A stretch of DNA of 53,058 nt from Planctomycetota bacterium. GTDB lineage: Bacteria; Planctomycetota; Phycisphaerae; Phycisphaerales; SM1A02. The notes under the pieces are model-generated. The model ran no database searches. It was not told the origin of the DNA and saw only the letters and a list, made by a program, of their open reading frames with translations. Where the stretch lies: NCBI GenBank assembly GCA_017859745.1, contig JAFMML010000015.1, forward strand, positions 1 to 53,058. Direction: 5' to 3'. Position 1 is the first letter of the stretch; each line of letters opens with the position of its first letter. The translations under genes and the position numbers were made by a program. Positions 1 through 53,058 of the stretch are shown here, piece after piece.

Positions 1-216
1 ATCAAACGCACTCTGCCACTCGCCAAGCGAATCGGTGAACGAACCGCCGTAGTTGTACACCCCAGCCTTGCTGGTCGCGGTGCCGGACAGCAGTTCCAAG
101 TCACCGTTGATGGTCAGGCTGACCTCGGGGGCGCCGGATCCACCTGCGAAGGCGGAGCCGGCAACGAGCGCCAAGGCACCCACACCGGCCATGAAACAAG
201 ATCGATCAACTCTCAT
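1..216 (-). CDS. Exported protein, N-terminal fragment (cut by window edge)
   Basis: Seventy-two codons read from ATG at 216 to the window edge; the rest of the gene lies to the left. The ATG follows a strong ribosome binding site (GGAGGGAATC). Residues 1-24 form a signal peptide: basic start, hydrophobic core, then GSAFA before the mature part. The mature start (GGSGAPEVSLTINGDLELL) is Gly/Thr/Asn-rich and resembles the secreted beta-sandwich proteins elsewhere in this window that carry PEP-CTERM-like tails, but any such tail would lie outside. Function unknown; export to the periplasm or cell surface is inferred from the signal peptide. Confidence 0.75.
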   Translation of the reverse strand, partial: MRVDRSCFMAGVGALALVAGSAFAGGSGAPEVSLTINGDLELLSGTATSKAGVYNYGGSFTDSLGEWQSAFD

Positions 217-446
217 GATTCCCTCCTCAATCCTGTGGTCGCACCTGTCGAGGTGTGACAACGAATCGGCCCCGCACAGCGGAACCGCCCTTTTCCACGT
301 GAAGAGTACCTCCTGACCGGACCGCGCCAAGCGTGGGAAGCAAACTTCGTGGAATGTTGAGGTCGGTTCCTAACGGTTGGGGGATTTGTCCGTGGCGACA
401 CGGCCGGAGGGCCCCTCAGGAGTCTCCATGAGGCATTGGACCCCGA

Positions 447-467
447 GGCAGGAAAGCGCTTCCTGCC
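447..467. repeat. Perfect 8-bp hairpin
   Basis: GGCAGGAA, a 5-nt loop (AGCGC), then TTCCTGCC. There is no T-run on either side, so it does not look like an ordinary intrinsic terminator. It lies about 230 bases upstream of the exported-protein gene starting at 216. Confidence 0.5.
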
Positions 468-573
468 GATCCACATCCCGGGACTGGTCCCGAATCCCAG
501 TTGGAGGAACCCCAATGACGTCGCAAATTGCTCAATATTCCCACCCGAACCCCACGCGATCGTGACTCCGCCC

Positions 574-601
574 GATGACCGATGGCCGATGACCGATGAC
601 T
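574..601. repeat. Tandem array, 4 x 7 bp
   Basis: Four consecutive 7-mers read CGATGAC, CGATGGC, CGATGAC, CGATGAC, in an intergenic stretch with no gene. The copies differ by one base only. Confidence 0.75.
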
Positions 602-844
602 TGGCCGGCGAAGGCGCCATCTCCCACGAGTCCGGCTGATCGAACCGCTGATCGAATCAGGGTTGGCCTGGGAAAGGCATCAGATTCCCGCCTCGAGGCG
701 CCGCTCTGATCCAAGGGACGCCCTTCGGAGTGCAAGCGGAACCGGTGCTCCGCGTCATGCCAGGCTCACCCGCGGCCTGCCTTCTTCCCTCCACCGAAGC
801 CACACCCCGCTTCGAGCGATGGCGGCAAAGGCGGCAAAAGCACA

Positions 845-871
845 ACCCGACCCGCGGGATGCGGGTCGGGT
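845..871 (-). terminator. Intrinsic terminator of the PEP-CTERM-like gene
   Basis: Perfect 11-bp stem (845-855 with 861-871) around a 5-nt loop. Read on the minus strand it is followed by TTGTGCTTTTG, a T-rich tract. It lies about 85 bases after the stop codon at 956. Confidence 0.75.
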
Positions 872-955
872 CGTTGGTTGCCTGATGCTGGCCGGTCGGT
901 GCCCGGAGCTGGGAGGTGACCGATCGGTCAGCGATATGTGTCAGTTGGGACGTAC

Positions 956-1687
956 TCAGCGGCGACGGCGTCGGCCAACCAGTCCGGCGATGCCGAGCAG
1001 AGCCACCGCGCCGGGTGCCGGCACCGCGACGAAGGAACCGGCGAGCGACACGGAGTCGCCAGCGGTCAGGCTGAACTCGTAGCGAATCGCCATGTCGAAG
1101 TTGATCGCGCCGTACGGCAGGCTCGGGATCGGGGTGCCGAAGCTCTCGGGGCCGATCAGCGAACTGCCGAAGGGACCAGCGTTGACATTGGCACCAGTCA
1201 GCATCCCAGCGGCCGTCGATCCATCCGCCCGAGCCTGGTAGGCGCTGCCGCCGTCGATCGCCGAGAAGTTCGCACCATCACCGTTGACGTCCGTCAGCGA
1301 ACCGCTGACCGAGCCACCGATCAGGGAACTCGACATCGACATGCCGATCGGCAGCACGAACTCGAGCGTCACGTTCTGCGTGCTGCTGCTGATGTTCGTG
1401 TAGACGATGTTCGCAATGATGAACGGGTCCGGATTGACCAGCATGTCCCAGGACATCTGGTGACCGGAATCGGCGACGTTCGCGGAGGCCGAACCGAAGA
1501 ACCCGAAGGTGCCGTTGGGATTGCCCCAAGCCTGCTGGGTGCTCGGGTCGTACTGATAGAGATCCCCATCGACGTAAAGATTGATCTGAACGTCGGGGAG
1601 CACCGTCGTGTCGGCGTTCGCCGCCGAAGAGGCGACGCCTGCAATCAGCAGGGCAGCGCACGAGAAGCGGGTCGAGTTGGCAACCAT
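956..1687 (-). CDS. Exported protein with PEP-CTERM-like sorting tail
   Basis: 243 aa. Residues 1-25 are a signal peptide ending in SSAANA. The mature region is Ser/Gly/Thr/Asn-rich, probably an all-beta extracellular domain, with no catalytic family recognised. The C-terminus is VPAPGAVALLGIAGLVG followed by five Arg. This is the tripartite tail (Pro-containing motif, transmembrane helix, basic cluster) of PEP-CTERM-type proteins, with PAP in place of PEP, and implies processing by an exosortase-like enzyme that is not in this window. The ATG at 1687 follows GGAGGAGG, a strong ribosome binding site. It has its own promoter (1790-1817) and terminator (845-871), so it is monocistronic. Confidence 0.85.
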   Translation of the reverse strand: MVANSTRFSCAALLIAGVASSAANADTTVLPDVQINLYVDGDLYQYDPSTQQAWGNPNGTFGFFGSASANVADSGHQMSWDMLVNPDPFIIANIVYTNISSSTQNVTLEFVLPIGMSMSSSLIGGSVSGSLTDVNGDGANFSAIDGGSAYQARADGSTAAGMLTGANVNAGPFGSSLIGPESFGTPIPSLPYGAINFDMAIRYEFSLTAGDSVSLAGSFVAVPAPGAVALLGIAGLVGRRRRR

Positions 1688-1789
1688 TTCCCTTTTCCTC
1701 CTCCACTGAGCTCGCGGTCTCCCAAAACCGATCGAGCCAGAGGTCTAGATGTAGGCAGCGGAGCTGAGTCTCCGCCTTTCTCCGAACGG

Positions 1790-1817
1790 AATGTACCACC
1801 GCTCACTCACCCGACAA
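1790..1817 (-). promoter_or_regulatory. Probable sigma70-type promoter of the PEP-CTERM-like gene
   Basis: On the minus strand: TTGTCG (1817-1812), a 16-bp spacer and TACATT (1795-1790), leaving a leader of roughly 100 nt. The leader contains a small GCGGAG/CTCCGC hairpin. Confidence 0.45.
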
Positions 1818-1843
1818 GTCGATTGTGCGGATTCTGCGGCAAA

Positions 1844-1862
1844 CACCCGCCGAGATCGGGTG
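1844..1862 (-). terminator. Possible weak terminator after dus
   Basis: On the minus strand CACCCG, a 7-nt loop and CGGGTG are followed by TTTG. It sits about 20 bases past the dus stop codon at 1883. The stem is short, so this is only a candidate. Confidence 0.4.
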
Positions 1863-1882
1863 ATCTCCCCCCGACCGATCGA

Positions 1883-2947
1883 TCAACTCGTATTCCCCAG
1901 AACCTCCAGCATTCCCAGATTTCGGCCCGATCTGGGATGGGGCATCTCGACGATCGATGAAAACTCAGGCCTGGACCATTGGTAAATAGCAGTCCGGACC
2001 GCGTCCAAATCCGACGCCGTCCGAATCGCCTCCTTCAGTGGCTTCACATGCCCCATGGTCTTCCCGTACCAGGATATTCGCTGACGAATGCACCTGAGGG
2101 CCCGAATCGGCCCGAGATACGCGGCAGCCAGTTCCACGTGACGCCCCGCCACCTCGATCTTGTCGAGCAGCGAAAGCGGCGTGACCTCACGGCCCATCAG
2201 GCGTTCGTGGGCCTGCCGAAAGATCCAGGGGGTCCGCAACGCCCCCCGCCCGATCATCACACCCCGGCATCCGCTGACCCGCATGAGTTCCGGGACGTGA
2301 TCGGCTTCGGTGACATCGCCATTTCCGATGACGGGGATCGAATCGACGGCCGCCACGACCTCCCCAATCCGGTCCCATCGGGCGACGCCCTTGAATCGCT
2401 GTTCTGTGGTCCGAGCGTGGACCGTGACCGCCGCGACCCCGGCACGCTCGAGGTCCCGGGCCAGGCCCGGCGCAACGATGCAGGATTCGTCCCATCCCAG
2501 ACGGAGTTTGGCGGTCACCGGGACTCTGCCTCTCGAGTGCCGCTCGACCGCATCGACGATTCGCTCGACCAACCGGACGGTCGAGCAGGGGTCGCGGAGC
2601 AGCAGCGAACCGCCGTTCTTCTTGGCCACCTTGTCGACGGGACAGCCCATGTTGATGTCGATCAGGCGGGCGCCGTGATCGATCGCCCAGCAGGCGGCCT
2701 CCGGCAGCGGGTCGTCCCCATTGCCGTAGAGCTGCATCGCCAAGGGCTGATCGAGGCCGTTGGTCGCCGCCAGTTCGAGGGCGGTGGGGGATCCTCGCAG
2801 GAGCGAATGGGCGTTGAGCAGATCGGTGCAGGCCAGGCCGACCCCACCCAGTTCCCGACACAGGATTCGGAACGCGAGATCGCAATGGCCCGCCATAGGG
2901 GCCAGCAGCAGCGGAGTCTCGAGTTGTACGGTTCCGATTCGAAGCAT
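1883..2947 (-). CDS. dus: tRNA-dihydrouridine synthase
   Basis: 354 aa, a normal length for the Dus family, which uses FMN and NADPH to reduce specific uridines in tRNA D-loops. Motifs seen: N-terminal APMAG (about 16-20), catalytic Cys102 in [13 protein letters not shown]-contacting KLRLGW, VHART and IGNGDV, and a C-terminal helical domain (RQRISWYGK). The sub-family (DusA/B/C) cannot be fixed by eye; the DINMGCPV form is DusB-like. The start was set at ATG 2947. The frame stays open to 3208, but that would run into eboF and the extra residues look like out-of-frame Arg-rich sequence. It lies 82 bases after the eboF stop, so it may be the last gene of that transcript. Confidence 0.93.
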
Positions 2948-3029
2948 GCGAGGTGGCGTCCGACCGGGCGGATTCTCTCCCGCCAGCACCTCTGGTTCAA
3001 CGATCGGGGTCGGGATTGCGGAGTTGCGA

Positions 3030-4448
3030 TCAACCGACCGGCGGCGCCTCGAACGAATCGCCGAAGATCGCCCGCAGCAACAGCGACCGTATCTCCGTGG
3101 CCCTGATCGAGTCCGGCACCCCGCTCGGGAGCGGGCCGAAGGCCAGCGGCCGATGCTCGGACGGCAGATCGTTCCGCCCGTGCGAACCGCCCACCATCGA
3201 ACCGTCAAGCGGTACGACGTCCATCACCATGCGCTGACCGAGGGCCTTGCGAAGGAGCTTGGAGGCGACGACCGCCCGTGGATGCCGAATCGCCGGATCG
3301 ATGAAGAGTTCGCAGGGATCGAATCCGGTCTTGCGGAAGATCTCGACACAGCGGGCGTAGTCGGGCGCCCGGGCGTCGTCGAGCCAGTGTCCCCACTCGA
3401 ACCACCGGTCCGACTCGGCGATCGCCACAAGATCGCCACTTCGAGCGTGTGCCAACCCCGACTCGCGAAGACTTTCGCCGGCAAGAACCTGCTCGACGCC
3501 GTCGAGCGATTGGATCCGGGCCGCCAACTCGTCGGCGTCCGCCCGGCCGCTCGGATCGAGATAGACGTGCGCGATCTGGTGGTCGACGACCGCAAAGGCC
3601 TCGCTTGCGAAGGGGTCCAAGACCTCACGCCCCTGCTCTTCACGAACCTGCAGCCATCCACCTCGACGCAGTTCGCGGTTGATCGCGACCGGCCGTGAGA
3701 CCGGAACGATCCCGTACTCCGAGACGACGATCGGACGAACGCCCTCCTCCTCGAGATACGAGATCAAGTCGCCGGCGACCTCGTCGATCTCCGCAAGCGT
3801 CCCATCGATGCGAGAGTCGTCCGGCCCGAACCGCTGCAGGTCGTAGTCCAGATGCGGCAGATAGACCAGCGAGATCGTCGGTCGATGCTCCCGCCAGATC
3901 GTCTTCGTCGCCTCGGCGATCCATCGCGTCGAGGCGATCCCGGCTCGCGGCCCCCAGAAGTCGAACAGCGGAAAGCGACCCAGCGAGTCCTGCAGTCGAT
4001 CGCGAAGATCCGCGGGCTTCGTCCAGCAGTCGGGAATCTTGCGCCCGTCGGCGGCGTAGATCGGCCGCGGCGTCAACGAGATCTCCTGCGTGCCGCCCAT
4101 CGCGTACCAGAAGCAGACGTTCGCACAGGTGATCGACGGGTCGATGCGGCGGGCGGTCTCCCAGACCTTCTCGCCCGCCACGAGACGATTGGACTGTCGC
4201 CACATCTGCACTTCGCCGAGGGTCCGGTCGAACCAACCGTTGGCGACGGCGCCGTGGTCTGCCGGACCGAGACCCGTCACCATCGAGGACTGCACCGTGC
4301 AGGTCACCGCCGGCAGCGGGGGACGGATCTCGCGCGGCGCTCCATGCCGGGCTGCGAAGGCCGAGAGGCGAGGCGTCCGCTCGCCCAGGAGACCGCGGCT
4401 GAGACCGACGAGATCGAGAAGCGCAACCGGCTGCGGCGTGGCGGGCAT
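3030..4448 (-). CDS. eboF: EboF-type alkaline phosphatase/nucleotide pyrophosphatase family protein
   Basis: 472 aa of the type I phosphodiesterase/alkaline phosphatase superfamily. Seen: N-terminal [12 protein letters not shown] with the first metal-binding Asp, a [13 protein letters not shown] segment, [21 protein letters not shown] with the Thr nucleophile position, and [16 protein letters not shown]. In nucleotide pyrophosphatases the last motif is usually DxxGHxxGP; here the His is replaced, which to my memory also holds for other EboF proteins. Its assignment rests mainly on neighbours: eboC and eboE lie directly upstream. The cluster is linked to moving metabolites across the inner membrane (scytonemin precursor in cyanobacteria); the substrate here is unknown. 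Confidence 0.85.
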
Positions 4449-4490
4449 GCCGCCATTGTGACCACAGTCGCGGCGTCCGGCACGCGTGGC

Positions 4491-5630
4491 TCAACTTCCG
4501 GCGAAGCGTCTCGCGAGCATCCAACCGGCCCCGTAGAGCAGCACGCAGATCGCCAAGGGAAGCGGCCCGAGCGGCGCCAGCATCACCGCGTCGATCAGGC
4601 AGAGGCTCCCGAGCCAACGGCCCACCAGGCGGGGAACAGGCGTTCGACCGGACCACTTCGCGACGACGAACACCCAACCCCCGAAGGCCGCAACCGTCGC
4701 CGCATCGCGCAGACCCTGCTCTTCGACGGACACTCCAAGGCCGAGCGTCGGCAGCAACGCGCCGAACCCAAGTGCCGGCAACAGGCAGGGCACCCCACTG
4801 GCGACGACCCACCATGGCCCGCGTCCGAGTTCGGACGCGGTCCGGATGCGACTTGCCGGCATCGACACCGCCCGCCCGCACTCCGGGCAGCGGGCCGCGT
4901 CCTCGAGAAGTTCCTGTCCGCATGCGGGACAGGCCCGGCGAACGGCGGCGACCTCCCCTCGGGCCACGACGCTGACCGCGAACACGAACACCGCGACCAC
5001 GCCGGCCGGGACCAGCACCACCGCCAAGTCGAGCCCTTCCCTTGGAATCCACGCCGCCGTGGGCCCCGACTCCGCGTTCGGCATCGTGGCCGCCGCGGCC
5101 AGCACGATGGCAAGACCTCGGCAGAGCGCTGGAAGCCCCACCGCCCACGACACCCGCGTGTGCAGGAGGTCGTAGGCGACGATCAAGGCCGTCAGCGTCG
5201 CCGTCAACGTCAGCACCGCCGGATCGATGAACGCGGGCCCCGACCCGCTTCCCCCCAAGAGCCACAGACTGCCCATCCAGACCAGGACGGCGACGAGCAC
5301 CGCGGATCCGACGCGGATTCGTCCCGACGGAAGGGGGCGGTCGGGACGCTCCCGGCGATCGACGGCGAGATCGAACACGTCGTTCAGAATCAACCCGAAC
5401 ACGTAGAGGCCGCAGATCCCAACGACGACCCTCGCGAACAGCCCGAGGTCTGCGACCTCGAGACGAGGATCGGAGGCATCCGAAGCCCACGACGCTCCGG
5501 GGAGGTTCGGCACACGCCCCTGCGCCATCGTCCCGAGCCATGCCCCCAGCACCGCGTTGCTCGCGATCGTGGGCAGGTTCGGCGGCCGAACGAGTTCAAG
5601 CCAGGCGCGTGCTCGGGATGATCCGGCCAT
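4491..5630 (-). CDS. eboC: EboC, UbiA-like membrane prenyltransferase with an inserted zinc ribbon
   Basis: 379 aa, polytopic (about 8-9 hydrophobic helices). The UbiA signature is present: N83-D84-V-F-D87 with D91, then RPDRPLPSG, and the AYDLLHTR segment near 152-159. In the cytoplasmic loop after the helix ending FAVSVVARGEV (about 212-226) lie two CxxC pairs, C234/C237 and C248/C251 (CPACG and CPECG), a classic rubredoxin-type zinc ribbon not expected in this family. The start at ATG 5630 was chosen because the protein then begins like other UbiA proteins (LELVRPPNLP) and a -10-like TACCCT lies 7 nt upstream; the frame is open to 5723. It lies between eboE and eboF. Prenyl donor and acceptor are unknown. 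Confidence 0.87.
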   Translation of the reverse strand: MAGSSRARAWLELVRPPNLPTIASNAVLGAWLGTMAQGRVPNLPGASWASDASDPRLEVADLGLFARVVVGICGLYVFGLILNDVFDLAVDRRERPDRPLPSGRIRVGSAVLVAVLVWMGSLWLLGGSGSGPAFIDPAVLTLTATLTALIVAYDLLHTRVSWAVGLPALCRGLAIVLAAAATMPNAESGPTAAWIPREGLDLAVVLVPAGVVAVFVFAVSVVARGEVAAVRRACPACGQELLEDAARCPECGRAVSMPASRIRTASELGRGPWWVVASGVPCLLPALGFGALLPTLGLGVSVEEQGLRDAATVAAFGGWVFVVAKWSGRTPVPRLVGRWLGSLCLIDAVMLAPLGPLPLAICVLLYGAGWMLARRFAGS

Positions 5631-5756
5631 CGAGCGCAGGGTAGCGGGCGTCGGAGGCCTTCCCGATGGAACCAGCGCCCCTTCCGAGGCGATGGAACTC
5701 GAGTCCGGACAGGATCGGGCCATGACCCGACCCGGTGCCGCGTTCGAAACGACGGT

Positions 5757-6914
5757 CTACTCGGCGACCGCGTCGAGCACACCCCGTACGAATCGGAGTT
5801 CGTCCGCGATGCCCTCTTCGAGGGACCCCGGTCGCATGGCTGCGGGGAGCGCCGACCACGCGTAGGTCTCGACCTCGAGGAAGTCGCAGCCGTCCTCGGG
5901 CCCGATCGCATCGAGACAGGCGGCGATGTCGTCGCGGGTGGTGCCGACGCCGCCGAGTCGCTCGGCGAATACCGGCACGTGGAAGTGGATTCGCCAGAGG
6001 CCCTCCGGCGCGGACTCGAGTGCGGCTGGCAGGTCCTCGAAGAAGCGGACGGTTCCATCGCCGGAGAGCACCGCGGTCTGATGCAGCCAGCGAGGCTCCT
6101 CGAAGGGTCGCAGCGAACGAAAGTCGCCTCCGACGCCGTCGAAGGCGACGGCGTTGGAGATCTGCACCCTGCCGATCAGGACGCCGGCGTCGCGATAGGC
6201 GTCGATCGACTCCGCCTGCTCCTCGAACAGCACCGAGGCGTGGCAGACGTCGTGACAGGCGCGAAGGTGCGGCCGCGCCGCCTCTCCACCGGCCTCGTCG
6301 ATCGCCTCCGCGAGGAACGAAGCGGTCTCGTCGGCCCGCTCGAGTCGGCATCCCGGCTCCGGCTCGACGTCGATGTGGATCAGGACGCCGGTGCGGTCGT
6401 GGATCTCCCGAAGCGCCGGAACCAGGGAGGCCAGACCCTTGCGGGCCTCCTGCATCGCCGCTTCATCCGCGAACGTGGTGCGCCATCCGATGGGAAGCGT
6501 GGTCACGCCCGCGGACGACGTGCCCGCGGGCACCAGTCGCGGCAGCAGGTTCGCGAGTCGGCGAGTGAACTCCACTCGCTGCGGGTCCGCCCAGTGGGGC
6601 TCGTACACGGCATGCTTGACGATGCGGCCGTGGAAGTCGCCGAACGGAAAGCCGTTCAGCCCCGCGACCAGGAGACCTCGCTCGGCGAGACGATCGCGAA
6701 TCCCCTCGGCCAGGCCTTCGGGTTCGAGGCTCGCCGCGGCTTCGGAGGAGAGCCACAGCCCGATCGCGAGCGGAGCGTCGCCGGCGAGTCGACGTCTCAC
6801 CTCCGGAGCGGTCTCGAGGATCGCCCGCAACGAACGGTCGAGGCCCGGCCCGGGATGCACGTTGGTGCAGTAGCCCAGAGGCGGAGTCGAATTGAAGCGC
6901 GGGCTCGACGTCAA
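5757..6914 (-). CDS. eboE: EboE, xylose-isomerase-like TIM-barrel protein of the ebo cluster
   Basis: 385 aa. The N-terminus LGYCTNVHPG is diagnostic of EboE (metabolite traffic protein), followed by GLNGFPFGDFHG and KHAVYEPHWADP, also typical. Metal-site-like residues of the sugar isomerase/endonuclease IV barrel are visible: HIDVEPEPG, LRACHDVCHASVLFEE, RVQISNA, HFHVPVF and FLEVETYAW. Catalytic activity has not been shown for the family. Translation appears to begin at TTG 6914, five bases after GGAG. An ATG further upstream is not available without overlapping the preceding gene, whose stop is at 6933. It is first of the three ebo genes. Confidence 0.9.
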   Translation of the reverse strand: MTSSPRFNSTPPLGYCTNVHPGPGLDRSLRAILETAPEVRRRLAGDAPLAIGLWLSSEAAASLEPEGLAEGIRDRLAERGLLVAGLNGFPFGDFHGRIVKHAVYEPHWADPQRVEFTRRLANLLPRLVPAGTSSAGVTTLPIGWRTTFADEAAMQEARKGLASLVPALREIHDRTGVLIHIDVEPEPGCRLERADETASFLAEAIDEAGGEAARPHLRACHDVCHASVLFEEQAESIDAYRDAGVLIGRVQISNAVAFDGVGGDFRSLRPFEEPRWLHQTAVLSGDGTVRFFEDLPAALESAPEGLWRIHFHVPVFAERLGGVGTTRDDIAACLDAIGPEDGCDFLEVETYAWSALPAAMRPGSLEEGIADELRFVRGVLDAVAE

Positions 6915-6932
6915 CGATGCTCCATCCGTGGT

Positions 6933-7505
6933 TCAGCGACCCTTGGGACCCTGCGACGAAGGCGAATCTGCCGCTGGAGACTTCGGGGACACCTGCATCG
7001 GCGCGATGTTCGCGTGATGCACCCACTGCCAGCCGTCGCGGGTCATCAGCCACACGCTCGAACGTGCGGCCTTCCTCTCGATGCGCTGCGAGGCGATCGT
7101 CTCGGCGACCTCGACGAAGTAGCAGACCACGATCGCCGCCCCCTGCCGGGTGACCGTGAAGTCGCTCAGGGTGTAGGGGCCGAGTTCGAGCTTGGAGATC
7201 AGCGACAACTCCTCGCTGCGGTCGCGGGCGCCGTCGGCATGCACCGACTGGAAGCCGGGCGCGATCAGCGCGGCGACGCGATCCATGTCGGAGGTCGCCA
7301 TCGCCTGCCACATCTCGCGCTCGAGACGCTCGCCGAGGACCTGATCCTCAGCCGAAGTCGAAACCGAAGAAGATGGAGACGCGACGGCCTCGGCGGACGC
7401 CGTCGGGCGGAGTCCGGCGGCGACAGCCGCCACCCCGGCGACGAGGACGAGGGAGAGACCGAGGCTTCCGAACGAGATCGAGGGGGAGGTCGTGATGCGG
7501 GACAT
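6933..7505 (-). CDS. Membrane-anchored or exported NTF2-like (SnoaL/DUF4440-type) protein
   Basis: 190 aa. Residues about 12-33 (FGSLGLSLVLVAGVAAVAAG) are a signal peptide or single anchor. A Ser/Ala-rich linker follows, then an alpha+beta fold with the NTF2-like pattern: a helix (LEREMWQAMATSDMDRVAAL), IAPGFQSVHADG, a strand pair and WLMTRDGWQWVHHANIAP at the end. NTF2-like domains bind small ligands or act as isomerases; nothing fixes a role here. The start at ATG 7505 has AGGAG 8 nt upstream. Only 18 bases separate it from eboE, so it may be co-transcribed with the ebo genes, although it is not a known ebo component. Confidence 0.8.
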   Translation of the reverse strand: MSRITTSPSISFGSLGLSLVLVAGVAAVAAGLRPTASAEAVASPSSSVSTSAEDQVLGERLEREMWQAMATSDMDRVAALIAPGFQSVHADGARDRSEELSLISKLELGPYTLSDFTVTRQGAAIVVCYFVEVAETIASQRIERKAARSSVWLMTRDGWQWVHHANIAPMQVSPKSPAADSPSSQGPKGR

Positions 7506-7683
7506 GGTCGATGCTCCTGCTGCGGACGATCGTGGCATGCTCGGGATGCCGCACGACGCGGGCGGCCCAGCGAGTTCGCACGCTACGGCGATGCGATGCT
7601 ACCCACGACGGGACTCCGCCTCGAACCGCGGTTTCGCCGATGCCCGACGGCGCCCCTCGGCAACACGGCCCGAACGCGCCGCG

Positions 7684-8811
7684 TCAGCCGTGCTTCGACG
7701 CGAACCCGCCCATGAACGACGCGAGTCGCTCGCAGCCCGCGACCGGGAAGGCGTTGTAGATGGAGGCCCGGACGCCACCGGCATCTCGATGCCCCTTCAG
7801 TCCGTCCATGCCCTCGGCCGTCGCCTCTGCGACGAACGCCTTCTCGAGATCCTCGCTGGGCAGTCGGAAGGTGACGTTCATGCGGGAGCGGCACTCGGGT
7901 CGGCTGACGCCGCGATAGAAGCCGCCGGACCCGTCGATGGCGTCGTACAGAACCTTCGCCTTGGATTCGTTGCGGGCCTCGATCGCCTCGAGTCCGCCCT
8001 CGGCGAGGATCCACTTGAAGACGAGACCCATCATGTAGATGCCGAACGTCGGCGGCGTGTTGAGCCGCGATCCGCCCTTGGCGTGCTTGGCGTAGTCGAG
8101 CATCGAGATCGGCGTTCGCACGGCGCGCCCCATGAACTCGCGATGGACGATCACGAGCGCCACGCCGGAGGGGCCGAGGTTCTTCTGGGCACCGGCATAG
8201 ATCAACGCGTGCTTCGCGACGTCGATCGGACGCGCGAACATCTCGCTGCTCGCGTCGCAGATCAGCGGGGCATCGGTCGCCGGCGGCGCGTCGAAGCGGG
8301 TCCCGAAGATCGTGTTGTTCGAGCAGTAGTGCAGATAGGCGGCGTTCTCGGAGAGCGAAAGCTCTTCACGGGTCGGGACGTGGTCGTAGCCGCAGGCCGA
8401 TCCCTCGAACGCGACGTTGACCTTGCCGAACGCCTTCGCCTCCTTGATCGCCTTGCTGGTCCAGACTCCGGTGTCGGGGTAGTCGGCGACTCCGTCCTCG
8501 GGAAGGAAGTTCATCGGGATCATCCCGAACTGCAGCGTCGCTCCACCCTGCAGGAAGAGCACCTCGTAGTCGTCGGAGATCCCGCCGACCGCCCGACAGT
8601 CGGCGACCGCCTCCTCGAGAATCGCGTCGAAGACCGGCCCACGGTGGCTGTGCTCGCAGATGCCGATGCCGCTGCCGCGGACGTTCCAGAGATCCTGCTG
8701 CGCCTGTCGAACCACCGGCTCGGGCAGGCACGCCGGCCCCGCGGAGAAGTTGAAGGTGCGGCCGGCGGACACGGCGTCGTCGGAGGACATGTCGGTCGAG
8801 AGGGTGGTCAT
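7684..8811 (-). CDS. serC: Phosphoserine aminotransferase
   Basis: 375 aa, the normal length for SerC, which uses PLP to convert 3-phosphohydroxypyruvate and glutamate to phosphoserine. Seen: NFSAGPACLP at the N-terminus, EHSHRGPVF, LQGGATLQF, YCSNNTIFG, CDASSEMF, the PLP Lys210 in YAGAQKNLGPSG, and C-terminal GHRDAGGVRASIYNAF. Its ATG overlaps the stop of serA by four bases (ATGA at 8811-8808), indicating translational coupling. Confidence 0.97.
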   Translation of the reverse strand: MTTLSTDMSSDDAVSAGRTFNFSAGPACLPEPVVRQAQQDLWNVRGSGIGICEHSHRGPVFDAILEEAVADCRAVGGISDDYEVLFLQGGATLQFGMIPMNFLPEDGVADYPDTGVWTSKAIKEAKAFGKVNVAFEGSACGYDHVPTREELSLSENAAYLHYCSNNTIFGTRFDAPPATDAPLICDASSEMFARPIDVAKHALIYAGAQKNLGPSGVALVIVHREFMGRAVRTPISMLDYAKHAKGGSRLNTPPTFGIYMMGLVFKWILAEGGLEAIEARNESKAKVLYDAIDGSGGFYRGVSRPECRSRMNVTFRLPSEDLEKAFVAEATAEGMDGLKGHRDAGGVRASIYNAFPVAGCERLASFMGGFASKHG

Positions 8812-10097
8812 CGGGCGTCTCCGCTCTTGCCGCGGGCGAGCGTCGCGCTCGTCACCGCAAGGACGTTCGGATTGGTGCGAATGGCGTCGAGATGCTCCGC
8901 CGTCAGCGGGGCGTCGAGTTGGATGCGGGCGCACGCGGCCTCGGCACCCTCGTAGATCACGTTCTCCATCTCCTCGACGTTGATGCCGGCCTGACCGATG
9001 GTGTAGAAGACGTGGGCGAGCACGCCCGGTCGATTCAGGTGCCGTACCGACAACAGTTCCGTCGCCGGCGTGGCCGCGGCCCGGTTGATGCAGTTGGGTG
9101 CATGGCCGCTGCGATCGAAGACCTCGATGACCCGCACGGTCTCGGCCGCGATCGCCCGCTGGGCCTGGTCGGTGCTGGCCCCGACGTGGTGGGTCCCGTA
9201 GACGCCCGGCAGGGTGATCAGCGGATCCTCGAACTGACCCGTACCGCCGCCGGGCTCCTTGGCGAAGACGTCGAGACCGGCACGGATCGACTTGTCGCGA
9301 ACCGCTGTGGCGAGAGCCTGCTCGTCGACGACCGAACCGCGACTGGTGTTGACGAAGATGCCCCCCGGTCGGAACTGGCTGAAGAACTTCTCGCCGATCA
9401 GGCCCTCGGTGTCGGGAGTCGCCGCCACATGGACCGAGACCACGTCCGACAGCTTGGCGAGGTTCAGCAGGCTTTCGCACCAGCCCACGCCCGCCTCGGC
9501 CGCGGCCTCCTCGGTCAGCGAGCGACTCCACGCGAGCACCGGCATCCCGAAGGCCTTCGCCCGATTGGCGACCTCGCGCCCGATCTGGCCGAATCCGACG
9601 ATGCCCACGGTTCGACCCTTGAGGCCCTGGGCCTTCTGATACTCCTTCTTGTTCCACACGCCGGCCCGGAGATCCGCGGTCTGGTCGGGGACCCGGCGGT
9701 CGCAGGCGAGGATCAGGCTCCACGCCAACTCCGCCACCGCAACGGCGTTCTTGCCGGGGCAGTTCGACACGAGAATCCCACGGCGGCTTGCGGCGGCCAC
9801 GTCGATGTTGTCGTAGCCCGCGCCGGCCCGCACGATGAGTTCGAGGCCGTCGGAGGCCTCGATCGCGTCGGCCCGGACCTTGGTCGAACGGACCACGAGC
9901 ACCTGCGGGCGAACGCGAGAGATCGCTTCTGGCAGCGTGTCCGGACCGAGGTCCGGATCGACTTCGACGGCGAATCCACCGGCTTCGAGCGTGGCGACAC
10001 CCGAGGCCTCGAACTTGTCGGCGATCAGGACCCGCAGCACCGGCGTCTCCGGGGATGCGGCGGCGGCGGCGGGGTCGGTGGAGGTGGTGGCGTTCAT
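8808..10097 (-). CDS. serA: D-3-phosphoglycerate dehydrogenase
   Basis: 429 aa. First step of serine synthesis, NAD-dependent oxidation of 3-phosphoglycerate. Domain order: substrate-binding lobe, nucleotide lobe with GFGQIG (IVGFGQIGREVA), catalytic Arg in VRAGAGYDNIDV, Glu in the EKFFSQFRPGGIFVNTSRG region and His in YGTHHVGAS. A C-terminal ACT domain (RHLNRPGVLAHVFYTIGQAG onward, roughly 355-429) suggests serine feedback control. There is no intervening ASB domain, so this is the shorter type. The start at ATG 10097 was chosen because upstream codons encode Ser/Pro-rich sequence overlapping the previous gene. Operon: DUF1015-serA-serC. Confidence 0.96.
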   Translation of the reverse strand: MNATTSTDPAAAAASPETPVLRVLIADKFEASGVATLEAGGFAVEVDPDLGPDTLPEAISRVRPQVLVVRSTKVRADAIEASDGLELIVRAGAGYDNIDVAAASRRGILVSNCPGKNAVAVAELAWSLILACDRRVPDQTADLRAGVWNKKEYQKAQGLKGRTVGIVGFGQIGREVANRAKAFGMPVLAWSRSLTEEAAAEAGVGWCESLLNLAKLSDVVSVHVAATPDTEGLIGEKFFSQFRPGGIFVNTSRGSVVDEQALATAVRDKSIRAGLDVFAKEPGGGTGQFEDPLITLPGVYGTHHVGASTDQAQRAIAAETVRVIEVFDRSGHAPNCINRAAATPATELLSVRHLNRPGVLAHVFYTIGQAGINVEEMENVIYEGAEAACARIQLDAPLTAEHLDAIRTNPNVLAVTSATLARGKSGDAR

Positions 10098-10125
10098 GGC
10101 ATGGTCCTTCGGGGACGCGGTCGGC

Positions 10126-11385
10126 TCAGGCGAGGGCCGCTTCGGGGATCCGCTCGAACTCGTGGACGAACAGGCCGCTGCGGAGCTTGGGTTCGAACCA
10201 GGTGCTCTTGGGAGGCATGATTTCGCCCGCATCGGCAACCGCGAGCAGTTCGTCCGGGCTGGTCGGGTGCATCAGGAATGCGACGCCTCCCGCGGCCGAG
10301 CGACGCTCGAGTTCCCCACTGCCGCGAATGCCGCCGACGAACTCGATCCGCGGATCGGTTCGGGGGTCGCCGATGCCGAGGATCGGCGACAGGACCCTGT
10401 CCTGCAGCAGCGACACGTCGAGACTCGCGATGGGATCGGCTCGGTCGATCGAACCCGGCGGGAATGTCAGCAGCCACCATCGGCCCGCCACGTGCACCCG
10501 CACCGCGCCGGCCTGCTCCGGCACGCCGGCCTCCGAGGGCTCGAGCGATCCGACCTCGCGAAGCTTCTCGAGGAAGGACTCCGCATCGAGACCACCGAGA
10601 TCCCTCACCACCCGGTTGTAGGAGAGGATCGTCATCTGATCGTGGGGGAAGATCACCGCGAGGAAGCGGCCGTACTCCTCGTCGCCCCGATGGCCCGGGT
10701 TGGCGGCAGCCGCGGCGGCGGCCGCACGGTCGGCGCCGGCGGAGCGGTGATGTCCGTCGGCGATGTAGATCCGTTCCAGCGAGCCGAACGCGTCGACGTA
10801 GGGGGAGGGATCCTCGATCCGCCAACCGGTGTGGGTGGTCCCGTCGGGCGCGACGAAGTGGAAGATCGGACGGGTCGCGGTGTCGCCGAGCAATCTCTCC
10901 GCGATCGAGCCGCCGCCACCGGATCCGGAGCGGAAGCACAGCATCACCGGCTCGGCATGGGCGCTCGTGGCGAGCAGGTGCCGCGTGCGGTCGTCCTCCT
11001 TGTCGGGTCGGGTCTTCTCGTGCTTGCGGATCTCGCCCGAGCGGTACTGCTCGACGTCGACGCAGCAGACCAGACCCGTCTGGGCGCGGCCGTCGCGGAC
11101 CTGGCGGTAGACGTAGAGGGATGGTCCCTGCTCCCGCACAAGATCCCCCGCCGAGACCATCGACTGGAGATTTCGCGAGGCGGTCTCGTAGACGAGGTCG
11201 TCGTAGGGGTTGGAGCCCTCCGGAAGGTCGATCTCCGATCGGACCACATGCAGGAACGAGTGAGGGTGACCCTCGGCTCGCTGCCGCGCCTCCTCGGTCG
11301 AGATCACGTCGTAGGGGTCGCTCGACACCTCGGCGGCGAGACTGCCCGGCGGGCGGAGGGCGGCGAAGGGATGGATTCGGATCAT
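10126..11385 (-). CDS. DUF1015 family protein of the serine operon
   Basis: 419 aa. Family recognised from the N-terminal PFAALRPP...PYDVISTEEARQ, SFLHVVRSEIDLP, LYVYRQ, KHEKTRPDKEDDR, IYIADGHHRSAGA, NRVV and C-terminal MPPKSTWFEPKLRSGLFV. DUF1015 proteins are widely found beside serA and serC, as here, but their reaction is not established to my knowledge. The conserved KHEKT and ADGHHR segments suggest an enzyme with a phosphate or nucleotide ligand. The start at ATG 11385 gives the canonical N-terminus. It is followed 28 bases later by serA. A role in phosphoserine or serine handling is inference from neighbours only. Confidence 0.9.
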   Translation of the reverse strand: MIRIHPFAALRPPGSLAAEVSSDPYDVISTEEARQRAEGHPHSFLHVVRSEIDLPEGSNPYDDLVYETASRNLQSMVSAGDLVREQGPSLYVYRQVRDGRAQTGLVCCVDVEQYRSGEIRKHEKTRPDKEDDRTRHLLATSAHAEPVMLCFRSGSGGGGSIAERLLGDTATRPIFHFVAPDGTTHTGWRIEDPSPYVDAFGSLERIYIADGHHRSAGADRAAAAAAAANPGHRGDEEYGRFLAVIFPHDQMTILSYNRVVRDLGGLDAESFLEKLREVGSLEPSEAGVPEQAGAVRVHVAGRWWLLTFPPGSIDRADPIASLDVSLLQDRVLSPILGIGDPRTDPRIEFVGGIRGSGELERRSAAGGVAFLMHPTSPDELLAVADAGEIMPPKSTWFEPKLRSGLFVHEFERIPEAALA

Positions 11386-11633
11386 CCTCGGGACACTCCC
11401 AATGCGGTGACGGTCGGTCGCTCCGCGCCCTGCGGCATCTGCGGAGCCGCGAAATGCTAGCGGACCGCGACAGCAGCCGCGTCGGCCCCTCCGAGTGGCC
11501 TCGAATCGGCACCGATGGACCGAAAAAACCACGGACTCGCTGAAGTGACCCCCGGACCGGGTCGACCATCGGGGTGGGGAGGAGGCCCGAGACGCAACCC
11601 GTCCCGACCCTGGCCAACCACGGAGTCCGACCG

Positions 11634-11999
11634 ATGACGACGCCCCTCCCCTCCGCCTCCACCGACGAACTCGACGGCACCGACGTCATCGCCAGGATCG
11701 GCGCCTCCGAGACCCCCGAGACCGCCATGAACGGCCGCGCCTGGGAGATCCCCGGATGCGCGACGACCTTCCGGCTCGACGCCGCGGAGTTCGGGGCCAT
11801 GTCGCACCTGACCGACCTACGCCTCGCCGACGACGGCATGCTGGCATCGACGATCGACTGGATCGATCCGGGCGCTCGGTTGTCGCTGGGCTTCGAGGCC
11901 AGCGGACAGACCGCTCGCCGCGGAGAAGTCATCGCCTGCCGACGAGACGGCGACGTTCACCGAATCGCGATCCGCTTCGAACAGCGTCTCGCCGCCTGA
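11634..11999 (+). CDS. Small PilZ-like domain protein
   Basis: 121 aa. The C-terminal ~75 residues read like a PilZ beta-barrel: LRLADDGMLAST, IDPGARLSLGF, GEVIACRRDGDVHRIAIRF. The two c-di-GMP motifs (RxxxR and [D/N]xSxxG) are not intact: there is no RxxxR before the barrel and the second reads RLADDG. Any PilZ relationship is therefore structural and c-di-GMP binding is doubtful. The start at ATG 11634 has GGAG 8 nt upstream. It is divergent from the serine operon and alone on its strand for about 170 bases either side. Confidence 0.65.
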   Translation: MTTPLPSASTDELDGTDVIARIGASETPETAMNGRAWEIPGCATTFRLDAAEFGAMSHLTDLRLADDGMLASTIDWIDPGARLSLGFEASGQTARRGEVIACRRDGDVHRIAIRFEQRLAA

Positions 12000-12166
12000 A
12001 CCTCGCTCCACGGATCCGCAGAGGACCCTCGCCACCGGCAAGGCCGGATCCGCGATCGGCGATCGGGCGACGCCATGATCGCGGCGTGACCTCGGGCGGC
12101 GTCCGACCTCGGACGTGAGACCCCGCGGTTGGGCGTACGATCCGACCCCGCGCCCCGACGCACGCC

Positions 12167-13339
12167 ATGAGCCTTCTCCAGTACCGAACCGCCGGCGAGT
12201 CGCACGGACCTGCAATGGTCTCGATCGTCGAAGGTCTTCCCACCGGCCTTCCGATCGACTTCGGCTTCATCGACTCGGAACTCCGTCGCCGCCAAGGCGG
12301 CTATGGAAGAGGCGGGCGTCAGCGCATCGAGCAGGACTCGGTCGAGGTGCTCGCCGGCATTCGCCAGGGCCGCACCACGGCGGGTCCTCTGGCGATGGCG
12401 GTTCGCAATCGCGACAGCCGTCTCGACGATCCCGACCGGACGCCCGCGGTGACGCGACCGCGTCCCGGACACGCCGATCTCGCTGGCAGCATGAAGTTCC
12501 TGACCAGCGACTGCCGCGACGTGATCGAACGCTCGAGCGCCCGCGAAACGGCGGCTCGCACCGCAGCCGGAGCTGCGGCCCGTTGCCTCCTGCGACGCTA
12601 CGGCATCGAGAGCTTCGCGTTTCTTCGAGGGGCGCTCGATGTGGTCGCGGCCGTCGAGGTCGACGCGGAGTCGCTCCCGCGGATCCGGGACGCCCGCGAT
12701 CGCAGCGATCTTCTCTGCCCCGACAAGGTCGCAAGCGAGGCGATCCGGGCGCGGATCCGGCAGGCGAAGGAGGATCGCGACACCGTCGGAGGCCTCATCG
12801 AGATCCACGTCTTCGGCGTGCCGCCGGGCCTGGGGGCCTGCGGTGGCGGCGAAGAGCGCCTCGACGCCCGCATCGGTTCGGCGGTGCTCGGGGTTCAGGC
12901 GATGAAGAGCGTGGAGATCGGCCTCGGACGCGAGACGGCGCTGCGGCGCGGTTCCGAAGTGCACGATCCGATCTCGTTCGACGAGGCTCGCGCCGCGGAG
13001 CCGGGCCTGGGCTTCGTCCGGCCCACCAACCATGCCGGAGGGCTCGAAGGCGGGATGAGCAACGGCATGCCGATCGTGGTGACGGCGGCCATGAAGCCGA
13101 TCAGCACCCTTCTGAAGGGACTTCCGAGCGTCGATCTCGCGACGCGGCAGGCCGAGACCTCCGCCTACGAACGCTCGGACATCTGCGCCGCCGCGGCGGC
13201 GAGCGTCGTTCTGGAGAACGTGATCGCCTTCGAGGTCGCTCGAGCGTTTCGGGCGAAGTTCGCCGGCGACTCCGTCGAGGAGACCGACGCGCAGTTCGCG
13301 GCGTATCTCGACGCGGCGCGACGGCTTGGCGGCAAGTGA
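12167..13339 (+). CDS. aroC: Chorismate synthase
   Basis: 390 aa. Last common step of aromatic amino-acid synthesis: 5-enolpyruvylshikimate 3-phosphate to chorismate with reduced FMN. Signatures seen: YRTAGESHGPAM (about 6-17), GRGGRQRIEQD, RPRPGHADLAG, SARETAARTAAGA, GVPPGLG, RPTNHAGGLEGGMSNG and RQAETSAYERSDICAAAAA. Length and motifs are complete. A -10-like TACGAT lies about 25 bases upstream of the ATG. No other aro genes are adjacent. Confidence 0.98.
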   Translation: MSLLQYRTAGESHGPAMVSIVEGLPTGLPIDFGFIDSELRRRQGGYGRGGRQRIEQDSVEVLAGIRQGRTTAGPLAMAVRNRDSRLDDPDRTPAVTRPRPGHADLAGSMKFLTSDCRDVIERSSARETAARTAAGAAARCLLRRYGIESFAFLRGALDVVAAVEVDAESLPRIRDARDRSDLLCPDKVASEAIRARIRQAKEDRDTVGGLIEIHVFGVPPGLGACGGGEERLDARIGSAVLGVQAMKSVEIGLGRETALRRGSEVHDPISFDEARAAEPGLGFVRPTNHAGGLEGGMSNGMPIVVTAAMKPISTLLKGLPSVDLATRQAETSAYERSDICAAAAASVVLENVIAFEVARAFRAKFAGDSVEETDAQFAAYLDAARRLGGK

Positions 13340-13759
13340 CGCCCCGACCCGGGCACCCCCGCAGTCCATGATCGGTCCTCGCGCTCGGGACCACCGCGGG
13401 TTGGTGATCGGGCCAGACGACTCGGACGCGGCGGGGTCCTCGGAGGCATCGGCGCGATCGCCCTTGCCGTACCGACTGTTCGCGCCGGCTTCCGAGTCTC
13501 CTCGGGAACGTTCCTGGGCCAACCTTGCACCGAGGCCGAACCATGTCTCGCCGTCCCGTGAGCGATGGTTCGAATTCGTTCCCCGCGGTCGATTCGCGAG
13601 ACGACTCGCGGCCCGCAGAACGGACCCGCCTGCGGGCGGTGGGCGGCAGCGGGAGCGGGAGCGGGAGCGCGACCCGCGGTGGAGTCTGCTTCGCTCCCAC
13701 CGCCCCGAAGGCGAGACCCGCCTCGGCGGTTGGGCGATGAAGGCATGGCCCGACGCTCG
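13340..13759. other. Intergenic region between convergent aroC and the ALDH pair
   Basis: About 420 bases, no credible gene. It contains three tandem GGGAGC units (13651-13668). It also has an imperfect hairpin, GCGGTGGAG (13676-13684) with CTCCCACCGC (13694-13703), that could serve as a shared terminator, although no T-run follows it. Confidence 0.5.
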
Positions 13760-14641
13760 TCAGTCGAGCGAGGCGGGATGCCAGATCGACTTCATCTCGG
13801 TCCAGTTGGCGACGGCCTCCGGCGCCGTCCAGCGATCGTGGTCCTCGAGACCCGCTCGCTCGGACGCGACCGCGACGAATCGGGTTCGCTTGAGGCTCTC
13901 CGCCGCGGCTTCGCAGGCGCCCGCGACGACCTCGGCCGGGAGGCCGATGCCTCCGATCGCGCCGATCTGACGGTGACCGGCCATCGCCGGAACGATCTCG
14001 CCGACACCGCCTGTCAGGAGGTTGACGACCCCCGATGGAACGTCGGAGACCCCGAGAATCTCTCCCAGAACCACCGCCGGCAGCGGGTTCGACTCGCTCC
14101 CCAGCGCCACCACGGTGTTTCCGGCGGCAAGTGTCGGCATCAGCGTCGTCACCAGGCCCAGCAGCGACGGCCGCGCCGGCGCCACCACGGCGCAGACACC
14201 GATCGGCTCGGCGACCGACATGGTGTAGAAGGGCCCTGCAACGGCGCACTGCCCACCGATGAGCGTGCTGATCTTGTCGGTCCAGCCCGCGAAGGAGACG
14301 ACTCGATCCACCGACAGATCGACCTCGCGTCGCGCTGCGGCGGCGGTCGAGCCTTCGACCGACCGGATCGCCTGAACCAGTTCGTCCCGTCTCGCCTCCA
14401 TGAACTCGGCGATGCGATGCAGGATCTGGCCGCGGAGATAGGCCGTCGCGCCCGCCCATGCGTCCTGCGCCTTGTGAGCGGCTTCGACCGCGTCGCGCAG
14501 ATCCTTGCGACTCGCCCGGGCGGCATGGGCAAGCACGGCACCGGCGGGGTCGAGCACCGGCACGGTGCGGCCGGACTCCGAGCGCGGATACTTCCCCCCG
14601 ATGTAAAGCTTGCAGGTCTTGGCGACGGGAACGCGACTCAT
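13760..14641 (-). CDS. ALDH-like protein lacking the catalytic domain (second half of a split ALDH16)
   Basis: 293 aa. It aligns only with the nucleotide-binding part of aldehyde dehydrogenases: LYIGGKYPRSESGRTVPVLD, RKDLRDAVEAAHKAQDAW, RGQILHRIAEFMEARRDELV, GVCAVVAPARPSLLGL, TLAAGNTVVAL and PSGVVNLLTGG. The general-base LELGGK and the catalytic QxC segment are missing, and the chain ends after the Rossmann region. Its ATG overlaps the stop of the complete ALDH gene (ATGA at 14641-14638). In bacterial ALDH16 one polypeptide of similar total length (489 + 293 here) carries an active ALDH domain followed by such a pseudo-ALDH domain, so this is probably the two-gene form. A structural or oligomerisation role is inferred. 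Confidence 0.85.
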   Translation of the reverse strand: MSRVPVAKTCKLYIGGKYPRSESGRTVPVLDPAGAVLAHAARASRKDLRDAVEAAHKAQDAWAGATAYLRGQILHRIAEFMEARRDELVQAIRSVEGSTAAAARREVDLSVDRVVSFAGWTDKISTLIGGQCAVAGPFYTMSVAEPIGVCAVVAPARPSLLGLVTTLMPTLAAGNTVVALGSESNPLPAVVLGEILGVSDVPSGVVNLLTGGVGEIVPAMAGHRQIGAIGGIGLPAEVVAGACEAAAESLKRTRFVAVASERAGLEDHDRWTAPEAVANWTEMKSIWHPASLD

Positions 14642-16107
14642 GCGAGGTACTCCCGGAGTCCGGCCATGCCGCCCTCGCGCCCATAGCCGCTCTCGCGTCT
14701 TCCCCCGAACGGCGCCGTCGGGTCGAAGCGGTTGAAGCTGTTGCACCAGACCACGCCGGCGTTCACTCGTCGCGCGAACTCCAGGGCCTTCGCACCCTTG
14801 TCCGTCCATACGCCGGCCGAGAGGCCGAAGGGCGTGTCGTTGGCTCGGGCCACCGCCTCCTCGGGGGTTCTGAAGCTCATGACCGCCAACACGGGCCCGA
14901 AGATCTCCTCGCGAGCGATGGTGTGCGAAGGCTGGACGTCGCTGAAGAAGGTCGGACGACACCAGAAGCCGCGATCGGGCAGCGTCGCCTCTCCGCACTC
15001 GTGCAACCGCGCCCCCTCGTCGACGCCTCGCTGCAGGAAGCCGCGGATCGTCTCGAGCTGCCGCCTCGAGTTGATCGCTCCGACGTCGGTGTTCTTGTCG
15101 AGCGGATCGCCGACCCGCAAGGTGGTCATTCGCCACGCGAGCTTCTCGAGCACCTCCTCCAGCACCGACTCCTCGACCAGAAGACGGCTGCCCGCGCAGC
15201 AGACCTGACCCTGGTTGAACCAGATGCCCGAGACGATGCCTTCGACCGCCTGATCGATCGCGGCATCGGCGAAGATCACGTGGGGCCCCTTGCCCCCGAG
15301 TTCGAGCGTGACCTTCCGGCCCCGCCGCGCGCAGCTCGCGGCGATCCGCTTGCCGACCTCGGTCGATCCGGTGAAGGCGACCTTGTCGAGATCGGCGTGC
15401 TCGACCAGCAGGCGTCCGGTCTCGGGGCCGCCGGTGACGATGTTGACCACGCCGGGCGGCAGGCCGACCTCGTCGAGGATCTCGGCGAGTCGCAGCGCCG
15501 TCAGCGGCGTGGTCTCGGCGGGCTTCAGCACGCAGGTGTTGCCGCACGCAAGGGCCGGCGCGAGCTTCCACGCCGCCATCATCAGCGGAAAGTTCCAAGG
15601 GATGACCTGCCCGCAGACGCCGACCGGCTCGGGACCGCCGTGCCCCGCGACGAAGCGAAGCTTGTCGCACCAGCCGGCATGGTGGAAGAAGTGCTGCGCG
15701 ACCAGCGGCAGGTCGACGTCCCGACTCTCCTTGATCGGCTTGCCGCCGTCGATCGACTCGAGCACCGCGAGCTCGCGCGATCGCTCCTGAATGCGTCGGG
15801 CGATCCGAAAGAGGTGCTTCGCACGCTCGAGCGGCGGAGTGCGCCGCCAGTCCTTGAGGGCCCGACGGGCGCTCTCGACCGCGCGATCGACGTCGGCGGC
15901 GCCGGCGTCGGGCACGCGCGCAAGCACGGACTCCGTGGCGGGCTCGATCGTCTCGAAGCGGCGGCCGTCCGCTGCAGGGGCGAATCCGCCGTCGATGTAG
16001 AGGCCCGGTTCCGGCTCGAGACCCTCGCGCACCGTCTTGGCGAAGGTCTCCGGTGCCGGAGAGAGTTCCCACGCGTCGGTCTCGGCGTCCGGACGTCCCT
16101 GAATCAT
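14638..16107 (-). CDS. Aldehyde dehydrogenase (active subunit of a split ALDH16)
   Basis: 489 aa, full ALDH fold. Active-site residues present: N172 in IPWNFP, general base E269 in TLELGGKGP, nucleophile C303 in FNQGQVCCAGSR, and EEIFGPVL. The start at ATG 16107 avoids the SOUL gene; a -10-like TACGCT lies 6 nt upstream, so the mRNA may be leaderless. NAD(P)-dependent oxidation of an aldehyde is expected; the substrate is unknown. It is coupled to the pseudo-ALDH gene downstream. Such pairs occur near deoC in other bacteria, as here (deoC is 1.8 kb away), hinting at acetaldehyde or deoxyribose-derived substrates, but that is inference. Confidence 0.92.
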   Translation of the reverse strand: MIQGRPDAETDAWELSPAPETFAKTVREGLEPEPGLYIDGGFAPAADGRRFETIEPATESVLARVPDAGAADVDRAVESARRALKDWRRTPPLERAKHLFRIARRIQERSRELAVLESIDGGKPIKESRDVDLPLVAQHFFHHAGWCDKLRFVAGHGGPEPVGVCGQVIPWNFPLMMAAWKLAPALACGNTCVLKPAETTPLTALRLAEILDEVGLPPGVVNIVTGGPETGRLLVEHADLDKVAFTGSTEVGKRIAASCARRGRKVTLELGGKGPHVIFADAAIDQAVEGIVSGIWFNQGQVCCAGSRLLVEESVLEEVLEKLAWRMTTLRVGDPLDKNTDVGAINSRRQLETIRGFLQRGVDEGARLHECGEATLPDRGFWCRPTFFSDVQPSHTIAREEIFGPVLAVMSFRTPEEAVARANDTPFGLSAGVWTDKGAKALEFARRVNAGVVWCNSFNRFDPTAPFGGRRESGYGREGGMAGLREYLA

Positions 16108-16214
16108 GTCGGGAGCGTAGCGGCTTCGACTGTCGGCGGCACGTACGCACCGGCCTGCGACCTCGCGACGAACGCCGCCGAAACCGTGCCTCAATCGGAG
16201 ACGAAGGTGGAGGC

Positions 16215-16964
16215 ATGAGCACCCCACTGCGATCGATCGCCGCCGCCCTCTTGACCGTGCCACTCGCCTCCTGCGCCCTGTTCGGCGTTCCCGGCGACGG
16301 TGAGGACATGGGAGCCGTCCGGACGCCCGATCTCGTCGATCGGGTCGGCGGCGACGACGCGGCGTCGATCTCGATCGTCAACGGCCAGTACCGCGTGGGC
16401 AGGAGCCTCGTCGAAGCGCCCCTGCCGGTGGGCTACCCCGAACCGACCCCGCCCGGTGCGATCGACCTGAAGCGCTACCCTGCGGTTCGACGTGCCGAAC
16501 TCTCACGCGACGGCAGCGTCGATGGGGGCATGAACGGCGCCTTCTGGCCGCTGTTCAACCACATCAAGGATCGCGACATCGCGATGACCAGCCCCGTCGA
16601 GATGGACTACGAGGGCATGCCGCTCGCCGCCGACGGGCGACCGGAGCGGTGGACGATGTCGTTCCTCTATCGGACCGCCGACCTTGGTCCCGCCGGGGAA
16701 GCCGGCGACGTGGTCGTCGTCGACACCGATGCGCTCGAGGTGCTGTCGGTCGGCCTGCTCGGGGCCTATGGCATGCCGCGGGTTCGCGAGGGCATGGCGA
16801 AGCTCGAGGCGTGGCTCGAGGAGCATCCGGAGTGGACCATCGCAGGCAGTCCGAGGGCCTTCTGGTACAACGGACCCTACGTCTGGGACGCTCGAAAGTG
16901 GTCGGAGATCCAGGTGCCGGTGCAGCGTCGCGAGTCGAGCACCGCGGCCGCGAACGAGGGCTGA
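16215..16964 (+). CDS. SOUL-type heme-binding family lipoprotein
   Basis: 249 aa. Signal sequence with lipobox LASC (Cys at residue 20), so probably lipid-anchored after processing by Lgt and Lsp. The SOUL/HBP pattern is seen: EPTPPGAIDLKRYPAVRRAE, GAFWPLFNHIKDRDIAMTSPVEMDY, WTMSFLYR and the C-terminal AFWYNGPYVWDARKWSEIQVPV. SOUL proteins bind heme or other tetrapyrroles in some organisms; the bacterial role is unclear. The ATG at 16215 is preceded by GGTGGAGG. It is divergent from the ALDH pair, with which it shares a 107-base promoter region. Confidence 0.83.
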   Translation: MSTPLRSIAAALLTVPLASCALFGVPGDGEDMGAVRTPDLVDRVGGDDAASISIVNGQYRVGRSLVEAPLPVGYPEPTPPGAIDLKRYPAVRRAELSRDGSVDGGMNGAFWPLFNHIKDRDIAMTSPVEMDYEGMPLAADGRPERWTMSFLYRTADLGPAGEAGDVVVVDTDALEVLSVGLLGAYGMPRVREGMAKLEAWLEEHPEWTIAGSPRAFWYNGPYVWDARKWSEIQVPVQRRESSTAAANEG

Positions 16965-17095
16965 TCGCCGGTCGTCGCCTCCCTCGCCGAGGCGAACGGA
17001 CTCCAACGGACGCGTCGATGGGGTGGCATCGTCGAACCGACTGCTAGATTGCCGAGGACCTCGTGAGTCGATGGTCCACCCAAGGGCGATCCCGC

Positions 17096-17833
17096 ATGTC
17101 CAGCACCGCAACAACGAACGATTCGGAACTCCCGACGCTCGCCGTCGACATCGGCGGCAGCCACGTCAAGATCCGGATTCCGTCGGATCCCGATCGACGG
17201 CGGTTCGAGTCGGGGCCGACCCTCACGCCTCAGGGGATGGTCGACGGCGTGCTGGGCCTGGCGAAGGGATGGAACTTCGAGCAGATCTCGGTGGGCGTTC
17301 CGGCACCGATCGTCGGGGGCAGAGTCGTGCAGAACCCCAAGAACCTCGGACCGGGCTGGGTCGACTTCGACTTCGCCGCGGCCTTCGGTCGGCCGATCAA
17401 GCTCGTGAACGACGCGGCGATGCAGGCCGTCGGCAGCTATCTCGGGGGACGCATGCTGTTCCTGGGTCTCGGCACGGGACTCGGCAGCTGCATGATCGAT
17501 CGGCATCTGGTGCAGCCGATGGAACTCGCCCATGCGCCCTATCGCAACGGCAAGACCTACGAGGACTACGTCGGCGAGGCGAGCCTGGAGAAGCGAGGCA
17601 AGGGCCGATGGCGCAAGTCGGTCTGCGACGTGGTGACGATCCTCCAAGCGGCGCTGCTGCCGGACTACGTGGTGCTGGGCGGCGGCAACGGCCGGCACGT
17701 CAAGGAACTGCCACCCCGCTGCATCCACGGCGACAACGCCAATGCCTTCCTCGGCGGGTTCCGCCTGTGGGAGGACGTGTGGTCGGGCTCGCTTCCGGAG
17801 GCGTTCGAACTGCCGAGCGAAGTGCCGGCCTGA
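17096..17833 (+). CDS. ROK-family sugar kinase, polyphosphate-glucokinase-like
   Basis: 245 aa. ASKHA ATPase fold: phosphate-1 loop DIGGSHVKIRI at the N-terminus, GVPAPIVGG, NPKNLGPGW, catalytic-Asp segment LVNDAAMQAVGSYLGG, phosphate-2 loop LGLGTGLGS and adenosine-site LGGGNGRH. The zinc motif CxCGxxGCxE of most ROK kinases is absent, as in polyphosphate glucokinases. It probably phosphorylates glucose with ATP or polyphosphate; the donor cannot be told from sequence. The start at ATG 17096 was chosen over an in-frame GTG at 17063. A TAGATT box lies at 17045-17050, giving a leader of about 40 nt. It ends 35 bases from the convergent deoC. Confidence 0.8.
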   Translation: MSSTATTNDSELPTLAVDIGGSHVKIRIPSDPDRRRFESGPTLTPQGMVDGVLGLAKGWNFEQISVGVPAPIVGGRVVQNPKNLGPGWVDFDFAAAFGRPIKLVNDAAMQAVGSYLGGRMLFLGLGTGLGSCMIDRHLVQPMELAHAPYRNGKTYEDYVGEASLEKRGKGRWRKSVCDVVTILQAALLPDYVVLGGGNGRHVKELPPRCIHGDNANAFLGGFRLWEDVWSGSLPEAFELPSEVPA

Positions 17834-17867
17834 GCGTTCGGAAGCGACGTGAGGCCTCCGCGAACCC

Positions 17868-18809
17868 CTAGGGCGTCGGCACGTCCCAGGCGGCGCGGTA
17901 GCGACCACCGAATGCCGCCTTCAGCACCTGTCGCACGAGATCGTCGAGAAGGCTCGAAGCGCCGAAACGGAAGAGACTCGGCGTCATCCATGCGGGACCG
18001 AGGGTCTCCTGCAGCATCACGAGATAGTGCAACGCCTGCTTCGCACTGCGGATCCCGCCCGCGGGCTTGAAGCCGATCCGGGGACCGCCGCCGCGATGGG
18101 CGTCGCGGATCGCCTCCATCATCACCAGGCTCACCGGCATGGTCGCGGCCTTCGGCACCTTGCCGGTCGAGGTCTTGATGAAGACCTCTCCGTCCGCCGG
18201 CATCGGAAGCCCCGGGACCGTGCATGCCGCTTCGATCGCGAGATCGCTCGCCCGTCGAACCCGGTCGAGCGTGCCCAGCTCACCGGTCTCGAGAATGATC
18301 TTGAGGTGGGCGGGTCCGCACGCCCGCCGCGTCTCGGCGATCTCCTCGCGGACGGCGGACTCGTCGCCGGCCAGAAGACGTCCCCGCGAAATCACCATGT
18401 CGATCTCGTCGGCACCGTCGGCGACCGCGCGTCGGACCTCTTCGAGACGCGTCTCCAGTGGGGCCTGACCGCTCGGGAACGCCGTCGCCACGGACGCCAC
18501 GGCGATCGGCGCGTCGCCGAGGGACTGCTTCGCGATTCGCACCAGGCTCGGGTACACGCACACCGCCGCCACCGACGGCACCTTCGCAATCCCATCGGGA
18601 AGCGACGTGGGACAGGGGCGGACCGCCTTTCGGCAGAGGGCATGGACCTTCTGGGCCGTGTCCTGACCCTCGAGGGTCGTCAGATCGACCATCGCGATCG
18701 CCCGCCGCAGGCCGTCGCTCTTGGCCGGCTCCTTGATCGATCGCTTCGTGAACGCCGCGGCCCGCGCCGCCGCCATCACCGCATCGACCGGCCGGACCGC
18801 CAGCGACAA
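17868..18809 (-). CDS. deoC: Deoxyribose-phosphate aldolase
   Basis: 313 aa, the longer DERA type. Class I aldolase splitting 2-deoxyribose 5-phosphate to glyceraldehyde 3-phosphate and acetaldehyde. Seen: MVDLTTLEGQDT, VAAVCVYPSLV, VASVATAFPSG, ADEIDMVISRG, KIILETGEL, the Schiff-base Lys in VFIKTSTGKV and the second active-site Lys in GFKPAGGIRSA. The likely start is TTG at 18809, directly after the stop of the upstream gene (TGAGTTG), because the segment VDAV before the next ATG (18776) matches the family N-terminus. ATG 18776 remains an alternative. It is transcribed after three small membrane-protein genes. Confidence 0.93.
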   Translation of the reverse strand: MSLAVRPVDAVMAAARAAAFTKRSIKEPAKSDGLRRAIAMVDLTTLEGQDTAQKVHALCRKAVRPCPTSLPDGIAKVPSVAAVCVYPSLVRIAKQSLGDAPIAVASVATAFPSGQAPLETRLEEVRRAVADGADEIDMVISRGRLLAGDESAVREEIAETRRACGPAHLKIILETGELGTLDRVRRASDLAIEAACTVPGLPMPADGEVFIKTSTGKVPKAATMPVSLVMMEAIRDAHRGGGPRIGFKPAGGIRSAKQALHYLVMLQETLGPAWMTPSLFRFGASSLLDDLVRQVLKAAFGGRYRAAWDVPTP

Positions 18810-18810
18810 C

Positions 18811-19152
18811 TCAGCCGCCCCGGCCCTTGGCGAAGAGCGTCGGCAGCAGCACGCCGCCGCGGAAGACGATGCGCCGATCCGAGGCCTTGGGCACCTCGTA
18901 GATGTAGAGCAGTTCGTCCCGACCATCGATGACGTAGAGCAGTTCCTGCTCGCCGTTGCCATCGGCGCCCGCCGCGCGAACGGTGGCCATCGCGAATCCT
19001 CGATCGCCGAGCACCGCCTGCCCGGCCTGCGCCGAAGGCGAAGGAAGCGAACCCGCTTCGACGATCACGAGTGCGGCGATCACGAACGCGGAGGCCCAGA
19101 GCGGAATCTCCGACCATCGCGTTCGGGGCGATCTGGGTTCGGCGCCGCTCAT
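18811..19152 (-). CDS. Small single-pass membrane protein, paralogue of its upstream neighbour
   Basis: 113 aa. One hydrophobic helix (about 19-35, LWASAFVIAALVIVEAG) followed by an extracytoplasmic domain ending ELLYVIDGRDELLYIYEVPK and a short C-terminal tail. The domain resembles that of the preceding gene (EVVWLLDEANGELVAVVWN), suggesting tandem duplication. The start ATG at 19152 shares one base with the stop of that gene (TGATG), so translation is probably coupled. No known family recognised. Confidence 0.75.
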   Translation of the reverse strand: MSGAEPRSPRTRWSEIPLWASAFVIAALVIVEAGSLPSPSAQAGQAVLGDRGFAMATVRAAGADGNGEQELLYVIDGRDELLYIYEVPKASDRRIVFRGGVLLPTLFAKGRGG

Positions 19153-19445
19153 CAGTCGCGTCCCCGCATGAGCGTCACCGCATCGACATCGAGGTCCCGG
19201 TAGCCGAGGCCCATCAGTTCGCCGCGTTCGCGGTTCCAGACCACCGCCACCAGCTCGCCGTTGGCCTCGTCGAGCAGCCACACGACTTCGGGATCACCGC
19301 CCTCGACCGCGCCGGCCACCATCAGGTACGACCCCCGGGCGCGAGCCTGGGCCTCGGCGGCAGGCGACCACTTGACCGCACCGAGCGCCGCGAGAAGCAG
19401 CGCGTTCAGAACGATCAGCGGAACAAGGGTGCGTCGGTTCGGCAT
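19152..19445 (-). CDS. Small single-pass membrane protein
   Basis: 97 aa. An N-terminal hydrophobic helix (about 7-24, LVPLIVLNALLLAALGAV) acts as anchor or signal. The rest is a small domain with RGSYLMVAGAVEGG and EVVWLLDEANGELVAVVWN, ending in DLDVDAVTLMRGRD. It looks paralogous to the 113-aa gene that it overlaps by one base. Function unknown. It lies in a run of three small membrane genes upstream of deoC. Confidence 0.75.
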   Translation of the reverse strand: MPNRRTLVPLIVLNALLLAALGAVKWSPAAEAQARARGSYLMVAGAVEGGDPEVVWLLDEANGELVAVVWNRERGELMGLGYRDLDVDAVTLMRGRD

Positions 19446-19466
19446 GGGGCCGAGCGAGGAGCTTCC

Positions 19467-19682
19467 TCAGAGATCCTGATGCGATCGCTTCGACGACCAC
19501 AGGCTGACCGCAATCACCATGCCGCCAAGGACGAGGAGGATCCCGTAGCCGGGCAGGGGCGAGTAGGAGCGACCACCAGTCGGCGGTGGAGGAGCGTCCT
19601 GCGCCATCGCCGGCGGGGCCAGGGGTGCGGCGAGCGCAGCGAGGATTCCGGCGGCGAGAAGAACGCCTCTGAAGCGAGTCAT
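19467..19682 (-). CDS. Tiny exported membrane protein
   Basis: 71 aa. Signal peptide 1-27 (GVLLAAGILAALAAPLAPPA then MAQ), a Pro-rich linker (DAPPPPTGGRSYSPLPG), and a C-terminal helix (YGILLVLGGMVIAVSLW) followed by the basic SSKRSHQDL. The start is ATG 19682; the frame continues upstream to 19727 but that part is Arg-rich. First gene of the three-gene small-protein run before deoC. Function unknown. Confidence 0.7.
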   Translation of the reverse strand: MTRFRGVLLAAGILAALAAPLAPPAMAQDAPPPPTGGRSYSPLPGYGILLVLGGMVIAVSLWSSKRSHQDL

Positions 19683-19741
19683 GCCGCGAGCATAGGGACG
19701 CCTGCGGGGGGCGGCAACGGTCTCCAACGGTCCCGCCCACG

Positions 19742-19772
19742 AAAACGGCCCCCGCCAACGGGCGGGGGCCGT
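19742..19772 (-). terminator. Intrinsic terminator of the nucleotide-sugar dehydrogenase gene
   Basis: Perfect 12-bp GC-rich stem (19745-19756 with 19761-19772, loop AACG) followed on the minus strand by TTTT. It is 23 bases past the stop codon at 19795 and separates that gene from the small-protein/deoC run. Confidence 0.9.
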
Positions 19773-19794
19773 CGAGGTCGTAGGTCGGATCGGG

Positions 19795-21150
19795 TCAGGC
19801 CTTCACAAGCTGGGCCTTGAACCGGGGCACGCGGTTCATGGCGTTGCGGGTGTCCACGATCAAGGGGGCGTGCTCGCCGACCATCGCGTAGTCCACCGCA
19901 TCGTGGTCGGTCACGATCAGGACGAGGTCGCTTGCGGAGAGGGTCTCGGGGGAGAGCGGCACCGAGTTCATCTCGAGGGCGTGCTTTCGCATCTGGGGGA
20001 AGTTCGGAAGATGCGGATCGTGGTAGGAGACCTCGGCGCCCGAATCGAGCAGCAGCTCGATGATCTCGGCCGCGGGGCTCTCCCGGGGATCGTCGATGTT
20101 CTTCTTGTAGGCGATGCCCATCACCAGCACCTTCGATCCGCGGAGGCTCTTGCGATGCTCGTTGAGGGCACGCATGCACCTCTCGATCACCCAGTGCGGC
20201 ATCGCGGTGTTGACCTCGCCGGCCAGCTCGATGAATCGCGTGGGCTGGTTGACCGCCTTGGCCTTCCAGGTGAGGTAGAACGGATCGATCGGGATGCAGT
20301 GGCCACCGAGGCCGGGGCCGGGATAGAACGCCTGGAAGCCGAATGGCTTGGTGGCGGCCGCGTCGATCACCTCCCAGACGTCGACGCCGAGCGCGGTCAT
20401 CACCGTCTTCATCTCGTTGACGAGGGCGATGTTGACGGCGCGGTAGATGTTCTCCAGGAGCTTCGCGCTCTCGGCGACCTCGGCGCTCGAGACCCGGTGG
20501 ACCTTCGCGACGACATTGGTGTAGAAGCTCTCGGCGAGGTTGCCGCTGGCCTCGTCCACTCCACCCACGAGCTTGGGAATCTCGCCTGCGCTGCGACCCG
20601 GCGATCCCGGATCCTCGCGCTCGGGGCTGTAGGCGATGAAGAAGTCCTCACCGCATCGAAGACCGGACTGCTCGAGGATCGGGAGCATCTCGTCGCGGGT
20701 CGTGCCGGGGTAGGTGGTGCTCTCGAGGGCCACCAGCTGCCCGGGCCGCAGGACCTTGGCCACCATCTTCGTGCTCTCGAGCACGTAGGCGAGATCCGGC
20801 TCGCGGTGCGGACCAAGCGGCGTGGGCACGCAGAGCAGGATCAGATCGGCCTTGGCGAGTTCGCTCGAATCGGCGGTCGCCGAGAACCGTTCATCGGCGG
20901 CGAGCCTCGTGAAGAAGTCTGGGCCGAGGTGTTCGATGTAGGCCCGCCCCTCGTCGAGCGCGTCGATCTTTCGCTGATCGATGTCGAATCCGAGCACCGG
21001 GTACCCGCCGTCGAGCACGGCACGGGCGAGCGGAAGTCCGACGTAGCCGAGGCCCACGATGCCGATCACGGCGGTGCGGTTGTCGATCTTCTCCTGAAGC
21101 GCTGCGGCGCGGGCGGAGGCGGTCATTTCGGTGGTTCCGGTGGGGCTCAT
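19795..21150 (-). CDS. Nucleotide-sugar dehydrogenase (UDP-GlcNAc/UDP-glucose 6-dehydrogenase type)
   Basis: 451 aa. Four-electron NAD oxidation of a UDP-sugar C6 alcohol to the uronate, feeding surface polysaccharide synthesis. Seen: Rossmann loop GIVGLGYVGLPLA, LILLCVPTPL, ESTTYPGTT, YSPEREDPG, AKLLENIYRAVNIALVNE, the catalytic Cys in PGPGLGGHCIPIDP, GIAYKKNIDDPRESP and the C-terminal domain VTDHDAVDY. The EREDPG form fits the UDP-N-acetyl-hexosamine dehydrogenases (WbpA/WecC-like) better than Ugd, but this is not certain. The start at ATG 21150 was chosen because AAGGGA lies 9 nt upstream; ATG 21171 is also in frame. Monocistronic. Confidence 0.9.
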   Translation of the reverse strand: MSPTGTTEMTASARAAALQEKIDNRTAVIGIVGLGYVGLPLARAVLDGGYPVLGFDIDQRKIDALDEGRAYIEHLGPDFFTRLAADERFSATADSSELAKADLILLCVPTPLGPHREPDLAYVLESTKMVAKVLRPGQLVALESTTYPGTTRDEMLPILEQSGLRCGEDFFIAYSPEREDPGSPGRSAGEIPKLVGGVDEASGNLAESFYTNVVAKVHRVSSAEVAESAKLLENIYRAVNIALVNEMKTVMTALGVDVWEVIDAAATKPFGFQAFYPGPGLGGHCIPIDPFYLTWKAKAVNQPTRFIELAGEVNTAMPHWVIERCMRALNEHRKSLRGSKVLVMGIAYKKNIDDPRESPAAEIIELLLDSGAEVSYHDPHLPNFPQMRKHALEMNSVPLSPETLSASDLVLIVTDHDAVDYAMVGEHAPLIVDTRNAMNRVPRFKAQLVKA

Positions 21151-21291
21151 GCGTGCTGTTCCCTTGATCATGTCGACGGATCGCGCATCGAACCGTGATG
21201 GGAACTATCGCCAGAGCCGGGTTTCCACTTCAGGCCAACCGCGTGGGGGCGGAAGAACGGGGTCGTTTTCGGACGCGTTCGCTTCGGGCCG

Positions 21292-22638
21292 TCACCCCCC
21301 CAGCAGTTCCTCGGGGGACTCGAGAAGTCGCACCACCGTGCCGAGGAACGCTGCGCCCGCGGCCCCATCGACGACCCGATGGTCGCAGGAGAGGCTCATC
21401 GGCAGCACGCTGCCGGCATAGAACCTCCCATCCTTGACCAGGACCTTCTCGCGGGATCGGCCGAGGCCGAGGATCGCCACCTCGGGGTAGTTGATGATCG
21501 GCGTGGCGAACATCCCGCCGTGGCTCCCCACGTTGGAGACCGTGAAGGTGCCGCCGACGAGATGCTCGCGCTCGATCGAGCGACCACGGCACGCGTCCGC
21601 GAGCGACTTGACCTGATCGGCGAGTTCGACCGGGCCGAGCGTCTGGGCGTTGCGGATCACCGGGACCATGAGGCCGTGCTCCGTGTCCACCGCGCAGCCG
21701 AGATTGACCGGTCCCTTGCGAAGGATCGCCTCTCCCGCGTCGTCGACGATCGCGTTGAGCTCGGGGTGCTTCACGAGCGCCCGGCAGACCGCGAACATCG
21801 CGAAGGGAAGCAGACTCAGCTTCCGCCCGAGCACGCGGGCGTACTCGGATCGCTTGGCGAGAAGCGCCGTGACGTCGGCCTCCTCGACCACCGTGAAGTG
21901 GACCGCGGTCTTGACCGAGAGATCGAGGGCCTGGGCGATCTTCCTGCGAACGCCGCGAAACGGGATCCGCTCGGTGGTGCCTTCGCCGTCGATCGCGGGA
22001 CGCTCGACCGCCACCGGTCGCGCTGCGGGCATCGAGGCGACACCGTTGCCGGCATGCGCGGTCGCGACCGCGGCGCCGGACGCCGCCGCCTGCACGTCGC
22101 TGGCGGTGACCCGGCCCCCGCGACCCGTCGCCGAGACGCGATCGATGTCGACGCCGAGTTCGCGGGCGATGCGGCGCACCGCGGGCGTGGCGAGGGCCTT
22201 GCGCGAGCTCTGGGCAGGCTCTGCCTCCGGGCGGCGGGCGAACCTCGAAGAGACCGAGAGCTCGCCCGACATCGTGCCCACGACGGTGCCCGCATCCTCG
22301 TCGGCGCCGTCGGCCTTGGACTCGCCGGCTCCCGAGGCCTCGACGGACTTCGCGGGCGCGGGCTTCGCGGCCCCCTTGCCGCCGACGTCGTAGCTGACGA
22401 GCACGTTGCCGACGTTCAGGATCTCCCCTTCCTTGCCGTGCAGTTCGCGGATCTTGCCCGACCAGGGGCTCGGCACCTCGACGAGGGCCTTGTCGGTCTC
22501 CATCTCCGCGAGGATCTGGTGCTCCTTCACGGTGTCGCCGGGGGCGACTCGCCACTTGATGAGCTCGGCCTCGTGGACCCCCTCCCCGAGGTCGGGAAGG
22601 ATGAACGCGCTCTGGTCGGCTGGCTGCTTGACGGACAT
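21292..22638 (-). CDS. pdhC: 2-oxoacid dehydrogenase E2 (dihydrolipoamide acyltransferase)
   Basis: 448 aa. Domain order: one lipoyl domain (about 10-85; lipoyl Lys50 in EMETDKALVEV), an Ala/Pro/Glu-rich linker, a peripheral subunit-binding domain (about 148-186, ATPAVRRIARELGVDI), a second flexible linker, then the catalytic domain with GVRRKIAQAL and active site H420xxxD424G in SCDHRVVDGA. Transfers the acyl group from E1 to CoA. It follows E1alpha and E1beta. No E3 gene is nearby. Whether the complex is pyruvate- or branched-chain-specific cannot be decided here; the symbol is provisional. Confidence 0.93.
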   Translation of the reverse strand: MSVKQPADQSAFILPDLGEGVHEAELIKWRVAPGDTVKEHQILAEMETDKALVEVPSPWSGKIRELHGKEGEILNVGNVLVSYDVGGKGAAKPAPAKSVEASGAGESKADGADEDAGTVVGTMSGELSVSSRFARRPEAEPAQSSRKALATPAVRRIARELGVDIDRVSATGRGGRVTASDVQAAASGAAVATAHAGNGVASMPAARPVAVERPAIDGEGTTERIPFRGVRRKIAQALDLSVKTAVHFTVVEEADVTALLAKRSEYARVLGRKLSLLPFAMFAVCRALVKHPELNAIVDDAGEAILRKGPVNLGCAVDTEHGLMVPVIRNAQTLGPVELADQVKSLADACRGRSIEREHLVGGTFTVSNVGSHGGMFATPIINYPEVAILGLGRSREKVLVKDGRFYAGSVLPMSLSCDHRVVDGAAGAAFLGTVVRLLESPEELLGG

Positions 22639-22661
22639 GGGTCGTTCCGGGCGCGGGAGGA

Positions 22662-23630
22662 TCAGTAGGCGAGGGCCTCGTCGACGGCGAGACCGATGCG
22701 CTCGGCGTCGGGGAGGTACTCGAGCTCGAGCTTGTAGTAGGGCATGATCGTGTCGAAGCCCGCGACGCGCTGAACGGGCGCTTCGAGGTGCAGGAAGCAC
22801 TCCTCCATGATCCGACTGGCGATCTCGGCGCCGAATCCGCAGGTCTTGGGCGCCTCGTGGACCACGACCGCCCGACCGGTCTTGCGAACGCTGGCGGCGA
22901 CCATCTCCATGTCGAAGGGGTAGATCGTCCGCAGGTCGATCAGCTCGATGCTGCGACCGCTCTTCTCGATCGCCTGCATGCACTGCACGACCGACGCCCC
23001 CCAGCTGACCATCGTCAGTTCCTCGCCCTCGCAGACCATGCGGGCCTTGCCGATGGGGATGGTGTACTCGTCCTCGGGCACCTCCTCGCGGAAGGCCCGG
23101 TAGATCCGCTTGGGTTCGAAGAAGATCACCGGATCGGGATCGCGAATCGCCGAAAGCAGCAGGCCCTTGGCGTCGTAGGGCGACGCCGGCATCACGACCT
23201 TGAGACCGGGCTGGTGGGCGTAGATCGCCTCGGGGCTGTCGCTGTGGAGCTCGGGAGCGTGGATGCCGCCTCCCACGGGAACCCGGACCGTCAGCGGCAC
23301 CGTGAAGGCGCCGCGGGTGCGGGTTCGCATGCGGGCGGCATGCGAGCAGATCTGGTCGTACGCCGGTCCGAGGAAGCCTTCGAACTGGATCTCCGGAATC
23401 GGTCGCAGGCCCGCCATCGCGAGTCCGACCGAGGTGCCGATGATCCCGCTCTCGGCCAGCGGCGTGTCGATCACGCGGTGACCGCCGAAGCGCTTGTGGA
23501 GACCTTCGGTGACGCGGAACACGCCGCCGTTGGGTCCGACGTCCTCTCCGAGAACGACGACGCGATCGTCCCGCTCCATCTCCTGGACGAGCGCGAGGTT
23601 GATCGCTTGAACGAGGGTGAGATTGGCCAT
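22662..23630 (-). CDS. pdhB: 2-oxoacid dehydrogenase E1 component, beta subunit
   Basis: 322 aa, the usual size. Seen: LVQAINLALVQEMERD, VVVLGEDVGPNGGVFRVT, DTPLAESGIIGTSVGLAM, PEIQFEGFLGPAYDQI, the potassium and active-site region and HSDSPEAIYAHQPGLKVV, then a transketolase C-terminal domain (ELIDLRTIYPFD, VVHEAP). Pairs with the alpha subunit to bind thiamine diphosphate. Its ATG lies 8 bases after the alpha-subunit stop, and E2 follows after 23 bases. Confidence 0.95.
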   Translation of the reverse strand: MANLTLVQAINLALVQEMERDDRVVVLGEDVGPNGGVFRVTEGLHKRFGGHRVIDTPLAESGIIGTSVGLAMAGLRPIPEIQFEGFLGPAYDQICSHAARMRTRTRGAFTVPLTVRVPVGGGIHAPELHSDSPEAIYAHQPGLKVVMPASPYDAKGLLLSAIRDPDPVIFFEPKRIYRAFREEVPEDEYTIPIGKARMVCEGEELTMVSWGASVVQCMQAIEKSGRSIELIDLRTIYPFDMEMVAASVRKTGRAVVVHEAPKTCGFGAEIASRIMEECFLHLEAPVQRVAGFDTIMPYYKLELEYLPDAERIGLAVDEALAY

Positions 23631-23638
23631 GGCGGTGC

Positions 23639-24760
23639 TCAGTGTCCGTCGACAGCGGGGGCGGGAGCGGCGGCGTCGGGCGACTGCCCGATCGACGTGG
23701 TGCGGCGGGTGGCCCGCTGCAGGGTCAGCTGCGGATCGAGTTCCGCGAAGGTGTGGTCGAAGACGTCCGTGCTCGGGGGCGTCTCGATGCCCTCGGCCCG
23801 CTGCACCGCTTCGGCGACCTCGCGTTCGGCCTTCTCCTGGAGTTCCGCCTCCTTGGAGTCGTTCCAGAGGCCCTTCTCCTTCATGAACCCGCGAAGGCGA
23901 ATCAGCGGATCGCGAGCCTTCCAGAGGTCGACCTCGGCCTGATCGCGATAACGACGCGCGTCGTCGGCGGTGGTGTGGTCGCCGAGCCGGTAGGTGACCG
24001 CCTCGATGAAGGTCGGCCGATTCTCCTCGCGGGCCCTTCGGGCGGCCTCCCGGACGACCTTGACGACCGCGAAGAGGTCGTTGCCGTCGCACTGGATGCA
24101 GTCCATGCCGTAGGCGAGACCCCGCTGGGCCAGCGTCGGCGCAGAGCATTGGATCCTGCCGGGGACCGAGATCGCCCAGAAGTTGTTCTGGCAGAGGAAG
24201 ACCACCGGCAGGTCGAGGTTGGCGGAGAAGTTCATGGCCTCGTGGAAGTCGCCCTCGCTGGTGGCGCCGTCCCCGAAGAAGGTGCAGGCGATCCGCTTCT
24301 CGTCGCGGTACTTCGCGGCCCAGGCGAGCCCTGCGGCGTGGAGCATCTGCGTGCCGATCGGAATCGCCAGCGGCGTGCAGAACAGCTCCCGCGGGATCGC
24401 GTTGCCCCGCTCGTCGCCCATCCAGTGCAGCAGCACCATCTCCATGGGCATGCCGCGCCAGAAGAGACCCGCGTTCTCGCGATAGCAGGGCACCATCCAG
24501 TCGGTCTTCTCGAGGGCGTAGGCGGCGCCGAGGCTCGTCGCCTCCTGACCCATGTTCTGCGGGTAGGTGCCCATGCGACCGGACCGCTGCAGCTTGAACG
24601 CCACCTCGTCGAGATGGCGGCACGCGGTCATGTGCTCGTAGAGCCGGATCAGATCCTCGTCCGGGACGAGGCCGTCACCGAGCTTGGGGTCGTACTGACC
24701 GTGCTCGTCGAGAATCGAGACGTACTCGATCTCCGTCTTGAAGACCGTCTTGGTGGGCAT
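23639..24760 (-). CDS. pdhA: 2-oxoacid dehydrogenase E1 component, alpha subunit
   Basis: 373 aa. The thiamine-diphosphate motif is complete: GDGATSEGDFHEAMN...QNN. Other family segments: LYEHMTACRHLDEVAFKLQR, GTYPQNMGQEATSLGAAYAL, VPCYRENAGLFWRG and the phosphorylation-loop-like YRLGDHTTADDARRY. Decarboxylates the 2-oxoacid and passes the acyl group to E2. The start at ATG 24760 gives the normal N-terminus. First gene of E1alpha-E1beta-E2. A TACACT box on the minus strand near 24870 may be its -10, giving a leader of about 100 nt. The nearby leucine-type dehydrogenase makes a branched-chain role possible. Confidence 0.94.
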   Translation of the reverse strand: MPTKTVFKTEIEYVSILDEHGQYDPKLGDGLVPDEDLIRLYEHMTACRHLDEVAFKLQRSGRMGTYPQNMGQEATSLGAAYALEKTDWMVPCYRENAGLFWRGMPMEMVLLHWMGDERGNAIPRELFCTPLAIPIGTQMLHAAGLAWAAKYRDEKRIACTFFGDGATSEGDFHEAMNFSANLDLPVVFLCQNNFWAISVPGRIQCSAPTLAQRGLAYGMDCIQCDGNDLFAVVKVVREAARRAREENRPTFIEAVTYRLGDHTTADDARRYRDQAEVDLWKARDPLIRLRGFMKEKGLWNDSKEAELQEKAEREVAEAVQRAEGIETPPSTDVFDHTFAELDPQLTLQRATRRTTSIGQSPDAAAPAPAVDGH

Positions 24761-24900
24761 GATCGCGAACCCTCGGGCGAGGATGATCCCTTTGGCGGGC
24801 GTTCGAAGAACGTCCGGTCGGCGTCGACCTTCCGTTGGTGGGGAGCCGCGTCCATCCCCGCGGCGGGTGCCGAAGTGTAGCAGCGCGACCGATGCGGACC

Positions 24901-26289
24901 TCAGCCGCCGTCGCGCGGCGCGACCAGCGGCGAGCTCGTGTAGGGACCCGAGCCGAGCCACGCCAGCGAGACCGGCACCGGTTCGCCGTCGGCAAGCAGG
25001 ACCCGGATCCGGTACGCGCCCGCGGCGACGTCGCGAAGCAGGATCATCTCGACGTTGTCCACGACGCTTCGGCTCGCGACATTCCCGGACCTCGACCATG
25101 TCGTCGCGAGCTCGTCGGCCCGTTCGACCGCGAGATCGACGTTCGACAGACGCCACTCGAGAGGGTTGTCGACCACCCGATTCCAGCAGACGACGACCGC
25201 CAGTTCACCCACCGCACGATCGAGGCGGATGGGCACGACGACCTCCCGAGACGGCTCTCCGTCGCCTCCGGCCCAGTCGATCGCGGTCCAGCCGGAGTCG
25301 CCGCCGACATCGCCCCCCTCAGGCGCGCCAGAGGCCAGGATCTCCACCGACCGGGCCACGTCGAGGCGGCCTGCACCGACGGCCCGGTCGAGCGGGTGTC
25401 GCGAGACCCGATCTTCGCCGTCGTCGGTTCCCGCCTCCGGGAGGTTGGTCCAGTTCGCATCTCGAACCGCCCCGGCAAGCAGCACCGCCTTCACCATGTG
25501 GGGACGCGCCGCCTCTGGATGGATCTTCAGTCGCGGCAGACGCCCCGCAGCCTCGAGCAGCATGGCGGCGGCGCCGGCGACCTCGCCGGTCGCGGGGCTC
25601 GCTGCGCCGTGCGAGGTGATCAGATCGGGCTTGCATCGCCCAGGGCCGTCCACCTTGTCGGATGTCCCTCGGTTCGCCCGGGGCTTGCCGCCGCCCACGG
25701 CGATGCCGTTGTACATCGCACCCATCAGGGGCTGCCCGGTGTAGCCCCCGACCAGGACGAATGGCGTTCGCTCGACGAGGAAGTCCGCCCGTCGCAGCAC
25801 ATCGTCGTCGGCACCACCCGAACTGCCGACCCAGGCGCAGAACGCGACGCTTGTTCCCGAAGGAAGCGGACGAGGTGGTTCCGGCGTCCCGGCTCGCAGC
25901 AGTTCACCGATGAACCAGGTGCTGCTTGCGGTGTAGATCCGCTCGAGGCCGGGCGCAAGACGCAGCATGGCGTTGGCGACCATGCCGGCATGCGGACTCG
26001 GCTCGGAGGTCGGCCCCACCGCCTGCACGACGACGCCGCGGTAGCGGTCCGACATGCCGCCGAGGGTCCACCCCTGCTTGCCGCTGGCCTCGATCTGCAG
26101 CACCGTGATCCCGGCCCCGGTCGGGGCGAACGCGCCCATTCGGGCCCGAAGGCGCTCGAGGCCCGCCTGCGGCTCGGCCGCGGCTTCACCGACCCGCAGC
26201 ACGTAGGGCCGCAGGAAGAACGACACCCCGAACAGGACGAGCGCGGTGACAAGCACCGACGCGATGCGGCGATCGGCCGGCCGGTTCAT
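24901..26289 (-). CDS. Membrane-anchored subtilisin-like protein, catalytic triad apparently degenerate
   Basis: 462 aa. One N-terminal hydrophobic helix (about 9-28) anchors the protein, the rest being extracytoplasmic. The body reads like a diverged S8 peptidase: GAGITVLQIEA where the catalytic Asp motif should be, PSPHAGMVANAMLRLAP in the His position, and TSHGAASPATGEVAGAAAMLLEA in the GTSMAAPHVAG position. The Asp appears lost and the Ser motif is altered, so peptidase activity is doubtful. The C-terminal part (about 350-462) has beta-sandwich character (VVVPIRLDRAVGELAVVVCWN, YRIRVLLADG), like the P-domain or C-terminal domains of secreted subtilases. The start at ATG 26289 was chosen because the anchor helix follows. 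The family call is tentative. Confidence 0.6.
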   Translation of the reverse strand: MNRPADRRIASVLVTALVLFGVSFFLRPYVLRVGEAAAEPQAGLERLRARMGAFAPTGAGITVLQIEASGKQGWTLGGMSDRYRGVVVQAVGPTSEPSPHAGMVANAMLRLAPGLERIYTASSTWFIGELLRAGTPEPPRPLPSGTSVAFCAWVGSSGGADDDVLRRADFLVERTPFVLVGGYTGQPLMGAMYNGIAVGGGKPRANRGTSDKVDGPGRCKPDLITSHGAASPATGEVAGAAAMLLEAAGRLPRLKIHPEAARPHMVKAVLLAGAVRDANWTNLPEAGTDDGEDRVSRHPLDRAVGAGRLDVARSVEILASGAPEGGDVGGDSGWTAIDWAGGDGEPSREVVVPIRLDRAVGELAVVVCWNRVVDNPLEWRLSNVDLAVERADELATTWSRSGNVASRSVVDNVEMILLRDVAAGAYRIRVLLADGEPVPVSLAWLGSGPYTSSPLVAPRDGG

Positions 26290-26494
26290 GGCCGGAGGCT
26301 CGGAAGCGATGGACCGAGGATGAACCCGACGCGGGACGGAGCGTGCATCGAGGGGGCATCGGTTCGATGGCCACCGGGACTTGGGACAGGTCCCCAAACT
26401 CGGACCCCGATGGGCGGGAGCATCCTGCCGACCCCCGACGAGCGCGATCACCGCCGCACCGTCGTCCTCGGACGTCGGTCGGAGCCTCGGTCCC

Positions 26495-28123
26495 TCACCA
26501 CGCCGCCGCCTGGCCGTCGGCGCGAGGGTCGCTTCCGGCGCACCAGGCGACCTCGTTCCCATCTCCCAGAGCGTGAATCGCCTGCCCTCGACCGAAGGTC
26601 ACGCTGCGGGTCGAGGCCCGCTTCAACTGATGCCCCCTCGACTCCAGATCGGCCAGTGTGGCGTCGGGGAACCCCGGCTCGACCATCACCGAACGACCGC
26701 TGGTCCATTGGAACCGCGGCGCATCGAGTGCCGCCTGGGGATTGCGAAGGTGATCCCGCACCCTCGACAACACCTGCAGGTGACCCTGAGGCTGCATGAA
26801 CCCGCCCATCACTCCGAACGCCATGAGGCCCTCGCTCGGCGCGGCTGCCGGATCGATCGGGGTGGCGAGCGCCGGGATGATCGTGTGATAGGGACGCTTG
26901 CCCGGCGCCGCCGCATTGGGGTGCGTCGGATCGAGATGGAAGCACGCGCCGCGGTTCTGCATCGCGATGCCCCACCCCGGCACGACCACCCCGCTCCCGA
27001 AGCCGGTGTAGTTGCTCTGGATGAAGGACACGCATCGACCTTCGTCGTCGGCGGCGCACAGCAGGATCGTCCCTCCGGGCCGCGGCGTGCCTGCATCGAA
27101 GGTCTGCGCCGCGGCGGGATCGATGCGGTCGGCGAGTTCGCGCAGGCGTTCGGGAGCGAGCAGCTCCGCGGGTGCGCGATCGACGAATCGGGGATCGGCG
27201 ACGTGCCGATGGGCGTCGGCGAAGCCCAGCTTCACCGCCTCGATCTGCAGATGCAGCACATCCGGGCACTCCGGATCGAGCGACGGCAGGTCGAACGACC
27301 GCAGGACTCCCAGCGCCACCAGTGCCGCGATGCCCTGCCCGTTGGGAGGAATCTCGTGCAGCCTGGCTCCGCGGTAGCCGACCGAGATCGGCTCGACCTC
27401 GAGGGTCTCGTGCGCCGCGAGATCGCTCGCCCGCAGGGCGCCGCCCTCGGCGAGCGCGGCCGCCTCGATCGCCGCAGCGATCTCTCCGGTGTAGAACGCC
27501 TCGCCATTGCTCTCGGCGATCGCCCGCAGGGCCCGGGCGTGTCCGGGCAGGCGCACGATCTCGCCGGCCCGAGGCGGACGCCCCTCGAACAGGAAGGTCT
27601 CGCACCAGTCCGGCCGCGACGCGTAGGTCGTCGCTGCGCGCTTCCAGAGGTCCGCGGTCTGGGGCGACAGCGGGAATCCTCTCTCGGCGAACTCGATCGC
27701 CGGGGCCATCAGGTCGGCGAAGGGAAGTCGGCCGAGGCGATGGGAAAGATCGCGCCACAGCGCGACCTCGCCCGGCACCGTCACCGGCGTCCAACCCAGC
27801 CGCGGGAAGCGGGTCTGGCCCTCGAGCATCGCCGCGTCGAATCCCGCGGGACTGCGACCCGACCCGTTGAACCCATGCACCCGCGTGCCGTCCCACACCA
27901 GCGCAAACGCATCGCCGCCGAGTCCGTTGGTGGTCGGCTCGACGACGGTCATGCACGCGGCGGTGGCCACCGCGGCATCGATGGCGTTCCCGCCTCGACG
28001 CAGGATGTCCAGTCCCGCGGATGCCGCGGCAGGCACGCTCGTCGCGACGACGGCGCGACCGCAGGCCGGCTCGCGGCTCGAGGAGTACGGCAAGGTCCAG
28101 TCGAACGATGCGCTCACGACCAT
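26495..28123 (-). CDS. ggt: Gamma-glutamyltransferase family protein
   Basis: 542 aa, Ntn-hydrolase fold. N-terminal AVVATSVPAAASAGLDILRRG and GGNAIDAAVATAACMTVVEP, GLGGDAFALVWDG, the autoprocessing site with Thr352 (RPGGTILLCAADDEG) expected to become the nucleophile of the small subunit, and C-terminal GGFMQPQGHLQVL. Hydrolyses or transfers gamma-glutamyl groups, for example from glutathione. The catalytic Thr is followed by Ile-Leu rather than the common His-Phe, as in the YwrD-like branch. No clear signal peptide is seen with the start at ATG 28123, so it may be cytoplasmic. It lies 58 bases downstream of the leucine-type dehydrogenase. Confidence 0.9.
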   Translation of the reverse strand: MVVSASFDWTLPYSSSREPACGRAVVATSVPAAASAGLDILRRGGNAIDAAVATAACMTVVEPTTNGLGGDAFALVWDGTRVHGFNGSGRSPAGFDAAMLEGQTRFPRLGWTPVTVPGEVALWRDLSHRLGRLPFADLMAPAIEFAERGFPLSPQTADLWKRAATTYASRPDWCETFLFEGRPPRAGEIVRLPGHARALRAIAESNGEAFYTGEIAAAIEAAALAEGGALRASDLAAHETLEVEPISVGYRGARLHEIPPNGQGIAALVALGVLRSFDLPSLDPECPDVLHLQIEAVKLGFADAHRHVADPRFVDRAPAELLAPERLRELADRIDPAAAQTFDAGTPRPGGTILLCAADDEGRCVSFIQSNYTGFGSGVVVPGWGIAMQNRGACFHLDPTHPNAAAPGKRPYHTIIPALATPIDPAAAPSEGLMAFGVMGGFMQPQGHLQVLSRVRDHLRNPQAALDAPRFQWTSGRSVMVEPGFPDATLADLESRGHQLKRASTRSVTFGRGQAIHALGDGNEVAWCAGSDPRADGQAAAW

Positions 28124-28181
28124 CTCGTCGCGTCGTCCTCGCGACAGACGCTGGAATCGACGCTGGAATCGGCGACGACGA

Positions 28182-29258
28182 TCACGCCGACGCCGGCGCT
28201 GCAACGGCGTCGATGCGCCGCTTGGCGAAGCCGATCGCCGCCTCGGCGGTCGAAGGCGCTGCAAGCGCCTCCTTCAGCACCTCGTGGGTGGTCTGTTCGA
28301 TGCCGGCGACCTTCGCGTCGATCTGGGCCTCGGTCATTCCCAGATAGAGGCCCGCGAGGCGAATGAGACCGCCCGCGTTGGCCACGAAGTCGGGGGCGTA
28401 GCAGATGCCGCGGTCCTTCAGGGCACGACCGTCGCGTACCGGATCGACGAGCTGGTTGTTGGCGGTGCCGCAGATGATTCGGCAGCGGAGCGTCGGGATC
28501 GAGTCGGGCCCCAGCACGCCTCCGAGAGCGCACGGGGCGAGCACGTCGAGTTCCTCGTGGAAGAGGTTCCCGTCGTTGCCGACGGCCATGCAGCCGAGTT
28601 CCTCGACGCATCGCTTCATGCTCGGCACGTGCACATCGGAGACGAGCACCGCGGCCCCGGCCTCGCGACAGAGCTTCGCCAACTTGAAGCCGGTCGCGCC
28701 GCATCCCTGGATGCCGATGGTGAGGCCGGAGAAGTCGCCGTCGCCGGAGGCCTCGAGGCACGCCTTCATCGAGTTGAAGACGCCCAACGCCGTCCACGGC
28801 GAGGGATCGCCGCCGGTCGAGACGTTCTCGCCGCCCATGATGTGCTTGGTCTCGAGGGCCATCCAGTCGCAGAACTGCGGACTCACGCCCACGTCCTCCG
28901 CGGCGATGTAGGCCCCGCCGAAGGTCTCGACGAACCGTCCCATGGCGCGGCCCTCGGCTTCGGTGGGCTGCTGTCCGGGGCTCTCGAGCACGATCACGCT
29001 CTTGGCTCCGCCCATCGGGAGATCGGCGGCGGCGGCCTTGTAGGTCATGCCCTCGGAGAGGCGAAGCACGTCCATCGCCGCCTCGTTGGTCGAGGCGTAC
29101 GCCCAGCGGCGGGTGCCCCCAAGCGCATTTCCAAGTCGCGTCGAATGCACCGCGATGATCGCCTTGAGGCCGGTCTCGGGATCCTGGTGGAAGGCGATTC
29201 GCTCGTGTCCGTGCGACCGCATCTGTTCGAGAAGATCCATCGGTGACTCCGTCGACAT
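28182..29258 (-). CDS. Leu/Phe/Val-type amino acid dehydrogenase
   Basis: 358 aa, the length of leucine and phenylalanine dehydrogenases rather than glutamate dehydrogenase. Seen: LKAIIAVHSTRLGNALGGTRRW, MTYKAAAADLPMGGAK with substrate-binding Lys74 and catalytic Lys86, AAEDVGVSP, the NAD loop IGIQGCGATGFKLA and ICGTANNQL. Reversible oxidative deamination of a branched-chain or aromatic amino acid to the 2-oxoacid. Neighbours on the same strand (E1/E2 genes, acyl-CoA dehydrogenase, enoyl-CoA hydratase homologue) could take such 2-oxoacids further. Substrate specificity cannot be read from the sequence. Confidence 0.93.
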   Translation of the reverse strand: MSTESPMDLLEQMRSHGHERIAFHQDPETGLKAIIAVHSTRLGNALGGTRRWAYASTNEAAMDVLRLSEGMTYKAAAADLPMGGAKSVIVLESPGQQPTEAEGRAMGRFVETFGGAYIAAEDVGVSPQFCDWMALETKHIMGGENVSTGGDPSPWTALGVFNSMKACLEASGDGDFSGLTIGIQGCGATGFKLAKLCREAGAAVLVSDVHVPSMKRCVEELGCMAVGNDGNLFHEELDVLAPCALGGVLGPDSIPTLRCRIICGTANNQLVDPVRDGRALKDRGICYAPDFVANAGGLIRLAGLYLGMTEAQIDAKVAGIEQTTHEVLKEALAAPSTAEAAIGFAKRRIDAVAAPASA

Positions 29259-29369
29259 GTGGGAAAAGCGGAGGGGTTCAGAGCGAACTCCGACTCGGGC
29301 GAACGATACCGCCCGACGACCGATTCGCGTGTTGGGGCACTGAAGCAGACCGGGGTCTCGCTGCGGCGA

Positions 29370-31331
29370 TCAGCCGTCGCTCGCCACGGGACGGCCGGAG
29401 AAGACCGACCCCGAACCGAACTGCTGGACGTCCTCGGTGTCCGCCGGACGTCCCTTGCCGAAGGCCTCGGGGTTCGGGCTCTTCTCGGGCATCGAGTATC
29501 GCTCGTTGGGCAACGCCGCAACCCGCTTCAACACGCCCTCGGCCGCGACCTTGACGGTGCGGTTGGCGTGCTGGCGAAGGCCGTCGAGTTCGATGCGGAC
29601 CTCGTTGGCGAAGAGGGCCACGAGATGCTCGATCAACGCGAGTTCGCTCGCGCGGGCCTCGCCGTCGAGTCCCTGACGCAGGTGCCGATCGCACTTGGAC
29701 AGCGAGCAGGCGATGCCGTGGATCCACAGCGCCGCCATCGACAGTCGCGACTGGATCAGCTGATCGGTGACGAGCCGCTCCTCGTGCTCCTTGAACATCA
29801 TGCGCACCTGGTGAGCGAACTCGCGGATCAGGTTGGACAGGGTCGTGCCGTGGCGGGCCAGCGAACCGTGAAGCGGAGCGATCGTCGGCGCCGCGGGTCG
29901 GATGCCGAGGAAGAGCTGCGAGGCGATGCCCATGGCGGCGCCGACGTTCGAGAGCGGATTGGCCTTGATGCCCAGCATCCACTCGCCGAGCTGCTTGGAC
30001 CCATAGCCGAAGAGGAACTGCAGCATCACTTCATTGGCGCCCTCGACGATCGTGTTGATCCGGCTGTCCCGCCAGATCCGCTCGACGTGGTTCTCGGTCA
30101 TGTAGCTCTCGCCGCCCATGATCTGCAGGCAGTCGTTGACGGTGCGGTAGCCCATCTCCGAACAGAAGACCTTGCACATCGCGGTCTCGAGCATGATGTC
30201 CTCGTCGTGACGATCGAGGAACCCGGTGGTCAGGTAGAGCATCGCGTCCATCGCGTAGACGTACGCGTCCATGCGAGCGAGCTTCTCCTGCACCTGGCCG
30301 AACTCCGCCAGCGGCCGGTCGAACTGGTGTCGGTACTGCGCCCACTTCGCCCCCTGCTCGAGGGCGTAGGTCGCTCCGCCGAGCATGCCCGCCGAAAGCG
30401 TGCAGCGTCCGTAGTTGAGGCAGGTCAGGGCGACGTTCAGGCCCTTGCCCTCCTTGTGGAGGAGGTTCTCGCGGGGAACCCTGACGTTCTTGAGGCGAAT
30501 GCGGGCCTGCCACGTGCCGCGAATGCCGCACTTGGAGCGGTTGCGGCTGTAGATCTCGACGCCCTCCATGTCGGGCGTGCAGATCAGCGCGGTGACGGCA
30601 TCCTTCTCCTTGCCGGTCTTCGGATCGGTGATCCGCTGCTTCGCCATCACCGTGAAGAGGCCCGACAGCGCTCCGGAGGTGGCCCACTTCTTCTCGCCGT
30701 TGAGGATGTAGTGGGTGCCGTCTTCGGAGAGCTCGCAGCGGGTCTCCTGCCCGCCGGCGTCGCAGCCGACGTTGGGCTCGGACAGGCAGAACGCGCTCAG
30801 GGTGTCCTTGGCCATGCGCGGCAGGTACAGGCGCTTCTGCTCGTCGTTGCCGAACAGCATCAGCGCCTTGCAGCCGATCGACTGGTGCGCCGACACGATC
30901 ACGGCGGTCGAACCGCAGACTCGGCCGATCCGCTCGAGGGCGCGGTTGTAGCTGGTGATGCCGAATCCGCCGCCGCCGTACTCCTTGGAGATGGTCATGC
31001 CCAGCACGCCGAGGTCGAAGAGCTTCTGGATCACCCACTGGGGGATCTCCTGCTCCTGATCGATCTTGTGGGCGGGGTGCTCCTCGAGGAGGTACTTGTC
31101 GAGCGCCGCGAGCAGCTGGTCGCAGCGGGCGGTCTCCTCGGCGGAGGGCTCGGGATGCGGGAGCAGCAGTTCGTTGCGGAAGCGACCCCAGAAGTAGTTC
31201 TTGACCACCCCCATGGTGTCTGGGTCGGGCCCGAGCATCTCCTGAGCGTCCTGGATCTGCTTGCGATCCTTGGCGGACAACTTCTGAAGCTCGCGGTCGA
31301 GGTTGCTGGAGGAGGTGGGGTTGGCGCTCAT
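29370..31331 (-). CDS. Acyl-CoA dehydrogenase, long VLCAD/ACAD9-like type
   Basis: 653 aa, longer than the usual ~380-aa enzymes. An N-terminal extension (about 1-75) precedes the N-terminal helical domain (IPQWVIQKLFDLGVLGMTIS, EYGGGGFG), the middle domain with FAD and substrate contacts (AFCLSEPNVGCDAGG, YILNGEKKWATSG), the C-terminal helical domain (HRQF-like YRHQFDRPLAEF, LQIMGGESYM) with the catalytic Glu in TIVEGANEVM, and an extra C-terminal helical domain (about 480-653), as in very-long-chain enzymes. First oxidation step of fatty acyl-CoA beta-oxidation, needing ETF. The chain-length preference is inferred from architecture. Confidence 0.92.
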   Translation of the reverse strand: MSANPTSSSNLDRELQKLSAKDRKQIQDAQEMLGPDPDTMGVVKNYFWGRFRNELLLPHPEPSAEETARCDQLLAALDKYLLEEHPAHKIDQEQEIPQWVIQKLFDLGVLGMTISKEYGGGGFGITSYNRALERIGRVCGSTAVIVSAHQSIGCKALMLFGNDEQKRLYLPRMAKDTLSAFCLSEPNVGCDAGGQETRCELSEDGTHYILNGEKKWATSGALSGLFTVMAKQRITDPKTGKEKDAVTALICTPDMEGVEIYSRNRSKCGIRGTWQARIRLKNVRVPRENLLHKEGKGLNVALTCLNYGRCTLSAGMLGGATYALEQGAKWAQYRHQFDRPLAEFGQVQEKLARMDAYVYAMDAMLYLTTGFLDRHDEDIMLETAMCKVFCSEMGYRTVNDCLQIMGGESYMTENHVERIWRDSRINTIVEGANEVMLQFLFGYGSKQLGEWMLGIKANPLSNVGAAMGIASQLFLGIRPAAPTIAPLHGSLARHGTTLSNLIREFAHQVRMMFKEHEERLVTDQLIQSRLSMAALWIHGIACSLSKCDRHLRQGLDGEARASELALIEHLVALFANEVRIELDGLRQHANRTVKVAAEGVLKRVAALPNERYSMPEKSPNPEAFGKGRPADTEDVQQFGSGSVFSGRPVASDG

Positions 31332-31499
31332 GACGGATCTCTTGACGGTCGTGACGAGAAACGGCGGACGGGGACGGTGCGGCGGGCGAGCTGCCCGTGG
31401 TCGCCGTCGAAGGTGACGGATCGGCGGCGGTGAATCAACCCTTGCCGGAGAAACCCCATGCCGGCCGCGGGCGAGGGGTGTTGGAGCAAACGAGCGGGA

Positions 31500-32393
31500 T
31501 CAGGAACGGGCGAGGAAGGCCGACAACTTCGCTCGGGTGGCTTCGGTCCCCCGAAGGGCGATCAACTGACGCCGCTCCTCGGCGAGACCGCAAGCGTAGC
31601 CCCCCTCGAGACCTGCTCGCACGGCCGCGACGACCGCGGCCGGCGGAGTCAGGCGATCGGCGTCGTCGAGACCGGCCGAGACGATGGCCGGCTCGATGGT
31701 CTCCCGATCGGTGGACGCGATGGCGCGGGGCCTCGTCGGCGGACTGCCGCGATCCCGGATCCAGGCCAATCCCGCCTCTCGCAGGGCCGCTCGATCGGCG
31801 GCGGTGAAGTCGGCAAGGCCGGCCGGCAGGTCGTTGGCCTTCCAGGCCGAACCCGACGCGGTTCTCTCGAGGGCAAGCGTCGGATCGATCCGCGCCGGCA
31901 GCATCTGGGTCCCACCCCATCCCGGGCAGATGCCCAGCGAGGCTTCGGGCAGACCCACCAGGTACGGCTTGGCACCTTCGGCGACCTCCACGAAGCCGAG
32001 CCCGTCGCAGTGCATGGCGAGTTCGAGACCGCCTCCGAGGGCGGCTCCGTGAACCAGCGCCACCGTGGGGCACGGAAGATCGAGCAGGCGACCGAAGCAC
32101 GCGGCGCCGTCTGCGAGATAGCGGTCGAGTTCGGCATCGTCGAGACCGTCGATCTCGGCGAGATCCGCACCGGCGACGAAGACCCGCTCGCTCGCACTCT
32201 CGAGCACGACGCCTCGGGGCGAACTCTCGGCCACCTGCAGGATCGCCTGTTCGAGGGCCGAGACCAGCCATCGATCCAACACGACCACGCCGCCACGCGG
32301 CTTGGTCGGGGAGGGTGGCAGCGACAGGATGCAGATGCCATCCTCGGTGCGTTCGATCCGGACGCCGCTGGTGGTGGACTCGGTGTCGGTCAT
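31500..32393 (-). CDS. Enoyl-CoA hydratase/isomerase family protein
   Basis: 297 aa crotonase fold. Seen: oxyanion-hole segments RVFVAGADLAEID and VHGAALGGGLELAMHCD, catalytic-Glu positions in VAEGAKPYLVGLPEASLGICPGWGGTQML, which matches the N-terminal hydratase part of FadJ/FadB. The last 90 residues are less conserved and lack a dehydrogenase domain. Likely hydrates a 2-enoyl-CoA or isomerises it. The start at ATG 32393 gives the normal N-terminus (GVRIERTEDGICILSL); earlier in-frame codons are Arg-rich. It lies upstream of the acyl-CoA dehydrogenase gene by 168 bases on the same strand. Confidence 0.88.
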   Translation of the reverse strand: MTDTESTTSGVRIERTEDGICILSLPPSPTKPRGGVVVLDRWLVSALEQAILQVAESSPRGVVLESASERVFVAGADLAEIDGLDDAELDRYLADGAACFGRLLDLPCPTVALVHGAALGGGLELAMHCDGLGFVEVAEGAKPYLVGLPEASLGICPGWGGTQMLPARIDPTLALERTASGSAWKANDLPAGLADFTAADRAALREAGLAWIRDRGSPPTRPRAIASTDRETIEPAIVSAGLDDADRLTPPAAVVAAVRAGLEGGYACGLAEERRQLIALRGTEATRAKLSAFLARS

Positions 32394-32634
32394 GGGGACG
32401 CGATTGCTCCGGGCAGCGAGGGCGAAGGTGGCGGACGAGGTGGCCAGGTGCCGCTCCGACGATCCGGATTCGGAGTCGATCGGGAGCCGGACGCGGGCCT
32501 TGGAATCGAACGACGGTCTCGAGTCTAGGAAGACCCTGCCGCACCGCACATCGACGACGGGCGAGCGGTGTTTCGCATCGGAACGGGCTTCCGATGCGGT
32601 GTTCGAGGGACTCGGGCGCGACGACGCCGACAGG

Positions 32635-35433
32635 TCAAGGCGTGTCCACGATCCGGACGTCGGCGGGGGATCTGCCCTCCTCGTCGAAGATCATCAGGCT
32701 GGTGGTCGCCCCGGCGATCCGCTCCATCGGGAGCGGCAGGCGAGACGGTCCGATCGACCGCCCGCCCGAAGACGCGAGATATCGGCCCAGCGGCCGATCA
32801 CCAACCACGACGAGGCCGCTGGACATGCTCGACAGGTCGAGCCACGCGGAGATCGCGCCGGCGGGTGCCTTGATCGACGAACGGAACCATGACGGAGTGC
32901 CGGCGGCGCCTCGCCCCTTGCCGGTCTTGAGCGGCGACCAGGTGGGTTCCTCGCCGACCTCGTCGGCCGATCGCCAGCGGGCGAACCACCAGGACGACGG
33001 CCCACCAAGGTCCCGCTCCACCTCCCAAAGAAGGATGCCCCGAGCCAGTGCAGTGCGCTGCCTGGCGTCGAGTTCGACCTCCTCGTCGGGAACGATCAGG
33101 ATCTCGTTCGCGCCGATCTTCGATCCCGGTTCGCCATCGGGGGCGATCTCGAGCACCGTTCGCCTCGACGCGTCGCCGTCGAGGCGAGTCCGCGGGCGCC
33201 CGTTCACGAAGACCATCGCCGGAACCGGCCAGGCCCCGAGATCCAGCAGCAGGGTCGGACGGCGCCGCAATGTCCAACGGATCGAGAAGCCCTGCTCCGG
33301 CGGCGGCGCCTCGCGGACGAGACCGTGCAGATAGCCTCGCTCGGAGAACGGATCGAGCGTCGGCACGTCGCCCCAGACGACCTTCGCGCCCTTGAACGCC
33401 TTGGTCTCGACGATCGGGTTGAAGACGCCCCGACGCTCCTCGCACGCTTCGCCGTCGCTGCCACGTCCAAGGTCCTCGGCCAGCACGACCAGACGATGAT
33501 CGCCCGCGGACAATGACAGGTCGGTGGGAAACGGCGCGGCGTCCGGACCGGATCCGAAGACGCCGACCTCCTTGCCGTCCAGATGCAGGCGGAGGCGATC
33601 TCCCGCACCGGGCATGTCCAGATGCAGACGCCCAGCCCGGGGCTGGCGAATCCGAATCGAGTACCAGCCGTACCCGGCGCCGACGCCGCATTCCCGCAGC
33701 GAACTCGGGCCGTCGAGCGACGCGTAGCGATGGCTTCCGCCATCGACGAGTTCGGGTTCGGCGAAGCGTTCCCAGTCGCCCAAGGCGATCGAGGAGGCTC
33801 GCTTGGGCACCGGCGCTTCGCCTCGCGAGGGCCGACCTCGTTCCACGCTGCCGGAGGAGTCGATTCGGACGATCTGCTTGACACCGCGTGCGGCGACCTC
33901 GCGATCGCCCACGGCGATCGAATCCACGCCGACCCGGAGGGTGCCCGACAGCGGCAGCGCCGTCAGCGACTGGGCCTCGTTGAGCACGACCACGGTCATG
34001 TCGCGATGCGACACCACCAGCGGGTCCTCGTTCCGATCCGGCACGCGGACCTCGAGAGCCGCTCCGTCGATCGAGAGCGCTCCGATGCCGCCGGCGGGTC
34101 CGTAGACCGCCAGCATGCGACGCCCGAACATGCCCAGTGGCACGAGGGTCGAGTAGTCGAGTCGGCCCTTCCCCCGAAGGTCGACCTCCAACGGAAACCA
34201 TCCGAGTTCGCCGTCGCCCAGATCGACGCCGATCGCCCGACCGTCGCCGAGGACGAGTTGAAGTCGGCGGTCGGCCTTTCGGCGTGCGAAGACGAACGTG
34301 ACCTCGCCGCCGGGGCCGCGAGCGCCCGCGACCGACACCGCGTCGCCGTCATCACCATCGGGGTTCACCACGACCGGCTGATGCTCGACCTCGGCATCCG
34401 CGAAGACGTGTCCGAAGCTCGAACCGAACCGCAGCAGGCGACGAAGTTCGGCGGACTCGAGGCGCAGATCGCCGTGGGCGTCGACCAGAATCCCCCTCGG
34501 TTCAAGCGTCGCGAAGAACGCGCCGGATCGCGGCGGTCGCGCCGCCCGACGCCCGGCGGTCCCTTCGGTGTGCACGCCTCCCACCGCATCGGCGACGATC
34601 GGCATGCCGCCTGCTGCAAGCACCTCCGCCACCTTCCGGGGCATCGACCGAACCGTTTCGGCAAACGCGCCCTCGCCGCCCTTGGGGTCGCCCCAGGTCG
34701 AGGCGGCGTCGGGGTTTCGAATGATCGCGATGCGGGGGAAGCGGTCCTGCACCGTCGCCAACTGCCGCATGCCCGCCAGCAGGTTGTCCGCCTCCTCCCA
34801 GCAGTCGATGGCGCCTTCGACGGTCCGCCACTGACCGTTGGCGGTCAGGAGGGGCACCTTGATGCCGCATTCGCGGGCGAATCGCACCAGTTCACCGAGA
34901 TATCGGACCCCCTGCTCCTCGTTGTCGCACCACCACCGATGCTCGATCTGCACCGCCACCACCGGGCCAACCCGCCGGCGGCCGCTTGCGTGGGTGTCGG
35001 TGGCTTGCAGGCCGTCGAGGTGGCCGCCGATCTGGCGATAGATGCCCGAGACCCGCTCGAGGAATGCCGGATCGTGCTCTCGCATGCGGTTTGCACCGCC
35101 TTCGACGACCCAGGACGGGATGCCGCCGCCGTCGTAGGGCTCCCCGACGGAAGGACCGATTCGAAGGACGACCCACAACTGACGCTCGGCGCAGGCTTCG
35201 AGAAACGCCCGAAGGTCGGCCCTGCCCTCGAATCGGAACCGCCCCGGACGGGGTTCATGCACCACCCACGGCACAGAGGTCAGGACCGTGTTGACGCCCG
35301 TCCGGCGAAGTTGATCAAGCCGGTGACCCCACCCCTCCGGTTCACAGAGGGCGTACTCCATGCCCGCACCGACGATCCACGCCCGACGGTCTCGGACGAT
35401 GAGGCTCTTGCTGTCGAAGGCGACTGTTGGCAT
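32635..35433 (-). CDS. Large GH35 beta-galactosidase-like protein with altered active site
   Basis: 932 aa. The N-terminal ~330 residues form a GH35-like TIM barrel: GAGMEYALCEPEGWGHRLDQ, TGVNTVLTSVPWVVHEPRPG, VVLRIGPSVGEPYDGGGIPS and GPVVAVQIEHRWW. In active GH35 enzymes the last motif is GPxxxxQxENEY. Here the second Glu (acid/base) is Arg166, and no convincing nucleophile Glu is seen in the segment near MPIVADAVGG. The remainder has several beta-sandwich domains (about 560-900; jelly-roll-like GYGWYSIRIRQPRAGRLHLD, PTLLLDLGAWPVPAMVFVNG). No signal peptide is evident. It may bind or modify sugars without hydrolysis, or use a different residue. Single gene, divergent from the TolC gene. Confidence 0.75.
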   Translation of the reverse strand: MPTVAFDSKSLIVRDRRAWIVGAGMEYALCEPEGWGHRLDQLRRTGVNTVLTSVPWVVHEPRPGRFRFEGRADLRAFLEACAERQLWVVLRIGPSVGEPYDGGGIPSWVVEGGANRMREHDPAFLERVSGIYRQIGGHLDGLQATDTHASGRRRVGPVVAVQIEHRWWCDNEEQGVRYLGELVRFARECGIKVPLLTANGQWRTVEGAIDCWEEADNLLAGMRQLATVQDRFPRIAIIRNPDAASTWGDPKGGEGAFAETVRSMPRKVAEVLAAGGMPIVADAVGGVHTEGTAGRRAARPPRSGAFFATLEPRGILVDAHGDLRLESAELRRLLRFGSSFGHVFADAEVEHQPVVVNPDGDDGDAVSVAGARGPGGEVTFVFARRKADRRLQLVLGDGRAIGVDLGDGELGWFPLEVDLRGKGRLDYSTLVPLGMFGRRMLAVYGPAGGIGALSIDGAALEVRVPDRNEDPLVVSHRDMTVVVLNEAQSLTALPLSGTLRVGVDSIAVGDREVAARGVKQIVRIDSSGSVERGRPSRGEAPVPKRASSIALGDWERFAEPELVDGGSHRYASLDGPSSLRECGVGAGYGWYSIRIRQPRAGRLHLDMPGAGDRLRLHLDGKEVGVFGSGPDAAPFPTDLSLSAGDHRLVVLAEDLGRGSDGEACEERRGVFNPIVETKAFKGAKVVWGDVPTLDPFSERGYLHGLVREAPPPEQGFSIRWTLRRRPTLLLDLGAWPVPAMVFVNGRPRTRLDGDASRRTVLEIAPDGEPGSKIGANEILIVPDEEVELDARQRTALARGILLWEVERDLGGPSSWWFARWRSADEVGEEPTWSPLKTGKGRGAAGTPSWFRSSIKAPAGAISAWLDLSSMSSGLVVVGDRPLGRYLASSGGRSIGPSRLPLPMERIAGATTSLMIFDEEGRSPADVRIVDTP

Positions 35434-35503
35434 GGCGACACGTGTTCCGTGGCGTCCCGGGGGATGGATTCAAGCCGAAGGACCCGGCGCCACCGGTATC
35501 GTG

Positions 35504-35617
35504 TCAGAATCGACGACGGCGGGCAAAGAGCATCACGCCGAGGCCCGCCGAACCCAAAGCGATTGCAGGCACGAAGACGCCGGTTCTCGCGACGTGAAGG
35601 CGATTGGGGCGTTCCAA
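35504..35617 (-). pseudogene. Orphan sorting-tail-like micro-ORF or gene remnant
   Basis: The last 37 codons before a stop at 35504 read VFVPAIALGSAGLGVMLFA followed by four Arg and Phe. This is a Pro-containing motif, a hydrophobic helix and a basic cluster, like the tails of the PEP-CTERM-like proteins here. The only start in this stretch is TTG at 35617; no ATG precedes it and no secreted domain lies upstream. It is either a tiny membrane protein, the end of a decayed exported-protein gene, or chance. Confidence 0.3.
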
Positions 35618-35718
35618 CGCGATCCGAGCCGATCCTGACGATCGGTGTCGGTGGGAATCCCTCCCCGATCGACGCACTCGCCGATCAAGTTCGCACCTCG
35701 AAACGGCCGCCGCCTCCC

Positions 35719-37698
35719 ATGACCCGCCTGATGCCAAATCCCTCCGCTCGTCGTGGTCTCGAGGCCCAACTGGCGGCGACGCTCGTCGCCGCGGCCGTTC
35801 TGCCGATCGCCTGCGACACGTCGATGAAGACGATCGACGAGCGGACCGAGACGACGCTGCTCTCCGCCGCGGAGGATGTCGGTGGAGGAACCCTCGCCCC
35901 CAAGGCCCGCGCGAACGGTCTCTACGAGGGGAATCCGTTTCCCGAGGACGGGCCCGATCGGTATCGGCCACCGACTCGCAATCCCGCCGCCGACGATCTG
36001 CGATACACGGCAAGGCCACCGAGCAACGAGGACCTCGAGGCGGCCGCTGCGAGGATCCAGGCCCAGGGCCTTCCGCCGGAGGACGCCCAGCGATTCGACC
36101 TGAGGAACGCCCTCCGGTTCGCTCTCGACAACGCCGTCTCCTATCTCAACGCCGAAGAGAACTACATCATCGCGGCGTTGCAGTTGATCATCGAGCAGCA
36201 CCGCTGGGAGCCTCGACCGTTCAACGTCACCAGCGCATCGTTCACCGCCGCCGGCGACGACGGTCGGTTCGGGCGGACGCTCGAAGTCGCCAACGATCTC
36301 GGCATCACCCAGCGTCTGCCGTACGGCGGCGAGGTCTCGGCGCGACTCGTGGTGGACCTGACGCGCCGCGTCGACGGACTGATCCTCGGGGACGGCACCA
36401 CCCAGGCGGCGTCGATCATCCTGAACGCCGACATCCCGATCCTGCGGGGGGCGGGCCTCTCGGCGCGAGAGAACCTGATCCAGTCCAGCCGCAACCTCGT
36501 CTACGCCGCCCGTCGCTTCGAGGAGTTCCGCCGCGACTTCTGTCTCAACCTCATCCGCGACTACCTCAACCTCGTGGTGCAGCAGCAGGAGATCGCCAAC
36601 GCCCGCCGACAGGTCGCGAGCTCGCGTCAGGTCGACCGTCGCGAGAACGCCCTCGTCGAGGCCGGTCGCCAACCGCCGTTCCAAGCGGACCTCGCCAAGC
36701 AGAACACGCTGTTCGCGGTGAACCGTCTCGCGGGTCTCGAGGAGCGATATCGCATCGCGGTCGACAACTTCAAGGTCCGCATCGGCATGGATCCCACCGC
36801 GCCGCTGGTCATCGTTCCAGTGCTTCTGGACCTTCCGCTGCCCGACGTGACCGCGTCGACCGCGGTGCAGACGGCCCTGCAGTATCGCCTCGATCTGCAG
36901 ACGATCTCCGACGAGGTGGAGGACGCCCGCCGCCGCGTGGACGTGGCCACCAACGATCTGCTTCCCGACTTCGACGTCTCGCTGGCCGGAGTCGTCTCCA
37001 CGGTCGATCGAACCGGCACGCTGGCGGGCCTCGACTTCCGCCCCGACGACGGCGTCTACAGCGTGTCCGCGCGGTTCGGGGCACCGCTCGACCGCACCAT
37101 CGAGAAGGCTCGCCTCCGCGAGTCGCAGATCCGCTACGAGCAGGCGGTTCGCGATCAGCGCCTCGCCCGCGACGACGCCGCGGTGGAGGTTCGATCGTCC
37201 CTGCGGGGCATCGAGCTGAGTCGATTCAGCTTGCAGTTGCAGGAGCAGAACGTCCTGATCGCGATGAACCGCGAGGCCTCGATCGCTGCCGCGCCCGACC
37301 GCGCCGATGCCCGGGATCGGACCGAGGCCCTCGACCAGCGACGGCAGGCGGAGGACCAGCGGGATCGGGCCCAGGCGGACCTCCAGCTTTCGATCCTCGG
37401 CTACCTCCTCGCCACCGGCCAGTTCCGGGTCTCGCCGGACGGTCTCTTCATCCCGATCGAGGGCATGAGCGGCTACGAAGTGATCGGCACGCTGCCGATC
37501 GACGAGCCGGGCGCGGCACCCAACCTCGGAGGCATGACGCCCGAGACCGGCATGGAGACCCCCGAAGGCCCGCTCGGCGAACCCGTCGGCGGCGAGTTCC
37601 CGATCGAGGTCGAGCAGGTCGAACCACCGGTCGAACCCGCTCCGGCAGTCGCTCCGGTCGAGGTCCCTCCGGCAACCGTGAGGCCATCAGGTCGGTAA
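35719..37698 (+). CDS. TolC-family outer-membrane efflux protein
   Basis: 659 aa. Two TolC-type repeats of helix-strand-helix are visible: FDLRNALRFALDNAVSYLNAEENYIIAAL... and TASTAVQTALQYRLDLQTISDEVEDARRRVDVA..., with the expected long coiled-coil helices (ENLIQSSRNLVYAARRFEEF, RTEALDQRRQAEDQRDRAQA). Residues 1-32 resemble a signal sequence ending near a Cys (VLPIACDTS); the lipobox is imperfect, so lipidation is uncertain. An N-terminal linker (33-110) and an acidic/Pro-rich C-terminal tail (about 590-659, VEPPVEPAPAVAPVEVP) flank the barrel domain. It forms the outer duct of a tripartite export system with the HlyD-like adaptor downstream. The start at ATG 35719 was chosen from the signal sequence; ATG 35731 is possible. 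Confidence 0.85.
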   Translation: MTRLMPNPSARRGLEAQLAATLVAAAVLPIACDTSMKTIDERTETTLLSAAEDVGGGTLAPKARANGLYEGNPFPEDGPDRYRPPTRNPAADDLRYTARPPSNEDLEAAAARIQAQGLPPEDAQRFDLRNALRFALDNAVSYLNAEENYIIAALQLIIEQHRWEPRPFNVTSASFTAAGDDGRFGRTLEVANDLGITQRLPYGGEVSARLVVDLTRRVDGLILGDGTTQAASIILNADIPILRGAGLSARENLIQSSRNLVYAARRFEEFRRDFCLNLIRDYLNLVVQQQEIANARRQVASSRQVDRRENALVEAGRQPPFQADLAKQNTLFAVNRLAGLEERYRIAVDNFKVRIGMDPTAPLVIVPVLLDLPLPDVTASTAVQTALQYRLDLQTISDEVEDARRRVDVATNDLLPDFDVSLAGVVSTVDRTGTLAGLDFRPDDGVYSVSARFGAPLDRTIEKARLRESQIRYEQAVRDQRLARDDAAVEVRSSLRGIELSRFSLQLQEQNVLIAMNREASIAAAPDRADARDRTEALDQRRQAEDQRDRAQADLQLSILGYLLATGQFRVSPDGLFIPIEGMSGYEVIGTLPIDEPGAAPNLGGMTPETGMETPEGPLGEPVGGEFPIEVEQVEPPVEPAPAVAPVEVPPATVRPSGR

Positions 37699-37739
37699 CA
37701 CCATGGCCCGATCCGAGTTCAGGCACGCTTCGGCGGGAA

Positions 37740-37755
37740 TCGCCCCGAGGGGCGA
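37740..37755 (+). repeat. Hairpin between the TolC and HlyD genes
   Basis: TCGCCCC and GGGGCGA flank a two-base centre, 41 bases after the TolC stop, followed by AAAATCG. With no T-run it is not a typical terminator; it could be an RNA-stability or processing element within the transcript. Confidence 0.45.
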
Positions 37756-37908
37756 AAATCGTCGATGAGCCCGGATTCGGTCCCGGCGTCGCCGACCCGA
37801 GTCGGCGGACCGACCGTTCGGATTCGAATTCCACGACTCCGATTCCCCCCGCGACCGAACGCGCTAGTCTTCGGATCGCTCTCGTTCCATCGCCCTCGAC
37901 GAATCCCC

Positions 37909-39738
37909 ATGACCGCCACCACCACCGCCGCGCCAACGACCCATTCCGCCCCCGCCGCCCGATCTCGGCGGTCCTTTCCGTGGGGGACTGCGGTGGTTGT
38001 CGCGGCGCTCGCCGCCGGCGGAGCGTGGCTCATGCTCTCGGGAGAGGGTGACGACGGCACCGAGCCGACCCGCAGCGACGTCCACCTCGTCGAGTCGGGC
38101 AGCTTCAACATCGTGATCCCCGTCAGCGGCGAGCTCGCCGCGGTCCGTCAGGTCGAGATCCGCAACCAGCTCGAGAGTCGCTCGGTGATCACGGAGATCC
38201 TCGACGAGGGCACCCAGGTCCGGAAGGGCGACGTCGTCGTCCGCCTCGCCGACGACGAGATCCGCCAGCGGATCCTCGACGCCGAAGACAAGGTCAAGAA
38301 CGCCCAGAGCGATCTGATCGCCGCCGAGCAGAACCTCGAGATCAAGCGAAGCGCCCGCGAAAGCGAACTCGAGAAGGCCGATCTCGCCATCGAACTGGCC
38401 ACCCTTGCCTTGCAGGCCTGGGAGGAGGGCGAGGTCGTCAAGAAGCGCGAGGAACTCGCCCTCGCCGAGCGGACCGCCGAGATCAACGCCGATCGCCTCA
38501 AGCAGCGGTTCGAGGAGGCCACCCGACTCGTCGAGCAGGAGTTCCTGAGTCGCGACGAGTACGAGCAGGACCGCATCCGCATGATCGAGGCGGACGCGAG
38601 GGTGCGGCAGGCCGAGCTCGAGTCGTTCCTGTACGAGAGCTTCCAGCACCGCCAGGACGAGGCCCGCAAGCGTTCCGATCTCGAGCAGGCCCAGGCGGAA
38701 CGGATCCGCGTCGAGCAGCGCAACGACGCCGAGATCATCCGCATCGAGGCGGACGTCGACAGTCGCCGCTTCTCGCTTCAGACCGCCAAGGACCGCCTCG
38801 CCGACCTTCGAACGCAGCTCGACCAGTGCGTGATCCGGGCCCCCAACGACGGACTTCTCGTCTACGCCTCGTCGATCCAGCAGGGCCGCCGCGGCGACAA
38901 CGATCCGCCACCGCAGGTCGGTACCGAACTCCGCCCCAACGAACTCGTCGCGATCCTTCCCGACACCAGCGAGATGATCGCCCTGCTGAAGGTCAGCGAG
39001 GCCCTCAGCGGCCGGATCGAGTCCGGACAGGAGGTGGTGGTCTACTCCGACGCCCTGCCCAACGTGCCCCTGCCGGCGACGGTGCAGTCGGTCAGCGTGC
39101 TTGCCGAGAGCGGCGGCTGGCGGGATCCCAACCGGCGCGACTACACGGTGCGGGTCCGCATCGAGGCGGATCCGAGTCTCGGCCTGAAGCCGGCGATGCG
39201 CTGCCGCGGCGAGATCATGCTCGACCGCGTCGAGGACTCCCTGTGGGTGCCGATCCAGTCGGTCTTCCGCGAGGGGCCGATCGCCTTCGTCCACGTCCGC
39301 GGCGATCAGGGCATCGAGCAACGTTCGGTGCGGCTCGGCCGGACCGGGGAACTGCAGGTCGAGGTGCTCGGCGATGCGCTCGCGGTGGGGGATCGCGTCC
39401 TGCTGCGACGGCCCGCCGCCGACGAGGTCTCGATCCGCATTCCCGCCGAGGAACTCGCCGCCGCCCGCAGCGGACCTCCCGAGGGCGTGCGCCGCACCGG
39501 CGGTCGACCAGGCATGGGCCGTCAGGGCACGGGCCGTCCCGGAGGCGAGGCGCGAGGCGGTTCGACCTCGAAGGCCACTCCGGGCGAAACCACGTCGCCC
39601 GCCACCGAGGTTCGGGACAAGGTCGCCGCTGCCGAAGCCTCCGTCGAGGTCGACGTCGATGTGCCTGTCCCCGTCGAGGTCGAGACGGATACCACTCCGG
39701 TCGCCGTCGAAACGCCGGCGACCGCCGCCTCCAGCTGA
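37909..39738 (+). CDS. HlyD/RND-type periplasmic adaptor protein
   Basis: 609 aa. One membrane helix near the N-terminus (about 29-45, TAVVVAALAAGGAWLML). Then the beta-barrel/lipoyl half (VVESG-like LVESGSFNIVIPVSGELAAV, VRKGDVVVRLAD), a very long coiled coil (about 115-300, EDKVKNAQSDLIAAEQNLEI and following), the second lipoyl half (DQCVIRAPNDGLLVYASS), a barrel domain (IALLKVSEALSGRIESGQEV) and the membrane-proximal domain (LGRTGELQVEVLGDALAVGD). A low-complexity Thr/Val/Glu tail (about 530-609) follows. Links an inner-membrane pump to TolC. No transporter gene is adjacent. The start ATG 37909 is 210 bases after tolC; a TAGTCT box at 37865-37870 may give it its own promoter. Confidence 0.87.
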   Translation: MTATTTAAPTTHSAPAARSRRSFPWGTAVVVAALAAGGAWLMLSGEGDDGTEPTRSDVHLVESGSFNIVIPVSGELAAVRQVEIRNQLESRSVITEILDEGTQVRKGDVVVRLADDEIRQRILDAEDKVKNAQSDLIAAEQNLEIKRSARESELEKADLAIELATLALQAWEEGEVVKKREELALAERTAEINADRLKQRFEEATRLVEQEFLSRDEYEQDRIRMIEADARVRQAELESFLYESFQHRQDEARKRSDLEQAQAERIRVEQRNDAEIIRIEADVDSRRFSLQTAKDRLADLRTQLDQCVIRAPNDGLLVYASSIQQGRRGDNDPPPQVGTELRPNELVAILPDTSEMIALLKVSEALSGRIESGQEVVVYSDALPNVPLPATVQSVSVLAESGGWRDPNRRDYTVRVRIEADPSLGLKPAMRCRGEIMLDRVEDSLWVPIQSVFREGPIAFVHVRGDQGIEQRSVRLGRTGELQVEVLGDALAVGDRVLLRRPAADEVSIRIPAEELAAARSGPPEGVRRTGGRPGMGRQGTGRPGGEARGGSTSKATPGETTSPATEVRDKVAAAEASVEVDVDVPVPVEVETDTTPVAVETPATAASS

Positions 39739-40112
39739 CGCGGCGTCCCCCCCAAGGCCACATCACTCCCGCCGAACGAGCGCCGGCGTCGATCGTGTCG
39801 CCCCATGGCGACGTTCGTTCGACGATCAGGGTCGCCCAGCGGAGCAGTCGCACATCTCGATCACTCGTGTCGTGGCTGTCGAGCAGGGCCGATCGTGCGG
39901 TTCGATTCAGCGAAGATTCCGCTTCCGTCCTTGACGTCCCTTCGAGTCGAGCTACCTGTTATCAGCATCGCAGGGGCAGCCCGCCTCGGGCGTCGCCAAG
40001 TGAACCGAACGGCCCGCCGCTGTGATTGACCTTGAGGCTTTGCTTGAAGGACGCTGCGAGCATTCCGCAGGGAGCCTGAAGGCGACAAGCAGAATTGAAG
40101 GAGACAGATGCC
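39739..40112. other. Intergenic region upstream of the sorting-tail protein
   Basis: About 370 bases with no credible gene. It contains the candidate promoter at 39931-39958 and a long presumed leader of about 150 nt before ATG 40113. Confidence 0.5.
39931..39958 (+). promoter_or_regulatory. Candidate sigma70-type promoter
   Basis: TTGACG (39931-39936), a 16-bp spacer, and TACCTG (39953-39958), upstream of the exported protein gene at 40113. Confidence 0.4.
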
Positions 40113-40820
40113 ATGACTCGCAACCGATGTCGTCGTTGCCCCGGGTGGATCGCGAACCCCATCCTCGCGGCCGCCGCCGCCATTGTGGCGTGCTCCGCCG
40201 GGGCCTCGGCCTCCGTGCTGGTCAAGTACCCCTTCAACAACAACAACGACGGATCGAACGGCTTCGCCTACACCACCTTCGACTCGAGCGTCCTGTCGAA
40301 CGCTTCGGTGACCGCGGGCTCCGGGCTCGGCCAGTACTCGGTGGGCACCGACAGTTGGAGCGGCACGACACAAGTCCTGAAGACCGGACCGGGGTCCAGC
40401 ATCGCGGGCGCCGACGCAAACGACGCCGTGTCGAACTCCTGGTACGTCGAATTCACGCTGACGGCGAACTCGAGCATGGACATCCGCTCGATCGAACTGG
40501 ACTGGAGCCGCGGCGGCACGACCGGGACGCGGGGCTGGTTCGTGCGGTCGAGCCTCGATGGCTACACCAGCGATCTCTACTCGAACCAGACGCCGGCCGG
40601 CACCTCGGAAGGCCTGCAGCATGCGGCGTTCGACATCGGTGGACACACCGGCCTGTCGGGCTTCGTGGACTTCCGGCTCTACATCTACACCTCGAGCTTC
40701 GGCCGTTACATGGACTTCCAGAACGTGCAGTTCAACAGCACTGCGCTGGCCGTGCCCGGTGGCGGGATCGCGGCGCTCGGCGGCCTCGCCGGCGTCGGCC
40801 GGCGTCGACGGCGATCCTGA
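40113..40820 (+). CDS. Exported protein with PEP-CTERM-like sorting tail
   Basis: 235 aa. Signal peptide 1-34 (hydrophobic PILAAAAAIVACSAGASASV). The mature part is an Asn/Ser/Gly-rich, all-beta domain (SWYVEFTLTANSSMDIRSIE, GFVDFRLYIYTSSFGRYMDF) without recognised family. The tail is AVPGGGIAALGGLAGVG followed by five Arg and a Ser, the sorting-signal layout also seen in the protein at 956-1687. ATG 40113 was chosen because AGGAG stands 9 nt upstream; an in-frame TTG at 40095 is less likely. Probably surface-located after processing; role unknown. Confidence 0.85.
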   Translation: MTRNRCRRCPGWIANPILAAAAAIVACSAGASASVLVKYPFNNNNDGSNGFAYTTFDSSVLSNASVTAGSGLGQYSVGTDSWSGTTQVLKTGPGSSIAGADANDAVSNSWYVEFTLTANSSMDIRSIELDWSRGGTTGTRGWFVRSSLDGYTSDLYSNQTPAGTSEGLQHAAFDIGGHTGLSGFVDFRLYIYTSSFGRYMDFQNVQFNSTALAVPGGGIAALGGLAGVGRRRRRS

Positions 40821-40886
40821 ACGACGGCGACGGCCCCGTCGCGATTCGACTTCCGCTTCGAGATCGAGGAGGCCTTCACCGAGGCG

Positions 40887-41903
40887 TCACCCCGTCGGCG
40901 ACGCCGCCGGCCCGCTGCCGATCCCGCCGTCGCGAGGCGAACGCCGCACCGCGATCACGATCGCCACGCCGGCGACGACCATCAGGCCGCTCAGGATCAT
41001 GGGAAGCGTCGCGGGCCCCACCGTGAAGACGCCCGGATCCGCCGCCCGCACCTGCTCGGTCCCGATCCGCAGGACGCCGTACGTCGCGAGAAACGCGCCG
41101 GCGACGGTTCCCGCAGGACGCGGCCGCCACCAGATCGCCGCCAGCACGACCGGCAGGATCACGCCGTCGGTGATCGCCTGCAGCACCTGCGAAGGCCACG
41201 TCGCGGTCAGGAGCGGCGCCAGCGCTTCGACGACGCCGTCGCGACCGGCGTACGCCGCCTCGACGAGGCTCTCGGGGAACGGTCGAAGCGGATCGACCAT
41301 GGGCCGCAGCGCGTCGAGTCGGGCCGCGTTGGCGAAGTTCGGGTCGAGGATCTCCTCGGGAAACTTGATGCTCCACCACGGCGGGTCCGCCTGCATCGAA
41401 GTGGGCAGCGGCTTGCCCGGAAGTTCGCCGTTGACGAGGTTCGCAAGACGACCGAACCCGAGTCCCGGACCTGTAGCAAGCGCCACCGCATCGGCGACCT
41501 CGAAGAACCGCATGCCGCGACGGCGGGAGAACAACCACATCGCGAGGATCACGCCAAGCAGGCCGCCGTGGCTTGCCATGCCGCCGCGATGGATCGCCAG
41601 CAGTCCCCACCACGGAAACGACGAGTCGAAGGTCCACAGCAGCGGTCGGTCGTAGAAGAGGACGTGGCCGACCCGCCCGCCGACGACGACACCGACGACC
41701 AGCCACGTCAGCAGATCGCCGACCTCCTCGGGCCGAAGGGCGATCAGTCCCCGCTTCGCGACGGCCCGCAGGATCAGCCATCCGACCACGAAGCCCGCAA
41801 GGTAGGAGAGGCCGTACCAGCGGGGCCCCACGCCCGGCGAGATCTCGAAGGCGAAGGGATCGAGGGTGTGGACGAAACTCTCGGCAAGCAGCACCGCATT
41901 CAT
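40887..41903 (-). CDS. lgt: Prolipoprotein diacylglyceryl transferase
   Basis: 338 aa, polytopic inner-membrane enzyme adding diacylglycerol to the lipobox Cys of prelipoproteins. Seen: GVGPRWYGLSYLAGFVVG, the conserved HRGGMASHGGLLGV, and the Lgt signature GFGRLANLVNGELPGKP. A loop (about 170-225) between helices is longer than in E. coli Lgt. A -10-like GATACT stands 7 nt upstream of the ATG, so it may be leaderless. It is needed for lipoproteins such as the SOUL protein at 16215. Confidence 0.95.
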   Translation of the reverse strand: MNAVLLAESFVHTLDPFAFEISPGVGPRWYGLSYLAGFVVGWLILRAVAKRGLIALRPEEVGDLLTWLVVGVVVGGRVGHVLFYDRPLLWTFDSSFPWWGLLAIHRGGMASHGGLLGVILAMWLFSRRRGMRFFEVADAVALATGPGLGFGRLANLVNGELPGKPLPTSMQADPPWWSIKFPEEILDPNFANAARLDALRPMVDPLRPFPESLVEAAYAGRDGVVEALAPLLTATWPSQVLQAITDGVILPVVLAAIWWRPRPAGTVAGAFLATYGVLRIGTEQVRAADPGVFTVGPATLPMILSGLMVVAGVAIVIAVRRSPRDGGIGSGPAASPTG

Positions 41904-41972
41904 GCCCGGCAGTATCGCCCGACTCGGGATCCGCCGTCGCCCTCGGGAGCATCGGGTGAGGCGGAAATGCGC

Positions 41973-42000
41973 TTGGATTCCGCATGGCCACGGCTATACT
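41973..42000 (+). promoter_or_regulatory. Promoter of tRNA-Glu
   Basis: TTGGAT (41973-41978), a 16-bp spacer, and TATACT (41995-42000), 11 bases before the tRNA. This is the most canonical promoter in the window. Confidence 0.7.
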
Positions 42001-42011
42001 CCCGACCCTTC

Positions 42012-42083
42012 GGCCCCTTCGTCTAGCGGCTAGGACGTCAGGTTCTCATCCTGAAAACAGGAGTTCGATTCTCCTAGGGGTCA
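42012..42083 (+). tRNA. tRNA-Glu (anticodon CTC)
   Basis: Cloverleaf read by hand: acceptor GGCCCCT with AGGGGTC (one G-T pair), D-arm with TCTAGCGGCTAGGA, anticodon stem TCAGG/CCTGA with loop TTCTCAT giving CTC, and T-arm CAGGAGTTCGATTCTCCTA. The 3' CCA is not encoded. It reads GAG codons, which are very frequent in these genes. A promoter precedes it and a hairpin terminator follows. Confidence 0.95.
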
Positions 42084-42090
42084 TGTCGCC

Positions 42091-42117
42091 CACGCCTCCG
42101 CCTTTCGCGGGGGCGTG
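42091..42117 (+). terminator. Terminator after tRNA-Glu
   Basis: An 11-bp stem (42091-42101 with 42107-42117, one G-T pair) around the loop CTTTC, starting 8 bases after the tRNA. Only a weak T-tract (CGCGTTTCG) follows. Confidence 0.65.
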
Positions 42118-42240
42118 TCGCGTTTCGGGCCGATCGCGTTTCGACCCGATCTCGGTTCCGGGGTCGTTCCCCGACCTCGCGATCGGACCCCGCGGCGCGC
42201 CGGCTGGCTCTTCTCGCTCGCATCCGGACCGGCGCCGGGA

Positions 42241-42295
42241 CTTGCTTCCGACCTGCTTCCGACCTGCTTCCGAGTGGCTTCCGAGCGGCTCCCGA
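42241..42295. repeat. Degenerate tandem array, 5 x 11 bp
   Basis: Five consecutive 11-mers share the core GCTTCCGA: CTTGCTTCCGA, CCTGCTTCCGA twice, GTGGCTTCCGA and GCGGCTCCCGA. It lies in the 270-base gap between tRNA-Glu and the next gene, about 60 bases before its ATG. Confidence 0.8.
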
Positions 42296-42353
42296 ACGCG
42301 CTCCCGGGCCTGCAGGTCGTCTCGGGCCTCCCGAGCGTCGAATTCCTGCGACG

Positions 42354-43814
42354 ATGACGGTCGTCATGCGACTTGCACACCTGATCGACGGTGGGCTCGC
42401 CGAGCCGGACTCCGCACGCCTCGCCGCAGACCTCGACCCGGCGACCGGCGAAGTCCTCGCCGAGATGCCCGAAGGCGACGAGACCGACGTCGACCGCGCC
42501 GTGGCCGCGGCGAAGAAGGCGTTCCCCATCTGGTCGGGCCTGCCCGCATCCGAACGGTCGCAGTGGCTTCTTCGTCTCGCCGACGCGGTCGAACGCAACG
42601 CCGAGGCCCTCGCCGCCGAGGAGTCCGCAGACGCGGGCAAGACCCTCGCCGCGGCGCGGGAGATCGAGATCCCCCGGGCGATCGCCAACCTCCGCTTCTT
42701 CGCGACCGCGATCCTGCACGAACAGAGCGAGTTCCACGACATGGGGGCGACCGCCCTCAACTACACCCTGCGGCGGCCCCGCGGCGTGGCGGCCTGCATC
42801 AGTCCGTGGAACCTGCCGCTCTATCTGCTGACCTGGAAGATCGCTCCGGCACTCGCGAGCGGATCCACGGTGGTCGCCAAGCCCTCCGAACTCGCGCCGC
42901 TGACGGCGTTCCGTCTCGCGAAGCTCGCGGTGGAGATCGGCTTTCCGCGCGGGGTCCTCAACATCGTCTTCGGCGGAGCCCCGGCCGGCCGCCGCCTCGT
43001 CGAGCATCCGGACGTCCCGACGATCACCTTCACCGGAGGCACACCGACGGGCCGGGCGATCGCCAAGGTCGCCGGTCCGATGTTCAAGCGCACCGCCCTC
43101 GAACTCGGCGGCAAGAACGCCGCGATCGTCTGTCGCGACGCCGATCTCGACGAAGCGGTGCCGACGCTGGTGCGGAGCGCCTTCTCCAACGCCGGTCAGA
43201 TCTGTCTCTGCGGCTCGCGGATCCTGGTGCATCGCAGCGTGCTCGAACCGTTCATGGAGCGGTTCCTCGGGGCGGTGCGAGCCCTCAAGGTCGGCGATCC
43301 CACCAACCCCGAGACCGACATGGGGCCGGTGATCTCCGCGGGCCATCGGGCCCGGATCGAGGGCATGGTCGAGCGGGCCCGAGAGGCCGGCGCCATCGTC
43401 GCCACCGGTGGTGGGCGACCGGCGAACCTGCCGGAGCGCTGTCGCGACGGCTTCTTCCTCGACCCGACCGTCCTCATGGGCGTACCCGCCGGCTGCGAGG
43501 CGGCGCGGGAGGAGTTCTTCGGGCCGGTGGTCTCGGTGCAGGGCTTCGACACCCACGCCGAGGCGGTCTCGATCGCCAACGACTGCGACTACGGCCTCGC
43601 GTGCTCGCTGTGGACCCGGGATCTCGACCGGGCCCATCGCATGGCCGCGGCCATCGAGGCGGGCGTGATCTGGGTGAACTGCTGGCTGCTGCGGGACCTT
43701 CGCACGCCCTTCGGTGGCGTGAAGGATTCCGGCGTGGGACGGGAGGGTGGCGTCGAGGCGCTTCGCTTCTTCACCGAACCCAAGAACGTGTGCGTGCGCC
43801 TCGGCGGCGCCTGA
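42354..43814 (+). CDS. Aldehyde dehydrogenase, 2-aminomuconate/2-hydroxymuconate semialdehyde (ALDH8) type
   Basis: 486 aa. Catalytic set complete: ISPWNLPLYLLTWK, general-base TALELGGKNA, nucleophile Cys in NAGQICLCGSR, and EEFFGPVV. The C-terminal block NCWLLRDLRTPFGGVKDSG...FFTEPKNVCVRL is characteristic of ALDH8 and muconic-semialdehyde dehydrogenases. Such enzymes act in aromatic or tryptophan degradation, but no partner pathway gene is adjacent, so the true aldehyde is uncertain. Starts at ATG 42354 (ATG 42366 also in frame). It ends 10 bases from a convergent ABC ATPase gene. Confidence 0.9.
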   Translation: MTVVMRLAHLIDGGLAEPDSARLAADLDPATGEVLAEMPEGDETDVDRAVAAAKKAFPIWSGLPASERSQWLLRLADAVERNAEALAAEESADAGKTLAAAREIEIPRAIANLRFFATAILHEQSEFHDMGATALNYTLRRPRGVAACISPWNLPLYLLTWKIAPALASGSTVVAKPSELAPLTAFRLAKLAVEIGFPRGVLNIVFGGAPAGRRLVEHPDVPTITFTGGTPTGRAIAKVAGPMFKRTALELGGKNAAIVCRDADLDEAVPTLVRSAFSNAGQICLCGSRILVHRSVLEPFMERFLGAVRALKVGDPTNPETDMGPVISAGHRARIEGMVERAREAGAIVATGGGRPANLPERCRDGFFLDPTVLMGVPAGCEAAREEFFGPVVSVQGFDTHAEAVSIANDCDYGLACSLWTRDLDRAHRMAAAIEAGVIWVNCWLLRDLRTPFGGVKDSGVGREGGVEALRFFTEPKNVCVRLGGA

Positions 43815-43824
43815 AGCACATCCC

Positions 43825-44898
43825 TCAGGCGGGCAGGACCACGACGCTCTCGTTCTCGACCGAAAGGGTCACCTCGGCGCCCGGCGCCGGCAGATGCTCG
43901 GGATCGGCCTGCAGCACCTTGACCGGAGGCGTGTCTCCCTCGATCTCGACGAGATGCTGGGCGACCTTGCCGAGGTACATCGTCGAGCGGAGCGTCCCGT
44001 GCAGGCGGTTTCCCCCGGCCGGCGAACCATCGGTCACGATGCGCAACGCCTCGGGTCGGATCGACAAGGTGACGCCCGCGCGGGGCGGCGCGGCCGCGTC
44101 GAAGGCGTTGGAACGCAGGGGGCCCGCGGGCGTCTGGAGGTTGGCGATTCCACCCTCGACCGACTCGACCTCGGCGTCGATGAAGTTGCTCTCGCCGAGG
44201 AAGTCCGCGACGAAGCGGTTCGCCGGGCGACGGTAGAGGTCGCGCGGCGCCCCCTCCTGCATCGATCGGCCGTCGCGAAGCACGACCATGCCGTCGGCCA
44301 TCGAGAGGGCCTCCTCCTGGTCGTGGGTCACGTAGACCGCGGTCAGGCCGCGGTCGGCGCAGAGGTGGCGGATCTCGCTGCGCATCTCGAGACGCAGCTT
44401 CGCGTCGAGGTTCGACAGCGGCTCGTCGAGCAGCAGGACCTTCGGCTCGATCACCATGGCGCGGGCCAGCGCCACCCGCTGCTGCTGACCGCCGGAGAGT
44501 TCGGTGGGCTTGCGCTCCTCGAGGCCGTTCATGCGGACGCCCTCGAGGGCCCGGGCCACCCGCGACTGGATCTCGGCCTTGGGCACCTTGCGCACCTTCA
44601 GGCCGAAGGCGACGTTCTCGAAGACCGACAGGTGAGGCCAGAGGGCGTAGCTCTGAAAGACCATGCCGCACTCGCGCCGCTCGGCCGGGGTGCCGGTGAC
44701 GTCGCGCCCGTCGAAGAGGATGCGGCCTTCGCTGGGGCTGACGAACCCCGCCAGCATCCGCAACAGGGTCGTCTTGCCGCACCCGGACGGGCCCAGCAGG
44801 AAGAAGAGATCGCCCGAAGGGATCTCGAGATCGACGCCGTCGACCGCCACGGTGCGACCGAAGCGCTTGCGGAGACTCTCGATGCGGATGGCGGTCAT
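43825..44898 (-). CDS. ABC transporter ATP-binding protein, PotA/FbpC/UgpC type
   Basis: 357 aa. Walker A GPSGCGKTT, Q-loop MVFQSYALWPHLSV, signature LSGGQQQR, Walker B VLLLDEPLSNLD, switch His VTHDQEEA, then a C-terminal TOBE/MOP domain (about 240-357, FVADFLGESNFIDA, LSIRPEALRI) as in importers for polyamines, ferric iron or sugars. No permease or binding protein is adjacent, so the partner and substrate are unknown. The start is ATG 44898; a TATCCT box stands 9 nt upstream, suggesting a leaderless or very short-leader mRNA. Confidence 0.9.
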   Translation of the reverse strand: MTAIRIESLRKRFGRTVAVDGVDLEIPSGDLFFLLGPSGCGKTTLLRMLAGFVSPSEGRILFDGRDVTGTPAERRECGMVFQSYALWPHLSVFENVAFGLKVRKVPKAEIQSRVARALEGVRMNGLEERKPTELSGGQQQRVALARAMVIEPKVLLLDEPLSNLDAKLRLEMRSEIRHLCADRGLTAVYVTHDQEEALSMADGMVVLRDGRSMQEGAPRDLYRRPANRFVADFLGESNFIDAEVESVEGGIANLQTPAGPLRSNAFDAAAPPRAGVTLSIRPEALRIVTDGSPAGGNRLHGTLRSTMYLGKVAQHLVEIEGDTPPVKVLQADPEHLPAPGAEVTLSVENESVVVLPA

Positions 44899-45050
44899 GG
44901 GCCGTGGAGGATATCGCCGTCCTCGGCGTGCGAGCGGATGCCGCCGCCTTTCCCGCAGTCCGATCGCGATCCGGTCCGACCGGACCTCCGGGCATCCTCC
45001 GCCGACAGCGCCGCCCACTCGACCTCCGAACCGACTAGATTCACGCGGGC

Positions 45051-45431
45051 ATGCCTCAGAACCGCCGACCGATGCTCCGCGCCCACACCAGCTCCGCCCA
45101 CGTCGAGGCGAAGGCCCTGGCCATCGGCACCGAGCTGGGCCGGCTCGGCCCCTCGCTGAAGCGGCGGGCCGGCCGACTCGCCGGCGTCGCCGAGGCCTGG
45201 CTCGACGCGGCGCCGCCGACGCTGGCGCGGCTCGCGTCGATCGAAGGCGTTCGCGGTGGAACCCTCACGCTCGCCGTCGATTCGGCAGGGTGCAAGTTCC
45301 GCGTCGACCGCGCGCTTCGCGAGGGCCTCGAGTCGAAGCTGCGGGAGCGGGTGCCGTCGATCCGCTCGATCCGCGTGCGCATCGCGACACCCGAGATGCC
45401 GGCGCCGCGAGTGCGTCGCATCGACGCCTGA
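45051..45431 (+). CDS. DUF721 protein, related to the helicase loader DciA
   Basis: 126 aa. The C-terminal half has the DUF721/DciA KH-like pattern: VRGGTLTLAVDSAGCKFRVD, ALREGLESKLRERVPSIRSI, RVRI. The N-terminal half (about 1-60) is basic and helical. DciA loads the replicative helicase DnaB in bacteria lacking DnaC/DnaI; whether this copy does so is inference, as no replication gene is adjacent. A TAGATT box ends 9 nt before ATG 45051, suggesting a leaderless start; ATG 45072 is also possible. Confidence 0.75.
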   Translation: MPQNRRPMLRAHTSSAHVEAKALAIGTELGRLGPSLKRRAGRLAGVAEAWLDAAPPTLARLASIEGVRGGTLTLAVDSAGCKFRVDRALREGLESKLRERVPSIRSIRVRIATPEMPAPRVRRIDA

Positions 45432-45746
45432 CGTTCGGAGCGGATCTCCCATCGCCCCGTCGGCATCCGAGGTGATCCAACACATTCGATCGGCCCTCAC
45501 GATCCCCCCGCCGACCGGCGTCCTGCACTCGCCACGGCGACCACCATGTTCCGACGCGAGGCCGCTCGCGCCGACCATCGCGCATCGCGGCGCATGAATC
45601 GAGACCGACGCAACCCGCACTTCCGGCGCCTTCGTCCCCGGTGCCTCGTCTCGTTCGCCATCTGATGTAGGGTGGCTCCAAGCACGATGCGTCATCGTCG
45701 CTCGCAAGCGACGCGAACTCGGTGGCGTCGAGGAGGCGAAGTCCGC
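45432..45746. other. Intergenic region before the osmoprotectant ABC genes
   Basis: About 315 bases with no supported gene. A TAGGGT box at 45666-45671 could be the -10 of the ABC operon, giving a leader of about 70 nt. No clear terminator for the upstream gene was seen. Confidence 0.45.
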
Positions 45747-46565
45747 GTGATCGGGTTCCATGGGGTCGGCTGCTCCTTCGACGAAGGCCGCACCTGGGCG
45801 GTGCGCGGGCTCGATCTGGAACTCGCCGAAGGTCGCCTGCTCTGCCTCGTCGGGGCGTCCGGTTGCGGAAAGAGCACGACCCTGCGGACGATCAATCGTC
45901 TCGTCGAGCCCCGCGAGGGTCGGGTCGAGGTCGACGGCACCGACGTCGCGGCGACCGACCCGGTCGCGCTGCGTCGCTCGGTCGGCTACGTCCTCCAGCA
46001 CATCGGTCTGCTGCCGCATCTGTCCATCCGTCGCAACATCGGACTGGTGCCAAGACTGCTAGGGACCGCCGCCAGCGACATCGAGGCGCGGGTTCGAGAA
46101 CTGCTCGAACTGGTCGGCCTCGATCCCGTCGAGTTCGCCGAACGTCGTCCGCACGAGCTTTCGGGAGGACAGCAGCAGCGGGTCGGCATCGCCCGGGCTC
46201 TTGCCGCACGACCGAAGGTCATGCTGATGGACGAGCCGTTCGGGGCGCTCGATCCTCTGACGCGAGAGAGTCTTCGCCTGGAGTTCCGACGGATCCACGA
46301 CGAACTGGGTCTCACCACGATTCTCGTCACCCACGACATGGCCGAAGCGCTGCTCCTCGGGGACGAGATCGCGGTGCTCGACGCCGGACGTCTGCGTCGT
46401 CACGGCACGCCGCAGGAGCTGCTGGCCGATCCCGGCGACGATCTCGTCGAACAGCTGCTCGGCACGCCGCGGCGCGAAGCGGCGAGACTGGCAGAACTCG
46501 GCGCCCGCGACTCCGGAGCGAGCCGACCCGACGAGCGACACGCCCGACGGGAGGAACGCTCGTGA
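45747..46565 (+). CDS. Osmoprotectant (glycine betaine/choline type) ABC transporter ATP-binding protein
   Basis: 272 aa. Walker A GASGCGKST, Q-loop YVLQHIGLLPHLSI (typical of the OpuCA/ProV branch), signature LSGGQQQR, Walker B VMLMDEPFGALD and His-loop VTHDMAEAL. It lacks the C-terminal CBS domains of OpuCA, the chain ending in an Arg-rich tail. GTG 45747 was chosen as start: AGGAGG lies 10 nt before it, whereas ATG 45687 gives an Arg-rich leader. The stop overlaps the start of the permease gene by four bases (GTGA). Confidence 0.9.
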   Translation: MIGFHGVGCSFDEGRTWAVRGLDLELAEGRLLCLVGASGCGKSTTLRTINRLVEPREGRVEVDGTDVAATDPVALRRSVGYVLQHIGLLPHLSIRRNIGLVPRLLGTAASDIEARVRELLELVGLDPVEFAERRPHELSGGQQQRVGIARALAARPKVMLMDEPFGALDPLTRESLRLEFRRIHDELGLTTILVTHDMAEALLLGDEIAVLDAGRLRRHGTPQELLADPGDDLVEQLLGTPRREAARLAELGARDSGASRPDERHARREERS

Positions 46566-48160
46566 CTCTTCGCGAGCATCTCGCGGAGATCCTCGGGCGT
46601 CTGCCCGAACTGGTCTCGGCGCATCTGGTGCTGAGCACCGTGGCCATCGCGCTCGGTGCCGCGATCAGTCTCCCGCTGGGAATCGCGGCCTCGCGCCGCC
46701 GCGCGGTGCGGGGCCCGGTGCTCGCCTCCGTCGGACTCGTCCAGGCGATTCCGGGCATCGCCCTGCTGGCGCTGATGGTTCCGCTGCTCGTCGTCGTCGG
46801 CACCGCCACGACCTCGATCGCCGGCATCGAGATCCCTCCGCTTGGATTCTGGCCGGCGCTGCTGGCTCTGACGCTCTATTCGATGCTGCCGATGGTTCGC
46901 AACACCGTCACCGGCCTCGAGTCCCTCGATCCGGCGGTGCTCGAGGCCGCGACCGCGATGGGGATGACCCGGCGGCAGCGTCTCCGCATGGTCGAGCTGC
47001 CGCTCGCGATGCCGGTGCTGGTGGCGGGACTTCGCACCGCGACGGTCTGGACCGTCGGCATGGCGACGCTCGCGACGCCCGTCGGCGGCCGAAGCCTGGG
47101 CGAATTCATCTTCGCGGGGCTGCAGACTCGCAACTGGACGATGGTGCTGGTGGGTTGCGCCGCGTCGGCGGTGCTCGCGATCGGCCTCGATCTGCTGATC
47201 GGCCTGCTCGAACGAGCCGCCCGCGCCCGTCGTGGCCGTCTGGGATCGCTCCTGCTGCTTGCGGTCGCGATCGGCGGCGGCATCGCATGGCCCTCCCTCG
47301 TCGCGGAGGATCGCGACGCGCCTGCCGCAACCGCCGATGCCGACGATCGACGACTCCAACGACCGATCAGGCTCGGCGCCAAGACCTTCACCGAACAGTT
47401 TCTGCTCGCTCGAGTCGCCGCCGCGACGCTCGAAGCCGTCGGCTACGAGACCGAGATCGTCGAGGGACTCGGATCGACGGTCATGTTCGACGCCCTTGCG
47501 AGCGGCGAGATCGACGTCTGCATCGACTACTCCGGCACACTCTGGGCGACGGTGCTCGGCCGCGACGCCGGCCCCGGCGCCGATGCGGTGCGCGGCGAGA
47601 TCACCTACCGGCTCGCGGCGGACCACGGGATCCGCGTGCTGGGTTCGCTCGGCTTCGAGAACGCCTACGCCGTCGCGGTCTCCCGCGAGAACGCCCGACG
47701 CCTCGGCCTCGAGGCGATCGGCGATCTCGCCCCGCACGCGCCCGGGCTTCGCTTCGGCGGGGACTACGAGTTCTTCGCACGGCCGGAGTGGCGAGCCATC
47801 CGGGACGGCTACGGCCTCGAGTTCGAGGAGCAGGTCGGCCTCGACTCGACCTTCATGTACGAGGCGTGCGCCCGTGGCGAGGTCGCTGCGATCGCGGCGT
47901 TCTCGAGCGACGGCCGCATCGCGGCGCTCGATCTGGTCACGCTGGACGATCCCGCGGGCACGATTCCTCCCTACGAGGCGGTGCTGCTCGTGGGGCCGTC
48001 GGCGGCGAACGATCCGACCATCGTCGCATCGCTCGAGGCACTCGTGGACACGATCGACGTCGAACTGATGCGCGAGGCGAACCTGCTGGTCGATCGCGAG
48101 GAGAGTCCCCTCAGCGTCGACCGCGCGGCGGCCCGGCTGCTCGAGCGCATCGCGCGTTGA
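46562..48160 (+). CDS. Fused permease and substrate-binding protein of an osmoprotectant ABC transporter
   Basis: 532 aa. Residues 1-220 are the permease: about six helices with the EAA-like loop LEAATAMGMTRRQRLRMVELP and VGMATLATPVGGRSLGEFIF. A further helix (about 224-244) leads to the binding domain (about 260-532) beginning PIRLGAKTFTEQFLLARVAA, then IVEGLGSTVMFDALASGEID, CIDYSGTLWATVLG and DSTFMYEACARGEV, the OpuCC/OsmF family of betaine/choline/carnitine binders. The fused layout matches OpuF/BilE-type importers. Starts at GTG 46562 with GGAGGA 8 nt upstream, overlapping the ATPase stop. Likely imports compatible solutes; the exact ligand is unknown. Confidence 0.92.
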   Translation: MTLREHLAEILGRLPELVSAHLVLSTVAIALGAAISLPLGIAASRRRAVRGPVLASVGLVQAIPGIALLALMVPLLVVVGTATTSIAGIEIPPLGFWPALLALTLYSMLPMVRNTVTGLESLDPAVLEAATAMGMTRRQRLRMVELPLAMPVLVAGLRTATVWTVGMATLATPVGGRSLGEFIFAGLQTRNWTMVLVGCAASAVLAIGLDLLIGLLERAARARRGRLGSLLLLAVAIGGGIAWPSLVAEDRDAPAATADADDRRLQRPIRLGAKTFTEQFLLARVAAATLEAVGYETEIVEGLGSTVMFDALASGEIDVCIDYSGTLWATVLGRDAGPGADAVRGEITYRLAADHGIRVLGSLGFENAYAVAVSRENARRLGLEAIGDLAPHAPGLRFGGDYEFFARPEWRAIRDGYGLEFEEQVGLDSTFMYEACARGEVAAIAAFSSDGRIAALDLVTLDDPAGTIPPYEAVLLVGPSAANDPTIVASLEALVDTIDVELMREANLLVDREESPLSVDRAAARLLERIAR

Positions 48161-48520
48161 GCGGGTCGGGGACGCCGTCCTCGCCGGGGATCGATCCTCG
48201 AACGCCGCGCCACCGACGGCCCATCGACATCCGGTCGGACCTCCGGCACGCTCGCACGCCCCGACGGGTGTCTTGCGCGGGCGTTGGGAGCGAAGAACGT
48301 GCCCGAGTTCGACGGCTCTCCCGATCCCAGACGTCGCGCAGGCCCCCGCACTCCGGCCCGATACCCCCATCCCCGGCTGGCTTGGGGTCTTTACTCGATC
48401 TCGAGCGACGAACTCCGCGGCCGCTCAGGCGAAAATCGAGGGCGGTCTTGTCCGGCGGTCTCGATGCCCGCCCTGCCGCCCCATACCCCATGCCCCATGC
48501 TCCATGCGGAGTCCTCGAAG
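48161..48520. other. Intergenic region upstream of the AA10 protein
   Basis: About 360 bases without a credible gene. The frame of the AA10 gene stays open back to 48284, but the extra residues are Pro/Arg-rich and would bury the signal peptide. It holds the 7-bp tandem array at 48479-48506. Confidence 0.5.
48479..48506. repeat. Tandem array, 4 x 7 bp, in the AA10 leader
   Basis: CCCCATA, CCCCATG, CCCCATG, CTCCATG, ending just before the GGAG ribosome binding site (48508-48511) of the AA10 gene. Confidence 0.7.
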
Positions 48521-49912
48521 ATGCACGCCTCTCGCCGATCGAAGATGGTCACCACCGTGTCCGCAACCATGCTGGTCGCTCTCGCGGCGCCTGCAGCCTT
48601 CGGTCACGGCACGCTTTCCAATCCGCCCAGCCGCATCTACCGGGCCTGGTCCGGCGGCTGCATGGACAACCCCGATCCGTTTCTGCAAGGGATCATCGAT
48701 CAGGACGTCGATGCGTGCTGGAACTGGCACGAGCTGGTCAACTTCGCTCCGGCGGACCAGTACGACCAGTTCGCCGTGCCCTTCGAGCAGATCGTGCCCG
48801 ACGGCAAGCTCGCCAGCGCCGACAACCCGAGGTTCGCGGCGTTCGACACCGTCAGCGATCTCTGGCCCACCACGCCGGTGAGCGAGGGCCCGCTCGAGGT
48901 CACGCTGCATGCCCCTACGCCGCACAACCCACTGAAGATGTACGCCTTCCTGACCACACCCGACCACGAGTGGGGCCAGGAGCCGCTGACCTGGTCGAAG
49001 ATGCAGCCGATTCCGGTGGGACCGGTCACGCTCGACGGCAACGAGTACTCCTTCACCGTCACCCTGCCCCCTCGGAGCGGGAAGCACGCCCTGTACGTGA
49101 TCTGGCAGCGCATCGATCCCGTCGGCGAGGGCTTCTACATGCTGGCCGACGTCGACTTCGGCGACTGCGGCGGGGATTGCGAATGCGCGGGCGATCTCGA
49201 CGACGACGGCCAAGTCGACGGCGCCGATCTGGGGATCATGTTGATCTCCTGGGGCAGTGCCGGCGGCGACGTGACCGGCGACGGCACCACCGACGCTTCG
49301 GACGTGGCCACGCTGCTCGGCGCATGGGGCTCGTGCGGACCGGACTGCGACGGCGACGGCGTCTCCGACTTCGACGAGATCGACGCCGGAGCCGCCGACT
49401 GCAACCTCGACGGCATCCCCGACGAGTGCCAGCAGCAGGCCGACTGCGACGGAGACGGCGTATGGGACGTCTGCGCGATCGGAAGCGGCCAGGTCGCGGA
49501 CTGCGATCTCGACCTCGTGCCCGACGCCTGCCAGATCGCGGCGGATCCGGCGCTGGACGCCGACGGCAACGGCATCCTGGACGAGTGCCAGGTCCACGGA
49601 TTCACCTACGTCTGGGAGATCGCCAACGACTGGGGATCCGGGTTCATCGCCAACCTGACGATCCACAACGACACCGGCCACTGCATCAGCGGATGGGAGG
49701 CGCTGTTCACCGCATCGACCTTCACCCTCGACTCGGTCTGGAACGGCGTGCTGGTCCCGCAGGCGGACGGCACCATCCGGATACTCAACGAGACGTGGAA
49801 CGGCGACATCTGCAGCGGCGAGAGCTTCACGATCGGGATGCAGGCCTCCGGCAGCCCGTCGGCGCCCGTCGGACTGGTGGTGAACGACAGCCCGGTGCCG
49901 CCGGCGCACTGA
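48521..49912 (+). CDS. Secreted multidomain AA10 lytic polysaccharide monooxygenase with dockerin-like, Ca-binding and CBM2 modules
   Basis: 463 aa. Signal peptide 1-28 ends AAPAAFG, exposing His29 (HGTLSNPPSRIY) as the mature N-terminus, as required for the copper histidine brace. The second brace His is H135 in APTPHNPLKMYAFLTTP. The family block GKHALYVIWQRIDPVGEGFY (188-206) supplies the axial aromatic F205. A dockerin-type-I-like pair of Ca loops follows (DLDDDGQVDGADL 225-237 and DVTGDGTTDASDV 250-262, each with an xxAWG/SWG end). Next are Cys/Asp-rich TSP3-like repeats (275-357) and a CBM2 cellulose/chitin-binding domain (359-457; WGSGFIANLTIHNDT, ISGW, WNGDICSGESFTIGM). It should oxidatively cleave crystalline chitin or cellulose. 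ATG 48521 has GGAG 9 nt upstream. Confidence 0.9.
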   Translation: MHASRRSKMVTTVSATMLVALAAPAAFGHGTLSNPPSRIYRAWSGGCMDNPDPFLQGIIDQDVDACWNWHELVNFAPADQYDQFAVPFEQIVPDGKLASADNPRFAAFDTVSDLWPTTPVSEGPLEVTLHAPTPHNPLKMYAFLTTPDHEWGQEPLTWSKMQPIPVGPVTLDGNEYSFTVTLPPRSGKHALYVIWQRIDPVGEGFYMLADVDFGDCGGDCECAGDLDDDGQVDGADLGIMLISWGSAGGDVTGDGTTDASDVATLLGAWGSCGPDCDGDGVSDFDEIDAGAADCNLDGIPDECQQQADCDGDGVWDVCAIGSGQVADCDLDLVPDACQIAADPALDADGNGILDECQVHGFTYVWEIANDWGSGFIANLTIHNDTGHCISGWEALFTASTFTLDSVWNGVLVPQADGTIRILNETWNGDICSGESFTIGMQASGSPSAPVGLVVNDSPVPPAH

Positions 49913-50139
49913 CCCGAGGCGGAGAGTCGCAGGAGCGTCTCGCCCACGCCTCGGCTCGCCATCGCCCGCGCCAGACCGAATCGAATCGCCCCCAGTGCCG
50001 GTCCGGTCCGGTTTGGTCTCTGGTGTCGCCTCTCGGGATGTTCAACTTTCGCTAACAGGCGACCGAAACGGGCTTCGGGCACGTCGGGACTTCAAGACCG
50101 AACTACCTTGAGGCCTCGACGGTCGGAGGGGACCGCCGA

Positions 50140-51981
50140 ATGCCGCGGTGGCGGTCCCGGCGGGGTCCGAGCGCCACCCTCGATCGACTTGCCGCAGGTC
50201 CAGGCTGCGGAACCGCACCCGCACCTGTCACCGTGACTCCAGCAACTTCGCCGATCGTCGCATCCGAGAGCCGACTCGACGAGAGCACCGCCACCGTCGT
50301 GGTGCCGGCGAGCGAGGTCGTCGACACCGGCGCCGCGCCGCCCCCCGAGAGCTTCACGGTGCTTCTGGGAATCTTCGTCGGCGGACTTGCGTTCTTCTTT
50401 CTGGGCGTCGACGGAATCAAGAGCAACCTGAGGCAGTTGACCAGCCGCCGGTTCCGATCGGTGATGGGGCGTCTGACGGCGAAGGCGCCGCTCGCGGCGA
50501 TCTGGGGCCTCGTCTTCGGCGCGATCACGCAGAGCGCGACGGCGGTCGCGTTCATCATGGTCGGCATGATCTCGAGCGGTCTGCTCGCGATGCGACGGGC
50601 GCTGCTGGTGGTCTCGTGGGCCAACCTCGGCACGGTGATGCTGGTGTTCATCGCCACCATCGACATTCGCGCGGCGGTCCTCTACCTGATCGGAATCTCC
50701 GGACTTCTCATCGTCTTCGAGATCCTGAAGAAGGTGCAGTTGTCGGCGCGAGTGTTCCTGAGCATCGGGATGCTTCTCTTCGGCCTGAAGCTGATGAGCG
50801 ACGCCACCAGACCCTTCCCGCAGTTCGAGTGGTTCGGCGAGATCACCACCCTCGTCCAGACCTCGACGTTCATGATCTTCCTGCTCGGGGCGATGCTTCG
50901 GGTGGTGATCCAGTCCTCCTCGGCGATCGTCGTCATCGGCATCGCCCTCGCCGGCGGCGGCCTCTTCAGCGACGAGCAGGTCCTGCTGCTGATGCACGGC
51001 ACCGCCGTCGGCGTCGGAGCCACCGTGCTGCTGCTCTCGAGCAAGAGCGCCGGGACTCCAAGGCAGATCGCCCTCTATCAGGGCATCATCAACGCCGCGA
51101 TCGGGATCGCACTGCTCGGCGTCTTCTACCTCGGGTCCTGGCTCGGCGTGAGCACTCTGCAGGGCCTGCTGTCCGGATTCGGTGACCTCTCCCCCAGCTT
51201 CGCGCTGGCGTTCCTCGTGCAGCAGGGCCTGATTGCGGCGCTCGGAACGGCACTGCTGCCGTTCTCGGAGCGACTGCTTGAACGCCTTGCCCCGGTCACC
51301 GCCGAAGAGCGCCTCGAGCAGCTGGAGTACCTCGGCGCCGCCTCGACCGACGACGTCGACACGGCACTCGTGCTGCTGGCGAAGGAGCAGTCCCGCCTGG
51401 TCTCGATGATGCCGGAGTATCTCGAGACGATCCGATCGGATGCGGGCCCGGACGGCGAGGCGTCGATCGCGCCCGCCACGCGGCTGGAGGCGGCGAAGCG
51501 GATCGACGCGGAGATCCGAGGCCTCGCCGGAGACCTCGCGGCGATGGGGCTCGATTCCCTGGCCGCGTCGCAGCTCCTGAAGATCCAGCAACTGGAGGAG
51601 CTCGCCATGAGCCTTCAGGAGAACCTGGTGCAGTTCGCGAGGACCGCGGAGTCGATCGATGTTCGGAACAATCCGACCGCGACGCGTCTGCGGCACAACC
51701 TCGTCGAGGGGCTCGACACGATCATGCACGCATCGGCGGAGGCGGCCCGGTCCGGCGACGAACTCGACATCGAGCTGCTGCTGGGCATGACCGCCGATCG
51801 CGGTGAACTGATGGAGCGGATCAGATCGATCCACCTGACCAGCGAGGGCGAGATGCCGCTCGAGACTCGAGCGAACCTGCTCTACCTGACCACCTTGTTC
51901 GAGCGAATCGTCTGGACCGTGGGACAGTTGGCTCGTTCCCGTCGAACGGCGAACATGTCCGGGCCCGCCACGGCGATCTGA
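50140..51981 (+). CDS. Na/Pi cotransporter family protein with C-terminal PhoU-like domain
   Basis: 613 aa. Two inverted repeats with the QSxS motifs are present: GAITQSATAVAFIM and RVVIQSSSAIVVIGIALAGG, within about eight to nine helices (residues 72-385). The C-terminal ~200 residues are helical with PhoU character (LLAKEQSRLVSMMPEYLETI, AMSLQENLVQFARTAESIDV). The N-terminal ~70 residues are a Thr/Val/Ala-rich extension. Sodium-driven phosphate uptake or export is expected. ATG 50140 follows AGGGG at 8 nt; a later GTG at 50230 is an alternative. The STAS gene follows after 56 bases, so they may be co-transcribed. Confidence 0.9.
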   Translation: MPRWRSRRGPSATLDRLAAGPGCGTAPAPVTVTPATSPIVASESRLDESTATVVVPASEVVDTGAAPPPESFTVLLGIFVGGLAFFFLGVDGIKSNLRQLTSRRFRSVMGRLTAKAPLAAIWGLVFGAITQSATAVAFIMVGMISSGLLAMRRALLVVSWANLGTVMLVFIATIDIRAAVLYLIGISGLLIVFEILKKVQLSARVFLSIGMLLFGLKLMSDATRPFPQFEWFGEITTLVQTSTFMIFLLGAMLRVVIQSSSAIVVIGIALAGGGLFSDEQVLLLMHGTAVGVGATVLLLSSKSAGTPRQIALYQGIINAAIGIALLGVFYLGSWLGVSTLQGLLSGFGDLSPSFALAFLVQQGLIAALGTALLPFSERLLERLAPVTAEERLEQLEYLGAASTDDVDTALVLLAKEQSRLVSMMPEYLETIRSDAGPDGEASIAPATRLEAAKRIDAEIRGLAGDLAAMGLDSLAASQLLKIQQLEELAMSLQENLVQFARTAESIDVRNNPTATRLRHNLVEGLDTIMHASAEAARSGDELDIELLLGMTADRGELMERIRSIHLTSEGEMPLETRANLLYLTTLFERIVWTVGQLARSRRTANMSGPATAI

Positions 51982-52037
51982 CGCTGGCCAATGGCGTGGA
52001 CGTCGTGCCCCCCTCGCTCAGGAGTCCCGTGACGACC

Positions 52038-52376
52038 ATGAAGATCCTCGAAACACGAGTCGAAGACGTGCTGGTGCTGCGGCCCGAGGGCCGACTCGAC
52101 GGCGTGACGTGCGGCGATGTGGATGCTCGCTTTGCGACGATCGCAGGCGAGATCGATGGCCCGGTGGTCGTCGACTGCGGAGGTCTCGAGTTCGTGTCGA
52201 GTGCCGGCCTTCGGTCGATTCTGGTGCTGGGCAAGCGACAACGGGCCGCGGGCCGCGGATTCACCCTCGCTTCGCCGGCGCCCGCGGTGAGGGAGATCTT
52301 CGATCTCTCCGGCTTCGCGACACTGTTCAAGATGCACCCGGACTGCGACACGGCGGTCGCATCGGTACGAGGCTGA
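52038..52376 (+). CDS. STAS-domain protein (anti-sigma factor antagonist type)
   Basis: 112 aa, a single STAS domain: KILETRVEDVLVLRPEGRLD, VVVDCGGLEFVSSAGLRSIL, LASPAPAVREIFDLSGFATL. Ser54/Ser55 in VSSAG is the candidate phosphorylation site used in partner switching. ATG 52038 gives a normal start; GTG 52029 lies nearer to the AGGAG at 52020-52024. It pairs with the HATPase gene 134 bases downstream, a SpoIIAA/SpoIIAB-like arrangement. No sigma factor or PP2C phosphatase gene is in the window. Confidence 0.87.
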   Translation: MKILETRVEDVLVLRPEGRLDGVTCGDVDARFATIAGEIDGPVVVDCGGLEFVSSAGLRSILVLGKRQRAAGRGFTLASPAPAVREIFDLSGFATLFKMHPDCDTAVASVRG

Positions 52377-52510
52377 ATGGGCGACCGAGCGGTGCACGAC
52401 TCGAGGTCACGCCTGCATTCGCAGTCGGTCCGAAGGCGTCCGACCGGCTGCGTCGATCGGACTGTTCGGGTCGTGGTGCCGTCGCGATGTCGCACGATCG
52501 GGGATGTGCG

Positions 52511-52951
52511 ATGACCGAGTCCACGCCGAACGGAGTCCGACTCCGCGCCGATCCCGAGGACCTCCCACGCCTGCTCGAGTGGGTGCGTTCGACGCTCGTC
52601 CAGCTTGGGATCGAAGGCCGGGCCGCGACCGTCCTCGAACTGGCCGCCGAGGAGATCGCGCTCAACGCGATGACCCACGGTCGTCCCGCAGCGGGCGACG
52701 GAGTCGTGGAGCTGACGATCGACGCGGCATCGGAGGGCCAGGTGCGGTTGACGGTCGTCGACGAAGGCGCCCCCTTCGATCCGACGGCACTGGCCGGGCC
52801 CGACACGGACGCGTCGCTCGACGAACGGCGCGTCGGCGGTCTCGGCGTGCATCTCGTGCGGCAGATGGCCGACGCGGTCGCCTACGAGCGGCGCGACGGG
52901 CGGAATCGAACCGAAGTCCTGGTGAGACGGGACCACGAGGCGATCAGGTAG
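52511..52951 (+). CDS. HATPase-type serine kinase (RsbW/SpoIIAB-like anti-sigma family)
   Basis: 146 aa. GHKL ATPase motifs: N-box ELAAEEIALNAMTHG, G1 VVDEGAPFDP, and G2-like VGGLGVHLVRQMADAVAYER. This short soluble form typically phosphorylates a STAS partner and sequesters a sigma factor or another target; the STAS gene directly upstream is the obvious partner. ATG 52511 has GGGGA about 7 nt upstream; ATG 52487 is in frame but less likely. Its stop codon abuts the tandem repeat array at the window end. Confidence 0.88.
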   Translation: MTESTPNGVRLRADPEDLPRLLEWVRSTLVQLGIEGRAATVLELAAEEIALNAMTHGRPAAGDGVVELTIDAASEGQVRLTVVDEGAPFDPTALAGPDTDASLDERRVGGLGVHLVRQMADAVAYERRDGRNRTEVLVRRDHEAIR

Positions 52952-53058
52952 GTCGGATACGTCGGACCTGTCGGACGCGTCGGACTCTGTCGGACTCTGT
53001 CGGACATGTCAGACCTGTCGGACCTGTCGGACATGTCAGACCTGTCGGACACGGTCGG
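52952..53058. repeat. Short tandem repeat array, 9-bp unit GTCGGACNN, running off the window
   Basis: Starting one base after the stop codon of the HATPase gene, eleven units follow without gap. Most are 9 bp (GTCGGACCT, GTCGGACAT, GTCAGACCT and similar); two are 10 bp (GTCGGACTCT). The invariant core is GTCrGA. A partial unit (GGTCGG) touches the window edge, so the array probably continues. Confidence 0.9.

Follow-up and report, generated by a model that had tools for sequence, protein, structure and literature searches.

A predicted C4 zinc ribbon in the L6-7 loop of an EboC-like, UbiA-family membrane protein of the Phycisphaerales

An EboC-like member of the UbiA superfamily, encoded in the 53,058-nucleotide stretch of planctomycete DNA analysed here (the window), carries a predicted four-cysteine (C4) zinc ribbon in the loop between its transmembrane helices TM6 and TM7. 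The ribbon is real, it is well placed, and for a UbiA enzyme it is unusual. It is a lineage-specific and unstable addition of a common module, and no new kind of system. Quinones, chlorophyll, haem and archaeal lipids are all products of UbiA enzymes; how the active sites of these enzymes are reached by soluble partners is, to our knowledge, poorly known. We propose, with moderate confidence, that the ribbon is a structural, probably Zn2+-binding element of the L6-7 lid loop that would offer a docking or assembly surface, with a presumed partner and a presumed effect on activity. The features discussed below are collected in Table 1.

Table 1. Coordinates of the features, in the window unless a locus is named
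Feature	Position	Strand	Basis
EboC-like UbiA-family membrane protein, 410 aa	4491..5723	-	PF01040, NF035940 below cut-off, AlphaFold2 fold
EboE, TIM-barrel protein, immediately upstream, same operon	5757..6914	-	NF035939 373.7 bits, cut-off 250
EboF-like type I phosphodiesterase, downstream, same operon	3030..4448	-	PF01663 174 bits; related loci share gene order
C4 zinc ribbon (predicted), C265-x2-C268-x10-C279-x2-C282	4878..4931	-	Translation, Pfam, AlphaFold2, Foldseek
NDVFDLAVD, first aspartate-rich motif NDxxDxxxD, end of TM2	5358..5384	-	Alignment and model
ARGEV, place of second aspartate-rich motif, end of TM6; A-R-x-E, not DxxxD	4950..4964	-	
TM6, AlphaFold2 model residues 200-225, helix before ribbon loop	4959..5036	-	
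TM7, AlphaFold2 model residues 274-297, first long helix after ribbon loop	4743..4814	-	
Tandem EboC-like copy, genus g11	L116:5069-6142, L119:5078-6163, L121:5072-6145	+	

The frame that encodes the host (4491-5723, minus strand) is open and uninterrupted from an ATG at 5723. The first-pass annotation had begun the protein at the ATG at 5630, which is residue 32 of the 410-residue frame; the cysteines that it numbered 234, 237, 248 and 251 are indeed present, and are residues 265, 268, 279 and 282 in the longer count. The 54 bases at 4878-4931 (minus strand) translate to CPACGQELLEDAARCPEC, with two CxxC knuckles. Against Zn_Ribbon_1 (PF13240; cut-off 25), the ribbon scored 23.4 bits when the whole protein was scanned, just under the cut-off, and 27.7 bits, over it, in a six-frame search of the genome, where one further place matched below the cut-off. 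The pattern C-x2-C-x(8-12)-C-x2-C arose in 7 out of 20,000 shuffles of the window protein. Because of this low frequency and the recurrence of the ribbon at the same place in 32 of 110 EboC-like proteins, it is neither a chance pattern nor a sequencing error. The annotation had itself named a sequencing error as what could undo its proposal; both that and a frameshift are ruled out by the open frame and by the ribbons of the relatives. All four cysteines and the glutamate of CxEC are kept in 32 of 32 ribbons, and the glycine that follows in 28. The spacing of the inner cysteines is 10 residues in 20 ribbons, 11 in 10, 12 in one and 22 in another.

Whether the ribbon forms in a predicted structure had been suggested as a check, and AlphaFold2 does place an ordered ribbon there (pLDDT 80-85), with short strands and values of 83, 85 and 80 across model residues 231-260. 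Folded alone, from 14 ribbon sequences, it gave 79 and 76 over residues 11-30. When the lone ribbon was compared with the PDB using Foldseek, the first 13 rows superposed at 0.6-1.5 A over 23-28 columns, with E values of 0.27 or worse; later rows superposed less well (up to 11.2 A), and the VIA Z was at most 3.3. These first rows comprise RadD, Trabid NZF1, an IFT-A subunit, archaeal ribosomal proteins, MDM2, a RanBP2 finger and ArnAB, in each of which the matched region is presumably a zinc site. The modelled fold is consistent with the ribbon class, and the match statistics are weak, as is to be expected at this length. The ribbon probably binds a metal, presumably Zn2+.

As to the host, it scored 48.3 bits against the Pfam UbiA model (PF01040; cut-off 34.2). 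Its top NCBIfam match was the EboC equivalog model NF035940, at 76.1 bits for a cut-off of 250, and the SCO3242 model gave 75.5 bits, likewise far under its cut-off. Since the NF035940 score is so far below the cut-off, "EboC-like" is the safer name. The neighbours at the locus are EboE and the EboF-like protein, followed by a Dus protein and one with DUF4440, and from sequence the operon is read as eboE-eboC-eboF, with an EboC-like middle gene. Of 108 loci examined in the order, 103 had EboE, whether or not the ribbon was there, and most of the EboC-like genes are therefore the same gene in the same operon. A complete eboA-F cluster, side by side, was not found at the window locus. Two DHQ-synthase-type genes occur in the window's genome, on contigs other than that of the operon. 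A PRK06203-type DHQ-synthase-like protein on contig C116 of this genome (L254:907-2397, plus strand), which scored 434.2 bits for a cut-off of 333 and has no linkage to the operon, is a candidate EboD, since EboD presumably falls in the PRK06203-type model. An EboA profile had no match in the window's genome, nor did it match in the controls, so that this negative is no sign that the gene is absent.

The nearest described relative is the EboC of ebo clusters (NF035940; Ubi-297 of Maribacter), which is alike in being a UbiA-type membrane protein that adjoins EboE and an EboF-like phosphodiesterase. Unlike EboC proper, the window protein reaches 76 of 250 bits and has a ribbon, and E, C and F stand together at its locus without A, B and D. 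Ubi-297 is reported to farnesylate quinoline-like substrates, 8-HQA being the best (PMC9235831). The 2016 description found no further conserved domain in EboC proteins, saw ebo genes unclustered in three Planctomycetes, and placed EboF in the type I phosphodiesterase family (PMC5133447). A membrane-anchored EboA-EboB-EboC complex has been proposed for the ebo pathway (PMC6282210).

The AlphaFold2 model of the EboC-like protein was built with 72 sequences (model number equals protein number minus 30) and had a pLDDT of 86.5 and a pTM of 0.87. It has the UbiA fold, with 6m31 at Z 19.9 (265 aligned, rmsd 5.0), 4od4 at Z 19.4 (256 aligned, rmsd 3.4), human UBIAD1 8djk at 17.2, and AfUbiA at 16.7 (4tq4) and 16.1 (4tq3), the best row of another fold being at Z 12.1. 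With archaeal DGGGP synthase (6m31) and AfUbiA (4tq3), the protein shares both this fold and the first aspartate-rich motif, of which N84, D85, D88 and D92 are invariant among 17 aligned sequences, the window's included. In the same alignment, A224 and E227 of the second motif are invariant and R225 is kept in at least 90%. The canonical DxxxD after TM6 is absent, A-R-G-E-V being in its place, and for that reason we assign the protein to the UbiA superfamily on its profile score and fold and do not call it a canonical UbiA. Its prenyl transfer activity is putative. We know of no ribbon in 6m31 or AfUbiA. AfUbiA, as described in PMC4106721, has cytoplasmic loops after TM2 and TM6, as does the window protein, and DxxxD after TM6, where the window protein has A-R-x-E and the ribbon.

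In the model, TM6 ends at ARGEV, the ribbon comes next and TM7 follows, which makes the ribbon a predicted insert of the L6-7 loop. This agrees with the earlier placement in the loop behind the ARGEV helix, near the second active-site motif. In every one of the 32 ribbon-bearers, the first cysteine lies 11-23 residues past the A of the second motif; 31 of them have A-R-x-E and one (L019) has A-S-R-E. As a side observation, the first motif starts with N-G or N-A, not N-D, in nine ribbon-bearing proteins of genera g8, g10 and g36 (L070, L073, L091, L092, L098, L105, L110, L111 and L112), and likewise in five additional g10 EboC frames.

To follow the distribution of the ribbon, 301 genomes of the order (presumably Phycisphaerales) were searched at the protein level, and 206 had a match. 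Loci were drawn from the top of the match list, ranked by likeness to the window protein, and one EboC-like frame was taken per locus, giving 110 loci, two of them duplicates; truncated L075 and L108 were left out, and the named L117, L120, L125 and L130 were added for their ribbon. The first-pass annotation had proposed a count of homologues with the four cysteines, and had set relatives of the same order without them as evidence against itself. Four cysteines were found at the same place in 32 of the 110 (28 of 106 without the four additions picked for their ribbon), so that the ribbon itself is borne out; 78 of the 110, one of them in the window's own genus, are without it, and the ribbon is not fixed in the order. 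A ribbon as a fixed part of the EboC-like family is ruled out by the same 78. By family, it occurs in 28 of 83 proteins of the window's own family (10 of 30 genera) and in 0 of 23 from the order's other families; no ribbon-bearer with a family code (28 in all) falls outside the window's family, and the remaining four are the four named additions. Three genera are mixed, with the ribbon in 2 of 3 (g1, the window's own), 6 of 10 (g2) and 1 of 2 (g9). In L005 (on the same contig as L124), a ribbonless member of the window's genus, ARGEV is followed by a short stretch and then by a window-like flank. Among the 78 ribbonless loops, no partial or half-decayed ribbon was seen by eye. Five further g10 frames, chosen for their genus from outside the 110, all had the ribbon.

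On a tree built without the ribbon columns (110 rows, with L130 entered untrimmed), 8 changes of the ribbon trait are needed, at least 4 of them forced by well-supported branches. A single ribbon clade was rejected by the AU test (p-AU 2.9e-39; a quick unrooted tree of 106 rows, four long-branched rows having been dropped), and that history is thus ruled out. The ribbon was therefore gained or lost repeatedly, and an EboC-like enzyme can do without it. Beyond the order, 199 genomes of the phylum were searched, with a match in 99; the ribbon was found in 0 of the 19 best other loci, most of which may be non-orthologs because only 3 of the 19 have EboE adjoining. Among named genomes, 13 of the best 80 of 271 relatives had the ribbon, 12 of them from Phycisphaerae, Phycisphaerales or Phycisphaera; the thirteenth, L115, is of the window's genus. 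The earlier suggestion of a lineage-specific innovation holds in this respect, with 28 of 83 in the window's family, 0 of 23 in other families and 0 of 19 at other loci of the phylum.

The type of ribbon itself was not invented by EboC, since the class has many ribbons like it. When a profile was made from the EboC ribbon and its flanks, 332 of the 397 class genomes matched it at an E value of 0.001 or better. In five class genomes (presumably Phycisphaerae; three of the window's genus, together with G302 and G334, picked from the class match list), 9, 10, 8, 11 and 34 matches were counted, against 0, 0, 0, 0, 0, 1, 2, 2, 0 and 1 in ten outgroup genomes, with at most 150 candidates scored in each genome. 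The outgroup was reached via loci of Verrucomicrobia, Opitutae, Kiritimatiellae and Lentisphaerae; five of its ten genomes are small (1.1-1.5 Mb), and the larger ones (3.6-6.4 Mb) still had 0-2 matches. Of 33 host frames other than EboC, 32 have at least one hydrophobic segment and 27 at least two, the frames read for L201, L222 and L227 possibly differing from the exact profile match; by the same rule, 11 of 270 soluble EboE, EboF and Dus frames (some contigs counted twice) have at least one, and none has two. The ribbons of these other hosts lie near the N-terminus, near the C-terminus or internally, and Pfam gave weak zinc-finger-like or unknown matches in five of ten hosts and none in the other five. 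CPxCGYxLxx...RCPECG-type ribbons are frequent in the class, for example in L196-L204 and L210-L233, and the frames read mostly have hydrophobic segments. Among the papers listed by literature searches for zinc ribbons together with UbiA, Planctomycetes, Phycisphaerae or Planctomycetota, none dealt with such ribbons. The annotation knew of no zinc ribbon in a UbiA enzyme, and a search combining zinc ribbon, UbiA and prenyltransferase gave a single paper, on a different subject.

The EboC ribbon appears to be an instance of a broader tendency in this class to have such ribbons on membrane proteins, and EboC may have taken it up more than once. By mean likeness, an EboC ribbon was closer to EboC ribbons of other clades than to the 33 non-EboC ribbons in 7 of 32 cases, which would fit repeated uptake, in a comparison that does not decide the matter because the 33 were picked by the EboC-ribbon profile. 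In the class-wide profile search, six EboC ribbons scored 70-89 bits, each of them belonging to a genus represented in the profile; the best other match was at 42.6. EboC ribbons of genera g2, g8, g10 and g19 were not among the matches listed, and EboC ribbons therefore do not make up a sequence group of their own in that search.

A second frame directly follows EboC in genus g11 (L008, L009 and L010, seen again as L116, L119 and L121). This tandem copy aligns with EboC; its NDxxDxxxD stretch is missing or changed, and A-W-G-R replaces A-R-x-E. Pfam UbiA had no match in the two copies scanned (L119 and L121). Nonetheless, the C, C, C, E, C and G of the ribbon are invariant in the g11 tandem copies. 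Since it outlives the catalytic motifs, the ribbon can hardly be taken for a part of the chemistry. A less altered second copy with a ribbon follows EboC in L105 (genus g10). In addition, L006 has a fourth tandem copy, cut by the contig end, in which the ribbon is present, and a short frame in L012 is, by eye, a possible remnant of one.

In the mechanism that we propose, an EboC-like prenyltransferase would have acquired a C4 ribbon in its cytoplasmic L6-7 lid loop, and this ribbon would fold there as a compact, rigid knob behind the second active-site motif. The knob would offer a cytosolic surface for docking or assembly and so hold a partner at the mouth of the active site. That partner might be another EboC-like subunit, a different Ebo protein, or one common to the many ribbon-bearing membrane proteins of the class. 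The ribbon is not regarded as part of the chemistry because the majority of relatives, including one from the same genus, are without it. EboE and EboF flank ribbonless EboC-like copies too, and so are not ribbon-dependent partners; that either of them needs the ribbon is unsupported. A second EboC-like subunit, or a receptor common to many ribbon proteins, is possible. Docking or assembly is favored because the motif-less tandem copy keeps its ribbon, a retention that could instead be inertia after duplication. The main rival to docking is a lid or sensor under metal or redox control, in which the ribbon would steady the L6-7 loop and gate the active site by zinc supply or cysteine oxidation. 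Such a role would suit the position of the ribbon, 11-23 residues from the second motif and in the loop that, together with L2-3, partly closes the substrate cavity of AfUbiA (PMC4106721). However, 78 of 110 EboC-like proteins manage without a ribbon, the tandem copy keeps one with no catalytic motifs left to regulate, and similar ribbons lie near either terminus or inside other proteins with hydrophobic segments, and we consider such control doubtful.

It is about equally doubtful that the ribbon is a generic module of membrane proteins across the class, with a common job (quality control, clustering or a shared cytosolic receptor) and with EboC as one host of many. The matches in 332 of 397 class genomes, the 8-34 matches per genome in five class genomes versus 0-2 in ten outgroup genomes, the 27 of 33 other hosts with at least two hydrophobic segments versus 0 of 270 soluble frames, and the mere 7 of 32 EboC ribbons that are closer to those of other EboC clades all point that way; yet the profile also catches any similar C4 ribbon, whatever its descent or function, and the 33 other ribbons are its best matches, which inflates their likeness. 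A combined and tentative scheme, no better than speculative, is that the C4 ribbon of Phycisphaerae might be a cytosolic tag of membrane proteins that is read by a shared partner. EboC would have gained this tag in its catalytic lid, perhaps repeatedly; in one genus, a duplicate EboC would have become a non-catalytic, ribbon-bearing subunit, and the UbiA enzyme would act as a ribbon-linked pair. That the ribbon is a neutral decoration, functionless and tolerated by a long loop, might be argued from its repeated gain or loss and from the many relatives that live without it, but seems very improbable, given that the four cysteines are kept in 32 of 32 ribbons although the relatives are 26-52% identical to the window protein, and that a half-decayed ribbon was not seen by eye in the 78 ribbonless loops.

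A docking role, by analogy, would have precedents in the ribbon of certain heliorhodopsins and in the RanBP2/NZF fingers among the nearest folds. RanBP2/NZF zinc fingers resemble the lone ribbon model with weak scores, and no kinship is claimed; they are eukaryotic, and the PDB titles put them in complexes with Ran and ubiquitin. Zinc-finger heliorhodopsins combine a polytopic membrane protein with a C4 ribbon, which was proposed to be a sign of partner-protein recruitment; unlike the window ribbon, which lies in a loop at the active site, theirs is N-terminal and archaeal (PMC8612252). If the ribbon is indeed a docking element of the lid loop, its presence and absence within one genus and its retention in a motif-less copy provide a ready-made comparison for the study of partner access. 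The ebo pathway is unsolved, and a ribbon-bearing EboC may give a means of isolating its partners. More widely, the many ribbons on membrane proteins of this class are an unexplained trait.

Two further observations concern the ends of the EboC-like proteins. Fourteen of the 110 (L018, L023, L028, L029, L036, L037, L043, L045, L047, L058, L059, L061, L065 and L078) stop 57-63 residues past the place of A-R-x-E, the TM7-8 two-helix hairpin being apparently absent. In genus g14, six frames (L041, L042, L046, L048, L051 and L052) run to 437-665 residues from stop to stop, and may have a long N-terminal extension.
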